A stretch of 54,683 nucleotides of DNA from Clostridia bacterium. Lineage in GTDB: Bacteria; Bacillota; Clostridia; Oscillospirales; CAG-272. Under the pieces are notes generated by a model, which ran no database searches, was not told the DNA's origin, and was given only the letters and a program-made list of their open reading frames with translations. Positions 1-54,683 of this stretch are shown here, piece by piece. How positions within the stretch are numbered: the stretch's first letter is position 1; every line of letters starts with the position of its first letter. A program made the translations under genes and the position numbers. Where the stretch lies: the NCBI GenBank assembly GCA_017532425.1, contig JAFXJH010000132.1, positions 1 through 54,683 of the forward strand. Direction: 5' to 3'.

Positions 1-918
1 ATGTTCACCAAGAAGCAGAAATTCCTACCGCCCGAAGAATGGGTAATGTTCAAGGACGAAACGGGTGAGATCGTTCCTGCCATCGTATCCGAAGAAATAT
101 GGGATAAGGCAAACGAGGTGTTGGCGCGTAGAAGCGAGGATGTGAAGAACCGTCAAGGCATCTGCAACCACGCAAATCTGCTGACGGGTAAATTGTATTG
201 CGCCCATTGCGGCACTGCATACTACCGCCGTGAATCCAAGAGCAAGGACGGCAAGGTTAACTCCAAGTGGGTGTGCTCCAACAAGATCAACAACGGCGCG
301 GATGCCTGCCCGTCTTTCCCGATATACGAGGATGAGGTCAAGCCCATCTTGTTCGAGGTATTCAGCGAAACGAGAGTGGATGTGGAAGCACTTCTTGCAA
401 GCTACGAGGAAATGTTCAAGTCCATGGAAGCGGATGACGAAACCGCCAAGCAGATTGAAGAACAGAAGCGCATCATAGAGCTTTCAGATCAAAAGAAAAA
501 CAAGCTCTTGGAGCTTGTCACGACAGGTGCTATTACAACGTCTAATTTCAAATCCATGACCGCAACCTGCGACCGAGAGGTAGAGGAAGCGCAGAAAGCT
601 CTCGCGGAGCTTGAGGAACAGTTATTCACAAAAGAGGAATACCGCAAGCATATCGGAGAGGTAAAAGCAAGGCTGGATGCAGCTATCAAGGATGCAAGTA
701 CAGGCATTATAACAAACGAATTCGTAGCCCAATATATTGACAAAATCTTCGTCACATTAACTGATGATGATACAGCGAAGCTTGAAATCAAGATATTTAC
801 GGGCAAAAGCACCGAAAAATGGCTTAAAAAGCTTAATGCACGGAGTAGAAGTCGTACGGGTGTCACGTCTAAGAAGATGGTCGAAAAGTATGAAAACGAC
901 CTCAAGAACAATAAGTAA
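1..918 (+). CDS. Large serine recombinase, C-terminal part (5' end outside window)
   Basis: This is the C-terminal part of a large serine recombinase, the class that integrates and excises phages and conjugative elements. The reading frame is open from base 1, so the catalytic serine domain lies upstream of the window. What is visible is the end of the recombinase domain (IVSEEIWDKANEVLARR), a zinc-ribbon segment with CAHC (about residues 68-71) and two later cysteines, then a long Lys/Glu-rich coiled coil (about 120-225) typical of the family. It ends in a strong terminator 65 bases downstream, before an unrelated housekeeping promoter, which suggests the edge of an integrated element. The family call is firm; the element type is unknown. 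Confidence 0.88.
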   Translation: MFTKKQKFLPPEEWVMFKDETGEIVPAIVSEEIWDKANEVLARRSEDVKNRQGICNHANLLTGKLYCAHCGTAYYRRESKSKDGKVNSKWVCSNKINNGADACPSFPIYEDEVKPILFEVFSETRVDVEALLASYEEMFKSMEADDETAKQIEEQKRIIELSDQKKNKLLELVTTGAITTSNFKSMTATCDREVEEAQKALAELEEQLFTKEEYRKHIGEVKARLDAAIKDASTGIITNEFVAQYIDKIFVTLTDDDTAKLEIKIFTGKSTEKWLKKLNARSRSRTGVTSKKMVEKYENDLKNNK

Positions 919-982
919 ATAAAAAATATTCAGATATATTATTTGCTTAAATCTGATACAGTATGTATGCTGTACGATTTAA

Positions 983-1017
983 GAAGCAGGGAGGCTTTTG
1001 CCTCCCTGCTTCTTTTT
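983..1017 (+). terminator. Intrinsic terminator after the recombinase
   Basis: A perfect 13-bp stem (GAAGCAGGGAGGC with its complement) closed by a TTTT loop and followed by five Ts. It lies between the recombinase stop and the ligA promoter and insulates the two. Confidence 0.93.
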
Positions 1018-1066
1018 GTAAAATAGAGAAAAAAGCAAAAAAACTTTTAAAAATTTTTAGAGTTGA

Positions 1067-3133
<2,067 letters not shown>

Positions 3134-3160
3134 AAATTAATAGAATAAACGGAGAAAAAT

Positions 3161-4435
3161 ATGCTTTTTGATAATGTAACGATAAATTTAAAGGCGGGAG
3201 ACGGAGGACACGGCGCGATATCCTTCAGACGTGAAAAATACGTTTCCCACGGAGGCCCCGATGGCGGCGACGGCGGTAACGGCGGCAATATAATTTTTAA
3301 GATCGACGAGGGACAGAATACCCTCACGTACTATAAGTACAAGCGTAAATTCAAGGCGGAAAACGGAGGAGACGGCTCGGGCTCGAAGTATCACGGCAAA
3401 AACGGAGCAGACCTCGTGCTTCCCGTGCCCCCCGGAACGGTCATAAAGGATAGCGCGACAGGCCTTGTAATACAGGATATGTCGGAGTGTGACACCTTCG
3501 TTATATGTAAGGGTGGACGCGGAGGATGGGGAAACCGTCATTTTGCGACACCAACAAGACAGATCCCGCGCTTTGCAAAGCCCGGTCTTATAGGTGAGGA
3601 AAAGGAGATAATACTCGAGCTCAAAATGATCGCCGACGTAGGACTCATAGGCTTCCCGAACGTCGGAAAATCCTCGATCCTTTCGATGATCTCATCGGCA
3701 AGACCGAAGATAGCAGACTATCATTTTACCACTCTTGCACCGAATATCGGCGTTGTGTCGGTGGGTGATGAGAGAGGCTTCGTTGCCGCAGATATTCCCG
3801 GACTTATAGAGGGTGCGGCAGAGGGAATCGGTCTCGGACACGCCTTCCTTCGTCACGTTGACAGATGCAGACTTCTTTTGCACGTTGTCGATATTTCGGG
3901 CAGCGAGGGCAGAGATCCGATCGACGATATAATCGCAATAAACTCAGAGCTTGAAAGATACAGCCCCGAGCTTGCAAAGCGTCCGCAGATAATTATCGCA
4001 AATAAATACGACCTTCTCCTCGAGGATGCAGACCTTACCGATTTTAAGGAGTTTGCAGAGGTGAGAGGAAGCGAGGTAATATACGTTTCCGCGGCGATGA
4101 ATATGGGTATAAAGGAGCTTGTCGATAAGACCTTTACGGCACTTCAGACTCTTCCTCCCGTAAAGATATTCGAAGCGGAATATACCGCTCCCGAGCTTCC
4201 CGAGGATACGGGAAGCCATGAATTCTCGATATACAGAGAGGACGATCTCTTCATCGTTGAGGGAGATTGGCTGCGCAGAGTTATGAGCTCTGTAAACTTC
4301 TCGGACAGAGAATCGCTTATGTACTTCCAGAGAGTACTTAAAAACAGCGGAGTGATCAAAGCGCTTGAAGAGGCGGGCGTTTCGGACGGAGATACTGTCA
4401 GCATATACGACTTTGAATTTGATTACGTGAGATAG
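3161..4435 (+). CDS. obg: GTPase Obg
   Basis: Obg is an essential GTPase tied to 50S ribosome maturation and the stringent and stress responses. The 424-residue protein shows the Gly-rich Obg fold (residues 1-158), a G domain with P-loop GFPNVGKS (164-171), DIPGLIEGA (G3) and NKYD (G4), and the C-terminal OCT domain seen in Bacillota. GGAG sits 6 bases before the ATG. It follows ligA with no terminator between them. Nothing looks unusual. Confidence 0.97.
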   Translation: MLFDNVTINLKAGDGGHGAISFRREKYVSHGGPDGGDGGNGGNIIFKIDEGQNTLTYYKYKRKFKAENGGDGSGSKYHGKNGADLVLPVPPGTVIKDSATGLVIQDMSECDTFVICKGGRGGWGNRHFATPTRQIPRFAKPGLIGEEKEIILELKMIADVGLIGFPNVGKSSILSMISSARPKIADYHFTTLAPNIGVVSVGDERGFVAADIPGLIEGAAEGIGLGHAFLRHVDRCRLLLHVVDISGSEGRDPIDDIIAINSELERYSPELAKRPQIIIANKYDLLLEDADLTDFKEFAEVRGSEVIYVSAAMNMGIKELVDKTFTALQTLPPVKIFEAEYTAPELPEDTGSHEFSIYREDDLFIVEGDWLRRVMSSVNFSDRESLMYFQRVLKNSGVIKALEEAGVSDGDTVSIYDFEFDYVR

Positions 4436-4490
4436 CTTTCTTTCGGAAATGTTTTGATATGTAAATTTATTTTATTCGGAGGAAAGAAAC

Positions 4491-5591
4491 TTGCTTACGT
4501 TAACACAAAGTGAAAAAAATATGATAGAAAAGCTGGGTGTCGCAGTAGAAAGATACCATAAGCTTGAGGAAATGCTCGGAGACCCCGAGGTAATATCAAA
4601 TCAGACAGAATATACGAAAATAATGCGAGAGTATAAATCTCTTGCGAAAATTGCCGAGAAATACGGACAGTTTATGAAGCTTGACGGCGAGTGCGGTGAT
4701 CTTCGCGAGATGATCGATATCGAAGACGATGAGGAAATGCGCGCTCTCGCACAGGATGACCTTGAAAAAAACGAGGACACAATGCGCGCTCTTATAGAGG
4801 AGCTTCGTATACTTATACTCCCGAGAGACCCAAACGATGATAAGAACGTTATCGTTGAAATCAGAGGAGGCGCGGGCGGCGAAGAGGCGGCGCTTTTTGC
4901 AGGCTCGCTTTACAGAATGTACAGTATGTACTGCGCGGGCGCAGGCTATAAGACCGAAATAATCGGCTGTAACGAGACCGAGCTCGGCGGATATAAGGAA
5001 ATAGACTTTATGATAGAGGGGGACGGCGCGTACTCAAAATTCAAGTTTGAGAGCGGCGTTCACAGAGTGCAGAGAGTGCCCGAAACCGAAACGCAGGGAA
5101 GGATACATACGTCGACGGTTACAGTTGCAGTGCTTCCCGAGGCAGAGGAGATCGAGGTAGTTATAAATCCCGCGGATATAATCATAGAATCGTGTAAATC
5201 GAGCGGCGCGGGCGGTCAGCATATCAATAAGACAGAGTCGGCGGTAAGACTTACGCATAAGCCGACAGGCATAGTTGTAGAATGTCAGGAGGAGCGAAGC
5301 CAGTTCAAAAACCGCGATAAGGCGATGAAGGTACTGCGTGCAAAGCTTCAGGATATGCAGGAGCGCGAGCAGAATGATAAGATAACGAGCGAGCGTAAGA
5401 GTCAGGTCGGCACGGGCGACCGAAGCGAGCGTATCCGTACCTATAACTATCCGCAGGGAAGAGTAACAGATCATAGAATAGGGCTTACACTCTACTCGCT
5501 TGAAAACTTCCTCAACGGAAATATAGGTGAGATGATAGACGCACTTATTACCGCAGATACGGCGGAAAAACTTAAGAACAGTGAATTTTGA
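4491..5591 (+). CDS. prfA: Peptide chain release factor 1
   Basis: RF1 recognises UAA/UAG and triggers peptide release. The 366-residue protein carries the PxT-type codon-recognition motif as PET (197-199, inside VPETE..GRIHTS) and the catalytic GGQ (241-243). PET rather than SPF identifies RF1 rather than RF2. The start is TTG at 4491, set by a GGAGG site 8 bases upstream. In many Bacillota prmC, which methylates the GGQ glutamine, follows prfA. Here tsaC follows directly, so prmC must be elsewhere or absent. Confidence 0.96.
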   Translation: MLTLTQSEKNMIEKLGVAVERYHKLEEMLGDPEVISNQTEYTKIMREYKSLAKIAEKYGQFMKLDGECGDLREMIDIEDDEEMRALAQDDLEKNEDTMRALIEELRILILPRDPNDDKNVIVEIRGGAGGEEAALFAGSLYRMYSMYCAGAGYKTEIIGCNETELGGYKEIDFMIEGDGAYSKFKFESGVHRVQRVPETETQGRIHTSTVTVAVLPEAEEIEVVINPADIIIESCKSSGAGGQHINKTESAVRLTHKPTGIVVECQEERSQFKNRDKAMKVLRAKLQDMQEREQNDKITSERKSQVGTGDRSERIRTYNYPQGRVTDHRIGLTLYSLENFLNGNIGEMIDALITADTAEKLKNSEF

Positions 5592-5595
5592 TAAA

Positions 5596-6639
5596 ATGTC
5601 AGAGAAGCTTATAGATACTAAAGTAATAACCTATCCCGACCCGGAAGGAATGAAAAAAGCCGCAGAGCTGATAAAAAGCGGTGCTCTTGTGGCTTTTCCG
5701 ACAGAAACTGTGTATGGCCTCGGAGCAAACGCTCTTATGCCCGATGCGGCGGAGAAGGTTTACAGAGCAAAGGGAAGACCCTCGGATAATCCGCTTATAA
5801 TACATCTTGCAGATGCAAGAGACGCAGAAAAATACTGCTACGTGACAAGCGGCTTTGAGCGACTTGCGAAGGCGTTTATGCCCGGACCGCTGACGGTTGT
5901 TATGAAGAAAAAGGATATTATCCCGAGCACGGTCACGGGCGGACTTGATACGGTTGCCGTGCGTATTCCCTCACAGATAGCGGCAAGAGAGCTGATATCG
6001 CTTGCGGGCGTGCCGATAGCCGCACCGTCGGCTAATCTTTCGGGAAGACCGTCAACGACGTCTGCAGACCACGTAATTTCGGATATGCTCGGAAGAATAG
6101 ATATGATAATAGACGGCGGAGAGTGCGATATCGGACTTGAATCCACTATCGTGTCCTTCTGCGGAGAAAACAAGCTGAAAATGCTTCGCCCGGGTAAGAT
6201 AACGCTCGAAATGCTTGAAAACGAAGGCTTTGAGGTCGAGCTCGATAAGGCGGTAACGGAAAAGCTCGCCGAGGGAGAAAGACCTGCCGCTCCCGGAATG
6301 AAATACCGTCACTACGCTCCGGGCGCACCGGTTACTCTTATTGAAGGAGACAGTGCAGACAGAAATGCCTTTCTTGCACCTTTGGCAGATGATAAAAGCG
6401 TCGCTATAATATGCTTTGAAGAGGATGAAGAGATAAAAAACGCATCAAACGCATACGTTATCGGAAGTAAAAACGACCCCGAGGGGCAGGCGCACCGCCT
6501 TTTTTCCATGCTGAGAGCTTTTGACGATAAGGACGAAATAAAGCAGATATACGCACCGCTTCCCGAAAAAAGCGGAATAGGACTCGCAATATTCAACCGT
6601 ATGCTCAAGGCATCGGGATATACGGTAATAAAGGTATAA
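5596..6639 (+). CDS. tsaC: L-threonylcarbamoyladenylate synthase (Sua5/TsaC type)
   Basis: This enzyme makes threonylcarbamoyl-AMP from threonine, bicarbonate and ATP, the first step of t6A modification at tRNA position 37. It has a YrdC domain (about residues 20-200) with the KGRPSDNPL motif, followed by a Sua5 domain starting near PAAPGMKYRHYAP, so it is the two-domain Sua5 type. The gene overlaps or abuts prfA: a GTG at 5581 lies inside prfA and an ATG at 5596 just after its stop. Neither has a clear ribosome site, so translation is probably coupled to prfA. The ATG is preferred, but the GTG is possible. Confidence 0.93.
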   Translation: MSEKLIDTKVITYPDPEGMKKAAELIKSGALVAFPTETVYGLGANALMPDAAEKVYRAKGRPSDNPLIIHLADARDAEKYCYVTSGFERLAKAFMPGPLTVVMKKKDIIPSTVTGGLDTVAVRIPSQIAARELISLAGVPIAAPSANLSGRPSTTSADHVISDMLGRIDMIIDGGECDIGLESTIVSFCGENKLKMLRPGKITLEMLENEGFEVELDKAVTEKLAEGERPAAPGMKYRHYAPGAPVTLIEGDSADRNAFLAPLADDKSVAIICFEEDEEIKNASNAYVIGSKNDPEGQAHRLFSMLRAFDDKDEIKQIYAPLPEKSGIGLAIFNRMLKASGYTVIKV

Positions 6640-6674
6640 GTGAACGATAATATAAGTGAAAGGAAGTCGCAAAA

Positions 6675-8912
6675 TTGGCGAAGAAAAAGATACAAAAGGA
6701 ACATAAAGCGGACGACGTGGTCGCGCCTATAGTAGACCAACCTATAACTGAAACAGTTGAAAAAAACTATATGCCGTACGTAATGAGTGTCATTATATCG
6801 CGTGCAATTCCCGAAATAGACGGCTTCAAGCCTGCACACAGAAAGGTCCTTTATACGATGTATAAGCAGGGACTCTTAACAGGACCGAGAACAAAAAGCG
6901 CAAACGTTGTCGGACAGACGATGAAGATACATCCTCACGGAGATGCTTCGATATACGATACACTCGTAAGACTTACAAGAGGCCATGAGGCTTTGCTTCA
7001 CCCGTTTGTTGACTCAAAGGGAAGCTTTGGTAAGCATTACAGCAGCGATATGGCATATGCCGCACCGAGATATACCGAGGTAAAGCTCGATCCCTTCTGC
7101 GCGGAAATATTCAAGGGAATAGATAAGACGGCGGTAGAAATGGTGCCTAACTATGACAACACTATGGTAGAGCCCGTGCTTCTGCCTACGACCTTCCCGA
7201 ATATTCTCGTGTCGGCAAATATGGGTATCGCGGTAGGTATGGCAAGCAGAATCTGCTCCTTTAACCTCGGTGAGGTCTGCGACGGAGCAATTCAGGTGCT
7301 TCGAAACCCGAATACCGACGTTGACCAGATGCTCGATATAATAAAGGCTCCCGATTTTCAGGGCGGAGCGTATATAATATACGACAGAAAGCAGCTTGCC
7401 GATATTTACGCAACGGGACGCGGAAGCTTTACTATGCGCGCAAAATATGTGTACGATAAATCATCTAACTGTATAGATATTATAGAGATACCGTATTCCA
7501 CGTCGCTTGAGGCTATAATGAAGCGCCTTACAGAGATGATCAAAAACGGAAGTCTGAAGGAGGTCTCCGATTTCAGAGACGAGATCGACCTCAAGGGCTT
7601 TAAGCTCACTCTCGATCTGAAGAGAGGAATAGACCCCGATAAGCTGATGAATAAGCTCTTTAAGCAGACCCCGCTTGAGGATGAATTCTCGTGTAACTTC
7701 AACGTGCTTATCGATAGCGCACCCCGTCAGATAGGCGTTATAGAGATACTCAAAGAGTGGATACGCTTCCGTATGGACTGCGTGCGCAGAGAGCTCAGCT
7801 TTGACCTCGGAAAGAAGGAAGAAAGACTTCACCTTCTCGAGGGTCTGCGTGAAATACTTCTCGATATCGATAAGGCGATAAAGATAATACGCGATACAAA
7901 GAACGATAAGGACGTTATACCTAACCTTATGACAGGCTTCCGTATCGACGAGGTGCAGGCTGAATTTATCGCGGAAATAAAGCTTCGTCACCTTAATCGC
8001 GAATATATTATCTCGCGTCTTGACGAAATAAAGAAGCTGACAGAGGAGATAGCAGATCTGAAGTCGCTTATCACAAGCGAGGCAAAGCTCAAGAATTATA
8101 TAGCAAAGCAGCTTAAGGAAATAAAGGCAAAGTACGGCAAGGAAAGACGTACGGAGCTTATGTATGCAGAGGATATAGTTTTTGAGCCCGAGGAAGAGAT
8201 AGTTGATACCACTCCGGTAAGAGTCGTGCTTACAAAGGACGGCTATTTCAAGAAGATAACGATGCAGTCGCTCAGAGGAAACGATGAGCATAACCTAAAG
8301 GAGGGCGACTCGGTCAGCGTATCAGAGGATGCTACAAACAGCGATGATATAATCTTCTTTACTGATAAGGCACAGTGCTATAAGTCGAATGCGTCGGCGT
8401 TTGATTACTCCAAGGCTTCACAGCTCGGTGATTATATTCCGAGTAAGCTTGCAATGGATAAGGACGAAAAGGTCATCTTTATGAAGTGCATAAAGGGTAA
8501 CGATTACAGTAAAGGTAACTTTATGTTCTTCTTTGAAAACGGAAAGGGAGTCAAGGTCCCCGTCCTCGCATACGAAACAAAGACTAACAGAAAGAAACTC
8601 GTCGGAGCATTCTCCGATATTTCACCTATAGTTAAAATAATTTATGAGGAAGATCCGGTAGAGCTGCTGTTTATATCGAATGCAAAGCGCGGAATCGTAA
8701 TAAGCAGTAATCTTGTGCCGGTAAAGGCATCGAGATCGTCGCAGGGAGTAAGTATATTCACTCTTAAGGGCGGACAGAAGCTTGTCGATGTGCTTGTTGA
8801 TTTCGCAGATAAATTCACAAGCTCAAAGTCGCTTAAGAAGATAAAGATACCCGCAACAGGCATAGCAATAGAGGAATACGATGCCGAAAAACAGCAGATA
8901 CAGCTTATCTGA
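6675..8912 (+). CDS. Type II topoisomerase subunit A (GyrA/ParC family)
   Basis: DNA-cleaving subunit of a type IIA topoisomerase. The 745-residue protein has the winged-helix cleavage domain with the catalytic tyrosine in AAPRYTE (Tyr133), the tower/coiled-coil region, and a C-terminal beta-pinwheel-like part. I see no canonical GyrA box (QRRGGKG) in the tail, which favours a ParC/topoisomerase IV-like role. No gyrB/parE partner is adjacent, so the pairing is unknown. The start is TTG at 6675 behind an AAAGGAAG site. The residue after HPHGD (86-90) is Ala where GyrA usually has Ser. It lies 35 bases after tsaC and is probably cotranscribed. Confidence 0.9.
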   Translation: MAKKKIQKEHKADDVVAPIVDQPITETVEKNYMPYVMSVIISRAIPEIDGFKPAHRKVLYTMYKQGLLTGPRTKSANVVGQTMKIHPHGDASIYDTLVRLTRGHEALLHPFVDSKGSFGKHYSSDMAYAAPRYTEVKLDPFCAEIFKGIDKTAVEMVPNYDNTMVEPVLLPTTFPNILVSANMGIAVGMASRICSFNLGEVCDGAIQVLRNPNTDVDQMLDIIKAPDFQGGAYIIYDRKQLADIYATGRGSFTMRAKYVYDKSSNCIDIIEIPYSTSLEAIMKRLTEMIKNGSLKEVSDFRDEIDLKGFKLTLDLKRGIDPDKLMNKLFKQTPLEDEFSCNFNVLIDSAPRQIGVIEILKEWIRFRMDCVRRELSFDLGKKEERLHLLEGLREILLDIDKAIKIIRDTKNDKDVIPNLMTGFRIDEVQAEFIAEIKLRHLNREYIISRLDEIKKLTEEIADLKSLITSEAKLKNYIAKQLKEIKAKYGKERRTELMYAEDIVFEPEEEIVDTTPVRVVLTKDGYFKKITMQSLRGNDEHNLKEGDSVSVSEDATNSDDIIFFTDKAQCYKSNASAFDYSKASQLGDYIPSKLAMDKDEKVIFMKCIKGNDYSKGNFMFFFENGKGVKVPVLAYETKTNRKKLVGAFSDISPIVKIIYEEDPVELLFISNAKRGIVISSNLVPVKASRSSQGVSIFTLKGGQKLVDVLVDFADKFTSSKSLKKIKIPATGIAIEEYDAEKQQIQLI

Positions 8913-8944
8913 TAAGCAGAAAATCAATATAAGGAGGTTTGCTA

Positions 8945-10738
8945 ATGTCTAATCAAAACGGACAACCGAATAAGAAATCACCGTCAATGCGTGAGCTTCT
9001 GATACGAATAGTAGCAGGAATACTTTGCTTTCTTATGGTTTTCTCTCTTCTCGTTGTAGTGATCAGTGCGTATGAAAACCGCGCAGTCGATCTGAGAATC
9101 GGAGAAGAAGTTGACGTCGGACTTTTCTATTCGGATCATTTGGCAGAAAGCTTTACTGCAAGCACCGAGAAGGGATTTCGACTCGAGATCCCTTCCGACG
9201 AGGGCACACTTACCTTCGATAATGCAAGTGAGATAAAGTCGATTTCTGTGGCAAGCGGAGAAAATCTTCTTAAAAACGGAGGCGCTTACGTAAGCGCAGG
9301 TAAAAACACGGATATACACGTGGGCGGATACCGCATAATGGTGTCATCCTACTCAACAAAGGTTGGCGGATCGGCAGATAAGGATAATATCCTTCTTTTC
9401 AGACCGACAACATCGACTACCGTCGCGTTTGATAAAGACAATATCGGCGGATATATAAAAAGAATATCAAATACGGTCGAAACGCTTGGAAGCCACGCTT
9501 TTCCGGCATATATAGACGGAAAATATTACGTTTGCCTGGGCGCATTTGAAAGTAAAGAAAAGGCGGAAGCATTTTTAGAATCGTTCGGCAATTCGTACGT
9601 TTGTGAATATACGATAACAGAACCGGATAAAAAAGCATATTCGGTCATAGATTTTCAGACAAATAAGGTAATATTCCATTTCTCGGGAATAAAATCTCTT
9701 TCGGTCACTCCGGTCGCAAATGCACCATTTTCCGCAAATGGCGGAGACGAGTATTACGGACGCCTGCTTTTAAAGAAAAACGGAGAAATCGGATTCGAGG
9801 TCGTGAATACGCTCTGTATGGAAGAATACGTGGCATCAAGACTTGCATCTACGGTCGATCCCGAGTGGAATATAGAGGCACTCAAGGCTGTCGCAACGGT
9901 AATACGTACAAACGCTTATGCGGGCATCGGCGATAAGTCGGCTCATAAAAATGACGGCTTTGATTTCTGTACCGATGCGCACTGCGGCGAGTATCACGGA
10001 TGCGGAAACGTAAATGAAAATGCCGCATCTGCAGTGAATTCCACGCAAAATGCGGTAATAAAGAGCGAAGGTGAGCTTATAAACGCGGTGTTTGGCACAA
10101 GCTATCCGGGTGCGACTCTTTCTCTTGAAGATGCATACGGAGAAATACTTTCGTCAAGCGGAAAATATCTCACGGGAAGACTTACCGCATGGGAAAAATT
10201 TGAGGAAAGATATGCGGGAAGCTGGCAGAGCGAGGTATCTCCGTACGAGCTTTACGAAATGCTTTCACAGAGAGTTTCTGACTGTAAGCTTGAAGGAAAT
10301 ATTTCGGAGATAAAAATAACAAAACGCTCGGAAAACAGCGTTTACGTTACGGAAATTGAATTCACCGATATATTCGGAAATAAGCTGACTCTTAGCGGAA
10401 GTGAGGTAATAAGAAACCTTCTTTCGGGAATCGTGAAAGGCGCAAGCTTTAACGTCGGAAAGTCGGGCGAAGAGATAAAAGAGACAGTGCTTAAGTATGA
10501 CCCCGAGTCAAAGAGCACGGCGGCATCGGAAAGGGCGGTAAAGCTTGAAGGCGCATACGGCAATTTTATCTTTGCAGGACACGGAAGCGGAAGCGGACTC
10601 GGAATGAGCCTTAACGGCGTAAACGATATCGTAAATAACGGATATTCGTACGAAGATGCGTATATAGACGTTATAAATCTCTATTATACCGACGTGACCG
10701 TGGAAAAAATAAAATCAAATGATCCGGATGAAATATAA
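8945..10738 (+). CDS. SpoIID/LytB-domain cell-wall protein, membrane-anchored
   Basis: SpoIID-family proteins are lytic transglycosylases that cleave glycan strands lacking stem peptides during engulfment; LytB-type members modify the wall in other contexts. This 597-residue protein has an N-terminal transmembrane helix (about 20-42), a SPOR-like segment (about 185-225, AYIDGKYYVCLGAFESKEKA) and a SpoIID domain beginning near residue 270. The EEYV signature and Cys-rich FCTDAHC..YHGC are present, but the position normally held by the catalytic Glu (AAEMP in the family) reads ASTVD here, so activity is uncertain. The ATG at 8945 has AAGGAGG 7 bases upstream; an in-frame TTG at 8939 is rejected. 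Confidence 0.88.
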   Translation: MSNQNGQPNKKSPSMRELLIRIVAGILCFLMVFSLLVVVISAYENRAVDLRIGEEVDVGLFYSDHLAESFTASTEKGFRLEIPSDEGTLTFDNASEIKSISVASGENLLKNGGAYVSAGKNTDIHVGGYRIMVSSYSTKVGGSADKDNILLFRPTTSTTVAFDKDNIGGYIKRISNTVETLGSHAFPAYIDGKYYVCLGAFESKEKAEAFLESFGNSYVCEYTITEPDKKAYSVIDFQTNKVIFHFSGIKSLSVTPVANAPFSANGGDEYYGRLLLKKNGEIGFEVVNTLCMEEYVASRLASTVDPEWNIEALKAVATVIRTNAYAGIGDKSAHKNDGFDFCTDAHCGEYHGCGNVNENAASAVNSTQNAVIKSEGELINAVFGTSYPGATLSLEDAYGEILSSSGKYLTGRLTAWEKFEERYAGSWQSEVSPYELYEMLSQRVSDCKLEGNISEIKITKRSENSVYVTEIEFTDIFGNKLTLSGSEVIRNLLSGIVKGASFNVGKSGEEIKETVLKYDPESKSTAASERAVKLEGAYGNFIFAGHGSGSGLGMSLNGVNDIVNNGYSYEDAYIDVINLYYTDVTVEKIKSNDPDEI

Positions 10739-10781
10739 TTTCAGGGAAGAGCAGTACGTCGGATGATCAAATTAAAGAAAC

Positions 10782-10817
10782 AAAAAACTCACTACTTTAA
10801 AAAGTAGTGAGTTTTTT
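10782..10817. terminator. Symmetric hairpin terminator after the SpoIID-like gene
   Basis: A 17-bp perfect inverted repeat (AAAAAACTCACTACTTT and its complement, two bases between arms) gives an A-run on one side and a T-run on the other, so it can terminate in both directions. It ends only about 9 bases before the structured RNA begins. Confidence 0.9.
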
Positions 10818-10825
10818 CTGTTAAA

Positions 10826-11012
10826 TGTGGGCCCCGCCGTACCGTGGGTCAAGAAATATAACCCTGCCTATCGCCAGGGTGGTGTCCTCTCCGATGCTTT
10901 ATGGTGCTCCCAACGTCTTAAGATAGACCGTGACGTAAGCAGGGTCTAAATAAGGAGGTCTGCACTCCGGCGCGGAAGTTTATCCGGACTCCATTATCAT
11001 TTTGTAGGTTTA
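10826..11012 (+). ncRNA. Structured non-coding RNA, candidate raiA-motif RNA (identity unverified)
   Basis: This GC-rich stretch in an AT-rich gap has no plausible reading frame but many local pairings: ACCCTG (10861-10866) with CAGGGT (10875-10880), TAGACC (10924-10929) with GGTCTA (10943-10948), and GGAG (10954-10957) with CTCC (10989-10992) or with the nearer CTCC (10965-10968), as if alternative folds exist. A terminator follows at 11063, so the transcript runs on the plus strand. Its length (about 190-200 nt), stand-alone position and conserved-looking single-strand segments remind me of the clostridial raiA motif. 6S RNA is the main alternative. Naming is from memory; structured-RNA status is better supported than identity. 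Ends are approximate. Confidence 0.6.
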
Positions 11013-11062
11013 TTTACCTGACATTTCCACGCATAAAGCAGGAAGCCCGATAACAGAATATT

Positions 11063-11115
11063 CGGAAGGATGCCGGAAAATACCTTTATCAGCCCGGCAT
11101 CTTCCGCTTTTCTTT
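11063..11115 (+). terminator. Terminator downstream of the structured RNA
   Basis: CGGAAGGATGCCGG (11063-11076) pairs with CCGGCATCTTCCG (11094-11106) with one bulge, followed by CTTTTCTTT. The T-rich side is on the plus strand, so it ends transcripts coming from the RNA candidate and not the convergent DUF1292 gene. Confidence 0.8.
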
Positions 11116-11178
11116 CCGATATTATTGTGCTCAGAAAAATGAATTTTAAAAGCGGAAATTTAAACCGATTTTGTCAGA

Positions 11179-11499
11179 TTATTCTGCGTCGTAATCGATC
11201 TCGGAGAAGAGCATATCGTCGAAGATATCAGCGATGCGATCGTACTCGTCATCGTCCTCGATTGTAACGAGAGAAACGCCACCGTCGTCCTCTTCCTCAA
11301 CCTTGAGAATAACGTATTCCTCAGCCTCGGAGCCGTCCTCGTTAATGGGAGCGAGAGCGTAGTAGATAGAGCCGTTGTCATCCTCGTAGGTTTCGATAAG
11401 CTCGAACTTGGATTCTGTTCCGTCCTCTTCGTCTGTAAGTGTGAGTATGCCGAATTCCTCTTCGGGAAGCTCGTTTGCATTCTTTATTTCATCGTTCAT
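11179..11499 (-). CDS. DUF1292 family protein (YrzB-like)
   Basis: A 106-residue, very acidic protein with the DUF1292 pattern (GILTLTDEEDGTESKFELIETYEDD...YYALAP....EEYVILKVEEED). The family is widespread in Bacillota with unknown function and usually sits near ruvX/yrzL-type genes; here it is a single-gene unit. The ATG at 11499 is preferred because AAGGA lies 11 bases upstream. An in-frame GTG three codons earlier is too close to that site. Transcription comes from a strong promoter at 11534-11562. Confidence 0.9.
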   Translation of the reverse strand: MNDEIKNANELPEEEFGILTLTDEEDGTESKFELIETYEDDNGSIYYALAPINEDGSEAEEYVILKVEEEDDGGVSLVTIEDDDEYDRIADIFDDMLFSEIDYDAE

Positions 11500-11533
11500 T
11501 GGTATCACGTTCCTTTCTTTATTTTGTAACTCT

Positions 11534-11562
11534 ATTGTACACTATTTTGTGTTTTCTGTCAA
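11534..11562 (-). promoter_or_regulatory. Sigma-A promoter of the DUF1292 gene
   Basis: Read on the minus strand: consensus TTGACA (11557-11562), 17-bp spacer, TACAAT (11534-11539). Confidence 0.9.
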
Positions 11563-11607
11563 CGGGTTTTTGCGATTTTTATTACATTATTATTTTCGGA
11601 GAAAATA

Positions 11608-11636
11608 TTGAATTTAGTAAAAAAGTATGATAAGAT
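11608..11636 (+). promoter_or_regulatory. Sigma-A promoter of the alpha/beta hydrolase gene
   Basis: TTGAAT (11608-11613), 17-bp spacer, TAAGAT (11631-11636) with an extended -10 TG. The sequence TATGATAAGATGT closely resembles the ligA promoter core. Confidence 0.8.
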
Positions 11637-11668
11637 GTAAATAAGTAAAAATAAGGAGAAGTAAACAA

Positions 11669-12424
11669 ATGAGATCATACAAAGATATAGTTTACAAAGA
11701 GATAGACGGACAGTCGCTTGCACTTGATATCCATATTCCCGAATGTGAGGAGTTTTCCGTGTTCATCTTTTTCCACGGAGGCGGACTCGAGGCGGGAGAT
11801 AAAGATGCTGCGAATATTTTTGCACCGTATCTTGCTGAAAATAAAATAGCAACCGTTTCGGCAAACTACCGTATGTATCCGAAGGCTGAATTCCCCGACT
11901 ATCTGATGGATTCTGCAGACGTTGTCGATTACGTCAAGAAAAATATATCGAAATACGGAAAATGCGATAAGATATACCTCGGAGGAAGCTCTGCGGGTGG
12001 ATATATCAGTATGATGCTTTGCTTTGACGATAAATATCTCGGCGCACACGGTATTAAGCCGACAGATATTGCAGGATACGTTCATAACGCGGGTCAGCCG
12101 ACGTCGCATTATAATATTCTTCGCGAAAGAAAGATAGACTCGAGAAGAGTTATAGTAGACGATACCGCGCCACTCTATTTCATTTGTGAAAAGGAATATT
12201 CTCCGATGCTCTTTATCGTGTCCGAGTTTGATATGACGAACAGATACGAGCAGACCCTTCTTACAATGTCCACGCTCAGACATTTCGGACAGGGCGATAA
12301 GATAAGCTATAAGTTTATGGAAGGCAAAAGGCACTGCCAGTATGATGGCGAAAGAGATGAAAATTCGGTAAGCGTTTTGGGTAAAATGATCCTTGAGTTT
12401 ATAAAAAATACTGAAAATAAATAA
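11669..12424 (+). CDS. Alpha/beta hydrolase (esterase/lipase-like)
   Basis: A 251-residue cytoplasmic serine hydrolase of the hormone-sensitive-lipase/BD-FAE type. It has the oxyanion-hole motif HGGG (36-39) and the nucleophile elbow GSSAG (Ser108). An acidic residue in SEFDMTN (around 190) and a late His in GKRHCQYD are good candidates for the rest of the triad. There is no signal peptide. It sits in its own transcription unit with a promoter at 11608 and a terminator at 12425. The substrate cannot be told from sequence; a small ester is likely. Confidence 0.88.
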   Translation: MRSYKDIVYKEIDGQSLALDIHIPECEEFSVFIFFHGGGLEAGDKDAANIFAPYLAENKIATVSANYRMYPKAEFPDYLMDSADVVDYVKKNISKYGKCDKIYLGGSSAGGYISMMLCFDDKYLGAHGIKPTDIAGYVHNAGQPTSHYNILRERKIDSRRVIVDDTAPLYFICEKEYSPMLFIVSEFDMTNRYEQTLLTMSTLRHFGQGDKISYKFMEGKRHCQYDGERDENSVSVLGKMILEFIKNTENK

Positions 12425-12456
12425 AAATATCGGGAAGGTGACCCTTCCCGATATTT
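12425..12456 (+). terminator. Terminator of the hydrolase gene
   Basis: ATATCGGGAAGG and its complement around a 4-base loop, followed by a run of six Ts; the arm-flanking As also allow some function on the opposite strand for the convergent DUF378 gene. Confidence 0.92.
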
Positions 12457-12484
12457 TTTCGGCCGAATAAGCCTGATTTTGCTT

Positions 12485-12703
12485 TTATTCCTCTGCTGTG
12501 TCAAGAAGAGGGGATCTTTCTCTGAAGAGCAGAGAAATACACCAGATTGCGGCTACGCCAACGAGAGAGTAGACTATTCTGCTTCCTACCGCGTCTTGAC
12601 CGCCGAAAATCCAGGCTACAAAATCATAGCCGAAAAAACCGATGCTGCCCCAGTTGAGTCCTCCGACTATTGAGAGGAGAAGGGCTATTCTGTCTATAAT
12701 CAT
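12485..12703 (-). CDS. DUF378 family small membrane protein
   Basis: A 72-residue protein with two or three predicted transmembrane helices and the DUF378 signature LLSIVGGLNWGSIGFF. The function of the family is unknown. The start at 12703 (MIIDRIALLL) fits the usual family length and has AAAGG 9 bases upstream; longer in-frame starts would add an unrelated N-terminus. It is convergent with the hydrolase gene. Upstream lies a CGCAAAA-tta-TTTTGCG palindrome (12764-12780) of unknown role, and no convincing promoter was found. Confidence 0.85.
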   Translation of the reverse strand: MIIDRIALLLSIVGGLNWGSIGFFGYDFVAWIFGGQDAVGSRIVYSLVGVAAIWCISLLFRERSPLLDTAEE

Positions 12704-12822
12704 TTTTTCAGACCTTTCTGCTAATATGCTCATATACTTTTTTGAAATTTTTAAGCTGTTGAGCGCAAAATTATTTTGCGTAGTAAATATGTTTTTATTC
12801 GAAAAATCAGTTAGCAAAAAAT

Positions 12823-12863
12823 GTGAAAAAATAAAGCACTTATGCGAAAAACATAAGTGCTTT
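12823..12863 (-). terminator. Terminator of the adhesin-like gene
   Basis: AAAGCACTTATG (12833-12844) pairs with CATAAGTGCTTT (12852-12863). On the minus strand the stem is followed by ATTTTTTC, which suits the gene ending at 12880. Confidence 0.85.
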
Positions 12864-12879
12864 TGGATTTTGTGATCTT

Positions 12880-13905
12880 TTATGCGGCGGGATTTTCTGG
12901 AGCTTCTTCAGCTACGGGAGGAAGGATCTCCACACCGAAGGTGATGTTTATGCTGCCCGATTCTACGGTGATCGTCATATTGCCGGGAAGCGTGCCGAGA
13001 GTTTCCTCTGCGGATTCGTCCTTCTGACCGATCTCAGTCTCGTTTTCGGTTATAACACCCTCTGTGATCTGTATTTTGCGGAAGTAGGAGGTTCTGTCGT
13101 ATTTGGTAGACATGATGAGATTGCTTGTTCCGAGCTCAGCCTCGATATTTCTGAAATCGGTATTGAGAAGAGAAATTTCGGAGGATTCGGTGTCAAGCAC
13201 GATGTTTTCTGATACAAAGTTGTTTGTAATGAATTTGGTTTCCTTTGCGGAATATTCGAAGATATTCGCGGAAGAATTTCCGACAGATATTTCAGATCCC
13301 GATCCGGATACGGACATCGAAGCAACGTTAAGATTGCTTATTTCCGCATTACTGTTTACGACCTTTACCGAAACGTCGCAGTTCTTGTCAAGGTCAACAA
13401 GACGAAGTGTTGTGCCTGTGTCGACCGTAACGCTTACCTGAGATATTTCAGCGTCTGCACCGAGATAAATGTGGATCTCCTGCTGTGCGTCGGATGTGTC
13501 GTACGTGAAGAATGAGCGAAGAGTCTTCCATACTCCGCTGAAGGTTACGCCCGTTCCGTCGAGGTTGAAGTAATCGAGGAAGGATATCTGGTTGGATACT
13601 GTGAGTACCTTTTCACCTGCTGCGGCGATGTATGTGTTTTCGTTGAAGTTTACAAGTGTTACGGAGGATGTTTCGGCGTTTCCGTGGATCTCTACCTTGC
13701 AGTCTGATATATCGATATCTACCTTAGAAAAAGTCTGACCGGTGAGGAGAAGCTCTGTGACAACGTTACCGTCCTCTGAAAGCGATGTGTTGCCGTCGAT
13801 GGCAGCATCGTTAGGTGCAAGCGTTCTTGCGTGTGTGCAGAGGAAATATCCTCCGATTATAAGAATAATAGCGATAAAAATACTTATGACAGATGCCGGT
13901 TTCAC
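12880..13905 (-). CDS. Membrane-anchored adhesin-like protein (DUF4097-type beta repeats)
   Basis: A 341-residue protein with an N-terminal transmembrane anchor (about 5-22) and a long Ser/Asn/Thr/Val-rich extracytoplasmic part with repeating short strands (for example VSVKVVNSNAEISNLNVASMSVSGSGSEISVGNSS), as in the putative auto-transporter adhesin/DUF4097 beta-solenoid class. It starts within the stop of the upstream gene (ATGA overlap at 13902-13905), so the two are translationally coupled. In related operons a HAAS/DUF1700 membrane protein precedes such a domain, as here. Function is unknown; envelope sensing or stress is a common suggestion for the pair. Confidence 0.7.
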   Translation of the reverse strand: MKPASVISIFIAIILIIGGYFLCTHARTLAPNDAAIDGNTSLSEDGNVVTELLLTGQTFSKVDIDISDCKVEIHGNAETSSVTLVNFNENTYIAAAGEKVLTVSNQISFLDYFNLDGTGVTFSGVWKTLRSFFTYDTSDAQQEIHIYLGADAEISQVSVTVDTGTTLRLVDLDKNCDVSVKVVNSNAEISNLNVASMSVSGSGSEISVGNSSANIFEYSAKETKFITNNFVSENIVLDTESSEISLLNTDFRNIEAELGTSNLIMSTKYDRTSYFRKIQITEGVITENETEIGQKDESAEETLGTLPGNMTITVESGSINITFGVEILPPVAEEAPENPAA

Positions 13906-14870
13906 AGTCTTTCACATCCTTTCCTTACCTTTTCGGCGAGACGTTTTACTCCGGTGAAGAGGAGCTTGAAAATAAGGGCTGCTTTGGAAAGAACCCAAGG
14001 AATAAGACGGACGGCAATGTTATAAAGAAGCACCGAAATGAGTACGGTAGCACCGATTATGATAAGAGCGAGTCCGATCTCGTGGATACCAACGTAGCGC
14101 GGCTCCTGCATTATCTGCGTTGCACCGTAGAGAAGGGCAACGAGAGAGGTAAGGCTTCCGCCGAATACAACGCAAATGATTGCGAGTATGATTGCAAGCA
14201 CGACAGCCGCCAGAGCAAAGTAGATAGATACGAGTGCTCCGATAGATACAAACGCAAGTATCAGTAAGAGAGGAAGCGAAAGTACCATAATAAGCGTAAA
14301 GATTATCGACGGAGTTTTTGCATCAGCCTTGGCAGAAATGGATGAAAGAAGAGTCTTCTTTTCGGCAAGTGCTCTGCTGTTTGCAGATACGGGCATCATT
14401 TCCATACTTACGACGTCGTCGCTGTTTTTTGCTTTTTTGGAAGTTTTTTTGACTGCTTCATCCTTTTTAACAGCCTTTTTCTCAGGCTTGGGCTCAGCTT
14501 TTTTGACAGGTGCTTTTTCTTTTTCACCTGAAGGCTTCTTTTCTTCGGGTGCGGCCTTCTTTTCGGGCTTTTGATCCTTCTTTATGGGATCAAGCTTTCG
14601 TGTTTCTATTATTACTGTGTCCGAAGGATCGACCTCGATCTTCTTGGACGTAGGAGCGCTTGTCTGTCTTGTGCGTGCGAGATATTCTTCCACGGAAGAT
14701 CTTACAAGCATAGAGACGTTTTCGCTTTCCGCGCTCTTCTGAAACTCTTCATCGGGAAGGGAAACAAGCTTTTCGGATAGAAGCTTTGTTTGTTCTTCTA
14801 CGAAATCCGCAGAGACCTTTTCGGCGCGCAAGGCACTTTCAAAGGTTTCTAAAAATTCTTGTTTTGTCAT
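13902..14870 (-). CDS. HAAS/DUF1700-like membrane protein with Lys/Pro/Glu linker
   Basis: A 322-residue protein. The N-terminus (MTKQEFLETFESALRA...) resembles the alpha-helical HAAS signalling domain of DUF1700 proteins. It is followed by a disordered Lys/Pro/Glu/Ala-rich linker (about 90-160) and then four hydrophobic helices (about 185-300). The start has GGAGG 6 bases upstream. HAAS proteins usually come with a PadR regulator and a DUF4097 protein; the adhesin-like partner is present but no padR gene is adjacent. Promoter at 14905-14932. Confidence 0.72.
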   Translation of the reverse strand: MTKQEFLETFESALRAEKVSADFVEEQTKLLSEKLVSLPDEEFQKSAESENVSMLVRSSVEEYLARTRQTSAPTSKKIEVDPSDTVIIETRKLDPIKKDQKPEKKAAPEEKKPSGEKEKAPVKKAEPKPEKKAVKKDEAVKKTSKKAKNSDDVVSMEMMPVSANSRALAEKKTLLSSISAKADAKTPSIIFTLIMVLSLPLLLILAFVSIGALVSIYFALAAVVLAIILAIICVVFGGSLTSLVALLYGATQIMQEPRYVGIHEIGLALIIIGATVLISVLLYNIAVRLIPWVLSKAALIFKLLFTGVKRLAEKVRKGCERL

Positions 14871-14904
14871 TTCGTCCTCCTTGAATAATGTAAAATGGAC
14901 TTAA

Positions 14905-14932
14905 TTTATAAAGTTATATCAATTATTTGCAA
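14905..14932 (-). promoter_or_regulatory. Probable promoter of the HAAS/adhesin-like operon
   Basis: On the minus strand TTGCAA (14927-14932), 16-bp spacer, TATAAA (14905-14910). It is divergent from and almost adjacent to the trmB promoter. Confidence 0.6.
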
Positions 14933-14940
14933 AAATGCTA

Positions 14941-14969
14941 TTGAATATTTTACCAAAAACGGTTATACT
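14941..14969 (+). promoter_or_regulatory. Sigma-A promoter of trmB
   Basis: TTGAAT (14941-14946), 17-bp spacer, TATACT (14964-14969). It places the transcript start near 14976 and so rules out the in-frame ATG at 14895 as the trmB start. Confidence 0.78.
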
Positions 14970-15011
14970 GTATTTCGTAATCAAAAATGCCGAAAGGATA
15001 CCAAATATTTT

Positions 15012-15650
15012 ATGAGAATGCGAAAAAAGAAAAACAGCGAAGCAAGACTTGAGGCTTGCGCAGAGCTGATAATAAATACACCCGATGATCTTGAAGCCTA
15101 CCGCGACCGATTTCCCGTATGCCTTGAAATAGGATGCGGAAAGGGCGGATTTATACGCGACACGGCTAAAAGACATCCCGACAGACTCTTCATTGCCGCG
15201 GAGCTTCAGACGTCGGCGATTATTACAGCTCTTGAGAACTCAAAGGCTGCAGAGCTTACAAACGTTCGCTTTATGAACGTAAACGCAATGAATCTCGGCG
15301 AATTTTTCAAAAAGGGAGAGGTCAAAGAGATCTACCTAAATTTCTCCGACCCGTGGCCTAAAAAGGGACATACCAAGCGCAGACTTACGTACCGCGACTT
15401 TCTGAACGTTTATAAAAACATTCTGTCAGATGACGGCGTCATAAAAATGAAGACCGATAACGACGGACTTTTTGAATTTTCTCTTGAAGAATTCAAAGAA
15501 TGCGGATGGACGCTCGATAAGATAACATACGATCTACACTCCGAGCCTTATGCCGCCGACAATATTATGACCGAGTACGAGAAGAATTTTTCCTCGCAGG
15601 GAATAAATATCAAGGCACTTGAGGCGAGATTTATTGCTTCGGAGGAATAA
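15012..15650 (+). CDS. trmB: tRNA (guanine-N7)-methyltransferase TrmB
   Basis: TrmB makes m7G46 in the variable loop of tRNAs using SAM. The 212-residue protein begins with the characteristic MRMRKK, then shows the SAM-binding motif EIGCGKGGF, the NFSDPWPKKGHTKRR catalytic/tRNA-binding motif, and a C-terminal TEYEKNF segment, all diagnostic. The start at 15012 is preferred because the longer frame from 14895 begins upstream of the promoter. An AAAGGA lies 13 bases upstream, somewhat far; the ATG at 15018 is an alternative. It stands alone and converges on the next gene. Confidence 0.95.
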   Translation: MRMRKKKNSEARLEACAELIINTPDDLEAYRDRFPVCLEIGCGKGGFIRDTAKRHPDRLFIAAELQTSAIITALENSKAAELTNVRFMNVNAMNLGEFFKKGEVKEIYLNFSDPWPKKGHTKRRLTYRDFLNVYKNILSDDGVIKMKTDNDGLFEFSLEEFKECGWTLDKITYDLHSEPYAADNIMTEYEKNFSSQGINIKALEARFIASEE

Positions 15651-15673
15651 GCACCGTAAGTACTTGATCCTTT

Positions 15674-16060
15674 CTAATTTTTCGGATATTTCTTGCCGAT
15701 AAGAATATAGAGCGGACAGATCATAGCATATGCGAGAACATATATCATGATCATAAGATATGCTCTGTATCCGAAATCGTATCCGGCAAGCGCGGAGACT
15801 ATAACGGTCGAAAGGAATACCGCGAAGAAATGCAGGACCACCTTGAGCGCAAACTTTATCTTGCGATGATCGAAAATGAGATCGCAGGAAGAAAGAAAGA
15901 GCGAGAATAAGTAGATAACAGCAGAATTTTTCAGCGTTATTGCCTGCTCGGTTTCGCTTGTCAGATTTGCAAAGCAAAGAATTAGAAAGTATATCACCGT
16001 AAAGATAACGGCAGAAGGGGTAAGTATTTTTTTAGAAATATAGCTCCAGAATTTATGCAT
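15674..16060 (-). CDS. Small four-helix membrane protein (DUF3021-like)
   Basis: A 128-residue protein with four predicted transmembrane helices and short loops, in size and layout like DUF3021 proteins, whose function is unknown. AGAGGA lies 9 bases before the ATG and a TTGAAA-16-TATAAT promoter precedes it. It converges on trmB with 23 bases between them and no clear terminator. The family assignment is by pattern only. Confidence 0.65.
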   Translation of the reverse strand: MHKFWSYISKKILTPSAVIFTVIYFLILCFANLTSETEQAITLKNSAVIYLFSLFLSSCDLIFDHRKIKFALKVVLHFFAVFLSTVIVSALAGYDFGYRAYLMIMIYVLAYAMICPLYILIGKKYPKN

Positions 16061-16097
16061 TTCCGAAATCCTCTGTCAAAATTGCTTTATAGAGTCT

Positions 16098-16125
16098 ATT
16101 ATACCACAGATTTTTCACTTTTCAA
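16098..16125 (-). promoter_or_regulatory. Sigma-A promoter of the DUF3021-like gene
   Basis: On the minus strand TTGAAA (16120-16125), 16-bp spacer, TATAAT (16098-16103). Confidence 0.8.
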
Positions 16126-16161
16126 GTGCTGAAATACAAAAATTACATATTGTTAAAATTT

Positions 16162-16197
16162 GACGGCGCGGTATCGTAAAAGAGATACCGTGCCGTC
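16162..16197 (+). terminator. Orphan terminator-like hairpin between divergent promoters
   Basis: GACGGCGCGGTATC (16162-16175) pairs with GATACCGTGCCGTC (16184-16197), one G-U pair, 8-base loop, followed by TCTTCTTTC. No plus-strand gene ends just before it, so what it terminates is unclear. Confidence 0.55.
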
Positions 16198-16281
16198 TCT
16201 TCTTTCGTCTGAAAAAGGGTGGCTCGGTTATATAATATATAAATATTACATATTACGATGGCATAAAATTTATAATATTTA

Positions 16282-16310
16282 TTGACATATTTTGAAAAGG
16301 GGTGTATAAT
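16282..16310 (+). promoter_or_regulatory. Strong sigma-A promoter of the nusB operon
   Basis: Consensus TTGACA (16282-16287), 17-bp spacer, TATAAT (16305-16310). It drives the long nusB-to-recN operon. Confidence 0.93.
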
Positions 16311-16366
16311 ATATAGGAATATGCAAAAATATGCAAAAATTTTATACATTACTTTGGAAGGATATT

Positions 16367-16783
16367 ATGACAAGAAGAGAAGCAAGAGAAGCACTGTTTA
16401 CACTTATATACGAAATGTCGTTTCACAAGGAAAATGAAGCAAGTGAAATTTTTGAAAAGGAAGCAGAGCAAAGAGATCTGGGAGACCCCTACATAAGCGA
16501 AGGTCTTTCGGGAACGTTTGCACATATAGAGGAGATAGACTCTCTTATTTCGCAAAACGCAATAGGATGGAAGCTTGAGCGACTTTCTAAGGTGTCGCAC
16601 GCTATTCTCCGCCTTGGATGCTATGAGATGATCTATACCGATCTTCCCGTAAGAATAGCTATAAACGAGGCTGTTGAGCTCGCAAAGAAGTTCGACCACG
16701 ATCAGGCACCGTCGTTTATAAACGGAATACTCAATTCTATCGCCGACAAGAACGATCTCAAGTCGAAATCGGAAAATAACTGA
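16367..16783 (+). CDS. nusB: Transcription antitermination factor NusB
   Basis: NusB binds boxA with NusE (S10) in the rRNA antitermination complex. The 138-residue all-helical protein begins MTRREAREALFTLIYE and ends with the conserved FDHDQAPSFINGILNSIA, both typical. The start at 16367 has GGAAGGA 5 bases upstream; an in-frame ATG at 16331 lies in the leader and would add a non-family N-terminus. It is the first gene of an operon running to recN. Confidence 0.95.
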   Translation: MTRREAREALFTLIYEMSFHKENEASEIFEKEAEQRDLGDPYISEGLSGTFAHIEEIDSLISQNAIGWKLERLSKVSHAILRLGCYEMIYTDLPVRIAINEAVELAKKFDHDQAPSFINGILNSIADKNDLKSKSENN

Positions 16784-16784
16784 T

Positions 16785-17699
16785 ATGCTTTATCTCGGTA
16801 TAGACACAAGTAATTATACAACGTCTGCGGCAGTCGTGTCCGATGACGGAACGATAGTCGCAGATTCTCGTCTGCCCGTCAAGGTCGCGTCGGGCGGTCG
16901 CGGAATACGCCAGTCGGATGCGGTGTTTGCACACGTCAAAAATCTCCCCGAGGTTATGGCGGGTATAGGCGATATAAGCTCATCGCTTGCGGCAATCGGC
17001 GTGTCTTACGCTCCGCGCGATATAGAGGGCTCTTATATGCCATGCTTCCTTTCGGGAGTAGCCGCGGCAAAGAGCGTGTCGGCAACGGCGGGAAAGCCTT
17101 GCCTTGAATTCTCACATCAGGCGGGACATATCGCGGCGGCGGTTTGTACTGCGGGAAAAGAAGAGCTGCTGAACGAAAAGTTCATAGCATTTCACGTTTC
17201 GGGCGGCACTACAGACCTTATGCTTGTAGATAGGCTGAATATAACGCAGATAGGCGGAACGCTCGACCTTAACGCGGGTCAGGCAATAGACCGCGTGGGA
17301 GTTATGCTCGGTCTTGAATTTCCCTGCGGAAAGGAGCTCGAAAAGATCTCCGCACCGCTTGACAGCGTAAAGCCGATGTCGTCGGTCAAGGGCACGGAGT
17401 GCAATCTGTCCGGACTTGAAAACCGCGCGGCAGATATGCTGAAAAAGGGTGAAGCACCCGAAAATATAGCGGCGTTTACCCTCGGAAGCGTGCTCGCTAC
17501 ACTTGATAAAATGTGCGAAAACGCGATAAAGGAGTACGGTAAGCTTCCCGTGGTTTTTGCGGGAGGAGTTACCGCAAATAAATATATAAAGGACGCGCTT
17601 GAGAAAAAATACAGCGCGATTTTCACCGCTCCCGATTATTCGAGAGATAACGCGGTGGGGATAGCATATCTCACACGAAAAGCGGTCTTGGGGATATAA
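16785..17699 (+). CDS. TsaD/Kae1-like M22-family protein (paralog)
   Basis: A 304-residue member of the ASKHA-fold Kae1/TsaD family with the N-terminal GIDTSNYTTS motif, the two-histidine metal motif HQAGH (His111, His115) and HVSGGTTDL for nucleotide binding. Canonical TsaD, which completes t6A synthesis, is about 330-340 residues and has HMEGH, so this looks like the shorter paralog found in many Clostridia between nusB and xseA. Its reaction is not known. It starts one base after the nusB stop and is translationally coupled. Whether it replaces true TsaD here cannot be told from the window. Confidence 0.85.
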   Translation: MLYLGIDTSNYTTSAAVVSDDGTIVADSRLPVKVASGGRGIRQSDAVFAHVKNLPEVMAGIGDISSSLAAIGVSYAPRDIEGSYMPCFLSGVAAAKSVSATAGKPCLEFSHQAGHIAAAVCTAGKEELLNEKFIAFHVSGGTTDLMLVDRLNITQIGGTLDLNAGQAIDRVGVMLGLEFPCGKELEKISAPLDSVKPMSSVKGTECNLSGLENRAADMLKKGEAPENIAAFTLGSVLATLDKMCENAIKEYGKLPVVFAGGVTANKYIKDALEKKYSAIFTAPDYSRDNAVGIAYLTRKAVLGI

Positions 17700-17702
17700 T
17701 TT

Positions 17703-18917
17703 ATGATAAGCGAAAGAGAATGTCCGATACTTACGGTATCGCAGATAACACAGTATATAAAGGCGATGTTCTCCTCGGACGTTCTTGTTCAAAGTATTTC
17801 GGTCAGAGGGGAGATATCCAACCTCGTCGAGAGGGGCGGTCATATGTATATGACGCTAAAGGACGAGGGCGCAGTCATAAAGGCGGTAATATTCCGCTCG
17901 TCGCTTGCAAGGATAAAATTCAGACCGGAAAACGCGATGAAGGTCGTCGCTCACGGACGGATAAACGTTTATGAGCAGAGCGGACAGTATCAGCTTTATA
18001 TAGATATGCTTGAGCCGGAGGGCATAGGAGCACTCGCGCAGGCATACGAGCAGCTTAAGAAAAAGCTGGAGGCCGAAGGACTTTTTGACATAAAATATAA
18101 GAAAAAGCTTCCGCAGATACCGAGTACGGTAGGTGTGATAACATCTCCCGCAGGTGCGGCGGTAAGAGATATAATAAACATAATGACAAGGCGTTTTCCG
18201 CTTTCGAAAATGCTGCTTTATCCCTCGCTCGTGCAGGGAGACGGCGCGTCAAGACAGCTTGCAGAGGCAGTAAGATATTTTAACAGAACGCGAAGCGTTG
18301 ACGTTATCATTATAGGACGAGGCGGAGGCTCGATAGAGGATCTCTGGGCGTTTAACGATGAAAGCCTCGCAAGAGAGATATTTGCATCGGAGATACCGGT
18401 AATTTCGGCGGTAGGACACGAAAGCGATTTCACGATATGCGATTTCGTTGCCGATATGAGAGCGCCCACCCCCTCGGCGGCGGCAGAGCTTGCCGTGCCC
18501 GACTCGGCAGAGCTTGAGTCAAGGATACTGAGCTTTGAATCGCGTATGAAAAGTACGCTTGCAGGAAGGCTCACAAGAGCGCGAAAGGAGCTTGACTCGC
18601 TGAGATCAAGACGCGTTATGCGTACTCCGAGTGCACTTCTTGACGATAAAAATATGCGCCTTGCTGCTGTGACAGAAAAGCTTGAGAGCGCATACGGTAA
18701 GATAATTTCAGATAAAAAAGCGGAATTTTCGAAGAAAATATCACAGCTTGAGGCACTCAGCCCGCTTGCGGTGCTGTCAAGAGGCTACGCTGTGGCTCTT
18801 GATGAGAAAGACTCTCTTGTAAGATCTGTTTCCGACGTTAAAGAGGGAGAAAAAATAACAATTCGTGTGTCTGACGGAAGGATAATCGCCGAGGTTTGCG
18901 GCGCGGTAAATGAATAA
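17703..18917 (+). CDS. xseA: Exodeoxyribonuclease VII large subunit
   Basis: Catalytic large subunit of exonuclease VII, which degrades single-stranded DNA from both ends. The 404-residue protein has an N-terminal OB fold (PILTVSQITQYIK..., VRGEISNL), the catalytic domain with GVITSPAGAAVRDI, a RGGGSIEDLWAFNDE motif and AVGHESDFTICDFVAD, and a helical C-terminus for binding the small subunit. GGGG lies about 10 bases before the ATG. Its partner xseB follows with a one-base overlap. Confidence 0.97.
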   Translation: MISERECPILTVSQITQYIKAMFSSDVLVQSISVRGEISNLVERGGHMYMTLKDEGAVIKAVIFRSSLARIKFRPENAMKVVAHGRINVYEQSGQYQLYIDMLEPEGIGALAQAYEQLKKKLEAEGLFDIKYKKKLPQIPSTVGVITSPAGAAVRDIINIMTRRFPLSKMLLYPSLVQGDGASRQLAEAVRYFNRTRSVDVIIIGRGGGSIEDLWAFNDESLAREIFASEIPVISAVGHESDFTICDFVADMRAPTPSAAAELAVPDSAELESRILSFESRMKSTLAGRLTRARKELDSLRSRRVMRTPSALLDDKNMRLAAVTEKLESAYGKIISDKKAEFSKKISQLEALSPLAVLSRGYAVALDEKDSLVRSVSDVKEGEKITIRVSDGRIIAEVCGAVNE

Positions 18918-19168
18918 TGGCTGAAAATATAAAAAATATAAACGCTCAGAGCTTCGAGGAAATGCTTGCCGAGCTTGAAAAGATAGTCTCACAGCTTGAA
19001 AACGGAGAAGCAACCCTTGAAGAAGCTCTTGAAATGTATAAAAAAGGCACCTTGCTTGCATCAAAGTGTGGAGAGCTGCTTGATAATGCGGAAAAACAGA
19101 TAAAAATACTTGTAAACGGCACAAACGGCGAAATGACCGAAAACGACTTCGCGGGTAACGAGATATGA
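18917..19168 (+). CDS. xseB: Exodeoxyribonuclease VII small subunit
   Basis: An 83-residue helical protein of the XseB family (SFEEMLAELEKIVSQLENGEATLEEAL.MYKKG), the structural partner of XseA. It overlaps xseA by one base (TAATG) and the next gene by four (ATGA), so expression of the set is coupled. Confidence 0.96.
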   Translation: MAENIKNINAQSFEEMLAELEKIVSQLENGEATLEEALEMYKKGTLLASKCGELLDNAEKQIKILVNGTNGEMTENDFAGNEI

Positions 19169-20052
19169 AAGAAAACACCTTTAAAGCTCTGCTCGCGGAG
19201 CGTGCGGAAAAAATAGAAAAAAAGCTCGATGAGCTTCTGTCGAAAAAGGATGACGATTTTTCCGTGCTTACAGAAGCGTCAAGATATTCTGCGCTCGGAG
19301 GCGGAAAAAGAATAAGAGGCTTCCTTGCAACCGAATTTGCAAGGCTTGGCGGCGAGAATTCTGATAAAGCACTCGTTTACGCATCGCTTGTCGAGATGAT
19401 ACACGCGGCATCGCTGATACACGATGACCTTCCGTGCATGGATGATGACGATATAAGACGAGGAAATCCGTCGTCGCATATCGCATTCGGAGAGGCGACA
19501 GCCCTGCTTGCAGGTGATGCGCTTATGATATATCCGTACGAGGTGATAGCCTCTATGGACGGCGTATCTGCCGAGGAAAGGCTTGAAGCTGTGAAGATAC
19601 TTTCAGAGGCTTCGGGTATGTACGGTATGATAGGCGGTCAGCAGATGGATATTTCGGGCGACGTGCGCACAGAGGAAAAGCTTGTGAAGCTTCAGAGTCT
19701 CAAAACGGGCAGAATGATACGTGCAGCCTGCCTTCTCGGATGTATAGCCTCGGGGCATTTTGAGGGAAGTAAGCTTTATAATGCCGCAGTAGTATATGCC
19801 GACAGAATAGGACTCGCGTTTCAGATAATAGACGATCTTCTTGACGTTACGGGCGACCCGAAGCTTCTCGGAAAGAATATCGGTATGGATGCGAAAAACG
19901 ATACGGTAACCTTTGCAAAGCTCTTCCCGTATGAGGAAGCCTTCGATAAGGCGGCTACGTATACGGCAGAGGCTTGCGCGGCGGTGTCTGAATTCAAGTC
20001 GTCCGAGATACTTGTCGACCTTGCGAAAAATCTTCTTATGAGAAACAGCTGA
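19165..20052 (+). CDS. ispA: Polyprenyl (farnesyl/geranyl) diphosphate synthase
   Basis: This enzyme condenses IPP with allylic diphosphates to make FPP, the precursor of undecaprenyl phosphate and quinones. The 295-residue protein has the first Asp-rich motif in HDDLPCMDDDD (about 92-102), the second in IDDLLD, and the GGGKRIRG IPP-binding motif. Length and motifs fit bacterial short-chain FPP synthase. It overlaps xseB by four bases. In many related operons dxs follows; here tlyA follows directly. Confidence 0.94.
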   Translation: MKENTFKALLAERAEKIEKKLDELLSKKDDDFSVLTEASRYSALGGGKRIRGFLATEFARLGGENSDKALVYASLVEMIHAASLIHDDLPCMDDDDIRRGNPSSHIAFGEATALLAGDALMIYPYEVIASMDGVSAEERLEAVKILSEASGMYGMIGGQQMDISGDVRTEEKLVKLQSLKTGRMIRAACLLGCIASGHFEGSKLYNAAVVYADRIGLAFQIIDDLLDVTGDPKLLGKNIGMDAKNDTVTFAKLFPYEEAFDKAATYTAEACAAVSEFKSSEILVDLAKNLLMRNS

Positions 20053-20058
20053 TATACT

Positions 20059-20835
20059 ATGAGAATAGATAAATATCTTTTTGAAAACGGATACGCTCAA
20101 AGCCGTCAGAAGGCGAGAGAGATAATAGAAGCCGGTATGGTATACGTTGATAAAAAGCAGATAACCAAGCCGTCTTACGATCTTGATCCCGAAACAAAGG
20201 AAATAGAGGTTACGGGAAAGCCGTATGAATACGTCAGCAGAGGCGGAGTTAAGCTTGAGGGCGCACTTGATCATTTCAAAGTCGAGGTAAACGGTCTTGT
20301 CGCTGCAGATATAGGCTCTTCAACCGGCGGATTTACAGATTGCCTTCTGAGAAGAGGCGCGAAAAAGGTCTTTGCGATAGACAGTGGGACAAATCAGCTT
20401 CACGAGTCGCTGAGAAATAACGAAAAGGTCGTTGTGATGGAGAATTTCAACGCAAGGGCACTTGATCTTGAGTCTCTCGGCGAAAGGGTGGATATAGCGG
20501 TCTGCGACCTGTCGTTTATTTCGCAGAAGTATATATATATTCCGCTTACGAAAATTCTGAAGGACGGCGGGCTGTTTGTGAGCCTGATAAAGCCGCAATT
20601 TGAGGCGGGAAGAGAATACCTTTCAAAAAACGGAATAGTAAAAGATAAAAAAATACATAAAAGAGTTATAGAAGCTCTTGTAAGCGAGGCGGCAGGATCA
20701 AAGCTTTATTGTCGCGGAGTTATAACCTCCCCTATACAGGGTGGGGACGGAAACGTCGAATATCTGGCACTTTTTGAGTTTTCCGAGGAAGAAGACGTAA
20801 AGCTCGGAGATTTTGAAATGCCCGACGGTATCTGA
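20059..20835 (+). CDS. tlyA: TlyA-family rRNA 2'-O-methyltransferase
   Basis: A 258-residue protein with an N-terminal S4 RNA-binding domain (MRIDKYLFENGYAQSRQKA) and a FtsJ-type SAM methyltransferase domain (AADIGSSTGGFTDCLLRRGA at about 86-105, later SLIKPQFE). TlyA enzymes methylate ribosomal RNA at 2'-OH positions (C1409 and C1920 in mycobacteria). The older name haemolysin is misleading. The gene lies in the nusB-recN operon, six bases after ispA. Confidence 0.95.
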   Translation: MRIDKYLFENGYAQSRQKAREIIEAGMVYVDKKQITKPSYDLDPETKEIEVTGKPYEYVSRGGVKLEGALDHFKVEVNGLVAADIGSSTGGFTDCLLRRGAKKVFAIDSGTNQLHESLRNNEKVVVMENFNARALDLESLGERVDIAVCDLSFISQKYIYIPLTKILKDGGLFVSLIKPQFEAGREYLSKNGIVKDKKIHKRVIEALVSEAAGSKLYCRGVITSPIQGGDGNVEYLALFEFSEEEDVKLGDFEMPDGI

Positions 20836-20871
20836 AATATTTCTGAAGTAATGAGTAACGGAGGCTGCAAA

Positions 20872-21735
20872 ATGGAATATAGATTCAGCAAGATAGCGGT
20901 GCTTCCGAATCTATCAAAGGATAAGGAGCTTGTGTATACAAGAGAGCTTGTTTCCTACCTTGAGAAAAAATACGAGGTCCTTCTCTTAGATGAGTTTTCA
21001 CATATTGCCCAAAACGGCTCGGTGAAGGCGGTAAGCGAGGATGTCTTTTACTCGCAGGCGGATCTTATTATCGTTCTCGGAGGAGACGGCTCGATACTGC
21101 GTGCGGTAGATAAAGCCGCAAAGGCGTCTGTGCCGATAATAGGCATAAATCTCGGACATCTCGGATATATTGCGGAGATAGAGACCTCCGATATACCGAG
21201 GATAAACGAGATCCTTTCGGGAGAGCTCTGGATAGAGGAGCGGACGATGATAGAGGCAGAGGTAGTGCGCGGAGGAAAGACTGTAATGTCGGGAATACTC
21301 GGGCTGAACGATGCGGCTATCGTGCGCGCAACCGGTCTCGGAGTGGTCGAAACAGAGCTTTACTGTAACGGAGAAGCGGTGTATAAATACAGAGGCGACG
21401 GAATCATAGCGGCGACGGCAACGGGGTCGAGCGCATACTCGATGTCGGCAGGCGGACCGGTTATGGACACACAGCTTGATTGTATCTCAATAACACCGAT
21501 ATGTGCACACTCACTGAGATGCCGACCGATAGTCTTCTCGGGCAGATCGGTATTTGAAATAATAAGCCGTGCAACTCCCGACCACGCAAAGCTGTCGGTA
21601 GACGGCGCAGAAACCTGCGATCTTGAGGATAACGATATTGTCAGAATAAAAAAATCCGAGTACGTTACCCGACTTATAAGAGTGGGAAAAAGCGGATTTT
21701 GCAGTATACTTTACCGTAAGATGTCTGATATATAA
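20872..21735 (+). CDS. nadK: NAD kinase
   Basis: NadK phosphorylates NAD+ to NADP+ using ATP or polyphosphate. The protein (287 residues) shows the GGDGSILRA motif with the catalytic Asp, GDGIIAATATGSSAYSMSAGGP for substrate binding, and the conserved C-terminal beta region. The ATG at 20872 is chosen because GGAGG lies 7 bases upstream; an in-frame ATG at 20851 would precede that ribosome site. Confidence 0.96.
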   Translation: MEYRFSKIAVLPNLSKDKELVYTRELVSYLEKKYEVLLLDEFSHIAQNGSVKAVSEDVFYSQADLIIVLGGDGSILRAVDKAAKASVPIIGINLGHLGYIAEIETSDIPRINEILSGELWIEERTMIEAEVVRGGKTVMSGILGLNDAAIVRATGLGVVETELYCNGEAVYKYRGDGIIAATATGSSAYSMSAGGPVMDTQLDCISITPICAHSLRCRPIVFSGRSVFEIISRATPDHAKLSVDGAETCDLEDNDIVRIKKSEYVTRLIRVGKSGFCSILYRKMSDI

Positions 21736-21755
21736 GTATTATGAGGAGTAATGAC

Positions 21756-22214
21756 ATGAAAAATGACAGACAGGCAAAAATACTTGAGCTTATAAACAAA
21801 TATGATATAGAAACGCAGGAGGTACTGCTTGCAAAGCTGAGCGAGGAAGGCTTTGAGGTAACTCAGGCTACGGTATCGAGAGATATAAAGGAGCTTAATA
21901 TCGTTAAGATCTCGATGAAAAATTCGGGATATAAATACGCAATTAAGAGCAGTAACGAGGACAGACCGAGCGCAAAATACGCAAATATTCTTCGTGAGGC
22001 GGCACAGTCGGTCGTTTCGGCGGGAAATCTTGTGATAGTAAGAACCTATTCGGGTATGGCAGACGCGTCCGCGGCGGCTATCGACCTTATGTGGCACTAC
22101 GATATTCTCGGAAGTATTGCGGGAGACGATACTATATTCGTTGCAACGGCGGATAACAGATCCGCAGAGATCCTCGCAGGAAGAATAAACGAAGTGCTTC
22201 GCAGTAAAAACTGA
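21756..22214 (+). CDS. argR: Arginine repressor ArgR/AhrC
   Basis: ArgR is a hexameric repressor of arginine biosynthesis and activator of catabolism that binds ARG boxes with arginine as co-repressor. The 152-residue protein has an N-terminal winged helix (RQAKILELINKYDIETQ..., VTQATVSRDIKEL) and a C-terminal oligomerisation/arginine domain with LGSIAGDDTIF. The ATG at 21756 has GGAG 7 bases upstream; the ATG at 21741 is rejected as it precedes that site. Its place between nadK and recN is the standard one in Bacillota. Confidence 0.95.
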   Translation: MKNDRQAKILELINKYDIETQEVLLAKLSEEGFEVTQATVSRDIKELNIVKISMKNSGYKYAIKSSNEDRPSAKYANILREAAQSVVSAGNLVIVRTYSGMADASAAAIDLMWHYDILGSIAGDDTIFVATADNRSAEILAGRINEVLRSKN

Positions 22215-22247
22215 TTTTTGTAGAAAAGACGAAGGGAGGCGGAAAAG

Positions 22248-23945
22248 ATGCTCACCTCTATGCATATAGAAAATATAGCGGTAATAAAAAGTCTGGACGT
22301 TGACTTTTCAAGGGGATTTTCGGCGCTGACAGGCGAAACGGGCGCAGGAAAATCGATACTTATAGATTCGCTTAATATGCTGCTCGGAGCAAAAACAGAA
22401 AGGGAGCTTGTCAGGACGGGAGAAAACAGCGCCTCTGTTTCGGCAATCTTCTCGGATATTTCACCCGAGAGCGCAGAAAAGCTGTCAGCACTCGGCATTG
22501 AGCTCGACGAAGAAGGCTCTGTGTTTATCCAGAGAGCAGTAACGGCAGACGGAAAATCAAGATCAAAAATAAACGGATGCACGTATCCCCTTTCGATGCT
22601 CAGAGAGGTCGGTGCGCTGCTTGTAAATATACACGGACAGCTTGATAACCGCGATATATTCGATGAAAAAGCTTATACCGATCTTCTTGATTCTTACGCA
22701 GGTCTTTATCCGCTGAGAGAAAAATACCGCGAGGAATACAGAAAGATGACGGCGGTACTTTCGGAAATAGAACGTCTTTCAAGCGATGAACGCGAAAAAG
22801 AGCGTAAGACCGAGCTGCTGAGATATCAGATAGACGATATAGAATCTGCGGGACTTAAGCCGGGCGAGGAAGAAGAACTCGATAACGAAAAAAAGGTGCT
22901 CAAAAATTTCCGTCAGATAGCAAAGCAGGTAAGCACGGTCTACCGTGCGCTGTATAAAAACGATAAAGGCATGTCGGCTTCACGTCTTGTAGATATTGCA
23001 CACGATACTCTCGAGACGATGACAGAATTTGTTCCCGAGGCGGCGGAATATGCTGAAAAGCTGTATGAAATAAGCTTCGAGATGGAGCATATCGCAGAAA
23101 ACGTGCTTGCCGCACTCCCGAGAGAGCATAGCGACCCCGAAAAGCGCCTTGATGAAATAGAAACAAGACTCGACACGATCCATAAGCTGAAGCGTAAATA
23201 CGGAAGTACGCTCGAGCAGGTGCTTGAATATCTTGATAAATCGAAAAAGGAACTCGATGAGATACTTCTTTCGGACGACAAAATAAAAGAGCTTGAAAAA
23301 GAGGTAGTTGTCTACCGTGCAAACGCTCTGAAGCTTGCAAAAGAGCTTTCCGAAAAGAGAAGCATAGCGGCAAAGGAGCTTTCCGAAAAGATAAGTGCGG
23401 AGATACGCTTTCTCGATATGGAAAAGGTCAAATTCTCGGTGGACGTTTCGCCCCTCTACGATACAAGAGGAGAAGCAAACTTCACGAAAGACGGAACGGA
23501 TAAAATCGATTTTCTCGTTTCGACAAACCCGGGTGAGCCTCCGAAGCCCCTTGCAAAGATAGCTTCGGGAGGAGAAGCCGCGAGAATACTTCTCTCGATG
23601 AAATGCGTTTTGACAAGCGCGGATAAGATAGAAACGCTTATTTTCGACGAGATAGACACGGGTGTTTCGGGTAAGACCTCGCAAAAGATAGGCATAAAGC
23701 TCAGAGAGCTCGGAAGATCTATGCAGATACTTTGCATCACGCACTCTGCACAGGTGGCGGCAACCGCCGAAAATCACTTCAAGATAAAGAAAAATACGGT
23801 CGACGGAAGAGCGGAAACAGAGCTTATCACGCTTGACAGAAACGGACGTATCGATGAAATATCGAGAATTATGGGCGGGGTTAATATAACGGATAAAATA
23901 AGAGATTCTGCGGCAGAAATGCTTGAAACGGCAGAAAATCTTTAA
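22248..23945 (+). CDS. recN: DNA repair protein RecN
   Basis: RecN is an SMC-like ATPase acting early in double-strand-break repair. The 565-residue protein has Walker A GETGAGKS near residue 28, a long central coiled coil (about 160-370), the ABC signature region (ASGGEAARILLSMK) and Walker B in LIFDEIDTGVSG. GGGAGG lies 9 bases before the ATG. It closes the nusB operon, though no terminator separates it from tyrS 43 bases on. Confidence 0.96.
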   Translation: MLTSMHIENIAVIKSLDVDFSRGFSALTGETGAGKSILIDSLNMLLGAKTERELVRTGENSASVSAIFSDISPESAEKLSALGIELDEEGSVFIQRAVTADGKSRSKINGCTYPLSMLREVGALLVNIHGQLDNRDIFDEKAYTDLLDSYAGLYPLREKYREEYRKMTAVLSEIERLSSDEREKERKTELLRYQIDDIESAGLKPGEEEELDNEKKVLKNFRQIAKQVSTVYRALYKNDKGMSASRLVDIAHDTLETMTEFVPEAAEYAEKLYEISFEMEHIAENVLAALPREHSDPEKRLDEIETRLDTIHKLKRKYGSTLEQVLEYLDKSKKELDEILLSDDKIKELEKEVVVYRANALKLAKELSEKRSIAAKELSEKISAEIRFLDMEKVKFSVDVSPLYDTRGEANFTKDGTDKIDFLVSTNPGEPPKPLAKIASGGEAARILLSMKCVLTSADKIETLIFDEIDTGVSGKTSQKIGIKLRELGRSMQILCITHSAQVAATAENHFKIKKNTVDGRAETELITLDRNGRIDEISRIMGGVNITDKIRDSAAEMLETAENL

Positions 23946-23988
23946 AATAAATAATAATATTTTCTTAAAATAAAGGAGTACAAACAAA

Positions 23989-25218
23989 ATGACACTTTAC
24001 GAAGAACTGAAAGCGCGCGGACTTGTTGCGCAGGTTACCGATGAAGAAGAGATCGCAGACCTTATAAATAACGGAAAAGCGACCTTCTATATAGGCTTTG
24101 ACCCCACGGCAGACTCGCTTACAGCAGGACACTTTATGGCTCTCACCCTTATGAAGAGACTTCAGGATGCGGGAAATAAGCCGATCGCTCTCGTAGGCGG
24201 AGGAACGGGTATGATAGGCGACCCCTCGGGAAGAACCGATATGAGAAAGATGATGACTAAGGAGATCGTAGATCATAACTGCGAATGCTTCAAGAAACAG
24301 ATGAGCCGTTTTATCGACTTTTCCGAAGGCAAAGCACTTATGGTAAATAACGGCGACTGGCTTCTCGCTCTCAACTATGTTGAATTCCTCCGTGATATCG
24401 GACCTCATTTCAGCGTAAATAAGATGCTTTCCGCAGAATGCTATAAGCAGAGACTTGAAAAGGGACTTTCCTTCCTTGAATTCAACTATATGCTTATGCA
24501 GAGCTACGATTTCTACGAGCTCTTTAACAGATACGGCTGTAACCTTCAGTGCGGCGGCGACGATCAGTGGTCTAATATGCTCGGCGGTACAGAGCTTATC
24601 CGCCGTAAGCTCGGTAAGGACGCGTATGCGCTTACTATCACACTTCTTTGCGACTCTAACGGTAATAAGATGGGTAAGACAGCAGGTAACGCTGTATGGC
24701 TCGACCCCGAAAAGACCTCTCCGTACGATTTCTTCCAGTACTGGAGAAACGTTGGTGACGCAGACGTACTTAAGTGCATAAAGATGCTTACCTTCCTGCC
24801 TCTCGAGGAGATCGAAAAGATGGAAAGCTGGGAAGGCGCACAGCTCAATCAGGCTAAGGAGATCCTCGGCTATGAGCTTACAAAGCTCGTTCACGGCGAG
24901 GAAGAAGCTGCAAAGGCACTTGCAGCAGCAAGATCTCTCTTCGGTGCAGGAAACGTATCTGCAGATATGCCTACAACAGAGCTTGAAGAGGCAGACTTCA
25001 CAGACGGAAGTATATCCGTGATAAATATGATGCTCAAGGCAAAGCTTGCATCCTCGAGAAATGATGCAAGAACACTTATAAAGCAGGGCGGAATCGCGCT
25101 TTGCGACGAAAAGGTGACCGATATGAATCAGTCTGTTGCCGCTGAAGATTTCGAAAATAAGGATATCGTTATCAAGAAGGGCAAGAAGGTACACCAGAAG
25201 TTCGTTATCAAAAAATAA
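23989..25218 (+). CDS. tyrS: Tyrosyl-tRNA synthetase
   Basis: TyrS charges tRNA-Tyr. The 409-residue class I synthetase has the HIGH-type motif as TAGHF, the tyrosine-binding and [10 protein letters not shown] segments, the KMSKS-type motif as KMGKT, and a C-terminal S4-like domain ([22 protein letters not shown]). AAAGGAG precedes the ATG. The upstream gap is only 43 bases, so no T-box leader fits and expression probably depends on readthrough from recN. Confidence 0.97.
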
Positions 25219-25249
25219 TTATATCTTGTCTGAAAGGCGGTAAGATCTG

Positions 25250-26176
25250 ATGAACTCGATCAAAAAAGCAAATTTTATTAAGAAATTGTCGGAAATGGCT
25301 GAAAGGGATATACTTTCGTATACCGAAAACGGAGATCTCGCTCCACATTCCACTTTCAAGATCGGCGGAAAAGCAGATTTTATCGTAAGGGTGCAGACGA
25401 GAGAAGCTCTTGTCGGCGTGCTGAAGCAAGCACGTGAAGATGGGATAAAATATACTGTAATCGGAAACGGAAGCAATATTCTGTTTTCGGATGAGAGATA
25501 CGAGGGCGCGATCATTCTCACAACGGGAATGACGGCACTTTCGTGCGAGGATAATATTATCGAAGCAGAGTGCGGATATTCTTTAACCGCACTCGCTTCG
25601 CGCGCACAAAAGCTGTCGCTTACAGGACTTGAATTTGCATACGGAATTCCGGGAAGCGTGGGCGGTGCGGTGTTTATGAACGCAGGCGCGTATGACGGCG
25701 AGATCAAAAACGTCGTTACGAAAACCTACTACTATGACGTTAAAAACGATGCTTTCGGAGAATTTGTCGGAGAAGAAAACAAATTCGGATACCGCGAGAG
25801 TGTATATCAGGAAAAGGACGGACTTATCATTCTCGGAGCAAGATTTGAGCTCGAAAAGGGAGATAGCTCGGCTATCCTTGAAAAAATGCAGGGATTTATG
25901 CGCGCAAGAAGCGAAAAACAGCCGCTCGAATACCCGAGCGCGGGAAGCACCTTCAAGCGCGCACCCGGATATTTCACGGCGAAGCTGATAGATGAGGCGG
26001 GTCTGAAGGGCTATTCGGTAGGAGGAGCGCAGGTCTCCGAAAAACACGCGGGCTTTGTTATAAATCGTGGCGGCGCTACGGCAGCAGACGTTAAAAAGCT
26101 CGTTTCGGATATCCAAGATGCCGTATATAAAAACAGCGGCGTTGAGATCAAATGCGAGATAAAAATAATAGAGTAG
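25250..26176 (+). CDS. murB: UDP-N-acetylenolpyruvoylglucosamine reductase MurB
   Basis: MurB reduces UDP-GlcNAc-enolpyruvate to UDP-MurNAc with FAD and NADPH in peptidoglycan precursor synthesis. The 308-residue protein has the FAD-binding core (VIGNGSNILFSDE, GIPGSVGGAVFMNAGAYDGE) and the C-terminal MurB domain with YPSAGSTFKR, the catalytic-serine region of the type II enzymes. AAAGGCGG lies upstream of the ATG. It leads the murB-rapZ-whiA group, standard in Bacillota. Confidence 0.96.
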   Translation: MNSIKKANFIKKLSEMAERDILSYTENGDLAPHSTFKIGGKADFIVRVQTREALVGVLKQAREDGIKYTVIGNGSNILFSDERYEGAIILTTGMTALSCEDNIIEAECGYSLTALASRAQKLSLTGLEFAYGIPGSVGGAVFMNAGAYDGEIKNVVTKTYYYDVKNDAFGEFVGEENKFGYRESVYQEKDGLIILGARFELEKGDSSAILEKMQGFMRARSEKQPLEYPSAGSTFKRAPGYFTAKLIDEAGLKGYSVGGAQVSEKHAGFVINRGGATAADVKKLVSDIQDAVYKNSGVEIKCEIKIIE

Positions 26177-26189
26177 ACGGTAAAAATAT

Positions 26190-27065
26190 ATGCAGATAAT
26201 CATACTTACGGGTATGTCGGGCGCGGGCAAATCGAGCGCGGGACAAGCCCTTGAGGATTTCGGATACTATAAAGTAGATAATATGCCCGTGTCGATGCTG
26301 AAGCAGTTTGCATCTCTTTGCAGTCAGTCGGGGCTTCGTCAGAAGGATATCGTTTACACGGTGGATATCCGCGCGGAAAGCGAGTTTTCTACACTGCTTA
26401 AAACGGTAGAAGAAATAAAAAAAGAATTTGACTGCTCGTTCAGAATAATTTTCCTTGATGCCTCGGATGAGGTCATCGTGGCAAGATATAAGGAGAGCAG
26501 ACATATACATCCGTATATAATTTCGGATGGAATAACACTCAGTGAGGCTCTTAACAGAGAGCGAAACGTGCTTTCTGTGCTGAGAGAAGCCTCTGATAAC
26601 GTAATAGATACCTCGAATATGAGAATAAGTCAGACACGCGATAAGCTTTACGAGCTGCTGAAAAACGAAAAGCCGGGAAAGTTTACGCTGACATGTATGA
26701 CATTCGGCTTTAAATACGGAGTACCTACAGACGCAGACCTTGTGTTTGACGTAAGATGCTTCGCAAATCCGCATTATGACCCCGAGCTTCGACCGCTTAC
26801 CGGTCTTGATAAGGTTATAAGAGATTTTGTTTTTGCGGATACAAAGGCTGTAGAATTTCTCGGAAAGCTTGACGATATGCTCAGCTTTCTCATACCGCTC
26901 TATATAAACGAGGGTAAAGCACATCTTACCGTGGCGGTCGGATGCACGGGTGGAAGACATCGCTCGGTTACGATAGCATACGAGCTTTGTAAGCTTATCG
27001 AAAATAAAATGCCCGAGATAAGGACCGTGCTTTGCCATAGAGATATAGAAAAGATAAATAAATAA
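26190..27065 (+). CDS. rapZ: RapZ/YvcJ nucleotide-binding protein
   Basis: The 291-residue RapZ/YvcJ family protein has an N-terminal P-loop (GMSGAGKSS) and a C-terminal domain with GCTGGRHRSV. In enterobacteria RapZ steers RNase E to small RNAs that control glucosamine-6-phosphate synthase; in Bacillus YvcJ affects competence and hydrolyses GTP. Here it lies between murB and whiA, 13 bases after murB. The usual neighbour yvcK (mgfK) between it and whiA is missing. Confidence 0.95.
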   Translation: MQIIILTGMSGAGKSSAGQALEDFGYYKVDNMPVSMLKQFASLCSQSGLRQKDIVYTVDIRAESEFSTLLKTVEEIKKEFDCSFRIIFLDASDEVIVARYKESRHIHPYIISDGITLSEALNRERNVLSVLREASDNVIDTSNMRISQTRDKLYELLKNEKPGKFTLTCMTFGFKYGVPTDADLVFDVRCFANPHYDPELRPLTGLDKVIRDFVFADTKAVEFLGKLDDMLSFLIPLYINEGKAHLTVAVGCTGGRHRSVTIAYELCKLIENKMPEIRTVLCHRDIEKINK

Positions 27066-27102
27066 AACAAATAATAGAAAATAACGAAGGGAAAACGAAA
27101 AA

Positions 27103-28005
27103 ATGTCCTTTTCGTCAGATATAAAAACAAACGTATGCGGAGTAAATATAAAAAGACAGTGCTGTAAGGCGTCGGTGCTTTACGGAATGTTGTATCCGCT
27201 GAATGAATTCAGAGGCTCGCCGCTGAGCTTTTCGACAGATAACGAATCGGTTGCAAATCTCTTTACGGCGATGACAAAGTCTGTTTTCGGTACAAAAACT
27301 ACATTTACGGTGGGAGAGCGACTTTCGAGAATGAAGGAAACGCAGAATTTCTACCGTCTTGATTATCCCGGTCTTGAAATAATGACACAGATAAACGAAA
27401 AATTCGCGTCAGAGCAGATAGTAAACGAGGAGCTCTTCAAATGCGAGGCGTGCACGGGAGCATTTCTTCGCGGTCTTTTCCTCGCTTCTGGCTCTGTGAC
27501 CGACCCGAGTCACGGATATCACCTTGAATTTTCGGTGTCGAACGATAAAAAGTGCTTCGCGCTTATGGAATATCTGAATGAAAACGGCTTTCCTGCGCGC
27601 CGCACGGTAAGACGGGGCGTGCCCTCGCTTTACATAAAGGAAAGCGAAAGCATTGAGGATTTTATGACTTTTATAGGCGCGGCACAGGCATCGCTTTCTA
27701 TTATGAACGCGAAAATAATGAGAGATATAAGAAATAACGTGAACAGACGTATGAACTGCGATTCGGCGAATCTCTATAAAACGACGGGCGCGGCGACACA
27801 TCAGATTCACGCGATAAAGCATCTGATGGATACGGGAAGATTTGAATTTCTGCCCGATCAGCTGAAGGAAACCGCAAAGATAAGACTTGAAAATCCGCAG
27901 GCATCGCTCGAGGAGCTTGCGGCTCTGCACGAGGGAAATATAAGTAAATCGGGCGTGAGCCACCGACTTGCAAAAATAGTCGATTTTGACGACAGTAAAA
28001 AGTAA
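27103..28005 (+). CDS. whiA: DNA-binding protein WhiA
   Basis: WhiA combines a LAGLIDADG homing-endonuclease-like N-terminal fold without nuclease activity (ACTGAFLRGLFLASGSVTDP region) and a C-terminal helix-turn-helix (NPQASLEELAALHEGNISKSG). It controls sporulation genes in Streptomyces and influences division and chromosome segregation in Bacillus. It has 300 residues, a normal length. GAAGGG lies upstream of the ATG. Confidence 0.95.
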   Translation: MSFSSDIKTNVCGVNIKRQCCKASVLYGMLYPLNEFRGSPLSFSTDNESVANLFTAMTKSVFGTKTTFTVGERLSRMKETQNFYRLDYPGLEIMTQINEKFASEQIVNEELFKCEACTGAFLRGLFLASGSVTDPSHGYHLEFSVSNDKKCFALMEYLNENGFPARRTVRRGVPSLYIKESESIEDFMTFIGAAQASLSIMNAKIMRDIRNNVNRRMNCDSANLYKTTGAATHQIHAIKHLMDTGRFEFLPDQLKETAKIRLENPQASLEELAALHEGNISKSGVSHRLAKIVDFDDSKK

Positions 28006-28036
28006 AAAATAATTTCAGAGAAAGGAGTAATACGGT

Positions 28037-31000
28037 ATGAAAGATTTTGTTCATTTGCATTTGCACAGCGAATATAGCCTGCTTGACGGCGCGTGCCGTA
28101 TTACCGATATTCCCAAAAGAGCAAAGGAGCTCGGACAGAGCGCAGTAGCAATAACAGACCACGGAGTTATGTACGGCGTGGTAGATTTTTATAAAGAATG
28201 TAAAAACGAGGGTATAAAGCCGATAATCGGATGCGAGGTCTATCTCGCCGAGGGTAGCCGATTTGATAAAAGGCATACCGGCAGATATTTTAATACCCAT
28301 CTCGTGCTTCTCGTTAAAAACGAGATAGGCTATAAAAACCTTTCGTATATCGTTTCTTCTTCTTTTACAGACGGCTTTTACGTAAAGCCGAGAGTGGATA
28401 TCGAGCTTCTTCGCGAGCATAGCGAGGGACTTGTCTGCCTTTCGGGATGTCTTTCGGGATATATGGCAAGGGCGATCCTTGCAGACGAAAGAGAGGATGC
28501 AGAAAAATTTGCGCTCGAAATGAAAAAGCTTTTCGGCGAGGATTTCTATATAGAGCTTCAGAATCAGGGCCTTTCCGAGCAAAAAAGAGTCATTTCCGAG
28601 CTTTATGATATCGCAAAAAAATCGGATATTCCCGTGGTAGCCACAAACGATGCGCACTATATCTCACGCGAGGACGCAAGCGTTCAGTCTGTGCTTGTTT
28701 GCGTACAGACGGGAAATAAGCTTTCGGACGGAAACCCTCTCGGATTTGAAACGGACGAGTTTTATCTGAAGAGCGGCGACGAGATGGCAGATATATTCTC
28801 TGACATTCCCGAAGCGATAGAAAACACACTGAAGATCGTAGAAAAATGTAATTATGATTTCGAATTCGGCAAGCTGAAGCTTCCGACCTATACCCCCGAG
28901 GACGGCTCGCTTCCGCGAGATTTTCTTAAGAAGCTCACATATGAGGGCTACGAAAAGAAAAAAGCCGAGGGTAAGATAGTCTTCACGGAAAAGCATAGCG
29001 AGGATGATTATAAGGCGCGTATTCTCTATGAGCTTCTTATGATCGAGAAGATGGGATATTCGCAGTATTATCTCATAGTGCGCGATTTTGTAAACTACGC
29101 AAAACAAAACGGCATACAAACGGGTCCCGGTCGAGGCTCGGGCGCGGGAAGCCTTGTAGCATATCTTGTCGGAATAACCGACGTTGATTCGATAAAGTAC
29201 GAGCTTCTCTTTGAGAGATTTTTGAATCCCGAAAGAGTAAGTATGCCCGACTTCGATATAGATTTTTGCTATATAAGACGTGATGAGGTAATAAAATACG
29301 TTATTTCCCGTTACGGAGAGGATAGAGTATCACAGATAATAACCTTCGGTACTCTTGCGGCACGCGCGGCTGTGCGCGACGTCGGACGCGTGCTCGGAAT
29401 GCCGTACGACGACGTTGACCGCATATCCAAGATGATACCGCGAGATATGGGCATAACGCTTAAGGATGCACTTGCCTCAAGCAAAGAGCTTGCCGCGGAA
29501 TATGCGAGAAGCGTGGAGGTCAAAACTCTTATCGATTATGCCTCGAAGATCGAGGGTATGCCGCGACATTCATCTACGCACGCGGCGGGTGTCGTTATAA
29601 CCAAAGACCCGGTAAGCTCCTATCTGCCGCTTGCGGTGAGCGGTGACAGCGTAGTTACCCAGTTTGATATGGATACGGTCGCAAATCTCGGACTGCTTAA
29701 GTTCGACTTCCTTGCACTTCGTAACCTTACGATAATAGCTGACGCGGAAGAGGAGATAAGAAAAACAGAGCCGAGCTTCTCGGTAGAGTCACTCGGATTT
29801 GACGATAGCGAGACCTACGAGCTCTTTGCAGAGGGCAGAACAGAGGGCGTATTTCAGTTTGAATCCTCGGGCATAAAAAGACTTCTTATGAATATGAAGC
29901 CGAAATGTATTGAGGATATAATGCTTGCCCTTTCGCTTTACCGCCCGGGACCGATGGATTCGATACCGAAATTTCTTGAAAACAGACGTAATCCGTCACT
30001 TGTTTCGTATAAAACGGAAAAGCTGCGCGATATACTTGAGGATACCGCGGGATGTATAATATATCAGGAGCAGGTAATGCAGATATGCCGTAAGATAGCA
30101 AATTATTCGTACGGCAAGGCTGATATGGTGCGCCGCGCGATGTCGAAAAAGAAAGCGGCAGAGATGGAAAAGGAGCGCGAGACCTTTGTACGGGGCGCGA
30201 TGGATAATTTCATCCCCGCAGAAACGGCAAACGAGATATTTGATGAAATGGCAAGCTTTGCAAAATATGCCTTCAATAAATCTCACGCCGCGGCTTATTC
30301 GATAACCTCGTATAGGACGGCTTATCTCAAAACGCACTATGGCGCGCAGTATTATGCCGCACTTCTCACGTCAGTTATGGGATATACTCCGAAAATGTCA
30401 GAGTATATCACGGATGCGCGCACAATGAATATAAAGGTGCTTCCTCCCGATATAAACGAAAGTAAGTCTGGCTTTACGGTAAGCGGAGATCAGATAAGAT
30501 TCGGACTTGCGGCAGTAAAGGGAGTGGGCGAAGCACTCGCGCAGGCGATATCGGCAGAGCGCGTGCGTGGAGGTCCGTTTAAATCCTTCGGCGATTTTGC
30601 CGATAGAATGACGGGAAGAGAACTGAACAGACAGTCGCTTCTCGCGCTTATCTGCGTAGGTGCTTTTGATAGCCTCGGAACGGCAAGAAGCAGACTTGTC
30701 GAGGCACTTGATATAGTTCTTGAAAGCGCATCGGCGGCAAAGAGAAGAAATCTTGACGGACAGCTCGATCTTTTTGCTTCTCTTTCGGACGAGGAAAGCG
30801 TTCCTTCACAGCCGAGCTATGAATATCCCGATATCCCCGAGTACGATGCAAGAAAAAAGCTTGCGCTTGAAAGGGAATATATAGGAATATACATTTCGGG
30901 AAGCCTGCTTGACGATTATTCAAAGCATATCGAAGCACTCTCTCCTATGAATATAGGATATATAAACGCAGGTGCAAACGAAGAAAATGAGGAATACGGC

Positions 31001-31648
31001 AGTATTTCGGATAAGCAAACGGTCACAGTTGTCGGAATAATTACGGCATCGAATAAGAAAACTACCAAAAACGGCGATATGATGGCGATAGTCACCCTTG
31101 AAGATAAGACCTCGCAGATCAGAGTGTTTGTTTTCTCGAAGCTATACGAAAAGGTGTCTGCGATAGTAAATACCGATTCGATAGTGTCGGTGGTGGGCGA
31201 TATATCGCTTAAGGATGACGGTACAGCGGAAATTCTCGCACGACGAGTCGAGGTGCTTGTAAGAAACGGTGAATATTCTTCGGCGCCTGCGACCGTGCAA
31301 GAAGATAAAAAAGTCTATAGAAACGAGAGCACACAGCATAGCGAAGTAAATAAGACCGGTCGGAGCACTCCTTCTGAAAGCTATCAGACTCCCGTAAAGC
31401 CACAGCCAAGGCAGGATCTTTCGGGCGCGTCAAAGATATATATAAAGGTACCGAGCCTTGAAAGCAGACAGTACAGGAGAGCGATGGCTCTTGTGGAAAT
31501 ATTCTGCGAGGGAAAATGCGAGGTCATATTTTACGATAACTCGTCGTCTGCTTACAGAAGGCTTGCCTCTCCGAGACTTGAGCTTACCGATAACGTTTAT
31601 AAGCTTCTCTGCGATATATGCGGGAATGAAAACGTTATAGTAAAATAA
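28037..31648 (+). CDS. dnaE: DNA polymerase III alpha subunit DnaE
   Basis: Replicative C-family polymerase of 1203 residues. It shows the N-terminal PHP domain (HLHLHSEYSLLDGA at about 6-19), the palm with catalytic PDFDIDFC (about 410-417), the GPGRGSGAGSLVAY motif, the thumb and fingers, tandem helix-hairpin-helix and a C-terminal OB fold (VTVVGIITASNKKTTKNGDMMAIVTLEDKT). The GAAAGGAG ribosome site is strong. Gene order murB-rapZ-whiA-dnaE is seen in Clostridia. In Bacillota DnaE often works beside PolC; PolC is not in this window. Confidence 0.97.
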   Translation: MKDFVHLHLHSEYSLLDGACRITDIPKRAKELGQSAVAITDHGVMYGVVDFYKECKNEGIKPIIGCEVYLAEGSRFDKRHTGRYFNTHLVLLVKNEIGYKNLSYIVSSSFTDGFYVKPRVDIELLREHSEGLVCLSGCLSGYMARAILADEREDAEKFALEMKKLFGEDFYIELQNQGLSEQKRVISELYDIAKKSDIPVVATNDAHYISREDASVQSVLVCVQTGNKLSDGNPLGFETDEFYLKSGDEMADIFSDIPEAIENTLKIVEKCNYDFEFGKLKLPTYTPEDGSLPRDFLKKLTYEGYEKKKAEGKIVFTEKHSEDDYKARILYELLMIEKMGYSQYYLIVRDFVNYAKQNGIQTGPGRGSGAGSLVAYLVGITDVDSIKYELLFERFLNPERVSMPDFDIDFCYIRRDEVIKYVISRYGEDRVSQIITFGTLAARAAVRDVGRVLGMPYDDVDRISKMIPRDMGITLKDALASSKELAAEYARSVEVKTLIDYASKIEGMPRHSSTHAAGVVITKDPVSSYLPLAVSGDSVVTQFDMDTVANLGLLKFDFLALRNLTIIADAEEEIRKTEPSFSVESLGFDDSETYELFAEGRTEGVFQFESSGIKRLLMNMKPKCIEDIMLALSLYRPGPMDSIPKFLENRRNPSLVSYKTEKLRDILEDTAGCIIYQEQVMQICRKIANYSYGKADMVRRAMSKKKAAEMEKERETFVRGAMDNFIPAETANEIFDEMASFAKYAFNKSHAAAYSITSYRTAYLKTHYGAQYYAALLTSVMGYTPKMSEYITDARTMNIKVLPPDINESKSGFTVSGDQIRFGLAAVKGVGEALAQAISAERVRGGPFKSFGDFADRMTGRELNRQSLLALICVGAFDSLGTARSRLVEALDIVLESASAAKRRNLDGQLDLFASLSDEESVPSQPSYEYPDIPEYDARKKLALEREYIGIYISGSLLDDYSKHIEALSPMNIGYINAGANEENEEYGSISDKQTVTVVGIITASNKKTTKNGDMMAIVTLEDKTSQIRVFVFSKLYEKVSAIVNTDSIVSVVGDISLKDDGTAEILARRVEVLVRNGEYSSAPATVQEDKKVYRNESTQHSEVNKTGRSTPSESYQTPVKPQPRQDLSGASKIYIKVPSLESRQYRRAMALVEIFCEGKCEVIFYDNSSSAYRRLASPRLELTDNVYKLLCDICGNENVIVK

Positions 31649-31705
31649 GCGATGCGAAATTTACGCTTTGTACAATTATGAACGGATAAATTTTCATAGT
31701 ATTGT

Positions 31706-31719
31706 AGTATTATAATACT
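31706..31719. promoter_or_regulatory. 14-bp palindrome with -10-like core upstream of the PBP gene
   Basis: AGTATTATAATACT is a perfect palindrome containing TATAAT at 31711-31716. No good -35 box lies 17 bases upstream, so this may be a weak or activator-dependent promoter with an operator over its -10. Function is inferred only. Confidence 0.45.
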
Positions 31720-31790
31720 GATAATTTTTGCGAAATTGTGGTAATATAAACACAGCAGATCAATCGATAAGATATTCGAGAGGTTTTAAA

Positions 31791-34220
31791 GTGAAAGATA
31801 ACAAAGAACTTAAGAAACAAAAAGAATGGGAAGCGGCAGGCAAGATACCTCTGGTCATAATGGGAATTATGGGAAAAGCCGTTATGACAGTCATTAACGT
31901 CATACTGACGGTCGGACTTATAGGAGTTATTGCGGCGGCGATAGTCGGATGTGCTTTCCTCATATATATTGCAAATAACGTAGATATGAGCGTTGATGAT
32001 ATTATTATCACAACTCAGGATAACGAGCTTGCAACGAGGCTTTATTACTATGACGACGACGGAAATCTCGTCGAGAATACAGAACAGAATATAAGCAGCG
32101 GAAGCGGAGCAACCTGGGTGGAGTACGATGACATTCCTTCATATCTCAGAGATGCTTTTATTGCAATAGAGGATAAGCGATTCTGGGACCATAACGGAGT
32201 CGACTGGATAACGACCGCGCAGGCGGCGATAGTATTCTTCGTTCCGATAGGTAACGACAGAGGCGGATCGACCCTTACGCAGCAGCTTGTAAAGAATCTG
32301 ACAGGCGATAAGGACTATTCGATACAAAGAAAGATACAAGAGATATTCCGAGCGATAAACCTTGAAAAGGAGCTCGGAGATAAGCGAATAATTATAGAGC
32401 AGTACTGTAATATAGTATTCTTTGCGCAGGGTGCCGACGGAATTCAGGAGGCTGCACAGATATACTTCAGTAAGGACGCCAAGGATCTTACGCTGATAGA
32501 ATGTGCGGCTATGGCGGCTATAGTGCAGAACCCCTCTTATTGGGATCCTATGGTCTATCCCGAGCATAACGCAAACAGAAGAAATCTTATACTCAAGCAG
32601 ATGCTTGAACAGGGTCTTATTACGCAGGCAGAGTTTGACGGAGCGTATAAGCAGGAGCTCGTGCTCGATACAAGCTATATTCAGGAGTCATCGGGAGGCA
32701 CTACGTCCTGGTATACCGATGCCGTTATAGAAGAATGTATCGATCTCTTCAAGAAAACGTACGGCGTTACTACAAAGGTCGCAGAAAGAATGCTTTTCTA
32801 CGGCGGATATCAGATAGTAACGGCTCTTGACCCCGAAATACAGGAGATCCTTGAAGGATATCTTGAGGATGAAAAAAGCGAATATCTTAAATATTCGGAG
32901 GTTCTGAATCACGAAGCATCGCTTATCGTCATAGATCCGTTTACCGGACATATAAAGGGTCTTGTAGGCGGACGAGGCGAGAAGACGGCGAGCCGTATTC
33001 TTAACAGAGCAACGTCGACAACAAGATCGCCGGGATCGTCAATGAAGCCGATAGCATCTTATGCGCTTGCGCTTGATAAGGGTATTATAAATTACGGATC
33101 GGTAATGGACGATACGCCGTATACGATAGCAGGCCCGACATCCTTCTGGCCGAGAAACTCGAATAACCGTTTCGGCGGACTTGTAACTATAGAATATGCG
33201 CTTGCATATTCAAAGAACACGTTCCCCGCAAAGCTGGTTGCATCTCTCGGAATAAATACAGTTTATAAATTCCTTAAGGATACACTTGGTATAAGCACTC
33301 TCGTTCCAAGTGACAGAGTTCTTTCCTCGCTTGCACTCGGAGGTGCTACCTACGGTGTAACTCTTCAGGATATTACAACAGCATACGGAATATTCCCGGC
33401 GGGCGGTGTCTATACCTCGTCATCGACAGTCATTTCAATACTTGACTCCGAGGGCAACCTTGTCATAGACAATAAGCCGCGGCAGACGGTTGCGATAAAG
33501 GAAGAAACGGCACAGTCGATGGTAAGACTGATGAAATCGGTAATAAACTACGGTACTGCATATACCTACACCAAAAAGGTCAATAAACTTAAGCTTGAGG
33601 TGGCAGGAAAGACAGGAACGACCGATAATAACTACGATAAGTGGTTTATAGGATATTCTCCCTACTACGTTGCGGGAATCTGGATAGGCTATGACCAACC
33701 GCAGGACCTTGGAGGTACGCACGGTCATATTCAGCTTTGGGATGCCGTGATGGCGGATATCCATACTACGAAGATCATATCAAAGGGTGAGAAGCTGAAG
33801 GGCTTTGAAAGTGATATGCTCATAAAGGCTACCTTCTGTAAGGATTCGGGTAAGCTTATATCGGATATCTGTAAGCAGGATCCGCGCGGAAGCCGCAGTA
33901 ATACGGGATACTTTACCAAGGATACACTTCCTACAGAAGAGTGTGACGTGCATATCGAGGTTAAATGGTGCGCTACCTGTAATGCACCGGCAAACGAATT
34001 CTGTCCGGCGTCCGAGACAGTAACGAGAGTTATGCTCAACGTAGACAGAAGCATGATCCCCGAGGACTTTAAGTATATGCCGACAGATACAGAGTACGTG
34101 TATAATCCGCTGCTTACCTGTACGTGTCATTTTGGAGCTGTAGAAAATCCCGACGATACAGACCCGGACGATACAGAGCCGGGAACAACTCCCGACCCGG
34201 GTACAACGCCCACCCCGTAA
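31791..34220 (+). CDS. Class A penicillin-binding protein (GT51 plus transpeptidase)
   Basis: Bifunctional peptidoglycan synthase of 809 residues. There is a short cytoplasmic Lys-rich head, a transmembrane helix (about 30-60), a GT51 glycosyltransferase domain with the catalytic Glu in AIEDKRFWDHNG (around residue 127) and GGSTLTQQLVKN, and a transpeptidase domain with SSMK, SKN and KTGTT motifs. A Thr/Pro/Asp-rich tail (about the last 25 residues) may sit in the wall. The start is GTG at 31791, set by GAGAGG 7 bases upstream. The gene follows dnaE after 142 bases that include a 14-bp palindrome around a -10-like TATAAT (31706-31719). Confidence 0.95.
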   Translation: MKDNKELKKQKEWEAAGKIPLVIMGIMGKAVMTVINVILTVGLIGVIAAAIVGCAFLIYIANNVDMSVDDIIITTQDNELATRLYYYDDDGNLVENTEQNISSGSGATWVEYDDIPSYLRDAFIAIEDKRFWDHNGVDWITTAQAAIVFFVPIGNDRGGSTLTQQLVKNLTGDKDYSIQRKIQEIFRAINLEKELGDKRIIIEQYCNIVFFAQGADGIQEAAQIYFSKDAKDLTLIECAAMAAIVQNPSYWDPMVYPEHNANRRNLILKQMLEQGLITQAEFDGAYKQELVLDTSYIQESSGGTTSWYTDAVIEECIDLFKKTYGVTTKVAERMLFYGGYQIVTALDPEIQEILEGYLEDEKSEYLKYSEVLNHEASLIVIDPFTGHIKGLVGGRGEKTASRILNRATSTTRSPGSSMKPIASYALALDKGIINYGSVMDDTPYTIAGPTSFWPRNSNNRFGGLVTIEYALAYSKNTFPAKLVASLGINTVYKFLKDTLGISTLVPSDRVLSSLALGGATYGVTLQDITTAYGIFPAGGVYTSSSTVISILDSEGNLVIDNKPRQTVAIKEETAQSMVRLMKSVINYGTAYTYTKKVNKLKLEVAGKTGTTDNNYDKWFIGYSPYYVAGIWIGYDQPQDLGGTHGHIQLWDAVMADIHTTKIISKGEKLKGFESDMLIKATFCKDSGKLISDICKQDPRGSRSNTGYFTKDTLPTEECDVHIEVKWCATCNAPANEFCPASETVTRVMLNVDRSMIPEDFKYMPTDTEYVYNPLLTCTCHFGAVENPDDTDPDDTEPGTTPDPGTTPTP

Positions 34221-34236
34221 AACAGAATAAAAAACG

Positions 34237-34273
34237 TGACCGCCTCATATTTTATATGGACGGTCATTTTTTT
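34237..34273 (+). terminator. Terminator after the PBP gene
   Basis: TGACCG (34237-34242) pairs with CGGTCA (34261-34266), with an inner CATAT/ATATG helix, followed by seven Ts. Confidence 0.9.
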
Positions 34274-34297
34274 GTTTGAGAGCGGGGTAAATTAAAA

Positions 34298-34795
34298 ATG
34301 AAAATAAGATTTGATATAAGAAAAGAATGCTACTGCTTTGATCTGACACGGGCTGTGATCTTTTCGGCGGTCTTTGTGGCAGTAGCGATGCTTGTCGGTC
34401 TTTTTGGCGGAAGCACGCATACGTATACCTGTCTTCTTTTGCCGCGCTTTGCGCTCGGAAGAGGACTTTTCGTGATATTTTGGACGCTTTTTTATATATC
34501 CTTCGGCTTTGCGCTTGAGATAATACTGTCTGTGAACAGATGCGCGAACAGAGAAAAAGCAATATATTGCTTTCTTCTTACGGTAGCCGCGGGATATCTG
34601 TGGTTTCCGCTTTTCTTCGGAATGGGAGCATTTTTTCTTTCCTTTTTGCTGTGTAGCTTTGTGAGTATTCTGGCGTTTGTCAGCCTTAAAAAGCTTGTGC
34701 GGGTAAACAGATTTGCGTCGATAGTGATGGGAATATATTTTGTGTGGCTCTTGTACTGCAGTGCTCTGAATTTTTGCATATGGATACTGAACTAA
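34298..34795 (+). CDS. TspO/MBR-family membrane protein (divergent)
   Basis: A 165-residue, five-helix hydrophobic protein. The segment RGLFVIFWTLFYISFGFAL matches the PPxWVFxPVWTxLY region of TspO, and the end WLLYCSALNFCIWILN matches the TspO signature W..Y..YLN..IW.LN. TspO proteins bind porphyrins and other hydrophobic ligands; their bacterial role is debated. The N-terminal Pro-rich loop is poorly conserved, so it is a divergent member. No obvious ribosome site stronger than GAGAGCGGGG upstream. Confidence 0.7.
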   Translation: MKIRFDIRKECYCFDLTRAVIFSAVFVAVAMLVGLFGGSTHTYTCLLLPRFALGRGLFVIFWTLFYISFGFALEIILSVNRCANREKAIYCFLLTVAAGYLWFPLFFGMGAFFLSFLLCSFVSILAFVSLKKLVRVNRFASIVMGIYFVWLLYCSALNFCIWILN

Positions 34796-34839
34796 AGATA
34801 AATAATTGATGAAAAATCCATAAAAAATATAGTATGCTC

Positions 34840-34868
34840 TTGAAAAAAAAGGAGGGATGTAATATAAT
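34840..34868 (+). promoter_or_regulatory. Sigma-A promoter of the coaE operon
   Basis: TTGAAA (34840-34845), 17-bp spacer, TATAAT (34863-34868), about 33 bases before the coaE TTG start. Confidence 0.85.
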
Positions 34869-34901
34869 ATAAATGAATCTGAGCTGAAGGAGCGGTGTGC
34901 T

Positions 34902-35495
34902 TTGAAAATAATAGGTCTTACCGGAACAAGCGGAAGCGGAAAAGGATACGTTTGCTCGCTTTTTTCTTCGTACGGCATAAAATCAATAGATACGGATAAA
35001 ACCGTGCACGCTCTTTACAGCGATGACGAGGACTGCAGAAACGAGCTTCGTGAAGAATTCGGAGAGGGTATTTTCGACGCGCAGGGGAATATCTGCAGAA
35101 AAACTCTTGCGTCGATAGTTTTTTTAAATAAAGAAAAGCTGATAAGACTCAATACCATAGTACATAAGTACGTTATAAAAAAGTGCGACGAAGAGAAGCA
35201 GGCGGCAAAAATGCGCGGAGAAAAGGCGTTTATAATAGACGCGCCGCAGCTCTTTGAAGCTAAAATGGAAGACTCGTGCGATATCGTGGTCGCTGTTACG
35301 GCAGACGTGGAGGTAAGACGTAAAAGACTCGCAGAGAGAGATAATCTCTCGCACGCAGATATAGAAAGAAGAATAAAAAATCAGCATACAGATGAGTTTT
35401 TTGCAGAAAAAGCAGATTACGTTATAATAAATAACGGCAAAGAAGATGTAAAATTGCAGATAGAAAAAATACTTTCCTCGGAGGACATTCTTTGA
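34902..35495 (+). CDS. coaE: Dephospho-CoA kinase
   Basis: CoaE phosphorylates the 3'-OH of dephospho-CoA in the last step of CoA synthesis. The 197-residue P-loop kinase has GLTGTSGSGKG (about 4-14), DTDKTVH for substrate binding, PQLFEA and a lid segment RLAERDNLS. The residue after the P-loop Lys is Gly rather than the usual Ser/Thr. The start is TTG at 34902, set by AAGGAG 9 bases upstream. It is followed by a coupled transglycosylase gene (4-base overlap). Confidence 0.9.
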   Translation: MKIIGLTGTSGSGKGYVCSLFSSYGIKSIDTDKTVHALYSDDEDCRNELREEFGEGIFDAQGNICRKTLASIVFLNKEKLIRLNTIVHKYVIKKCDEEKQAAKMRGEKAFIIDAPQLFEAKMEDSCDIVVAVTADVEVRRKRLAERDNLSHADIERRIKNQHTDEFFAEKADYVIINNGKEDVKLQIEKILSSEDIL

Positions 35496-36100
35496 AAAGC
35501 AAACTTGAGAAAAAACTGAACGGCGCCCTGGTGTCTTTTTCGTTTATACTTCTGGCACTGCTTGTCGGCATAGTTTTTGTCGTCGCTATAGCGCTTATCG
35601 AGGAGGTGCCCGAGGTTCCCGAGGACGTTGAGGAGATCACCTATCCGATCAAATATAAAGAAGAGATAGAGGAGGCGTCGGATGAATTCGGCGTACCGAA
35701 GGAAGCAATATGCGCGGTAATATACGCAGAAAGCCGCTTTAATGCAAATGCAAAATCAGCGGTGGGTGCGCGCGGACTTATGCAGATAATGCCTTCTACC
35801 TTTAAGGATATCCAGAAAGCACTCGGTACAGACTATTCTGACGATGATCTGTATGACCCAAAAGTAAATATACGGGCAGGGACGTACTATCTTTCTTATC
35901 TCTATAAGCTGCTCGGCGATTGGGAGCTCGTTCACGCGGCGTATAACGCAGGCATCGGCAACGTGTGGAGCTGGCTTGACGACGACAGATATTCAAAAGA
36001 CGGTAAGCTTACCGATATTCCGTTCAGCGAAACGAAAAATTACGTAAAAAAAGTGGCACTCGCCAAAGAAAAATATAAAGAGCTTTATTTTTCAAAATAA
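35492..36100 (+). CDS. Membrane-anchored lytic transglycosylase (SLT, GH23)
   Basis: A 202-residue protein with an N-terminal transmembrane helix (about 13-36) and a Slt-type lytic transglycosylase domain. The catalytic Glu is in YAESRF (Glu80), followed by GARGLMQIMPST and AAYNAGIGNV. It cleaves glycan strands to 1,6-anhydro-MurNAc ends outside the membrane. The start is TTG at 35492, overlapping the coaE stop (TTGA), with CGGAGG 7 bases upstream. Pairing with coaE is a recurrent arrangement in Clostridia, with no evident functional link. Confidence 0.93.
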   Translation: MKSKLEKKLNGALVSFSFILLALLVGIVFVVAIALIEEVPEVPEDVEEITYPIKYKEEIEEASDEFGVPKEAICAVIYAESRFNANAKSAVGARGLMQIMPSTFKDIQKALGTDYSDDDLYDPKVNIRAGTYYLSYLYKLLGDWELVHAAYNAGIGNVWSWLDDDRYSKDGKLTDIPFSETKNYVKKVALAKEKYKELYFSK

Positions 36101-36133
36101 AAAAGTTTAAATATATTAAGGAGAACTTAAATT

Positions 36134-37531
36134 ATGATGAACGTAAACAAAGAAGAGCTTGACGCGCTCAGAAGCAGTCTTACGTATAAGCGTAAGAACG
36201 TTTATTCCTGCGTTACAGAGGAAGAGATCGAAAAGATCAACGAGTATGCAAAGGGATACTGCGATTATCTCGATAACGCAAAGACAGAAAGAGAAGCGGT
36301 AAAAACTTCTGTTGCAATAGCAGAGGCAAACGGATTTGTGCCCTATAACTTCGGCGATAAGCTCGAAGTAGGCGGCAAATATTACTATAATAACCGCGGT
36401 AAGTCGCTCTATCTTTTCAGAATAGGAAGCGAAAACGTAGAAAACGGTATAAGAATTTCTGCCGCTCATATCGACTCGCCCAGACTCGATCTCAAGCCGA
36501 GCCCGGTTTATGAAGAGGGTAATATGTGCTTCTTCAAGACTCATTATTACGGCGGTATCAAGAAATATCAGTGGACGGCGATGCCTCTTGCACTCCACGG
36601 CTGTATTATCACAAGCGAAGGAAAGAGTATAGACGTTTGCATCGGTGAAGACGATAACGATCCTATCTTCTATATCAACGACCTTCTTCCTCACCTCGGA
36701 AGAGATCAGATGGCAAAGCCCGCATCTCAGGTAATTCCCGGTGAAAAGCTGAATATCCTCGTCGGATCTATTCCGCTCGGCGAAGATTCAAACGATATCA
36801 AGCTCGGAATACTCAAGATACTTAACGAAAAGTACGGAATCAAGGAAGATGACTTCCTCAGCGCAGAAATCAGCGCGGTTCCCGCATTCAAGGCAAGAGA
36901 GATCGGCTTCGACAGAAGCATAATCGGTGCTTACGGTCACGACGACAGAGTATGCGCATATCCCGCACTCAGCGCGATAATCGAAACAGAAGCTCCCGTT
37001 CATACTATTATGGCTATCCTTGCAGATAAGGAAGAGATCGGAAGCGGCGGAAATACAGGTATGAGAAGCGATATCTTCACAGACCTTATATCCGAAATTT
37101 CCATAGCTATGGGCGCTAACGAAAGACTCGTAAAGGCAAACTCCAAGTGCCTTTCGGCTGACGTAAATGCAGCATATGATCCCAATTTTGCAGAAGTATA
37201 CGAATCCCGCAACTCCGCATTCGTTAACTGCGGCGTTGTAATGTCCAAATATACCGGCTCGGGCGGAAAGGGCGGCACGTCCGACGCATCCGCAGAGATG
37301 GTAGCCTTCGTTCGCAATATTTTCGATAAGGAAGGCGTAATCTGGCAGAGCGCAGAGCTCGGTAAGGTAGACCAGGGAGGCGGCGGAACGGTTGCAGTTT
37401 ATATCGCAAGCCATAATATCGACGTTGTTGACCTCGGCGTAGGAGTTATATCCATGCACGCTCCTTATGAAGCAATCTCCAAGGCTGACCTTTATATGAC
37501 CTATAAGGCATTCCTCGCATTCAATAAGTAA
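36134..37531 (+). CDS. M18-family aminopeptidase
   Basis: A 465-residue cytoplasmic metalloaminopeptidase of family M18 (aspartyl/leucyl aminopeptidase type). Metal-ligand motifs are visible in order: AAHIDSPRLDLKP, GHDDRVCAY, DKEEIGS with the catalytic Glu, and SMHAPYE near the C-terminus. Length fits the family. AAGGAG lies 10 bases before the ATG (a second ATG follows at once). It follows the transglycosylase gene by 33 bases. Confidence 0.94.
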   Translation: MMNVNKEELDALRSSLTYKRKNVYSCVTEEEIEKINEYAKGYCDYLDNAKTEREAVKTSVAIAEANGFVPYNFGDKLEVGGKYYYNNRGKSLYLFRIGSENVENGIRISAAHIDSPRLDLKPSPVYEEGNMCFFKTHYYGGIKKYQWTAMPLALHGCIITSEGKSIDVCIGEDDNDPIFYINDLLPHLGRDQMAKPASQVIPGEKLNILVGSIPLGEDSNDIKLGILKILNEKYGIKEDDFLSAEISAVPAFKAREIGFDRSIIGAYGHDDRVCAYPALSAIIETEAPVHTIMAILADKEEIGSGGNTGMRSDIFTDLISEISIAMGANERLVKANSKCLSADVNAAYDPNFAEVYESRNSAFVNCGVVMSKYTGSGGKGGTSDASAEMVAFVRNIFDKEGVIWQSAELGKVDQGGGGTVAVYIASHNIDVVDLGVGVISMHAPYEAISKADLYMTYKAFLAFNK

Positions 37532-37542
37532 TATAAAAGATA

Positions 37543-37578
37543 AGAGGCGGCATATAGGCTGTCCTAAATATGCCCTCT
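37543..37578 (+). other. Hairpin in the leader of the DUF4867 gene
   Basis: AGAGGCGGCATAT (37543-37555) pairs with ATATGCCCTCT (37568-37578) with a bulge. There is no T-run, so it is not a normal terminator; it sits 23 bases before the start codon and may be an RNA-processing or translational element. Confidence 0.45.
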
Positions 37579-37600
37579 GTAAAGTGAAAGGAGATCGGTT

Positions 37601-38212
37601 ATGAAGATCTATAGAATTACGGATGAAGAATTCAAGCAGTTTGGTAAGGTAGTAAATATCGACACAGCCGAAATAGTCAGCGTAGGTGAGAAATCGCCTC
37701 TTCCCGAAAACGGCACGGCGTATACGGCATCCTTCGACGCTTTCGAAGGACTTGCGATAAAAGAGCCTCTTCAGGATGAATATTTCGGACAGCTTCCCGT
37801 ACAGATGGGATACTGCCGCGGTCATAATAATAAGATGAACGCTCTTGAGTGGCATAAGTGCTCGGAAATCAATATCGCAGTTACGGATATCATACTTCTT
37901 CTCGGAGACGTGAGAGACGTTGAAGCTGATAACAGATATGATGCAGCAAAGGTAAAGGCTTTTAAGGTATGTAAGGGAGAGGCTGTTGAGGTCTATGCTA
38001 CAACTCTTCATTACTGCCCGATACAGTGCGCAGATACAGGATTCGGATGCGTAGTCGTTCTTCCCGTGGGAACAAATACCGCGCTTGACAAAAAGCCCGA
38101 TGATCCGCTTATTATCGCAAAGAACAAGTGGCTTATAGCACACGAGGATAACGAGGCACTTAAAGCAAACGGCGCTGTTGCGACTATCTACGGAGAAAAT
38201 TATACCTTCTGA
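37601..38212 (+). CDS. DUF4867 family protein (cupin-like)
   Basis: A 203-residue soluble protein of the DUF4867 family. It has a conserved ...MGYCRGHNNKMNALEWHKCSEIN... core with two His that could bind a metal, and a later ATTLHYCPIQ segment, which together suggest a cupin-type barrel. Related proteins are often linked to sugar metabolism, but no function is established. AAAGGAG lies 7 bases before the ATG. Confidence 0.8.
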   Translation: MKIYRITDEEFKQFGKVVNIDTAEIVSVGEKSPLPENGTAYTASFDAFEGLAIKEPLQDEYFGQLPVQMGYCRGHNNKMNALEWHKCSEINIAVTDIILLLGDVRDVEADNRYDAAKVKAFKVCKGEAVEVYATTLHYCPIQCADTGFGCVVVLPVGTNTALDKKPDDPLIIAKNKWLIAHEDNEALKANGAVATIYGENYTF

Positions 38213-38450
38213 GAATGAAATAAAAGACGCAAAGGCGTTGGAGTGATACTTCAAGCGGAGTGTTGGCAGGTGCAAAACTTTCGGCAGAGAACTTGTTTTC
38301 TCTGCCGATTGGTGTTATAATGGGGCTGACGAAAAGCCTCGCCCTTGGGGAGAGGTGGCGGCGGCAGGGGTTCCCGAAGCATTTGTAATAAAAATGAGAA
38401 ACCGGCGATAAAGCGGAACGGTAAATAAGAATTTGATGGAGGAATACATT
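38213..38450. other. Accessory gap with repeat-like hairpins
   Basis: A 238-base gap with a TCGGCAGAGAA...TTCTCTGCCGA hairpin (38281-38308) and a GC-rich patch around 38335-38375 (CCTCGCCC...GGGGAGAGG) that looks like a fragment of an interspersed palindromic repeat. No gene is supported. Confidence 0.6.
38281..38308. repeat. Hairpin repeat, TCGGCAGAGA family, copy 1
   Basis: 11-bp arms with a 6-base loop. The same 10-base arms occur again at 43637-43664. No T-run follows. Confidence 0.65.
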
Positions 38451-38786
38451 GTGAAAATAAACGAGTATCAAGAATTGGCAATGACAACATTAAATCCCGA
38501 TTTAAGTAAAAAGGATGTTCTTATCAACAGCGTAATGGGTTTGTGCGGCGAATCTGGAGAAGCTATTGACATTGTAAAGAAATGGATGGCACAGGGACAC
38601 GAACTGGATAAAGAACACTTGGCAAAAGAACTTGGCGATATTGCATGGTATCTTGCCGAAGCCGCTACAGCTTTGGAAATTCCGTTGGAAGACATTATGC
38701 AAGCAAATATAGATAAACTGAAGAAAAGGTATCCGGAAGGGTTTGAAACTAAGCGGTCGTTGGTTCGCTTGCAAGGAGACCTATAA
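38451..38786 (+). CDS. MazG-like nucleotide pyrophosphohydrolase
   Basis: A 111-residue all-alpha NTP pyrophosphatase of the MazG-like type, with metal-binding motifs GESGEAID and KELGDIAWYLAE (ExxE...ExxD). Such enzymes hydrolyse non-canonical or excess NTPs to NMP and PPi. The start is GTG at 38451, since GGAGG lies 8 bases upstream; the ATG at 38436 overlaps that site. Codon choice (ttg, tta, more A/T) differs from neighbouring core genes and repeat hairpins flank it, so it may be acquired. Confidence 0.85.
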   Translation: MKINEYQELAMTTLNPDLSKKDVLINSVMGLCGESGEAIDIVKKWMAQGHELDKEHLAKELGDIAWYLAEAATALEIPLEDIMQANIDKLKKRYPEGFETKRSLVRLQGDL

Positions 38787-38807
38787 AATCCAATTTATTG
38801 AAAAGCA

Positions 38808-38838
38808 AATGCCGACAGACTTAAAATCTGTCGGCATT
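38808..38838 (+). terminator. Probable terminator of the MazG-like gene
   Basis: AATGCCGACAGA (38808-38819) pairs perfectly with TCTGTCGGCATT (38827-38838); only a weak T-rich run (CATTATTTGTTT) follows. The arms resemble those at 43231-43259. Confidence 0.55.
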
Positions 38839-38970
38839 CATTATTTGTTTACTGCGGACTTGTCCGTAGGGGAGACCTGCGGTCTTTCTCCGTGGTGTTA
38901 GGTAAACGTTTCGTAATTTCTACGATAATAATATCACGCGTTGCCTTTGAGTCTTTTTACATAAACAAGT

Positions 38971-40188
38971 TTAGCTTTCGCTTTCCGCTTTTTTTAAAAA
39001 CGAACGGTAGGGAAGCGCAACGATAATACCAACAAACATAAGTCCTGCCCAGACGAGAATAAGATTTCCCCAACCGATGGTGGTAACAGCCTCGGCAAAG
39101 AGCGTGCTTGTCGCGGATGCCGCAGCATAGCTGAGAAAATCGAGAAATCCGGTAGCACCCGATACCATACCCGTGTCGCGAAGACTCGGACAGTATCGGC
39201 TGTAAAGCATTGTCGATGCCGCGCCTGCAGACATAATTGCAAGGACCATAAAGATAATGTTTAATACAGGGATCTTAAGGAAATAAACGGCGGTAAAGAA
39301 TATCGTGGATGAAGAGAACATAATAAGTATCGTCAGATCCATATTCCGCTTCAGACGCTCGTAAATGAAGATTGCAATAAAGGTCGTGGTCGAGATTATA
39401 AAGCTTGCGACTGTGTATATGGTGGTTGCCTTGTCGTGAGGAAAGTCGAGATACTGCGAAATGTAGGTCGGAAACCAAAAGGTTACGGTAGTGCGGACTA
39501 TTCCCGTAAGCATAGCAATAAATGAGAATTTGATTATTCGGTGCTTTATAAGTACCTTGATGCTTCCGCCGGATCTGCTCTTTTCAGACTTGTACTGACC
39601 GTATTTTATAATGCCCTTGCGCTCAAAGAAAAGGAAAACGCTGAAGCAAAGGGTCGCCATTACGGCAAGAATGACGCTGCTGAGCTTGAATACGTTGTTC
39701 CAGGCAAGATGAGTCGCTGCAACACCTGCAAGAGGCGTGCCTATAAAGGATGCAAAGGTATATCCTATGCTGCAGCGCGTAGCGTAGACAGGCTCTGTGT
39801 TTTCGGCTACGACCTTGGTCATAGGTCCGTATATCATGGAAAGGAAGTATCCGGTAAATCCGTAAACCGCTATCGAGGCAAATGGAATTCCGGTAATGTA
39901 GGTGAATATGAAATTTGTAACGCCCGCACAGAGAAGCCCTAAGCTTATCATATACCGAGCCTTGATCTTGTCACCGAGAGCTCCGTTTATAAGCTGGCCT
40001 AATGCGTAGCAGATAAGATAGGTCGATTCTAACTTTCCTATGTACGATTCGGAAAATCCGCCGACCTCTATCATCTGAGGCGATACCGCGCCCAAAATAT
40101 TTCGCGCAAAATATACCGCGAGATATGAAACGGAGCATAACGAGCCTATGTATATGGCAAGCCGTGCTTTTTCACTTATTTTAAACAT
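38971..40188 (-). CDS. MFS transporter (OPA/organophosphate-like)
   Basis: A 405-residue, 12-helix major facilitator protein. The N-terminal SYLAVYFARNILGAVSP..., a glycine-rich ICYALGQLINGALGDKI loop and general layout resemble the OPA group (GlpT/UhpC-type), but the substrate is unknown. GAGG lies 6 bases before the ATG. It follows the M28 peptidase gene by 33 bases on the minus strand and is probably cotranscribed from 41214-41242. Confidence 0.85.
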   Translation of the reverse strand: MFKISEKARLAIYIGSLCSVSYLAVYFARNILGAVSPQMIEVGGFSESYIGKLESTYLICYALGQLINGALGDKIKARYMISLGLLCAGVTNFIFTYITGIPFASIAVYGFTGYFLSMIYGPMTKVVAENTEPVYATRCSIGYTFASFIGTPLAGVAATHLAWNNVFKLSSVILAVMATLCFSVFLFFERKGIIKYGQYKSEKSRSGGSIKVLIKHRIIKFSFIAMLTGIVRTTVTFWFPTYISQYLDFPHDKATTIYTVASFIISTTTFIAIFIYERLKRNMDLTILIMFSSSTIFFTAVYFLKIPVLNIIFMVLAIMSAGAASTMLYSRYCPSLRDTGMVSGATGFLDFLSYAAASATSTLFAEAVTTIGWGNLILVWAGLMFVGIIVALPYRSFLKKAESES

Positions 40189-40221
40189 AATTACCTCTGT
40201 ACTGTGATCTGTCTGATAAAG

Positions 40222-41178
40222 TTATTGCTTATGACTTAAAATATCGGCAAGCTTTACCGCTCCGTTTGCAAGGAATTCAATGTTTTCCTCTCGGTAAACT
40301 CTGTCCATACCCGTGTGTATCTTGTCCATATAATAGGTTCTTAATATTTTTGAATATTTAAGAGAAGCCACCCCTACACCGTAAGGAAAATTAGCTTGGT
40401 CGGACGGATAAAATACCCCCTTCGTCGCAATTTCGGTGTGAATGCCTTCGATACTTTTGAAAGCCTCGGAAAGAAGGTCTGCATACTGCTTTGATTTCTT
40501 TGTGGCAACTATAAGAATATTTTCTCCGTCGGATACGCAGTCGAAGTTGACAAGAAGCTTGTCCTTCATAGCCTTCTTGTGCTTTGAGTAAAAGCCCTTG
40601 GATCCTAAAAGTCCCGCTTCCTCAAGATCGAAAAAGACAAAAGCAACGCTTGAGCGAAGCTCATCGGGAAGAATGCTCATAGTGTCTATAAGCGTAGTTA
40701 CGCCCGACGTGTTGTCGTTTGCGGTGTGCTTGTTGGCGGGTCCTGCCGTCATAAAGATCAAAAAGAGAAGGAGTATAGCGTAATATATGATCATATATAT
40801 AGTAGCAGCAAGATCTGAGTCCATTCCGACGTTTCTCGCAATAGCCAAAAATATCGATCCCACGATAAGAATGGGAAGGACCATAAAGATACACACTATC
40901 GCAATCAGATATAACAGATATATAAGAAAATTTTTCGGCGTTATAAAATTCGGAAAGGGAAGGACGGGGCAGGTGTCGTAATGCGCGGTATAGATCACCT
41001 TTGCGCTGTCTACGTCACCGATAATAATGTTGTTTGCACCGAAACGCCCCTTTTCGGTGGTGAATTTGTAGCCGCCGCTATCTGCTACCGATCTTATGTA
41101 TTCGGTAAAATCGCTCTTTTGCTTTTTGGATTTGCGCACCTGATATTTTTCAAAAATCGTTTTTGTGGTTTCTGTCAT
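40222..41178 (-). CDS. M28-family metallopeptidase with membrane insertion
   Basis: A 318-residue protein of the M28 zinc aminopeptidase class. Metal-site motifs appear as YTAHYDT, TANDNTSG, FFDLEEAGLLGS (catalytic Glu), FDCVSDG and DKIHTGMD. Unusually, two or three transmembrane helices (about residues 80-145) are inserted between the first His-Asp and the second Asp motif, so the site is membrane-tethered. The ATG at 41178 is chosen; an in-frame GTG at 41193 overlaps the only AAAGG site. It is the first gene of an operon with the MFS transporter. Confidence 0.85.
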   Translation of the reverse strand: MTETTKTIFEKYQVRKSKKQKSDFTEYIRSVADSGGYKFTTEKGRFGANNIIIGDVDSAKVIYTAHYDTCPVLPFPNFITPKNFLIYLLYLIAIVCIFMVLPILIVGSIFLAIARNVGMDSDLAATIYMIIYYAILLLFLIFMTAGPANKHTANDNTSGVTTLIDTMSILPDELRSSVAFVFFDLEEAGLLGSKGFYSKHKKAMKDKLLVNFDCVSDGENILIVATKKSKQYADLLSEAFKSIEGIHTEIATKGVFYPSDQANFPYGVGVASLKYSKILRTYYMDKIHTGMDRVYREENIEFLANGAVKLADILSHKQ

Positions 41179-41213
41179 AGTTATTAGCCGCACCTTTACA
41201 TAAACTGCCTTTA

Positions 41214-41242
41214 ATTATAGCAAAATAAGATGATAAAGTCAA
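41214..41242 (-). promoter_or_regulatory. Sigma-A promoter of the M28/MFS operon
   Basis: On the minus strand TTGACT (41237-41242), 17-bp spacer, TATAAT (41214-41219). Confidence 0.88.
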
Positions 41243-41335
41243 GTTCGACAGAAAATAGTCTTTGGAGAAAATCAACAAAATGAATAGGTCACTTTTGTCT
41301 GATATGTAAAAAAATGAATATTATACATTTTTTTG

Positions 41336-41364
41336 TTGAAAAAAGTATATAAATGTGCTATTAT
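41336..41364 (+). promoter_or_regulatory. Sigma-A promoter of the NhaC-type antiporter gene
   Basis: TTGAAA (41336-41341), 17-bp spacer, TATTAT (41359-41364) with extended -10 TGC directly upstream. Confidence 0.78.
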
Positions 41365-41425
41365 TGTATTTAATCAATTCTTGCCTGTATATTAATTATG
41401 AGGCAAAGTATTTTTGGAGGACGTT

Positions 41426-43081
41426 ATGTCAAAATCAAAGAAAATCACACTTCTGGTGGCTTCTGTGATCATTCTGGCACTTCTTGTTTATGCCGGAGTT
41501 ACCGATGCTACAAATAAAACGGTTGATTGTCCCGATTGTGACGGCGGTCTCGTTGACGCTATTGCATGCGAAACTTGCGGTGGCGAAAGCGTTGTTCGCG
41601 GAACACTCTGGGCACTTCTTCCTCCGGTTATAGCAATCGGTCTTGCTCTGATCACAAAGGAAGTTTACAGCTCGCTCTTTATAGGTATCCTTTCGGGCGC
41701 ACTGCTTTACTCGAACTTCTCGTTTACGGGCACACTCGACAGTCTTATAAACGACGGTCTTATCTCGGCTGTTTCGGATAGTGCAGGTATCTTTATCTTC
41801 CTCGTTGAGCTCGGTATAATAGTTGCACTTGTAAACAAGGCGGGCGGATCGGCGGCATTCGGCAACTGGGCAAAGACACATATAAAGACACGTACGGGCG
41901 CGATGCTTGCAACCTTCGTTCTCGGTGTTCTTATCTTCATCGACGACTATTTCAACTGCCTTACGGTAGGATCGGTTATGCGTCCCGTTACAGACAGCAA
42001 AAAGATATCGCGCGCTAAGCTCGCATACATTATAGATGCAACGGCGGCTCCTATTTGTATGATAGCTCCTATTTCGAGCTGGGCAGCAGCAGTTGCGGCT
42101 TACGCAGAAGAAGGCGAAGGACTTTCGCTCTTTATCTCGGCGATCCCTTATAACTTCTATTCACTGCTTACTCTCGTTTTCGTTGTTGCAATAGCTGTTA
42201 TGAAGCTCGACTACGGCCCGATGAAGCTTCACGAGCTTAACGCAGTACAGAACGATGACCTCTACACCTCGGGCGAAAAGAACGAGTCCGCAGACGTTGT
42301 TCCTTCGAGCAAGGGCCGCGTTATCGACCTCGTGCTTCCTATCGTAGTTCTTATAGTTACCTGCGTATTCAGCCTTGTTTACGTTGGCGGAATTTTCGAT
42401 GGCAAGAACTTTATCGACGCATTTGCTGATACAGACGCAACCGTAGGTCTTCCTTGGGGCGGACTTGTTGCTCTTGTAATTATCATCGCATATATGGTTT
42501 GCCGTGGCGTTATCAGCTTTAAGGAATCTATTGACTGCGTTCCTCAGGGCTTTATCGCAATGGTACCCGCAATACTTATTCTCACATTCGCAACAGCACT
42601 TAAGAATATGACCGGCTCGCTCGGAGCTAAGTACTTCGTAGGCAACCTTATGGCAGGTCAGGCAGAGGCGCTCGGATCGCTTCTTCCCGCTATCATCTTT
42701 ATCGTTGCTTGTATTCTTGCATTTGCAACCGGAACATCTTGGGGTACGTTCGGTATCCTTATTCCGATCGTTACAGCTATCTTCCCTGCAGGAAGCGAGC
42801 TTCTTATCATCGGTATGTCTGCATGTCTTGCAGGCGCAGTATGCGGCGACCACTGCTCTCCTATCTCGGATACAACTATTATGTCTTCGGCAGGCGGACA
42901 GTGCAACCATATCAATCACGTTTCCACGCAGATGCCTTATGCAATTACGGTTGCGGCTATCTCCTTCGTGATGTTCATGATCTCGGGATTTGTTCAGAAT
43001 ATCTGGATTTGTCTCCCTCTCGGAATCGTTCTTACTATCGGAACACTCTTTGTTATAAAGGCGGCTACAAAGAATAAATAA
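41426..43081 (+). CDS. Na+/H+ antiporter, NhaC family, with CxxC-CxxC loop
   Basis: A 551-residue polytopic membrane protein of the NhaC family, which exchanges Na+ (or Na+-linked carboxylates) for H+. Conserved parts include VLGVLIFIDDYFNCLTVGSVMRP, MIAPISSWAA and GDHCSPISDTTIMSSAGG. After the first helix (about 8-25) a short loop carries CPDC (35-38) and CETC (48-51), a rubredoxin/DnaJ-like zinc-knuckle pattern not usual for transporters. GGAGG lies 5 bases before the ATG; an in-frame ATG at 41414 has no site. It has its own promoter and terminator. Confidence 0.9.
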   Translation: MSKSKKITLLVASVIILALLVYAGVTDATNKTVDCPDCDGGLVDAIACETCGGESVVRGTLWALLPPVIAIGLALITKEVYSSLFIGILSGALLYSNFSFTGTLDSLINDGLISAVSDSAGIFIFLVELGIIVALVNKAGGSAAFGNWAKTHIKTRTGAMLATFVLGVLIFIDDYFNCLTVGSVMRPVTDSKKISRAKLAYIIDATAAPICMIAPISSWAAAVAAYAEEGEGLSLFISAIPYNFYSLLTLVFVVAIAVMKLDYGPMKLHELNAVQNDDLYTSGEKNESADVVPSSKGRVIDLVLPIVVLIVTCVFSLVYVGGIFDGKNFIDAFADTDATVGLPWGGLVALVIIIAYMVCRGVISFKESIDCVPQGFIAMVPAILILTFATALKNMTGSLGAKYFVGNLMAGQAEALGSLLPAIIFIVACILAFATGTSWGTFGILIPIVTAIFPAGSELLIIGMSACLAGAVCGDHCSPISDTTIMSSAGGQCNHINHVSTQMPYAITVAAISFVMFMISGFVQNIWICLPLGIVLTIGTLFVIKAATKNK

Positions 43082-43099
43082 TAGCATACATAAAATATT

Positions 43100-43137
43100 A
43101 TACGACCTCGGTGAAATATCGAGGTCGTATTTTTTTT
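43100..43137 (+). terminator. Terminator of the NhaC-type gene
   Basis: ATACGACCTCG (43100-43110) pairs with CGAGGTCGTAT (43120-43130), followed by a run of Ts. Confidence 0.93.
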
Positions 43138-43150
43138 ATATTCAACAATA

Positions 43151-43189
43151 AAAAATGCCCGTAAAGGCTGCTTCTCATAAGGATGTTTA
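43151..43189 (+). repeat. Left terminal inverted repeat
   Basis: Pairs with 43757-43796 with a mismatch block (taaa against tttta) and one G/C difference; the inner 19 bases, CTTCTCATAAGGATGTTTA, are identical. Confidence 0.75.
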
Positions 43190-43228
43190 CTTGTGGGACG
43201 TATATTTGCACCGCAGAAAACAAAGATT

Positions 43229-43261
43229 AACCCCGACAGATTTTCAAGGTCTGTCGGGGTT
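43229..43261 (-). terminator. Terminator of the 67-residue membrane protein gene
   Basis: CCCCGACAGA (43231-43240) pairs with TCTGTCGGGG (43250-43259), extended by AA/TT on each side. It lies just after the minus-strand stop at 43267. Confidence 0.7.
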
Positions 43262-43266
43262 TCTGT

Positions 43267-43470
43267 TTATATCCAATATCCTCTGAATATATAGCTACAT
43301 AAACAACACACGCCAAAGATAACAGCAAGAGGAATTACTATAAGTAATATTCTAAGAAGTATTCTTACCCCTTTGTTATGAATGTTTTTAATTCTACCGA
43401 ATGTATCGTCATATTTTGATTCAAAGGGCATGAACAGAATTGTAAGTATAAGCTCTAAAATGGCTTCCAT
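43267..43470 (-). CDS. Small membrane protein, hypothetical (67 residues)
   Basis: No family recognised. The protein begins MEAILELILTILFMPFE, has a short charged middle (SKYDDTFGRIKNIHNKG) and a second hydrophobic helix (VRILLRILLIVIPLAVIFGVC), so two membrane segments are likely. The ATG at 43470 has GAGGAG 6 bases upstream, which argues that it is translated; an upstream in-frame ATG overlaps that site. It lies inside the inverted-repeat element, so it may be cargo. Confidence 0.6.
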   Translation of the reverse strand: MEAILELILTILFMPFESKYDDTFGRIKNIHNKGVRILLRILLIVIPLAVIFGVCCLCSYIFRGYWI

Positions 43471-43555
43471 ATTTTCTCCTCTTTTCAAAGTTCGCGTTTT
43501 ATCGCCAGTTTCGCCTTTGTATTACAAAGGCACATCGGGCAAAGCCCATACCCCT

Positions 43556-43583
43556 TTGTAGGGGCGGATTCCATATCCGCCCG
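43556..43583. repeat. Palindromic repeat, GTAGGGGCGGA type
   Basis: GTAGGGGCGGATTCCATATCCGCCC is a near-perfect palindrome around GGCGGATtcCATATCCGCC. It resembles the two copies at 43680-43750. Confidence 0.65.
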
Positions 43584-43636
43584 TATCGGGAGCATATAGA
43601 ATGTTCCCCTACGATATAGCATCATTATATCACAAA

Positions 43637-43664
43637 TCGGCAGAGAAAACAACATCTCTGCCGA
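43637..43664. repeat. Hairpin repeat, TCGGCAGAGA family, copy 2
   Basis: TCGGCAGAGA and TCTCTGCCGA with an 8-base loop; the same arms as 38281-38308. Confidence 0.65.
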
Positions 43665-43679
43665 AATTTATGTGTGTCC

Positions 43680-43750
43680 GTAGGGGCGATTCATGAATCG
43701 CCTGTTTTTGTTTTGCGTATTTCAGCGGGCGATTCGTGAATCGCCCCTAC
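43680..43750. repeat. Inverted pair of GTAGGGGCGATTC palindromes
   Basis: GTAGGGGCGATTCATGAATC (43680-43699, palindrome runs on to 43702) and its near inverse complement at 43727-43750, each palindromic by itself, so the region can form one large or two small cruciforms. Confidence 0.75.
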
Positions 43751-43756
43751 AAAATA

Positions 43757-43796
43757 TAAACATCCTTATGAGAAGGAGCCTAAAACGGGCATTTTT
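43757..43796 (-). repeat. Right terminal inverted repeat
   Basis: Inverse of 43151-43189; ends at ...GGGCATTTTTA. Confidence 0.75.
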
Positions 43797-43811
43797 ATTT
43801 TGTGTATAAAC

Positions 43812-44453
43812 TTATTTCGTGCCGAAGAGTCGGTCGCCCGCATCTCCGAGTCCGGGAAGAATGTATCCGTTTTCATTGAGACATCTGTCAAGAGTGGATA
43901 CGTAGATCTTAACGTCGGGATGCTTTTCAGCAACTCGAGATACACCCTCGGGTGCACCGATTATAGCCATAAACTTGATGTTCTTGCATCCGCGCTTCTT
44001 GAGAAGATCGATAGCATCGCAAGCGCTTCCGCCGGTTGCAAGCATCGGGTCAACGAGAAGAACAAGCTTGTCTTCGATTCCTTCGGGAAGCTTGCAGTAG
44101 TAGGTCTGAGGCTCGAGAGTTTCCTCGTTGCGGTACATACCGATGTGTCCTACCTTTGCAAGAGGGAAGAGAATATGAACTCCGCTAACCATTCCGAGTC
44201 CTGCGCGAAGTATCGGTACGATAGCAACAGAGTCATCCTTGATGATCTTCTGCTTGCAGACCTCAAGAGGGGTCTTGACGTCTATTTCAACGGTCGCAAC
44301 GTCGTCCTTGAGAGACTCGTAAGTCATAAGAGTTGTGATCTCTTCGACAAGCTCGCGGAATTCCTTCATGCTTGTTTTTTCGTCACGAAGAATGGCGATC
44401 TTGTGGCTTATAAGCGGGTGGTTGAATATTGTTACGTTTTCGTAGTTTTTCAT
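43812..44453 (-). CDS. upp: Uracil phosphoribosyltransferase
   Basis: Upp makes UMP from uracil and PRPP, the main uracil-salvage step. The 213-residue protein has the PRPP-binding motif [16 protein letters not shown] and the C-terminal [17 protein letters not shown] uracil-binding end. GAGGG lies 8 bases before the ATG. It follows the uracil permease gene by 12 bases on the minus strand, so uptake and salvage are coexpressed. Confidence 0.97.
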
Positions 44454-44465
44454 TGGGGATCCCTC

Positions 44466-45860
44466 TTATTTCTCTTCAGAGTTCTTTCTGCCTTTGTTGA
44501 GTACAATGTTTACAATGATACCGAGAATGAGCGCACAAGCGATGGATGTGATATATACCTTGCCAATGGACATTGCCATTCCGCCGATGCCGGGGATAAG
44601 GATTGCAGAAACCGTGAAGAGGTTTGCATTGTTTTCGAGGTCGACCTTCTGGATCATCTTGAGACCGGAAACCGCGATGAAACCGTAAAGGGTGACACAT
44701 ACGCCGCCCATTACGCAACCGGGGATAGAATCAAGGAATGCAACGAAGGGAGACACGAAGGAGATAAGCATGGCCATAATAGCGGTTGTTGTGATGGTAG
44801 CAACAGAAGCGTTTCTCGTGATAGCTACGCAACCAACGCTTTCGCCGTAGGTGGTATTGGGGCATCCGCCGAAGAATGCGCCTGCAACAGATCCAACGCC
44901 GTCACCGAGAAGTGTGCGGTGGAGACCGGGCTCTTCAAGAAGATCCTTGTCAATGATGGTGGAAAGGTTCTTGTGGTCAGCGATGTGTTCAGCAAATACA
45001 ACGAATGCAACGGGAATATAAGCAACTGCAACTGTTGCGATGTAAGAGCCGTTAATTTCCTTAACGCCCTTGAATGCTTCAACGAATGTGAACTCGGGAA
45101 GCGCGATGAAGGTCTTGAGGCTTACTCCGCCGTCAACGAGAGCCTTGAAGGGAGCAAAATCAATAACCTTGATAGCATCGATTCCTGCCGCATAGCCGAT
45201 AACTGTGAAAATGAGAGCAACAGCATAGCCTGCGAGGATACCGATAATGAAAGGGATGAGCTTGGTCATCTTCTTGCCGTATGTGGAAGCACAGATTACA
45301 ACGAAGAATGTAACGATAGCACAGATAAGAGATACCCAAATGTAGGGTGACATAACGAAGAAGCTGGACGTACCGAAGTTTGCCTTAGGGCCGTAGGAGA
45401 ATACGTCGTTAACAGCTGCACCTGCGAGAGAAAGACCGATAAGAGCAACTGTCGGTCCGATAACTGCAGCGGGCATGAGCTTGTTTATCCAGTTAACGCC
45501 TGCAAACTTAACGATGAGAGCGATAACAACGTAAACAAGACCTGCGAAAGCGGCACCTATGATAAGGCCTGCATATCCTGCGGATGCGGAAACTGCACCT
45601 GCAAATGCTGCAACCATAGAGCCTATGAATGCGAAGGACGAGCCAAGGAATACGGGGCTGCGGAATTTAGTGAAAAGCTGATAAATGATAGTTCCCACAC
45701 CTGCACCGAAAAGAGCTGCAGAAGCAGTCATTCCGTTACCGACGATAGCGGGAACAGCGATCGTTGCAGCCATTATCGCAAGAAGCTGCTGAATAGCGAA
45801 AACGATAAGCTGCGGAAATTTGGGTTTGTCGTGGATGTCGTAGATAAGATTTTTAGCCAT
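44466..45860 (-). CDS. uraA: Uracil permease (NCS2 family)
   Basis: A 464-residue NCS2 transporter with 14 predicted helices; the N-terminus QLIVFAIQQLLAIMAATIAVP and the FVVFAEHIADHKNL and GGCPNTTYGESVG segments are characteristic. The Glu in FAEHIADH and the TTYGE motif line the substrate site in UraA. Adjacent upp supports uracil as substrate. GGAGG lies 6 bases before the ATG. The promoter is at 45919-45947, with a small hairpin in the leader (45881-45899). Confidence 0.95.
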   Translation of the reverse strand: MAKNLIYDIHDKPKFPQLIVFAIQQLLAIMAATIAVPAIVGNGMTASAALFGAGVGTIIYQLFTKFRSPVFLGSSFAFIGSMVAAFAGAVSASAGYAGLIIGAAFAGLVYVVIALIVKFAGVNWINKLMPAAVIGPTVALIGLSLAGAAVNDVFSYGPKANFGTSSFFVMSPYIWVSLICAIVTFFVVICASTYGKKMTKLIPFIIGILAGYAVALIFTVIGYAAGIDAIKVIDFAPFKALVDGGVSLKTFIALPEFTFVEAFKGVKEINGSYIATVAVAYIPVAFVVFAEHIADHKNLSTIIDKDLLEEPGLHRTLLGDGVGSVAGAFFGGCPNTTYGESVGCVAITRNASVATITTTAIMAMLISFVSPFVAFLDSIPGCVMGGVCVTLYGFIAVSGLKMIQKVDLENNANLFTVSAILIPGIGGMAMSIGKVYITSIACALILGIIVNIVLNKGRKNSEEK

Positions 45861-45880
45861 GATCTTCCTCCATTAGTTTT

Positions 45881-45899
45881 CGGTAATGAAAACTTACCG
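45881..45899 (-). other. Small hairpin in the uraA leader
   Basis: CGGTAA and TTACCG arms with a 7-base loop, between the transcript start and the GGAGG site. It is too small for a PyrR-type attenuator; role unknown. Confidence 0.4.
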
Positions 45900-45918
45900 T
45901 ATTTTTTTATTTCATATC

Positions 45919-45947
45919 ATTATATCACATATATTTTTTTTAGTCAA
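45919..45947 (-). promoter_or_regulatory. Sigma-A promoter of uraA-upp
   Basis: On the minus strand TTGACT (45942-45947), 17-bp spacer, TATAAT (45919-45924) with extended -10 TGA. Confidence 0.88.
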
Positions 45948-46009
45948 CATTTTATGACACTAAAAAAGATTTTTCGTCAAAAAAAATTAATATAAATTTA
46001 AATATTGTG

Positions 46010-47245
46010 TTATATAAGTCGAAGCACGGTGTCTGTACCGTCATCAGAGTCGGGCATAACGATCTCGTATCCTTCGGACGTTCTTTTCATCGAAAGAGAA
46101 ACATCTTCGAAGTATGCAGAGGAAAACTCGCGCCCGTTTTTCGGAAGAGGCAATTTTAAAATACCGTCACACGGAGCGTTCAGAACGTGGAGATAAACTG
46201 TAGTGCCGTCCTCGGATTCTGTAGATACACCCCACTCATCTTTTGATAGTGTCGAATTTGGTGCGGTAGGGTAGCATCTTCCCGGGACTGTGCCGTATAT
46301 ACCGTCGTGTGATCTGAGAAGATCACCAAGCTCACAAAGAAGCTCGTAAACACCGTCCTCCCAGCTCTGATCGAGATACGGACCGCACGACCACGCAATT
46401 CCTGCGTTGTGCTGTCCCTCTACAGATATGGTGCGAATAGTATAGCGGTAAAGATTTCGTGCGTCTGTGGGAGCCTTTCCGCCTCGCGCCCACCAGTTGC
46501 CGATCTGTCTGTTTACCTGTGAGTAATGAACGGGAAGGCTGTCCGAATCACAGCTTTCGATAGAGCCGTAGTATTCGGATACCAGAAAATCAGAGTATGG
46601 GTGCTTTACTTCGTTTGCGGTTACTCCCGTGTTGATGAATATTACTCCGTCCGGGTTATGTGCCTTGACAGCATCGCAGACCCTTATATCAGGACCGTGC
46701 TGATCAAACCAAAAGCCGGCTATCTCATTTCCGTATCTGTCATATATTTCGTCTATAAGGCGTATGAGAAACTCACATCGACCATCAGAATTTTGATACC
46801 AACCCATCTTGATAAGATCGTCGTCCTCAATATCGTGATCGTCGTTGGGCGGAAGATAAAGAACGAGCGGTATTTTGTACTGTTTAAGCCCGTCAATAAG
46901 CTTCTGAATAAGGTCAGATCCTTCTGTGCATTTGTGAGAGCATCCGACACTCATCATGGTTTGGGAAGGAAATAGCAGATTGAATCCTGCGTGCGCGGCT
47001 GTAAATACCACGTACTGCGCTCCCAGTCTGTGTGCGATCTGCGCAAATTTTTTGCCGTCGAAGAGAAAAGCAGCCTCTTCGGCGGAGCGTGCGGTGCGAG
47101 GATCGCTCTGCGAAAAATGCGTGCCTCCCCAATTCTTCCCCTTGTTTTTCGGATAGGTTGCATACGTATAGTGTGTAAAAAGTCCTACGCGCGCTTTGGA
47201 GAAATATTCAATATAGTTTGTAATTCCTGCGTCTTTGTCTGTCAT
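46010..47245 (-). CDS. GH29-like alpha-L-fucosidase, intracellular
   Basis: A 411-residue protein of the alpha-L-fucosidase (GH29) class. Features are VGLFTHYTYATYP near the start, AQYVVFTAAHAGFNLLFPS (the KYxVLTAKHHDGF region of the family) and GFWFDQHGPD, where the Asp is the likely nucleophile. The family would remove terminal fucose from oligosaccharides such as host glycans. There is no signal peptide, so substrates must be imported. GGAG lies 8 bases before the ATG. The promoter has operator-like repeats (47255-47316). No transporter is adjacent. Confidence 0.82.
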   Translation of the reverse strand: MTDKDAGITNYIEYFSKARVGLFTHYTYATYPKNKGKNWGGTHFSQSDPRTARSAEEAAFLFDGKKFAQIAHRLGAQYVVFTAAHAGFNLLFPSQTMMSVGCSHKCTEGSDLIQKLIDGLKQYKIPLVLYLPPNDDHDIEDDDLIKMGWYQNSDGRCEFLIRLIDEIYDRYGNEIAGFWFDQHGPDIRVCDAVKAHNPDGVIFINTGVTANEVKHPYSDFLVSEYYGSIESCDSDSLPVHYSQVNRQIGNWWARGGKAPTDARNLYRYTIRTISVEGQHNAGIAWSCGPYLDQSWEDGVYELLCELGDLLRSHDGIYGTVPGRCYPTAPNSTLSKDEWGVSTESEDGTTVYLHVLNAPCDGILKLPLPKNGREFSSAYFEDVSLSMKRTSEGYEIVMPDSDDGTDTVLRLI

Positions 47246-47254
47246 AGCTCATAT

Positions 47255-47278
47255 CTCCTTGATACGTTTGTCAAGGAG
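47255..47278. promoter_or_regulatory. Operator-like palindrome at the fucosidase start site
   Basis: CTCCTTGA and TCAAGGAG, 8-bp arms around 8 bases, directly after the -10 box and including the ribosome site. It could be a repressor operator, or a hairpin if transcription starts upstream of it. Confidence 0.5.
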
Positions 47279-47308
47279 ATTATATCATATTTGACGTGTA
47301 AATTTCAA
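47279..47308 (-). promoter_or_regulatory. Sigma-A promoter of the fucosidase gene
   Basis: On the minus strand TTGAAA (47303-47308), 18-bp spacer, TATAAT (47279-47284) with extended -10. Direct repeats ATATTTGAC at 47287-47295 and 47308-47316, exactly 21 bp apart, flank the -35. Confidence 0.8.
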
Positions 47309-47316
47309 TATTTGAC

Positions 47317-47354
47317 AAAAAAAGATCCCGATCTATAGATCGGGATCTTTTTTT
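47317..47354. terminator. Bidirectional terminator after the two-component cluster
   Basis: AAAAAAAGATCCCGATC and its complement around TATA, symmetric, with an A-run on one side and a T-run on the other. It overlaps the stop of the 47353 gene. Confidence 0.9.
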
Positions 47355-47775
47355 ATTTCATAAGCTCGTCGGTAAGACGGATAATTTCGGGTGCGATCTT
47401 GCGTCGCTCTTTTTTTATGATGTAATTGTATATCGGGTAGGCAATACAAACGAGAATTATACCGATAACTCCGATAATAATGCCGATAAGCATTCCAAGG
47501 TGGCTGTAAGTACCGAGGATATCGGCAAGGTCGGACATAGCAAGACTCATTCCGAGTCCGAGAATAAGAGTGCCGATAATTCCGAAAATAAGAGCATAAG
47601 CCGTCGCTTTTGATGTGACCGCCTGATCAAGTCTTCGAAGCTTGATCATTTTGTCCTCTTTGTCACGAGGAGTGTCATCGAACGGGGAAGAATATTTCAT
47701 TCGTATCTTTTTTATTTCGTTCTGCTCTTTGGCAGAATACGTGAAGGAAAAGGGTTCTTTTTCTTTGTTTTCCAT
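47353..47775 (-). CDS. Two-helix membrane protein, paralog of the gene at 50653
   Basis: A 140-residue protein: a charged N-terminal half (to about 55), two transmembrane helices and a basic C-terminal tail (IKKERRKIAPEIIRLTDELMK). It aligns with the protein at 50653-51018 over GMSL.M.D and IGVxGxI...YPIY and the tail. Such proteins are sometimes labelled dihydropteridine reductase in databases, which the sequence does not support. The ATG overlaps the previous stop by one base, so it is coupled to the 47775-48665 gene. Confidence 0.75.
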   Translation of the reverse strand: MENKEKEPFSFTYSAKEQNEIKKIRMKYSSPFDDTPRDKEDKMIKLRRLDQAVTSKATAYALIFGIIGTLILGLGMSLAMSDLADILGTYSHLGMLIGIIIGVIGIILVCIAYPIYNYIIKKERRKIAPEIIRLTDELMK

Positions 47776-48665
47776 TAGTTTTTTACCTCTGTTTGTTGTT
47801 TTAACGTTTTTAATCTTTTGCCGCTTTGTACTATCATATATACCGACATTATAAGTATAAACAGCGATACCGCACCGCCGGTAAGACCGAGAAAGAGCTT
47901 GCTTGAAATCGGTGTCATACTGTCGCCGAAGGTGGTCAGCATGGTCGATTCAAGAGTAAGCATGGACACGCTTGCGGCGGCAAGGCTGATCGCTTTCGAC
48001 GCGGAGTATACCGGACTGTTGTATTTTCGGTATTTTATTATGCCGATAATGGCAAGAGTAAATGCCGTGAAGGTGTATGCCGCCATCGCGATCGTTGTTA
48101 TTTCGTGATGAACGAACGTCCTGTTCCAGTATACCATAAAGAATATGATAAGCGATAAAGCAAGATTCATCAAAAGAAATATCATACCGCACGCGCGGTA
48201 TTTTATAAGCTCTGCCTTCATTTTTTCGCCCGGCCTGTACTTTCGTGTGTGACACGCTAAAAAAAAGCGCATAATTGCGAGAAAAATATAGTATCCCGCA
48301 AGCGAATAAAACCAAAAGGTCTTGTGCAGATATCCGAGACCTAACTGGAAAAGTGCATAAGCAATATTCAGTATAAGCGTTCCGTACAGCGATACGTTGA
48401 CTCGAAGCCGTGCATCTGCCTGCCATTTGAGCGCATATTTGTTTTCGTTTTTGAAGCTTTTGAAAAAATTTATTATATTCGGTATCCTTGCACACCAGAT
48501 ACTCAGCGTGTAGAAGGCTATAACGTAAGAAATTATCGCGGTAACAGAGTCGGACTCAAGTGCTACCATCGAATATACGAGAAAGACCGTGGCGATCGGG
48601 AGCAAAATTATCATTATGGCGATATGAGGAAATAAAAGTGCTTTTCCAAGCTTCCTAAGCTTCAT
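47775..48665 (-). CDS. Polytopic membrane protein, unknown
   Basis: No family recognised. The protein has 296 residues and about eight predicted transmembrane helices, with a basic loop (CHTRKYRPGEKMKAELIKYRA) near the middle. The start at 48665 has GGAG 7 bases upstream; an earlier in-frame start would add a Cys-rich 17-residue piece without a site. It lies 78 bases after the histidine kinase and one base overlaps the next gene, which suggests a shared operon with the two-component system. A hairpin at 48718-48744 could reduce readthrough. Confidence 0.7.
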   Translation of the reverse strand: MKLRKLGKALLFPHIAIMIILLPIATVFLVYSMVALESDSVTAIISYVIAFYTLSIWCARIPNIINFFKSFKNENKYALKWQADARLRVNVSLYGTLILNIAYALFQLGLGYLHKTFWFYSLAGYYIFLAIMRFFLACHTRKYRPGEKMKAELIKYRACGMIFLLMNLALSLIIFFMVYWNRTFVHHEITTIAMAAYTFTAFTLAIIGIIKYRKYNSPVYSASKAISLAAASVSMLTLESTMLTTFGDSMTPISSKLFLGLTGGAVSLFILIMSVYMIVQSGKRLKTLKQQTEVKN

Positions 48666-48717
48666 GTTGATCTCCGTTCCGCTGTCATATGGACAGCTGC
48701 AGAAATAGTAATTCAAG

Positions 48718-48744
48718 GCGTGAAACAGATTTGAATTTTCACGC
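48718..48744 (-). other. Hairpin at the end of the histidine kinase gene
   Basis: GCGTGAAA and TTTCACGC with an 11-base loop, overlapping the kinase stop. No T-run follows, so it is likely a processing or stability element rather than a full terminator. Confidence 0.45.
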
Positions 48745-49817
48745 TATTTTCTTCTGATCCTTACAGTGAAGGTGCTGCCGACACCGACGGCGCTTTCAAC
48801 GCTTATCTCGCCCTGCATAATATCTATAACACGCTTTACAAGTGCAAGACCGAGACCGTTGCCCTGCACGCTGTGAGAGCTGTCACCCTGATAGAATTTT
48901 TCGAAAATGTGAGCACCGACCTCTGCACTCATACCGCATCCCGTGTCCCTTACCTTAACTGTTGCGTGATTCTCGGTCGCGCTGAGCGATACTGACACTT
49001 TTCCGCCCGCATTGGTGAATTTAAAGGCGTTTGACAAGAGATTGTTCCATACAAGACTCAAAAGCTCGGAATCAGCCTTCACCGTTACCGATTCGGCAAT
49101 ATCGGTGTCGAGCTCGATGTCTGCCTTTTCCCATACGCTTTCAAACTGCAAAATAGATTCGCAAAGCTGCTCACTAAGATCAAATTCGGTAGCATTAGGA
49201 TATATCTGCTGATTTTCAAGTCGGTTGAGCTTGAGGATGTTCGTCATCATTTCAGCCATTCGGCGGGACGCGTCGCTTATACCCTTGGCGTATTCAAGGC
49301 GCTCCTCTTCGGAAAGGTCGGGAGACTGTAAAAGCGTGCCGTAGTTTTGCATTACGGCAAGCGGGGTCTTCATTTCGTGAGATACATTAGCAATAAAATC
49401 TGTGCGGAGTGTCTCGACGCTTGAAAGCTCTTCTGCCATCTTGTTGAAGCATTCGATAATGCGGTTGAAGGCATCCTCCGATCCGAGCTTGCCCAAAGGC
49501 TTAACTCTGACCGAAAAATCGCCCTGAACAATTTTTTCTGCAGCTTCGGTTATTCTGTTTGCAGGACCTTCAACGGCAAGCTTTCTGCGGATGGCATCGA
49601 TAACTGTAAAAATAAGACTGAGCAGTATAACGTTCAAAAAGGTTATTTTTGCCGCATCGCTTATGTTTTCGTCCGTAAGCGTCAGTCCAAGCGAATCGCG
49701 CAGAGTGTCTACGAAAAGCATCGTACAGCAGGTTATAACGAAAGCAACGAGCAAAAAGAAAATGCAGTAGTGGTTTATCCATCTGAGAAGATTTTTTACG
49801 AAATTTTCTTTTTTCAT
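48744..49817 (-). CDS. Sensor histidine kinase (HAMP, HisKA, HATPase)
   Basis: A 357-residue membrane sensor with two transmembrane helices (about 16-37 and 57-76) and a very short extracytoplasmic loop (DTLRDSLGLTLTDENISDAAK). HAMP follows, then HisKA with the phospho-accepting His in NVSHEMKTPL (His147), and HATPase_c with N box and GxG motifs (VRDTGCGMSA, GNGLGLALVK). The small loop suggests sensing in or near the membrane. It overlaps the response regulator by 4 bases (ATGA). Confidence 0.94.
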   Translation of the reverse strand: MKKENFVKNLLRWINHYCIFFLLVAFVITCCTMLFVDTLRDSLGLTLTDENISDAAKITFLNVILLSLIFTVIDAIRRKLAVEGPANRITEAAEKIVQGDFSVRVKPLGKLGSEDAFNRIIECFNKMAEELSSVETLRTDFIANVSHEMKTPLAVMQNYGTLLQSPDLSEEERLEYAKGISDASRRMAEMMTNILKLNRLENQQIYPNATEFDLSEQLCESILQFESVWEKADIELDTDIAESVTVKADSELLSLVWNNLLSNAFKFTNAGGKVSVSLSATENHATVKVRDTGCGMSAEVGAHIFEKFYQGDSSHSVQGNGLGLALVKRVIDIMQGEISVESAVGVGSTFTVRIRRK

Positions 49818-50485
49818 TTTATTACCGCCTTGTATCCGAGACCGTGAACGGTCTTTAACTCAAAAGCATCGCAGTCGGCAAGCTTTCCGCGGAGCTTGGT
49901 CATATATACGTCAACCGCACGGGGGGCGGTTTCGGTGTCGGCATCCCAGAATTCATCCATAAGCTGTGTTCTTGTAAATGTCTTTTTCGGATAGGATAAC
50001 AGCTTGTAAAGTATGCTGAATTCACGGTTGGTAAGAGATATCTCCTCGTCGCCGAGATAAGCGGTGTGCTCGTCTGCATCCATAACGAAGTTACCGATCT
50101 CAAGCTTTCTGCTTGAAGCTATTTTTGCACGGCGGAGAAGGGCTCCGATACGCAGAAAAAGCTCGTCGAGGTCGATCGGCTTTACCATATAATCGTCCAC
50201 GCCGATGCGGAATCCGCGCTGCTTAGAGGCAATATCGTCTCTTGCGGTCATAAAGAGAATGGGTATCTCCTCGTTTAACTCGCGCACACTTCTCGCAAAT
50301 TCAAAGCCGTCAGTTCCGGGCATCATAATATCGGAAACGATAAGATCAAACATATTTTCATAAAGAGCATCGTATGCCTTGTTTGCGTTAAGACATCCGA
50401 CAGACTCGTATCCGCTTCGGTTCAGAAAAGAGCAGACAGTTTTGTTAAGCTCCTTGTCATCCTCTACAACCAATATTTTAAACAT
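49814..50485 (-). CDS. OmpR-family response regulator
   Basis: A 223-residue receiver plus winged-helix protein. Phospho-acceptor Asp52 is in SDIMMPGTDG; DDYMVKPID carries the conserved Lys; the C-terminal winged helix has SLTNREFSILYKLLSYP and TVHGLGYK. The start MFKILVVEDD at 50485 has GAGG upstream; in-frame starts further up are not family-like. A TATACT with extended -10 (50522-50527, minus strand) lies upstream, with an imperfect TAACA/TGTTA repeat nearby that could be an autoregulatory site. Confidence 0.94.
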   Translation of the reverse strand: MFKILVVEDDKELNKTVCSFLNRSGYESVGCLNANKAYDALYENMFDLIVSDIMMPGTDGFEFARSVRELNEEIPILFMTARDDIASKQRGFRIGVDDYMVKPIDLDELFLRIGALLRRAKIASSRKLEIGNFVMDADEHTAYLGDEEISLTNREFSILYKLLSYPKKTFTRTQLMDEFWDADTETAPRAVDVYMTKLRGKLADCDAFELKTVHGLGYKAVIK

Positions 50486-50590
50486 AGCGTTACCTCTGCA
50501 TAATTCTTTTATAGTTTCTATAGTATAACACCCAAATGTTAAGATTTTGTTTGCGTTTTGACATTTTTGAAAAAAAGATAGATAAATATA

Positions 50591-50630
50591 GATAAAAAAT
50601 AAGACAACAGCCATATAGCGTTGTCTTATT
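50591..50630 (-). terminator. Terminator of the gene at 50653
   Basis: AATAAGACAA (50598-50607) pairs with TTGTCTTATT (50621-50630). On the minus strand the stem is followed by TTTTTT. Confidence 0.85.
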
Positions 50631-50652
50631 GCGGTCATGGTCTGTAAGCAGC

Positions 50653-51018
50653 TTAGCCCTTTACTATTTTATTGCTGAGCTCAATGATCTCTTTTGCGTA
50701 TCTCTTTCGGCGAGAGGTGAGAATTTTCTTGTATATGGGATAGCATATAATTGCCATTATCATTCCGACAACACCGATAACGATTCCGGGTATCATAGCG
50801 TCAGGCATTCCGATGGTTGCTCCGATATCTGTCATAACAAGGCTCATACCGCTGCCCATTATAATGGCACTGATGCTTCCGAAAATGTAAGCGAAGATAT
50901 TTGCGGGACGCTTTACCTTAGAGTCAAGCGCGCGAAGAGCGTCAAGCTGAGTGTGTTCTTTTTCTGTATACTGTGTGCGTATTTTCTGTACGAGATATTC
51001 TTGATCGTTTCTGTTCAT
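50653..51018 (-). CDS. Two-helix membrane protein, paralog of the gene at 47353
   Basis: A 121-residue protein with an acidic/basic N-terminal segment (YLVQKIRTQYTEKEHTQLDALRALDSKV), two transmembrane helices (about 40-62 and 72-92) and a basic tail (SRRKRYAKEIIELSNKIVKG). It aligns with 47353-47775, and the two genes bracket the response regulator, kinase and polytopic protein. Function unknown. GAGG lies 9 bases before the ATG, and its own terminator follows. Confidence 0.78.
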   Translation of the reverse strand: MNRNDQEYLVQKIRTQYTEKEHTQLDALRALDSKVKRPANIFAYIFGSISAIIMGSGMSLVMTDIGATIGMPDAMIPGIVIGVVGMIMAIICYPIYKKILTSRRKRYAKEIIELSNKIVKG

Positions 51019-51068
51019 GATTTTTTCCTCTTTTCTTGTTTTACGTTTTATTTTTATATTTGTTTTAA

Positions 51069-51284
51069 TTACTTATTGTTTGAAAGTCTTTTCTTGGTGT
51101 CTTCTACAGACTCGCCATCCTTTGAGAAGACCTTTTCGATGATCTTGTCGTTTACTTTATTAAATCCTGTGACCGCGCCGCTTTCGATCTTTTTGTATCC
51201 GCTTACAACTCCGTTTTCGATCTTCTTGTAGCCATCTACTACCTTTTCTGCAATCTTTTCATTTACCTCTGTGAATTTTGACAT
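51069..51284 (-). CDS. Small repeat protein (11-residue repeats), hypothetical
   Basis: A 71-residue soluble protein with three near-identical 11-residue units: VVDGYKKIENG, VVSGYKKIESG, AVTGFNKVNDK. It ends with the charged SKDGESVEDTKKRLSNNK. Similar small proteins occur in many Clostridia without a known role; the pattern suggests an amphipathic helix or small solenoid. GGAG lies 8 bases before the ATG at 51284. No clear promoter was found upstream. Confidence 0.7.
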   Translation of the reverse strand: MSKFTEVNEKIAEKVVDGYKKIENGVVSGYKKIESGAVTGFNKVNDKIIEKVFSKDGESVEDTKKRLSNNK

Positions 51285-51424
51285 TGTCATATCTCCTTTA
51301 TATTTCGTATTTTGTATATGTTCTTGCTTTGTGGCTTTATTATATAGCTCTCTTATTTGCGAATTTTTTAAGAAATGTTTCTGAAATATTAAAAAGAATA
51401 ATATTTGAAAAAATTTAAAACCCA

Positions 51425-51453
51425 TTGACAAACGAATATACATAGATTACAAT
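51425..51453 (+). promoter_or_regulatory. Sigma-A promoter of the DUF4186 operon
   Basis: Consensus TTGACA (51425-51430), 17-bp spacer, TACAAT (51448-51453). It leaves a leader of about 95 bases before the DUF4186 start. Confidence 0.9.
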
Positions 51454-51556
51454 AAAACTGTAGCTTTGTTGAATTCGGCTTCAAGCAGAAATCGGAGCGG
51501 ATATTATCCCGAAAGAAATGATTGTATAGGGTATCTGACTTAAGGTAAATAAAATT

Positions 51557-51913
51557 ATGAGTACAATAGCAGAAACGTTAAAACGCCTGAAAAAATCAAG
51601 CTTCAGGGCGAAATTCCACCTTTCACAAAAGGATAAAGAATATGTAAATGAAAAGGGAATGGATACTGTGCGAAGACACTGTACCGACTTCGTCAGAGAA
51701 AGACTTGCACCTGCGTTTATAGCAAACGACGGAAAGCAGACTCCGATGCGAGGTCATCCCGTTTTTATTGCACAGCACGCCTGCGCCTGCTGTTGCCGCG
51801 GATGCCTTAAAAAATGGTATAACGTGGAGAAGGGAACTGTGCTTACCGAAATACAGCAGAAGAAGATAGTTGATCTCCTTATGGCGTGGATAGAAGAGCA
51901 AATGAATACTTAA
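51557..51913 (+). CDS. DUF4186 family protein
   Basis: A 118-residue soluble protein with the conserved core RGHPVFIAQHACACCCRGCLKKWY, four closely spaced Cys and His likely to bind a metal. The family function is unknown; members are found across bacteria. Its start has AAGG upstream. It is the first gene of a plus-strand operon with a DUF3795-like protein (35 bases on) and a radical SAM enzyme. Confidence 0.85.
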   Translation: MSTIAETLKRLKKSSFRAKFHLSQKDKEYVNEKGMDTVRRHCTDFVRERLAPAFIANDGKQTPMRGHPVFIAQHACACCCRGCLKKWYNVEKGTVLTEIQQKKIVDLLMAWIEEQMNT

Positions 51914-51947
51914 AAAGTCGAGTACAAAATTATAAAGGAGAATTTTT

Positions 51948-52379
51948 ATGAAAAGATCGATATGCGGAATTGACTGTGATAAATGTGAACTGAACACGAC
52001 GTGTAGCGGATGCGCTGAAAGCGGAGGCAGACCGTTTGGCGGCGAGTGTATGCTTGCAAAATGCGACAGAGAGGGAAAGCGCATTTGCGATATGAAGGCA
52101 AAGCTTATCGAGGAATTTAATGCACTTAATATTGATGATATGGAAGAGGTAACAGAGCTTTACGCACTGCGAGGATCTTTTGTTAATCTCGAATACGATC
52201 TGCCCGGTACTAAGAAGATAAAATTTTGGGACGACGATAGGATCTATCTCGGAAATCAGCTTTGTAAAAAGGGAAGTGACCGCTGTTACGGACTTACGGC
52301 AGACGAAAATTATCTTCTCGTTTGTGAGTATGGCGAAAACGGCAGCGATCCCGAGATAATAGTTTATAAAAAGAGATAA
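51948..52379 (+). CDS. DUF3795-like Cys-rich protein
   Basis: A 143-residue protein whose N-terminal half (CGIDCDKCELNTTCSGCAES... and CMLAKCDREGKRICD) resembles DUF3795, with at least eight Cys that could hold a metal or Fe-S cluster. The C-terminal half (KKIKFWDDDRIYLGNQLCKKG) is not recognised. AAAGGAG lies upstream of the ATG. The stop overlaps the ATG of the radical SAM gene by one base, so the two are tightly coupled. Confidence 0.75.
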   Translation: MKRSICGIDCDKCELNTTCSGCAESGGRPFGGECMLAKCDREGKRICDMKAKLIEEFNALNIDDMEEVTELYALRGSFVNLEYDLPGTKKIKFWDDDRIYLGNQLCKKGSDRCYGLTADENYLLVCEYGENGSDPEIIVYKKR

Positions 52380-53245
52380 TGCATTTCATAAACGCCAAAG
52401 CGATACTCTCCTCCAAAAACGGAATGAATATTTATCGCGGATGTACGCACGGCTGTATATATTGCGATAGCCGCTCGGACTGCTATCAGATCGATCATAT
52501 ATTTGAGGACGTTGCAGTAAAGCAAAATGCCCCCGAGCTTTTGGAGGACGCTCTTATGAGAAAACGTAAGCCGTGTATGATAGGCACGGGATCGATGTGC
52601 GACCCGTATATGCACTGCGAGGCGACTCTCGGATATACGCGAAAATGTCTTGAGGTTATAGATAAATATAACTGCGGTGTTACGCTGATCACAAAATCGG
52701 ATCGCGTTTTGCGCGATATTGACCTGCTTGAACAGATAAACAGTCATTCAAAGGCAGTAGTTCAGATCACGATGACTACGTATGACGAAGATCTCTGCCG
52801 TGTGATCGAGCCTGACGTGTGTACGACAAAGCGCAGGTATGAGGTCTTGAAGGAGCTTCAGAAGCGCAAGATACCGAGCGTGGTCTGGCTTTGCCCGATA
52901 CTTCCATATATAAACGATACCGAAGAAAATCTGCGTGGGATTCTTGATTACTGCTTCGATTCGGGCGTGGTCGGAATTATGAATTTCGGCTTCGGTCTGA
53001 CCTTGCGGAGCGGAAACCGCGAATATTTTTATAAAAAGCTTGACGAGCATTTTCCGAAAATGAAGGAAAGATATCAAAAGCGCTTCGGTCAGTCGTACGA
53101 GTGCCCGTCCGATAACTCCGCAAGACTGTGGAATATCTTTCAGAGCGGATGCAGAGCACACGGCGTTATGTGTAAGCCTGATGAAATATTTGCGTATCTG
53201 AACGAGTATCCTCAAAAAAACGAGCAGATAAGCTTGCTTGTTTAA
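52379..53245 (+). CDS. SPL-family radical SAM protein
   Basis: A 288-residue radical SAM enzyme. The cluster motif CTHGCIYC (Cys22, Cys26, Cys29) reads CxxxCxxC, and the surrounding YRGCTHGCIYCDSRS is typical of the spore-photoproduct-lyase-like Rv2578c family. Its substrate is unknown; true SplB repairs spore photoproduct in DNA. No C-terminal auxiliary cluster is evident. It is coupled to the DUF3795-like gene (TAATG) and followed by a hairpin terminator. Confidence 0.9.
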   Translation: MHFINAKAILSSKNGMNIYRGCTHGCIYCDSRSDCYQIDHIFEDVAVKQNAPELLEDALMRKRKPCMIGTGSMCDPYMHCEATLGYTRKCLEVIDKYNCGVTLITKSDRVLRDIDLLEQINSHSKAVVQITMTTYDEDLCRVIEPDVCTTKRRYEVLKELQKRKIPSVVWLCPILPYINDTEENLRGILDYCFDSGVVGIMNFGFGLTLRSGNREYFYKKLDEHFPKMKERYQKRFGQSYECPSDNSARLWNIFQSGCRAHGVMCKPDEIFAYLNEYPQKNEQISLLV

Positions 53246-53258
53246 ATAATAAAATAAA

Positions 53259-53286
53259 TCTCCGCACTTTTTACGAGGTGCGGAGA
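53259..53286. terminator. Shared terminator of the radical SAM operon and the XRE gene
   Basis: TCTCCGCAC (53259-53267) pairs with GTGCGGAGA (53278-53286), flanked by T-rich sequence on either strand; it lies between two convergent genes. Confidence 0.8.
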
Positions 53287-53304
53287 ATCTGTTTTAATTG
53301 GTGA

Positions 53305-54348
53305 TCATCTTAATAGTTTTCTCTTTTTGCGTTCTACTTCCGTTACTGCGGCATCCTCTTCCTTGTATCCCCATTCGTCACGGATACAAGCGATCATTCG
53401 ATCATACGTTTCTATTGCTTTGGCTTTTTCGCCGAGTATCGTATATATCGTTGCAAGTCCGTCCAAAGCGTCCGTATATCTCGGCTTGTTATCTTGATCC
53501 GCAGACCACGATGCTTCATAAAATTCTATTGCCTTTTCATACTCGCACTTTCTTGCGTGATACTGCGCGCTTTCAAATAAAAATCCGCTGTGATCCGAAA
53601 ATTCCTTGAGGGCGCTGCTCATAATTTCATCTGCAGTATGAACGTCATACTCTGCCATAGCAATATAAGCCTCGTAGACGGGAATCAAAAACGGCTTGTG
53701 TGCGGGAAGAGTCTTGTACTTGTCAAGATATTCCCGAGCCTCTGACGTACGGTGATCTGAAATTAAATTGTCCATAACCTCGTAGTATGGCAAGGGCGTT
53801 TTGGGCGTGATATTGTCATTTTCGATGACCTCTTTGTAAAAGTCGATAACGTCCGTGTGATTTGAGATGTTCCAGTCCCAACAGCATGCACCCTCCGCCT
53901 TCTGTAAAAGCCATTGACATTCCTTGATTTCGGGAGAGATCATAATTGCTTCACGGGCATATTTGCTTACTTTTTTGGAATCCGATTCCATACGGTGGTG
54001 ATAAAGATGAGCGAGCAGACTCAATATCTTTCTCTTGTCGGTGGCCTCGTCAAGAAGATTTTTTAAGAAGCTCTCGTATTCGTAAAATACTCCGCTTGAA
54101 AATTCTTCTTCAACGTCAAGCCTCTTTTCAAGTCGTTTTAATTTCTGATCGGTTGTCAAATCAAAAAGCTCGTCGATAGTGACTCCAAGCTCACCTGATA
54201 AAAGGGGTAATAAGGATATGTCGGGCATCGTGATTCCCGTTTCCCATTTTGATATAGATTGAGCGCTTATTCCAAGTGCAGAGCCAAGCTCTTCTTGCGT
54301 AAGCTGAGCCTTTTGTCTTAACTGTTTTATTTTATTTCCAATATCCAT
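53305..54348 (-). CDS. XRE-family regulator with helical-repeat tail
   Basis: A 347-residue protein with an N-terminal XRE helix-turn-helix (IGNKIKQLRQKAQLTQEELGSALGISAQSISKWETG) and a long C-terminal TPR-like region (about 90-340) with pairs of helices (YEKAIEFYEASW..., EKAKAIETYDRMI). Such XRE-TPR proteins can respond to a peptide or other ligand, as in Rgg/PlcR-type regulators. GGAGG lies 7 bases before the ATG. Targets are unknown. Confidence 0.88.
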   Translation of the reverse strand: MDIGNKIKQLRQKAQLTQEELGSALGISAQSISKWETGITMPDISLLPLLSGELGVTIDELFDLTTDQKLKRLEKRLDVEEEFSSGVFYEYESFLKNLLDEATDKRKILSLLAHLYHHRMESDSKKVSKYAREAIMISPEIKECQWLLQKAEGACCWDWNISNHTDVIDFYKEVIENDNITPKTPLPYYEVMDNLISDHRTSEAREYLDKYKTLPAHKPFLIPVYEAYIAMAEYDVHTADEIMSSALKEFSDHSGFLFESAQYHARKCEYEKAIEFYEASWSADQDNKPRYTDALDGLATIYTILGEKAKAIETYDRMIACIRDEWGYKEEDAAVTEVERKKRKLLR

Positions 54349-54683
54349 ATTTGTTCCTCCGATTTGCTTTAGGTGTTTGCTGTAATTATTATAACATCAG
54401 AACATATAAAAAACAATAACGCATTTTTCATATGGATTCACTTGTCAGGTGATAAGATCAAACTGTTTGCAAAAGTATAAAAATTAAATATAAAAACGGA
54501 GAAATCTATCGAAATCTCCGCTTTTCTCGTTTTTTCGTGTGCATCTAAATCAGACACTCATCATGTGACGTGTGGCTGATTTAGATGCAGGTCGGTTTTG
54601 CAGAGGGTACACTAACCCCATTGGCGATGATGGGAGTTGCACTTAACCGCTATCTTCCGGGGTGCAACGCCATGCTTGGGAAC
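54349..54683. other. XRE promoter region and hairpin-rich window end
   Basis: After the XRE promoter come a terminator-like hairpin (54497-54520, CGGAGA/TCTCCG then T-rich) with no obvious gene to terminate, and then three hairpins: 54540-54589 (14-bp stem), 54617-54634 and 54636-54668. A 33-codon frame runs from an ATG at 54585 to the window edge without a ribosome site. The right end may be a repeat, a structured RNA or an element end. Confidence 0.6.
54388..54416 (-). promoter_or_regulatory. Sigma-A promoter of the XRE gene
   Basis: On the minus strand TTGTTT (54411-54416), 17-bp spacer, TATAAT (54388-54393) with extended -10. Confidence 0.78.

Follow-up and report, generated by a model that had tools for sequence, protein, structure and literature searches.

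A Divergent 6S RNA Gene Located Directly Downstream of a DUF1292 Gene in a Clostridia Genome

Results

Organization of the Locus

The window analyzed in this work is a stretch of 54,683 nucleotides from the genome of a Clostridia bacterium. Two protein-coding genes, both verified with Pfam, frame the region of interest: a SpoIID gene at positions 8939-10738 and, on the minus strand at positions 11179-11508, a gene for a small acidic protein of the DUF1292 (YrzB-like) family (Pfam PF06949, 61 bits). The element that we assign to 6S RNA (ssrS) is located between them on the minus strand at positions 10827-11048. It is approximately 220 nt in length, and its placement is based on the Rfam 6S model, an order-level covariance model (R1), covariation, and the predicted fold. 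An intrinsic terminator for this RNA is found on the minus strand at positions 10782-10817 and consists of a 16-bp stem followed by a T-rich tail. A strong hairpin is located on the same strand at positions 11063-11106, past the stop codon of DUF1292 and ahead of the 5'-end of the 6S RNA.

The original prediction placed a stand-alone structured RNA at positions 10826-11012, between the SpoIID and DUF1292 genes, and its account of the surroundings was found to be accurate. The stretch is noncoding, with no open reading frame of at least 60 amino acids across the element, and it is not a tRNA, since neither tRNA nor tmRNA is present anywhere in the window. The structured RNA itself is real, but it is transcribed from the minus strand and not from the plus strand on which it had been read. 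With an end at 11012, approximately 36 nt are lost from the 5'-end of an RNA that extends from about 11048 to 10827. The ends of the longer element are paired with one another, GGGC (11048-11045) with GCCC (10832-10829), and thus close a rod. The predicted terminator also exists, but at a different place: it spans 10817-10782, which is upstream of the element in the direction originally read. Together with the length of the element, this terminator would be in keeping with the abundant, growth-phase-regulated transcript of approximately 200 nt that is expected of the 6S family. The terminator and the DUF1292 gene belong to one unit with the 6S RNA. The A/T flanks of the terminator are symmetric, and it may serve the SpoIID gene on the plus strand as well. 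Matches of the Rfam families SpF36, Yfr10, ohsC, and miRNAs at the terminator are weak, and these were dismissed as chance hits to a hairpin with A/T flanks.

The choice of strand was examined further by comparing predicted folds. The minus strand between 11049 and 10827 folds with an energy of -78.5 kcal/mol (z = -3.0), and only 1 of 200 shuffled sequences was equally good. Local helices can form on the plus strand too, and a structured RNA of that strand, or an element in the 3'-untranslated region of the SpoIID gene, would be the corresponding explanation. The fold of the plus strand, however, has a z-score of -0.97, with 37 of 200 shuffles equally good, compared with -3.0 for the minus strand with the correct ends, and the terminator hairpin separates the SpoIID gene from the element. 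Among the paired positions of the homologous sequences (see below), the minus strand reading yields 293 G-U pairs and 54 A-C mismatches. This large excess of G-U pairs over A-C mismatches identifies the minus strand as the one that is transcribed, and a structured RNA on the plus strand is exceedingly improbable.

Assignment to the 6S RNA Family

At their gathering scores, no Rfam family was detected in the window, and default searches of the whole genome with Rfam likewise miss the element. A match above the gathering cutoff was thus not obtained for this sequence, but close homologues do pass. When all 4227 Rfam families were searched permissively, the best match at the locus was to 6S RNA (RF00013) on the minus strand. 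The alignment covers the full length of the model (positions 1-187) with a score of 24.8 bits, against a gathering cutoff of 46.4 bits that is a detection limit set during curation and not a biological feature. The Rfam 6S model also matches at most of the homologous places in other genera, in the orientation equivalent to the minus strand of the window. Two of these matches, in genomes G010 (61.0 bits) and G054 (51.6 bits), exceed the cutoff, and homologues with scores above it occur in the same taxonomic family and order.

The R1 covariance model was built from 24 relatives within the order that pass the Rfam 6S cutoff, with this genus excluded. Searched against the genome of 2.38 Mb, R1 recovered the element at full length with a score of 99.2 bits (E = 6.7e-22). 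This was the sole significant match; the next best match scored 9.8 bits, and no second copy of 6S RNA was found with R1 in this assembly, which is approximately 85% complete. In 59 relatives, R1 identified 6S RNA in 54, essentially as a single copy per genome, whereas the Rfam cutoff was passed in 24 of the 59 and missed in the other 35. The apparent absences of 6S RNA in this order of gut Clostridia are therefore mostly failures of detection. 6S RNA is expected in nearly every bacterium.

6S RNA had been the second choice in the original prediction, and it is supported by both the full-length Rfam match and R1. The favored identity, the raiA motif (a ModT-type RNA), was not sustained, as no match to it was obtained at the locus (E ≤ 10) or elsewhere in the genome. 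The length of the element, a host from the Bacillota, and the adjacent gene of the SpoIID family are all in keeping with a raiA-motif RNA. The conserved structure, however, is a single long rod with a bubble that covaries as a 6S RNA; the raiA assignment is refuted by the result with the 6S model, and we regard its probability as negligible. A search for raiA across the relatives also gave no match, and this result is uninformative because the control genomes gave none either.

A low Rfam score, which is seen throughout the genus, could also be taken as the mark of a degenerate and nonfunctional relic of a 6S gene. The element is full length, however, and its DNA is 88-96% identical in three congeners, with DNA homologues in several other genera as well. 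The terminator is intact, 40 of the 45 consensus pairs are retained in the sequence from the window, and the genome has no other 6S copy (at approximately 85% completeness of the assembly). A relic is thus very unlikely. We conclude that the element is the single 6S (SsrS) RNA gene of this genome, encoded on the minus strand and folded as a rod that would imitate an open sigma-A promoter (probability of approximately 0.97). It is a divergent member of a known family, and this identity is in itself ordinary.

Secondary Structure and Covariation

For the analysis of covariation, 52 sequences were aligned to R1, and the consensus structure was extended to 45 pairs. The fraction of paired cells was determined to be 89.7%, compared with 77.6% in shuffled alignments and 39-47% when the partners were slid by 1-3 columns, with the proviso that the alignment was fitted to the 28-pair structure of R1 and somewhat favors that structure. 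Changes on both sides were found for 33 of the 45 pairs, a number that was reached in none of 500 shuffles, and the covariation score was 0.368 versus 0.169 in the shuffles. Given the size of this effect and the slid controls, covariation by chance is untenable. The covariation across the 52 sequences is strong.

The closing stem, the central bubble, and the internal stem are all backed by compensatory changes. In the unconstrained minimum-energy fold of the sequence, some of the pairing within the internal arm deviates from the consensus. The 3'-strand of the central bubble contains a hairpin, ACCCUG-GCGAUAGG-CAGGGU, on the minus strand at positions 10861-10880. In this helix (helix 7, 10880-10861), 93.9% of the cells are paired across the 52 sequences, and 4 of the 6 pairs have changed on both sides.

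The 5'-strand of the central bubble contains the motif AACCUACA (minus strand, 11003-11010), for which the consensus is AACCYACA. Columns C64, C65, A67, and C68 of this motif are each conserved in 50-51 of the 52 sequences. In the 6S RNA from B. subtilis, synthesis of the product RNA (pRNA) starts at nt 40. By analogy with that position, the motif would be the region where the template for a pRNA begins; the predicted product, 5'-GUAGGUUUAUUUACCUG..., would be read from position 11004 of the plus strand onward and would thus start with 5'-GUAGG.

Linkage to DUF1292

Of the 54 genomes of the order with an R1 match (that of the window included), 51 have a DUF1292 gene immediately before the 6S RNA in the same orientation, where the neighbors were scored with a profile built from these neighbors themselves and all six that were checked in Pfam were DUF1292. 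The distance from the stop codon of DUF1292 to the 6S RNA has a median of 19 nt and a range of 1 to 303 nt; in the window it is 131 nt. The other neighbors are shuffled, and the most common gene family within approximately 1.4 kb was found in 3 of 47 genomes downstream and 6 of 47 upstream. Outside of the order, DUF1292 occupies the equivalent place and orientation at 20 of the 67 loci from the class that were examined.

Two other RNA elements were observed next to 6S RNA in single relatives from the same family. In genome G006, a Gut-1 RNA (RF01706; locus L007, 1712-1787) scores 50.2 bits against a cutoff of 50 and follows the 6S RNA, in the same orientation, after approximately 24 nt; it was not seen at any other locus scanned. 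In genome G011, the 6S RNA is followed on the same strand, at a distance of approximately 225 nt, by a T-box leader (locus L039, 1938-2182).

A promoter of the sigma-A type, TTGACA-17-TACAAT, is located upstream of DUF1292 on the minus strand (11534-11562) and matches the consensus at 11 of 12 positions. It is the probable promoter of the DUF1292-6S unit. In 80% of the genomes, compared with 4.6% of shuffles, the 200 nt that precede DUF1292 contain a sigma-A promoter that matches the consensus at 10 or more of the 12 positions. Within 100 nt upstream of the 6S RNA, such a promoter was found in 6% of the genomes, compared with 1% of shuffles. A TATAAT-like box occurs just before the 6S RNA in 58% of the genomes with a long gap (18% in shuffles) and in 21% of those with a short gap (9% in shuffles). 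In the window, where the gap is of the long kind, the search for a promoter belonging to the 6S RNA itself returned a weak -10-like sequence alone (TATTCT, 11060-11055), and a -35 sequence was not found.

Since promoters close to consensus precede DUF1292 and mostly none precede the 6S RNA, the sequences suggest that the 6S RNA is likely part of a processed DUF1292-6S transcript. Transcription from the DUF1292 promoter followed by processing is favored, possibly with an additional contribution from a weak promoter of the 6S RNA itself.

The hairpin at 11063-11106 has a calculated energy of -23.5 kcal/mol. It is not followed by a run of T residues, and a scan for terminators was negative at this position. 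Its sequence is retained, or compensated with G-U pairs, in three congeners, as read by eye. This hairpin is a possible signal for processing. The upstream arm of the hairpin can alternatively pair with TTCCGCTTTT farther upstream.

Discussion

Members of the 6S family mimic an open promoter, bind the RNA polymerase holoenzyme that contains the primary sigma factor, and are freed by the synthesis of a pRNA (PMC8876501). In C. acetobutylicum, 6S RNA is strongly expressed and occurs in several processed forms (PMC3879012). For the RNA described here, we propose that transcription would start, at least in part, from the strong promoter before DUF1292, and that the 6S RNA would then be processed out of this transcript. 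The RNA is predicted to fold as a rod with a closing stem, a central bubble, and an internal stem, and this rod, as judged from the family, would imitate an open sigma-A promoter. Once accumulated, typically in stationary phase or under stress, it would bind the sigma-A RNA polymerase holoenzyme. The polymerase would subsequently copy a short pRNA from the 5'-strand of the bubble, and this would lead to release of the 6S RNA.

The linkage between DUF1292 and 6S RNA is the sole part of these results that is of interest to the specialist. Preservation of the pair suggests cotranscription and offers a clue to what the DUF1292 protein does. We tentatively suggest that, throughout the order, the 6S RNA is the processed 3'-part of a DUF1292 mRNA made from a near-consensus sigma-A promoter and that DUF1292 is a functional partner of 6S RNA, a proposal that in our estimation falls a little short of an even chance. 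If it is correct, DUF1292 could, for example, be a stationary-phase protein under the same control of RNA polymerase, and the pair has been kept together while its neighbors were shuffled. No prior report that pairs 6S RNA with DUF1292 was found in the literature searched, which was largely open access.

Comparison with Known Systems

The raiA motif, or ModT (RF03072), is a class of structured RNA that is similar in length and occurs in the Bacillota (PMC11706538), but no match to this family was obtained at the locus. With 6S RNA (SsrS, RF00013), the element shares its length, a rod with a central bubble, an alignment to the full length of the model, and homologues that score above the cutoff. 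It differs from RF00013 in that the sequence from the window itself falls below the Rfam cutoff and in that the apical arm carries an extra, variable stem-loop, in which 40 nt replace 5 positions of the model. The hairpin in the 3'-strand of the bubble has been described for B. subtilis 6S-1 RNA and predicted for 14 Firmicutes (PMC8876501); the same hairpin is present and covarying here. In lactic acid bacteria, 6S RNA has its own promoter, and the region upstream of it typically overlaps the end of rarA (PMC8414754). The RNA described here departs from this Firmicutes type in two respects: the neighboring gene is DUF1292 rather than rarA, and most genomes of the order have no recognizable promoter directly before the 6S RNA.
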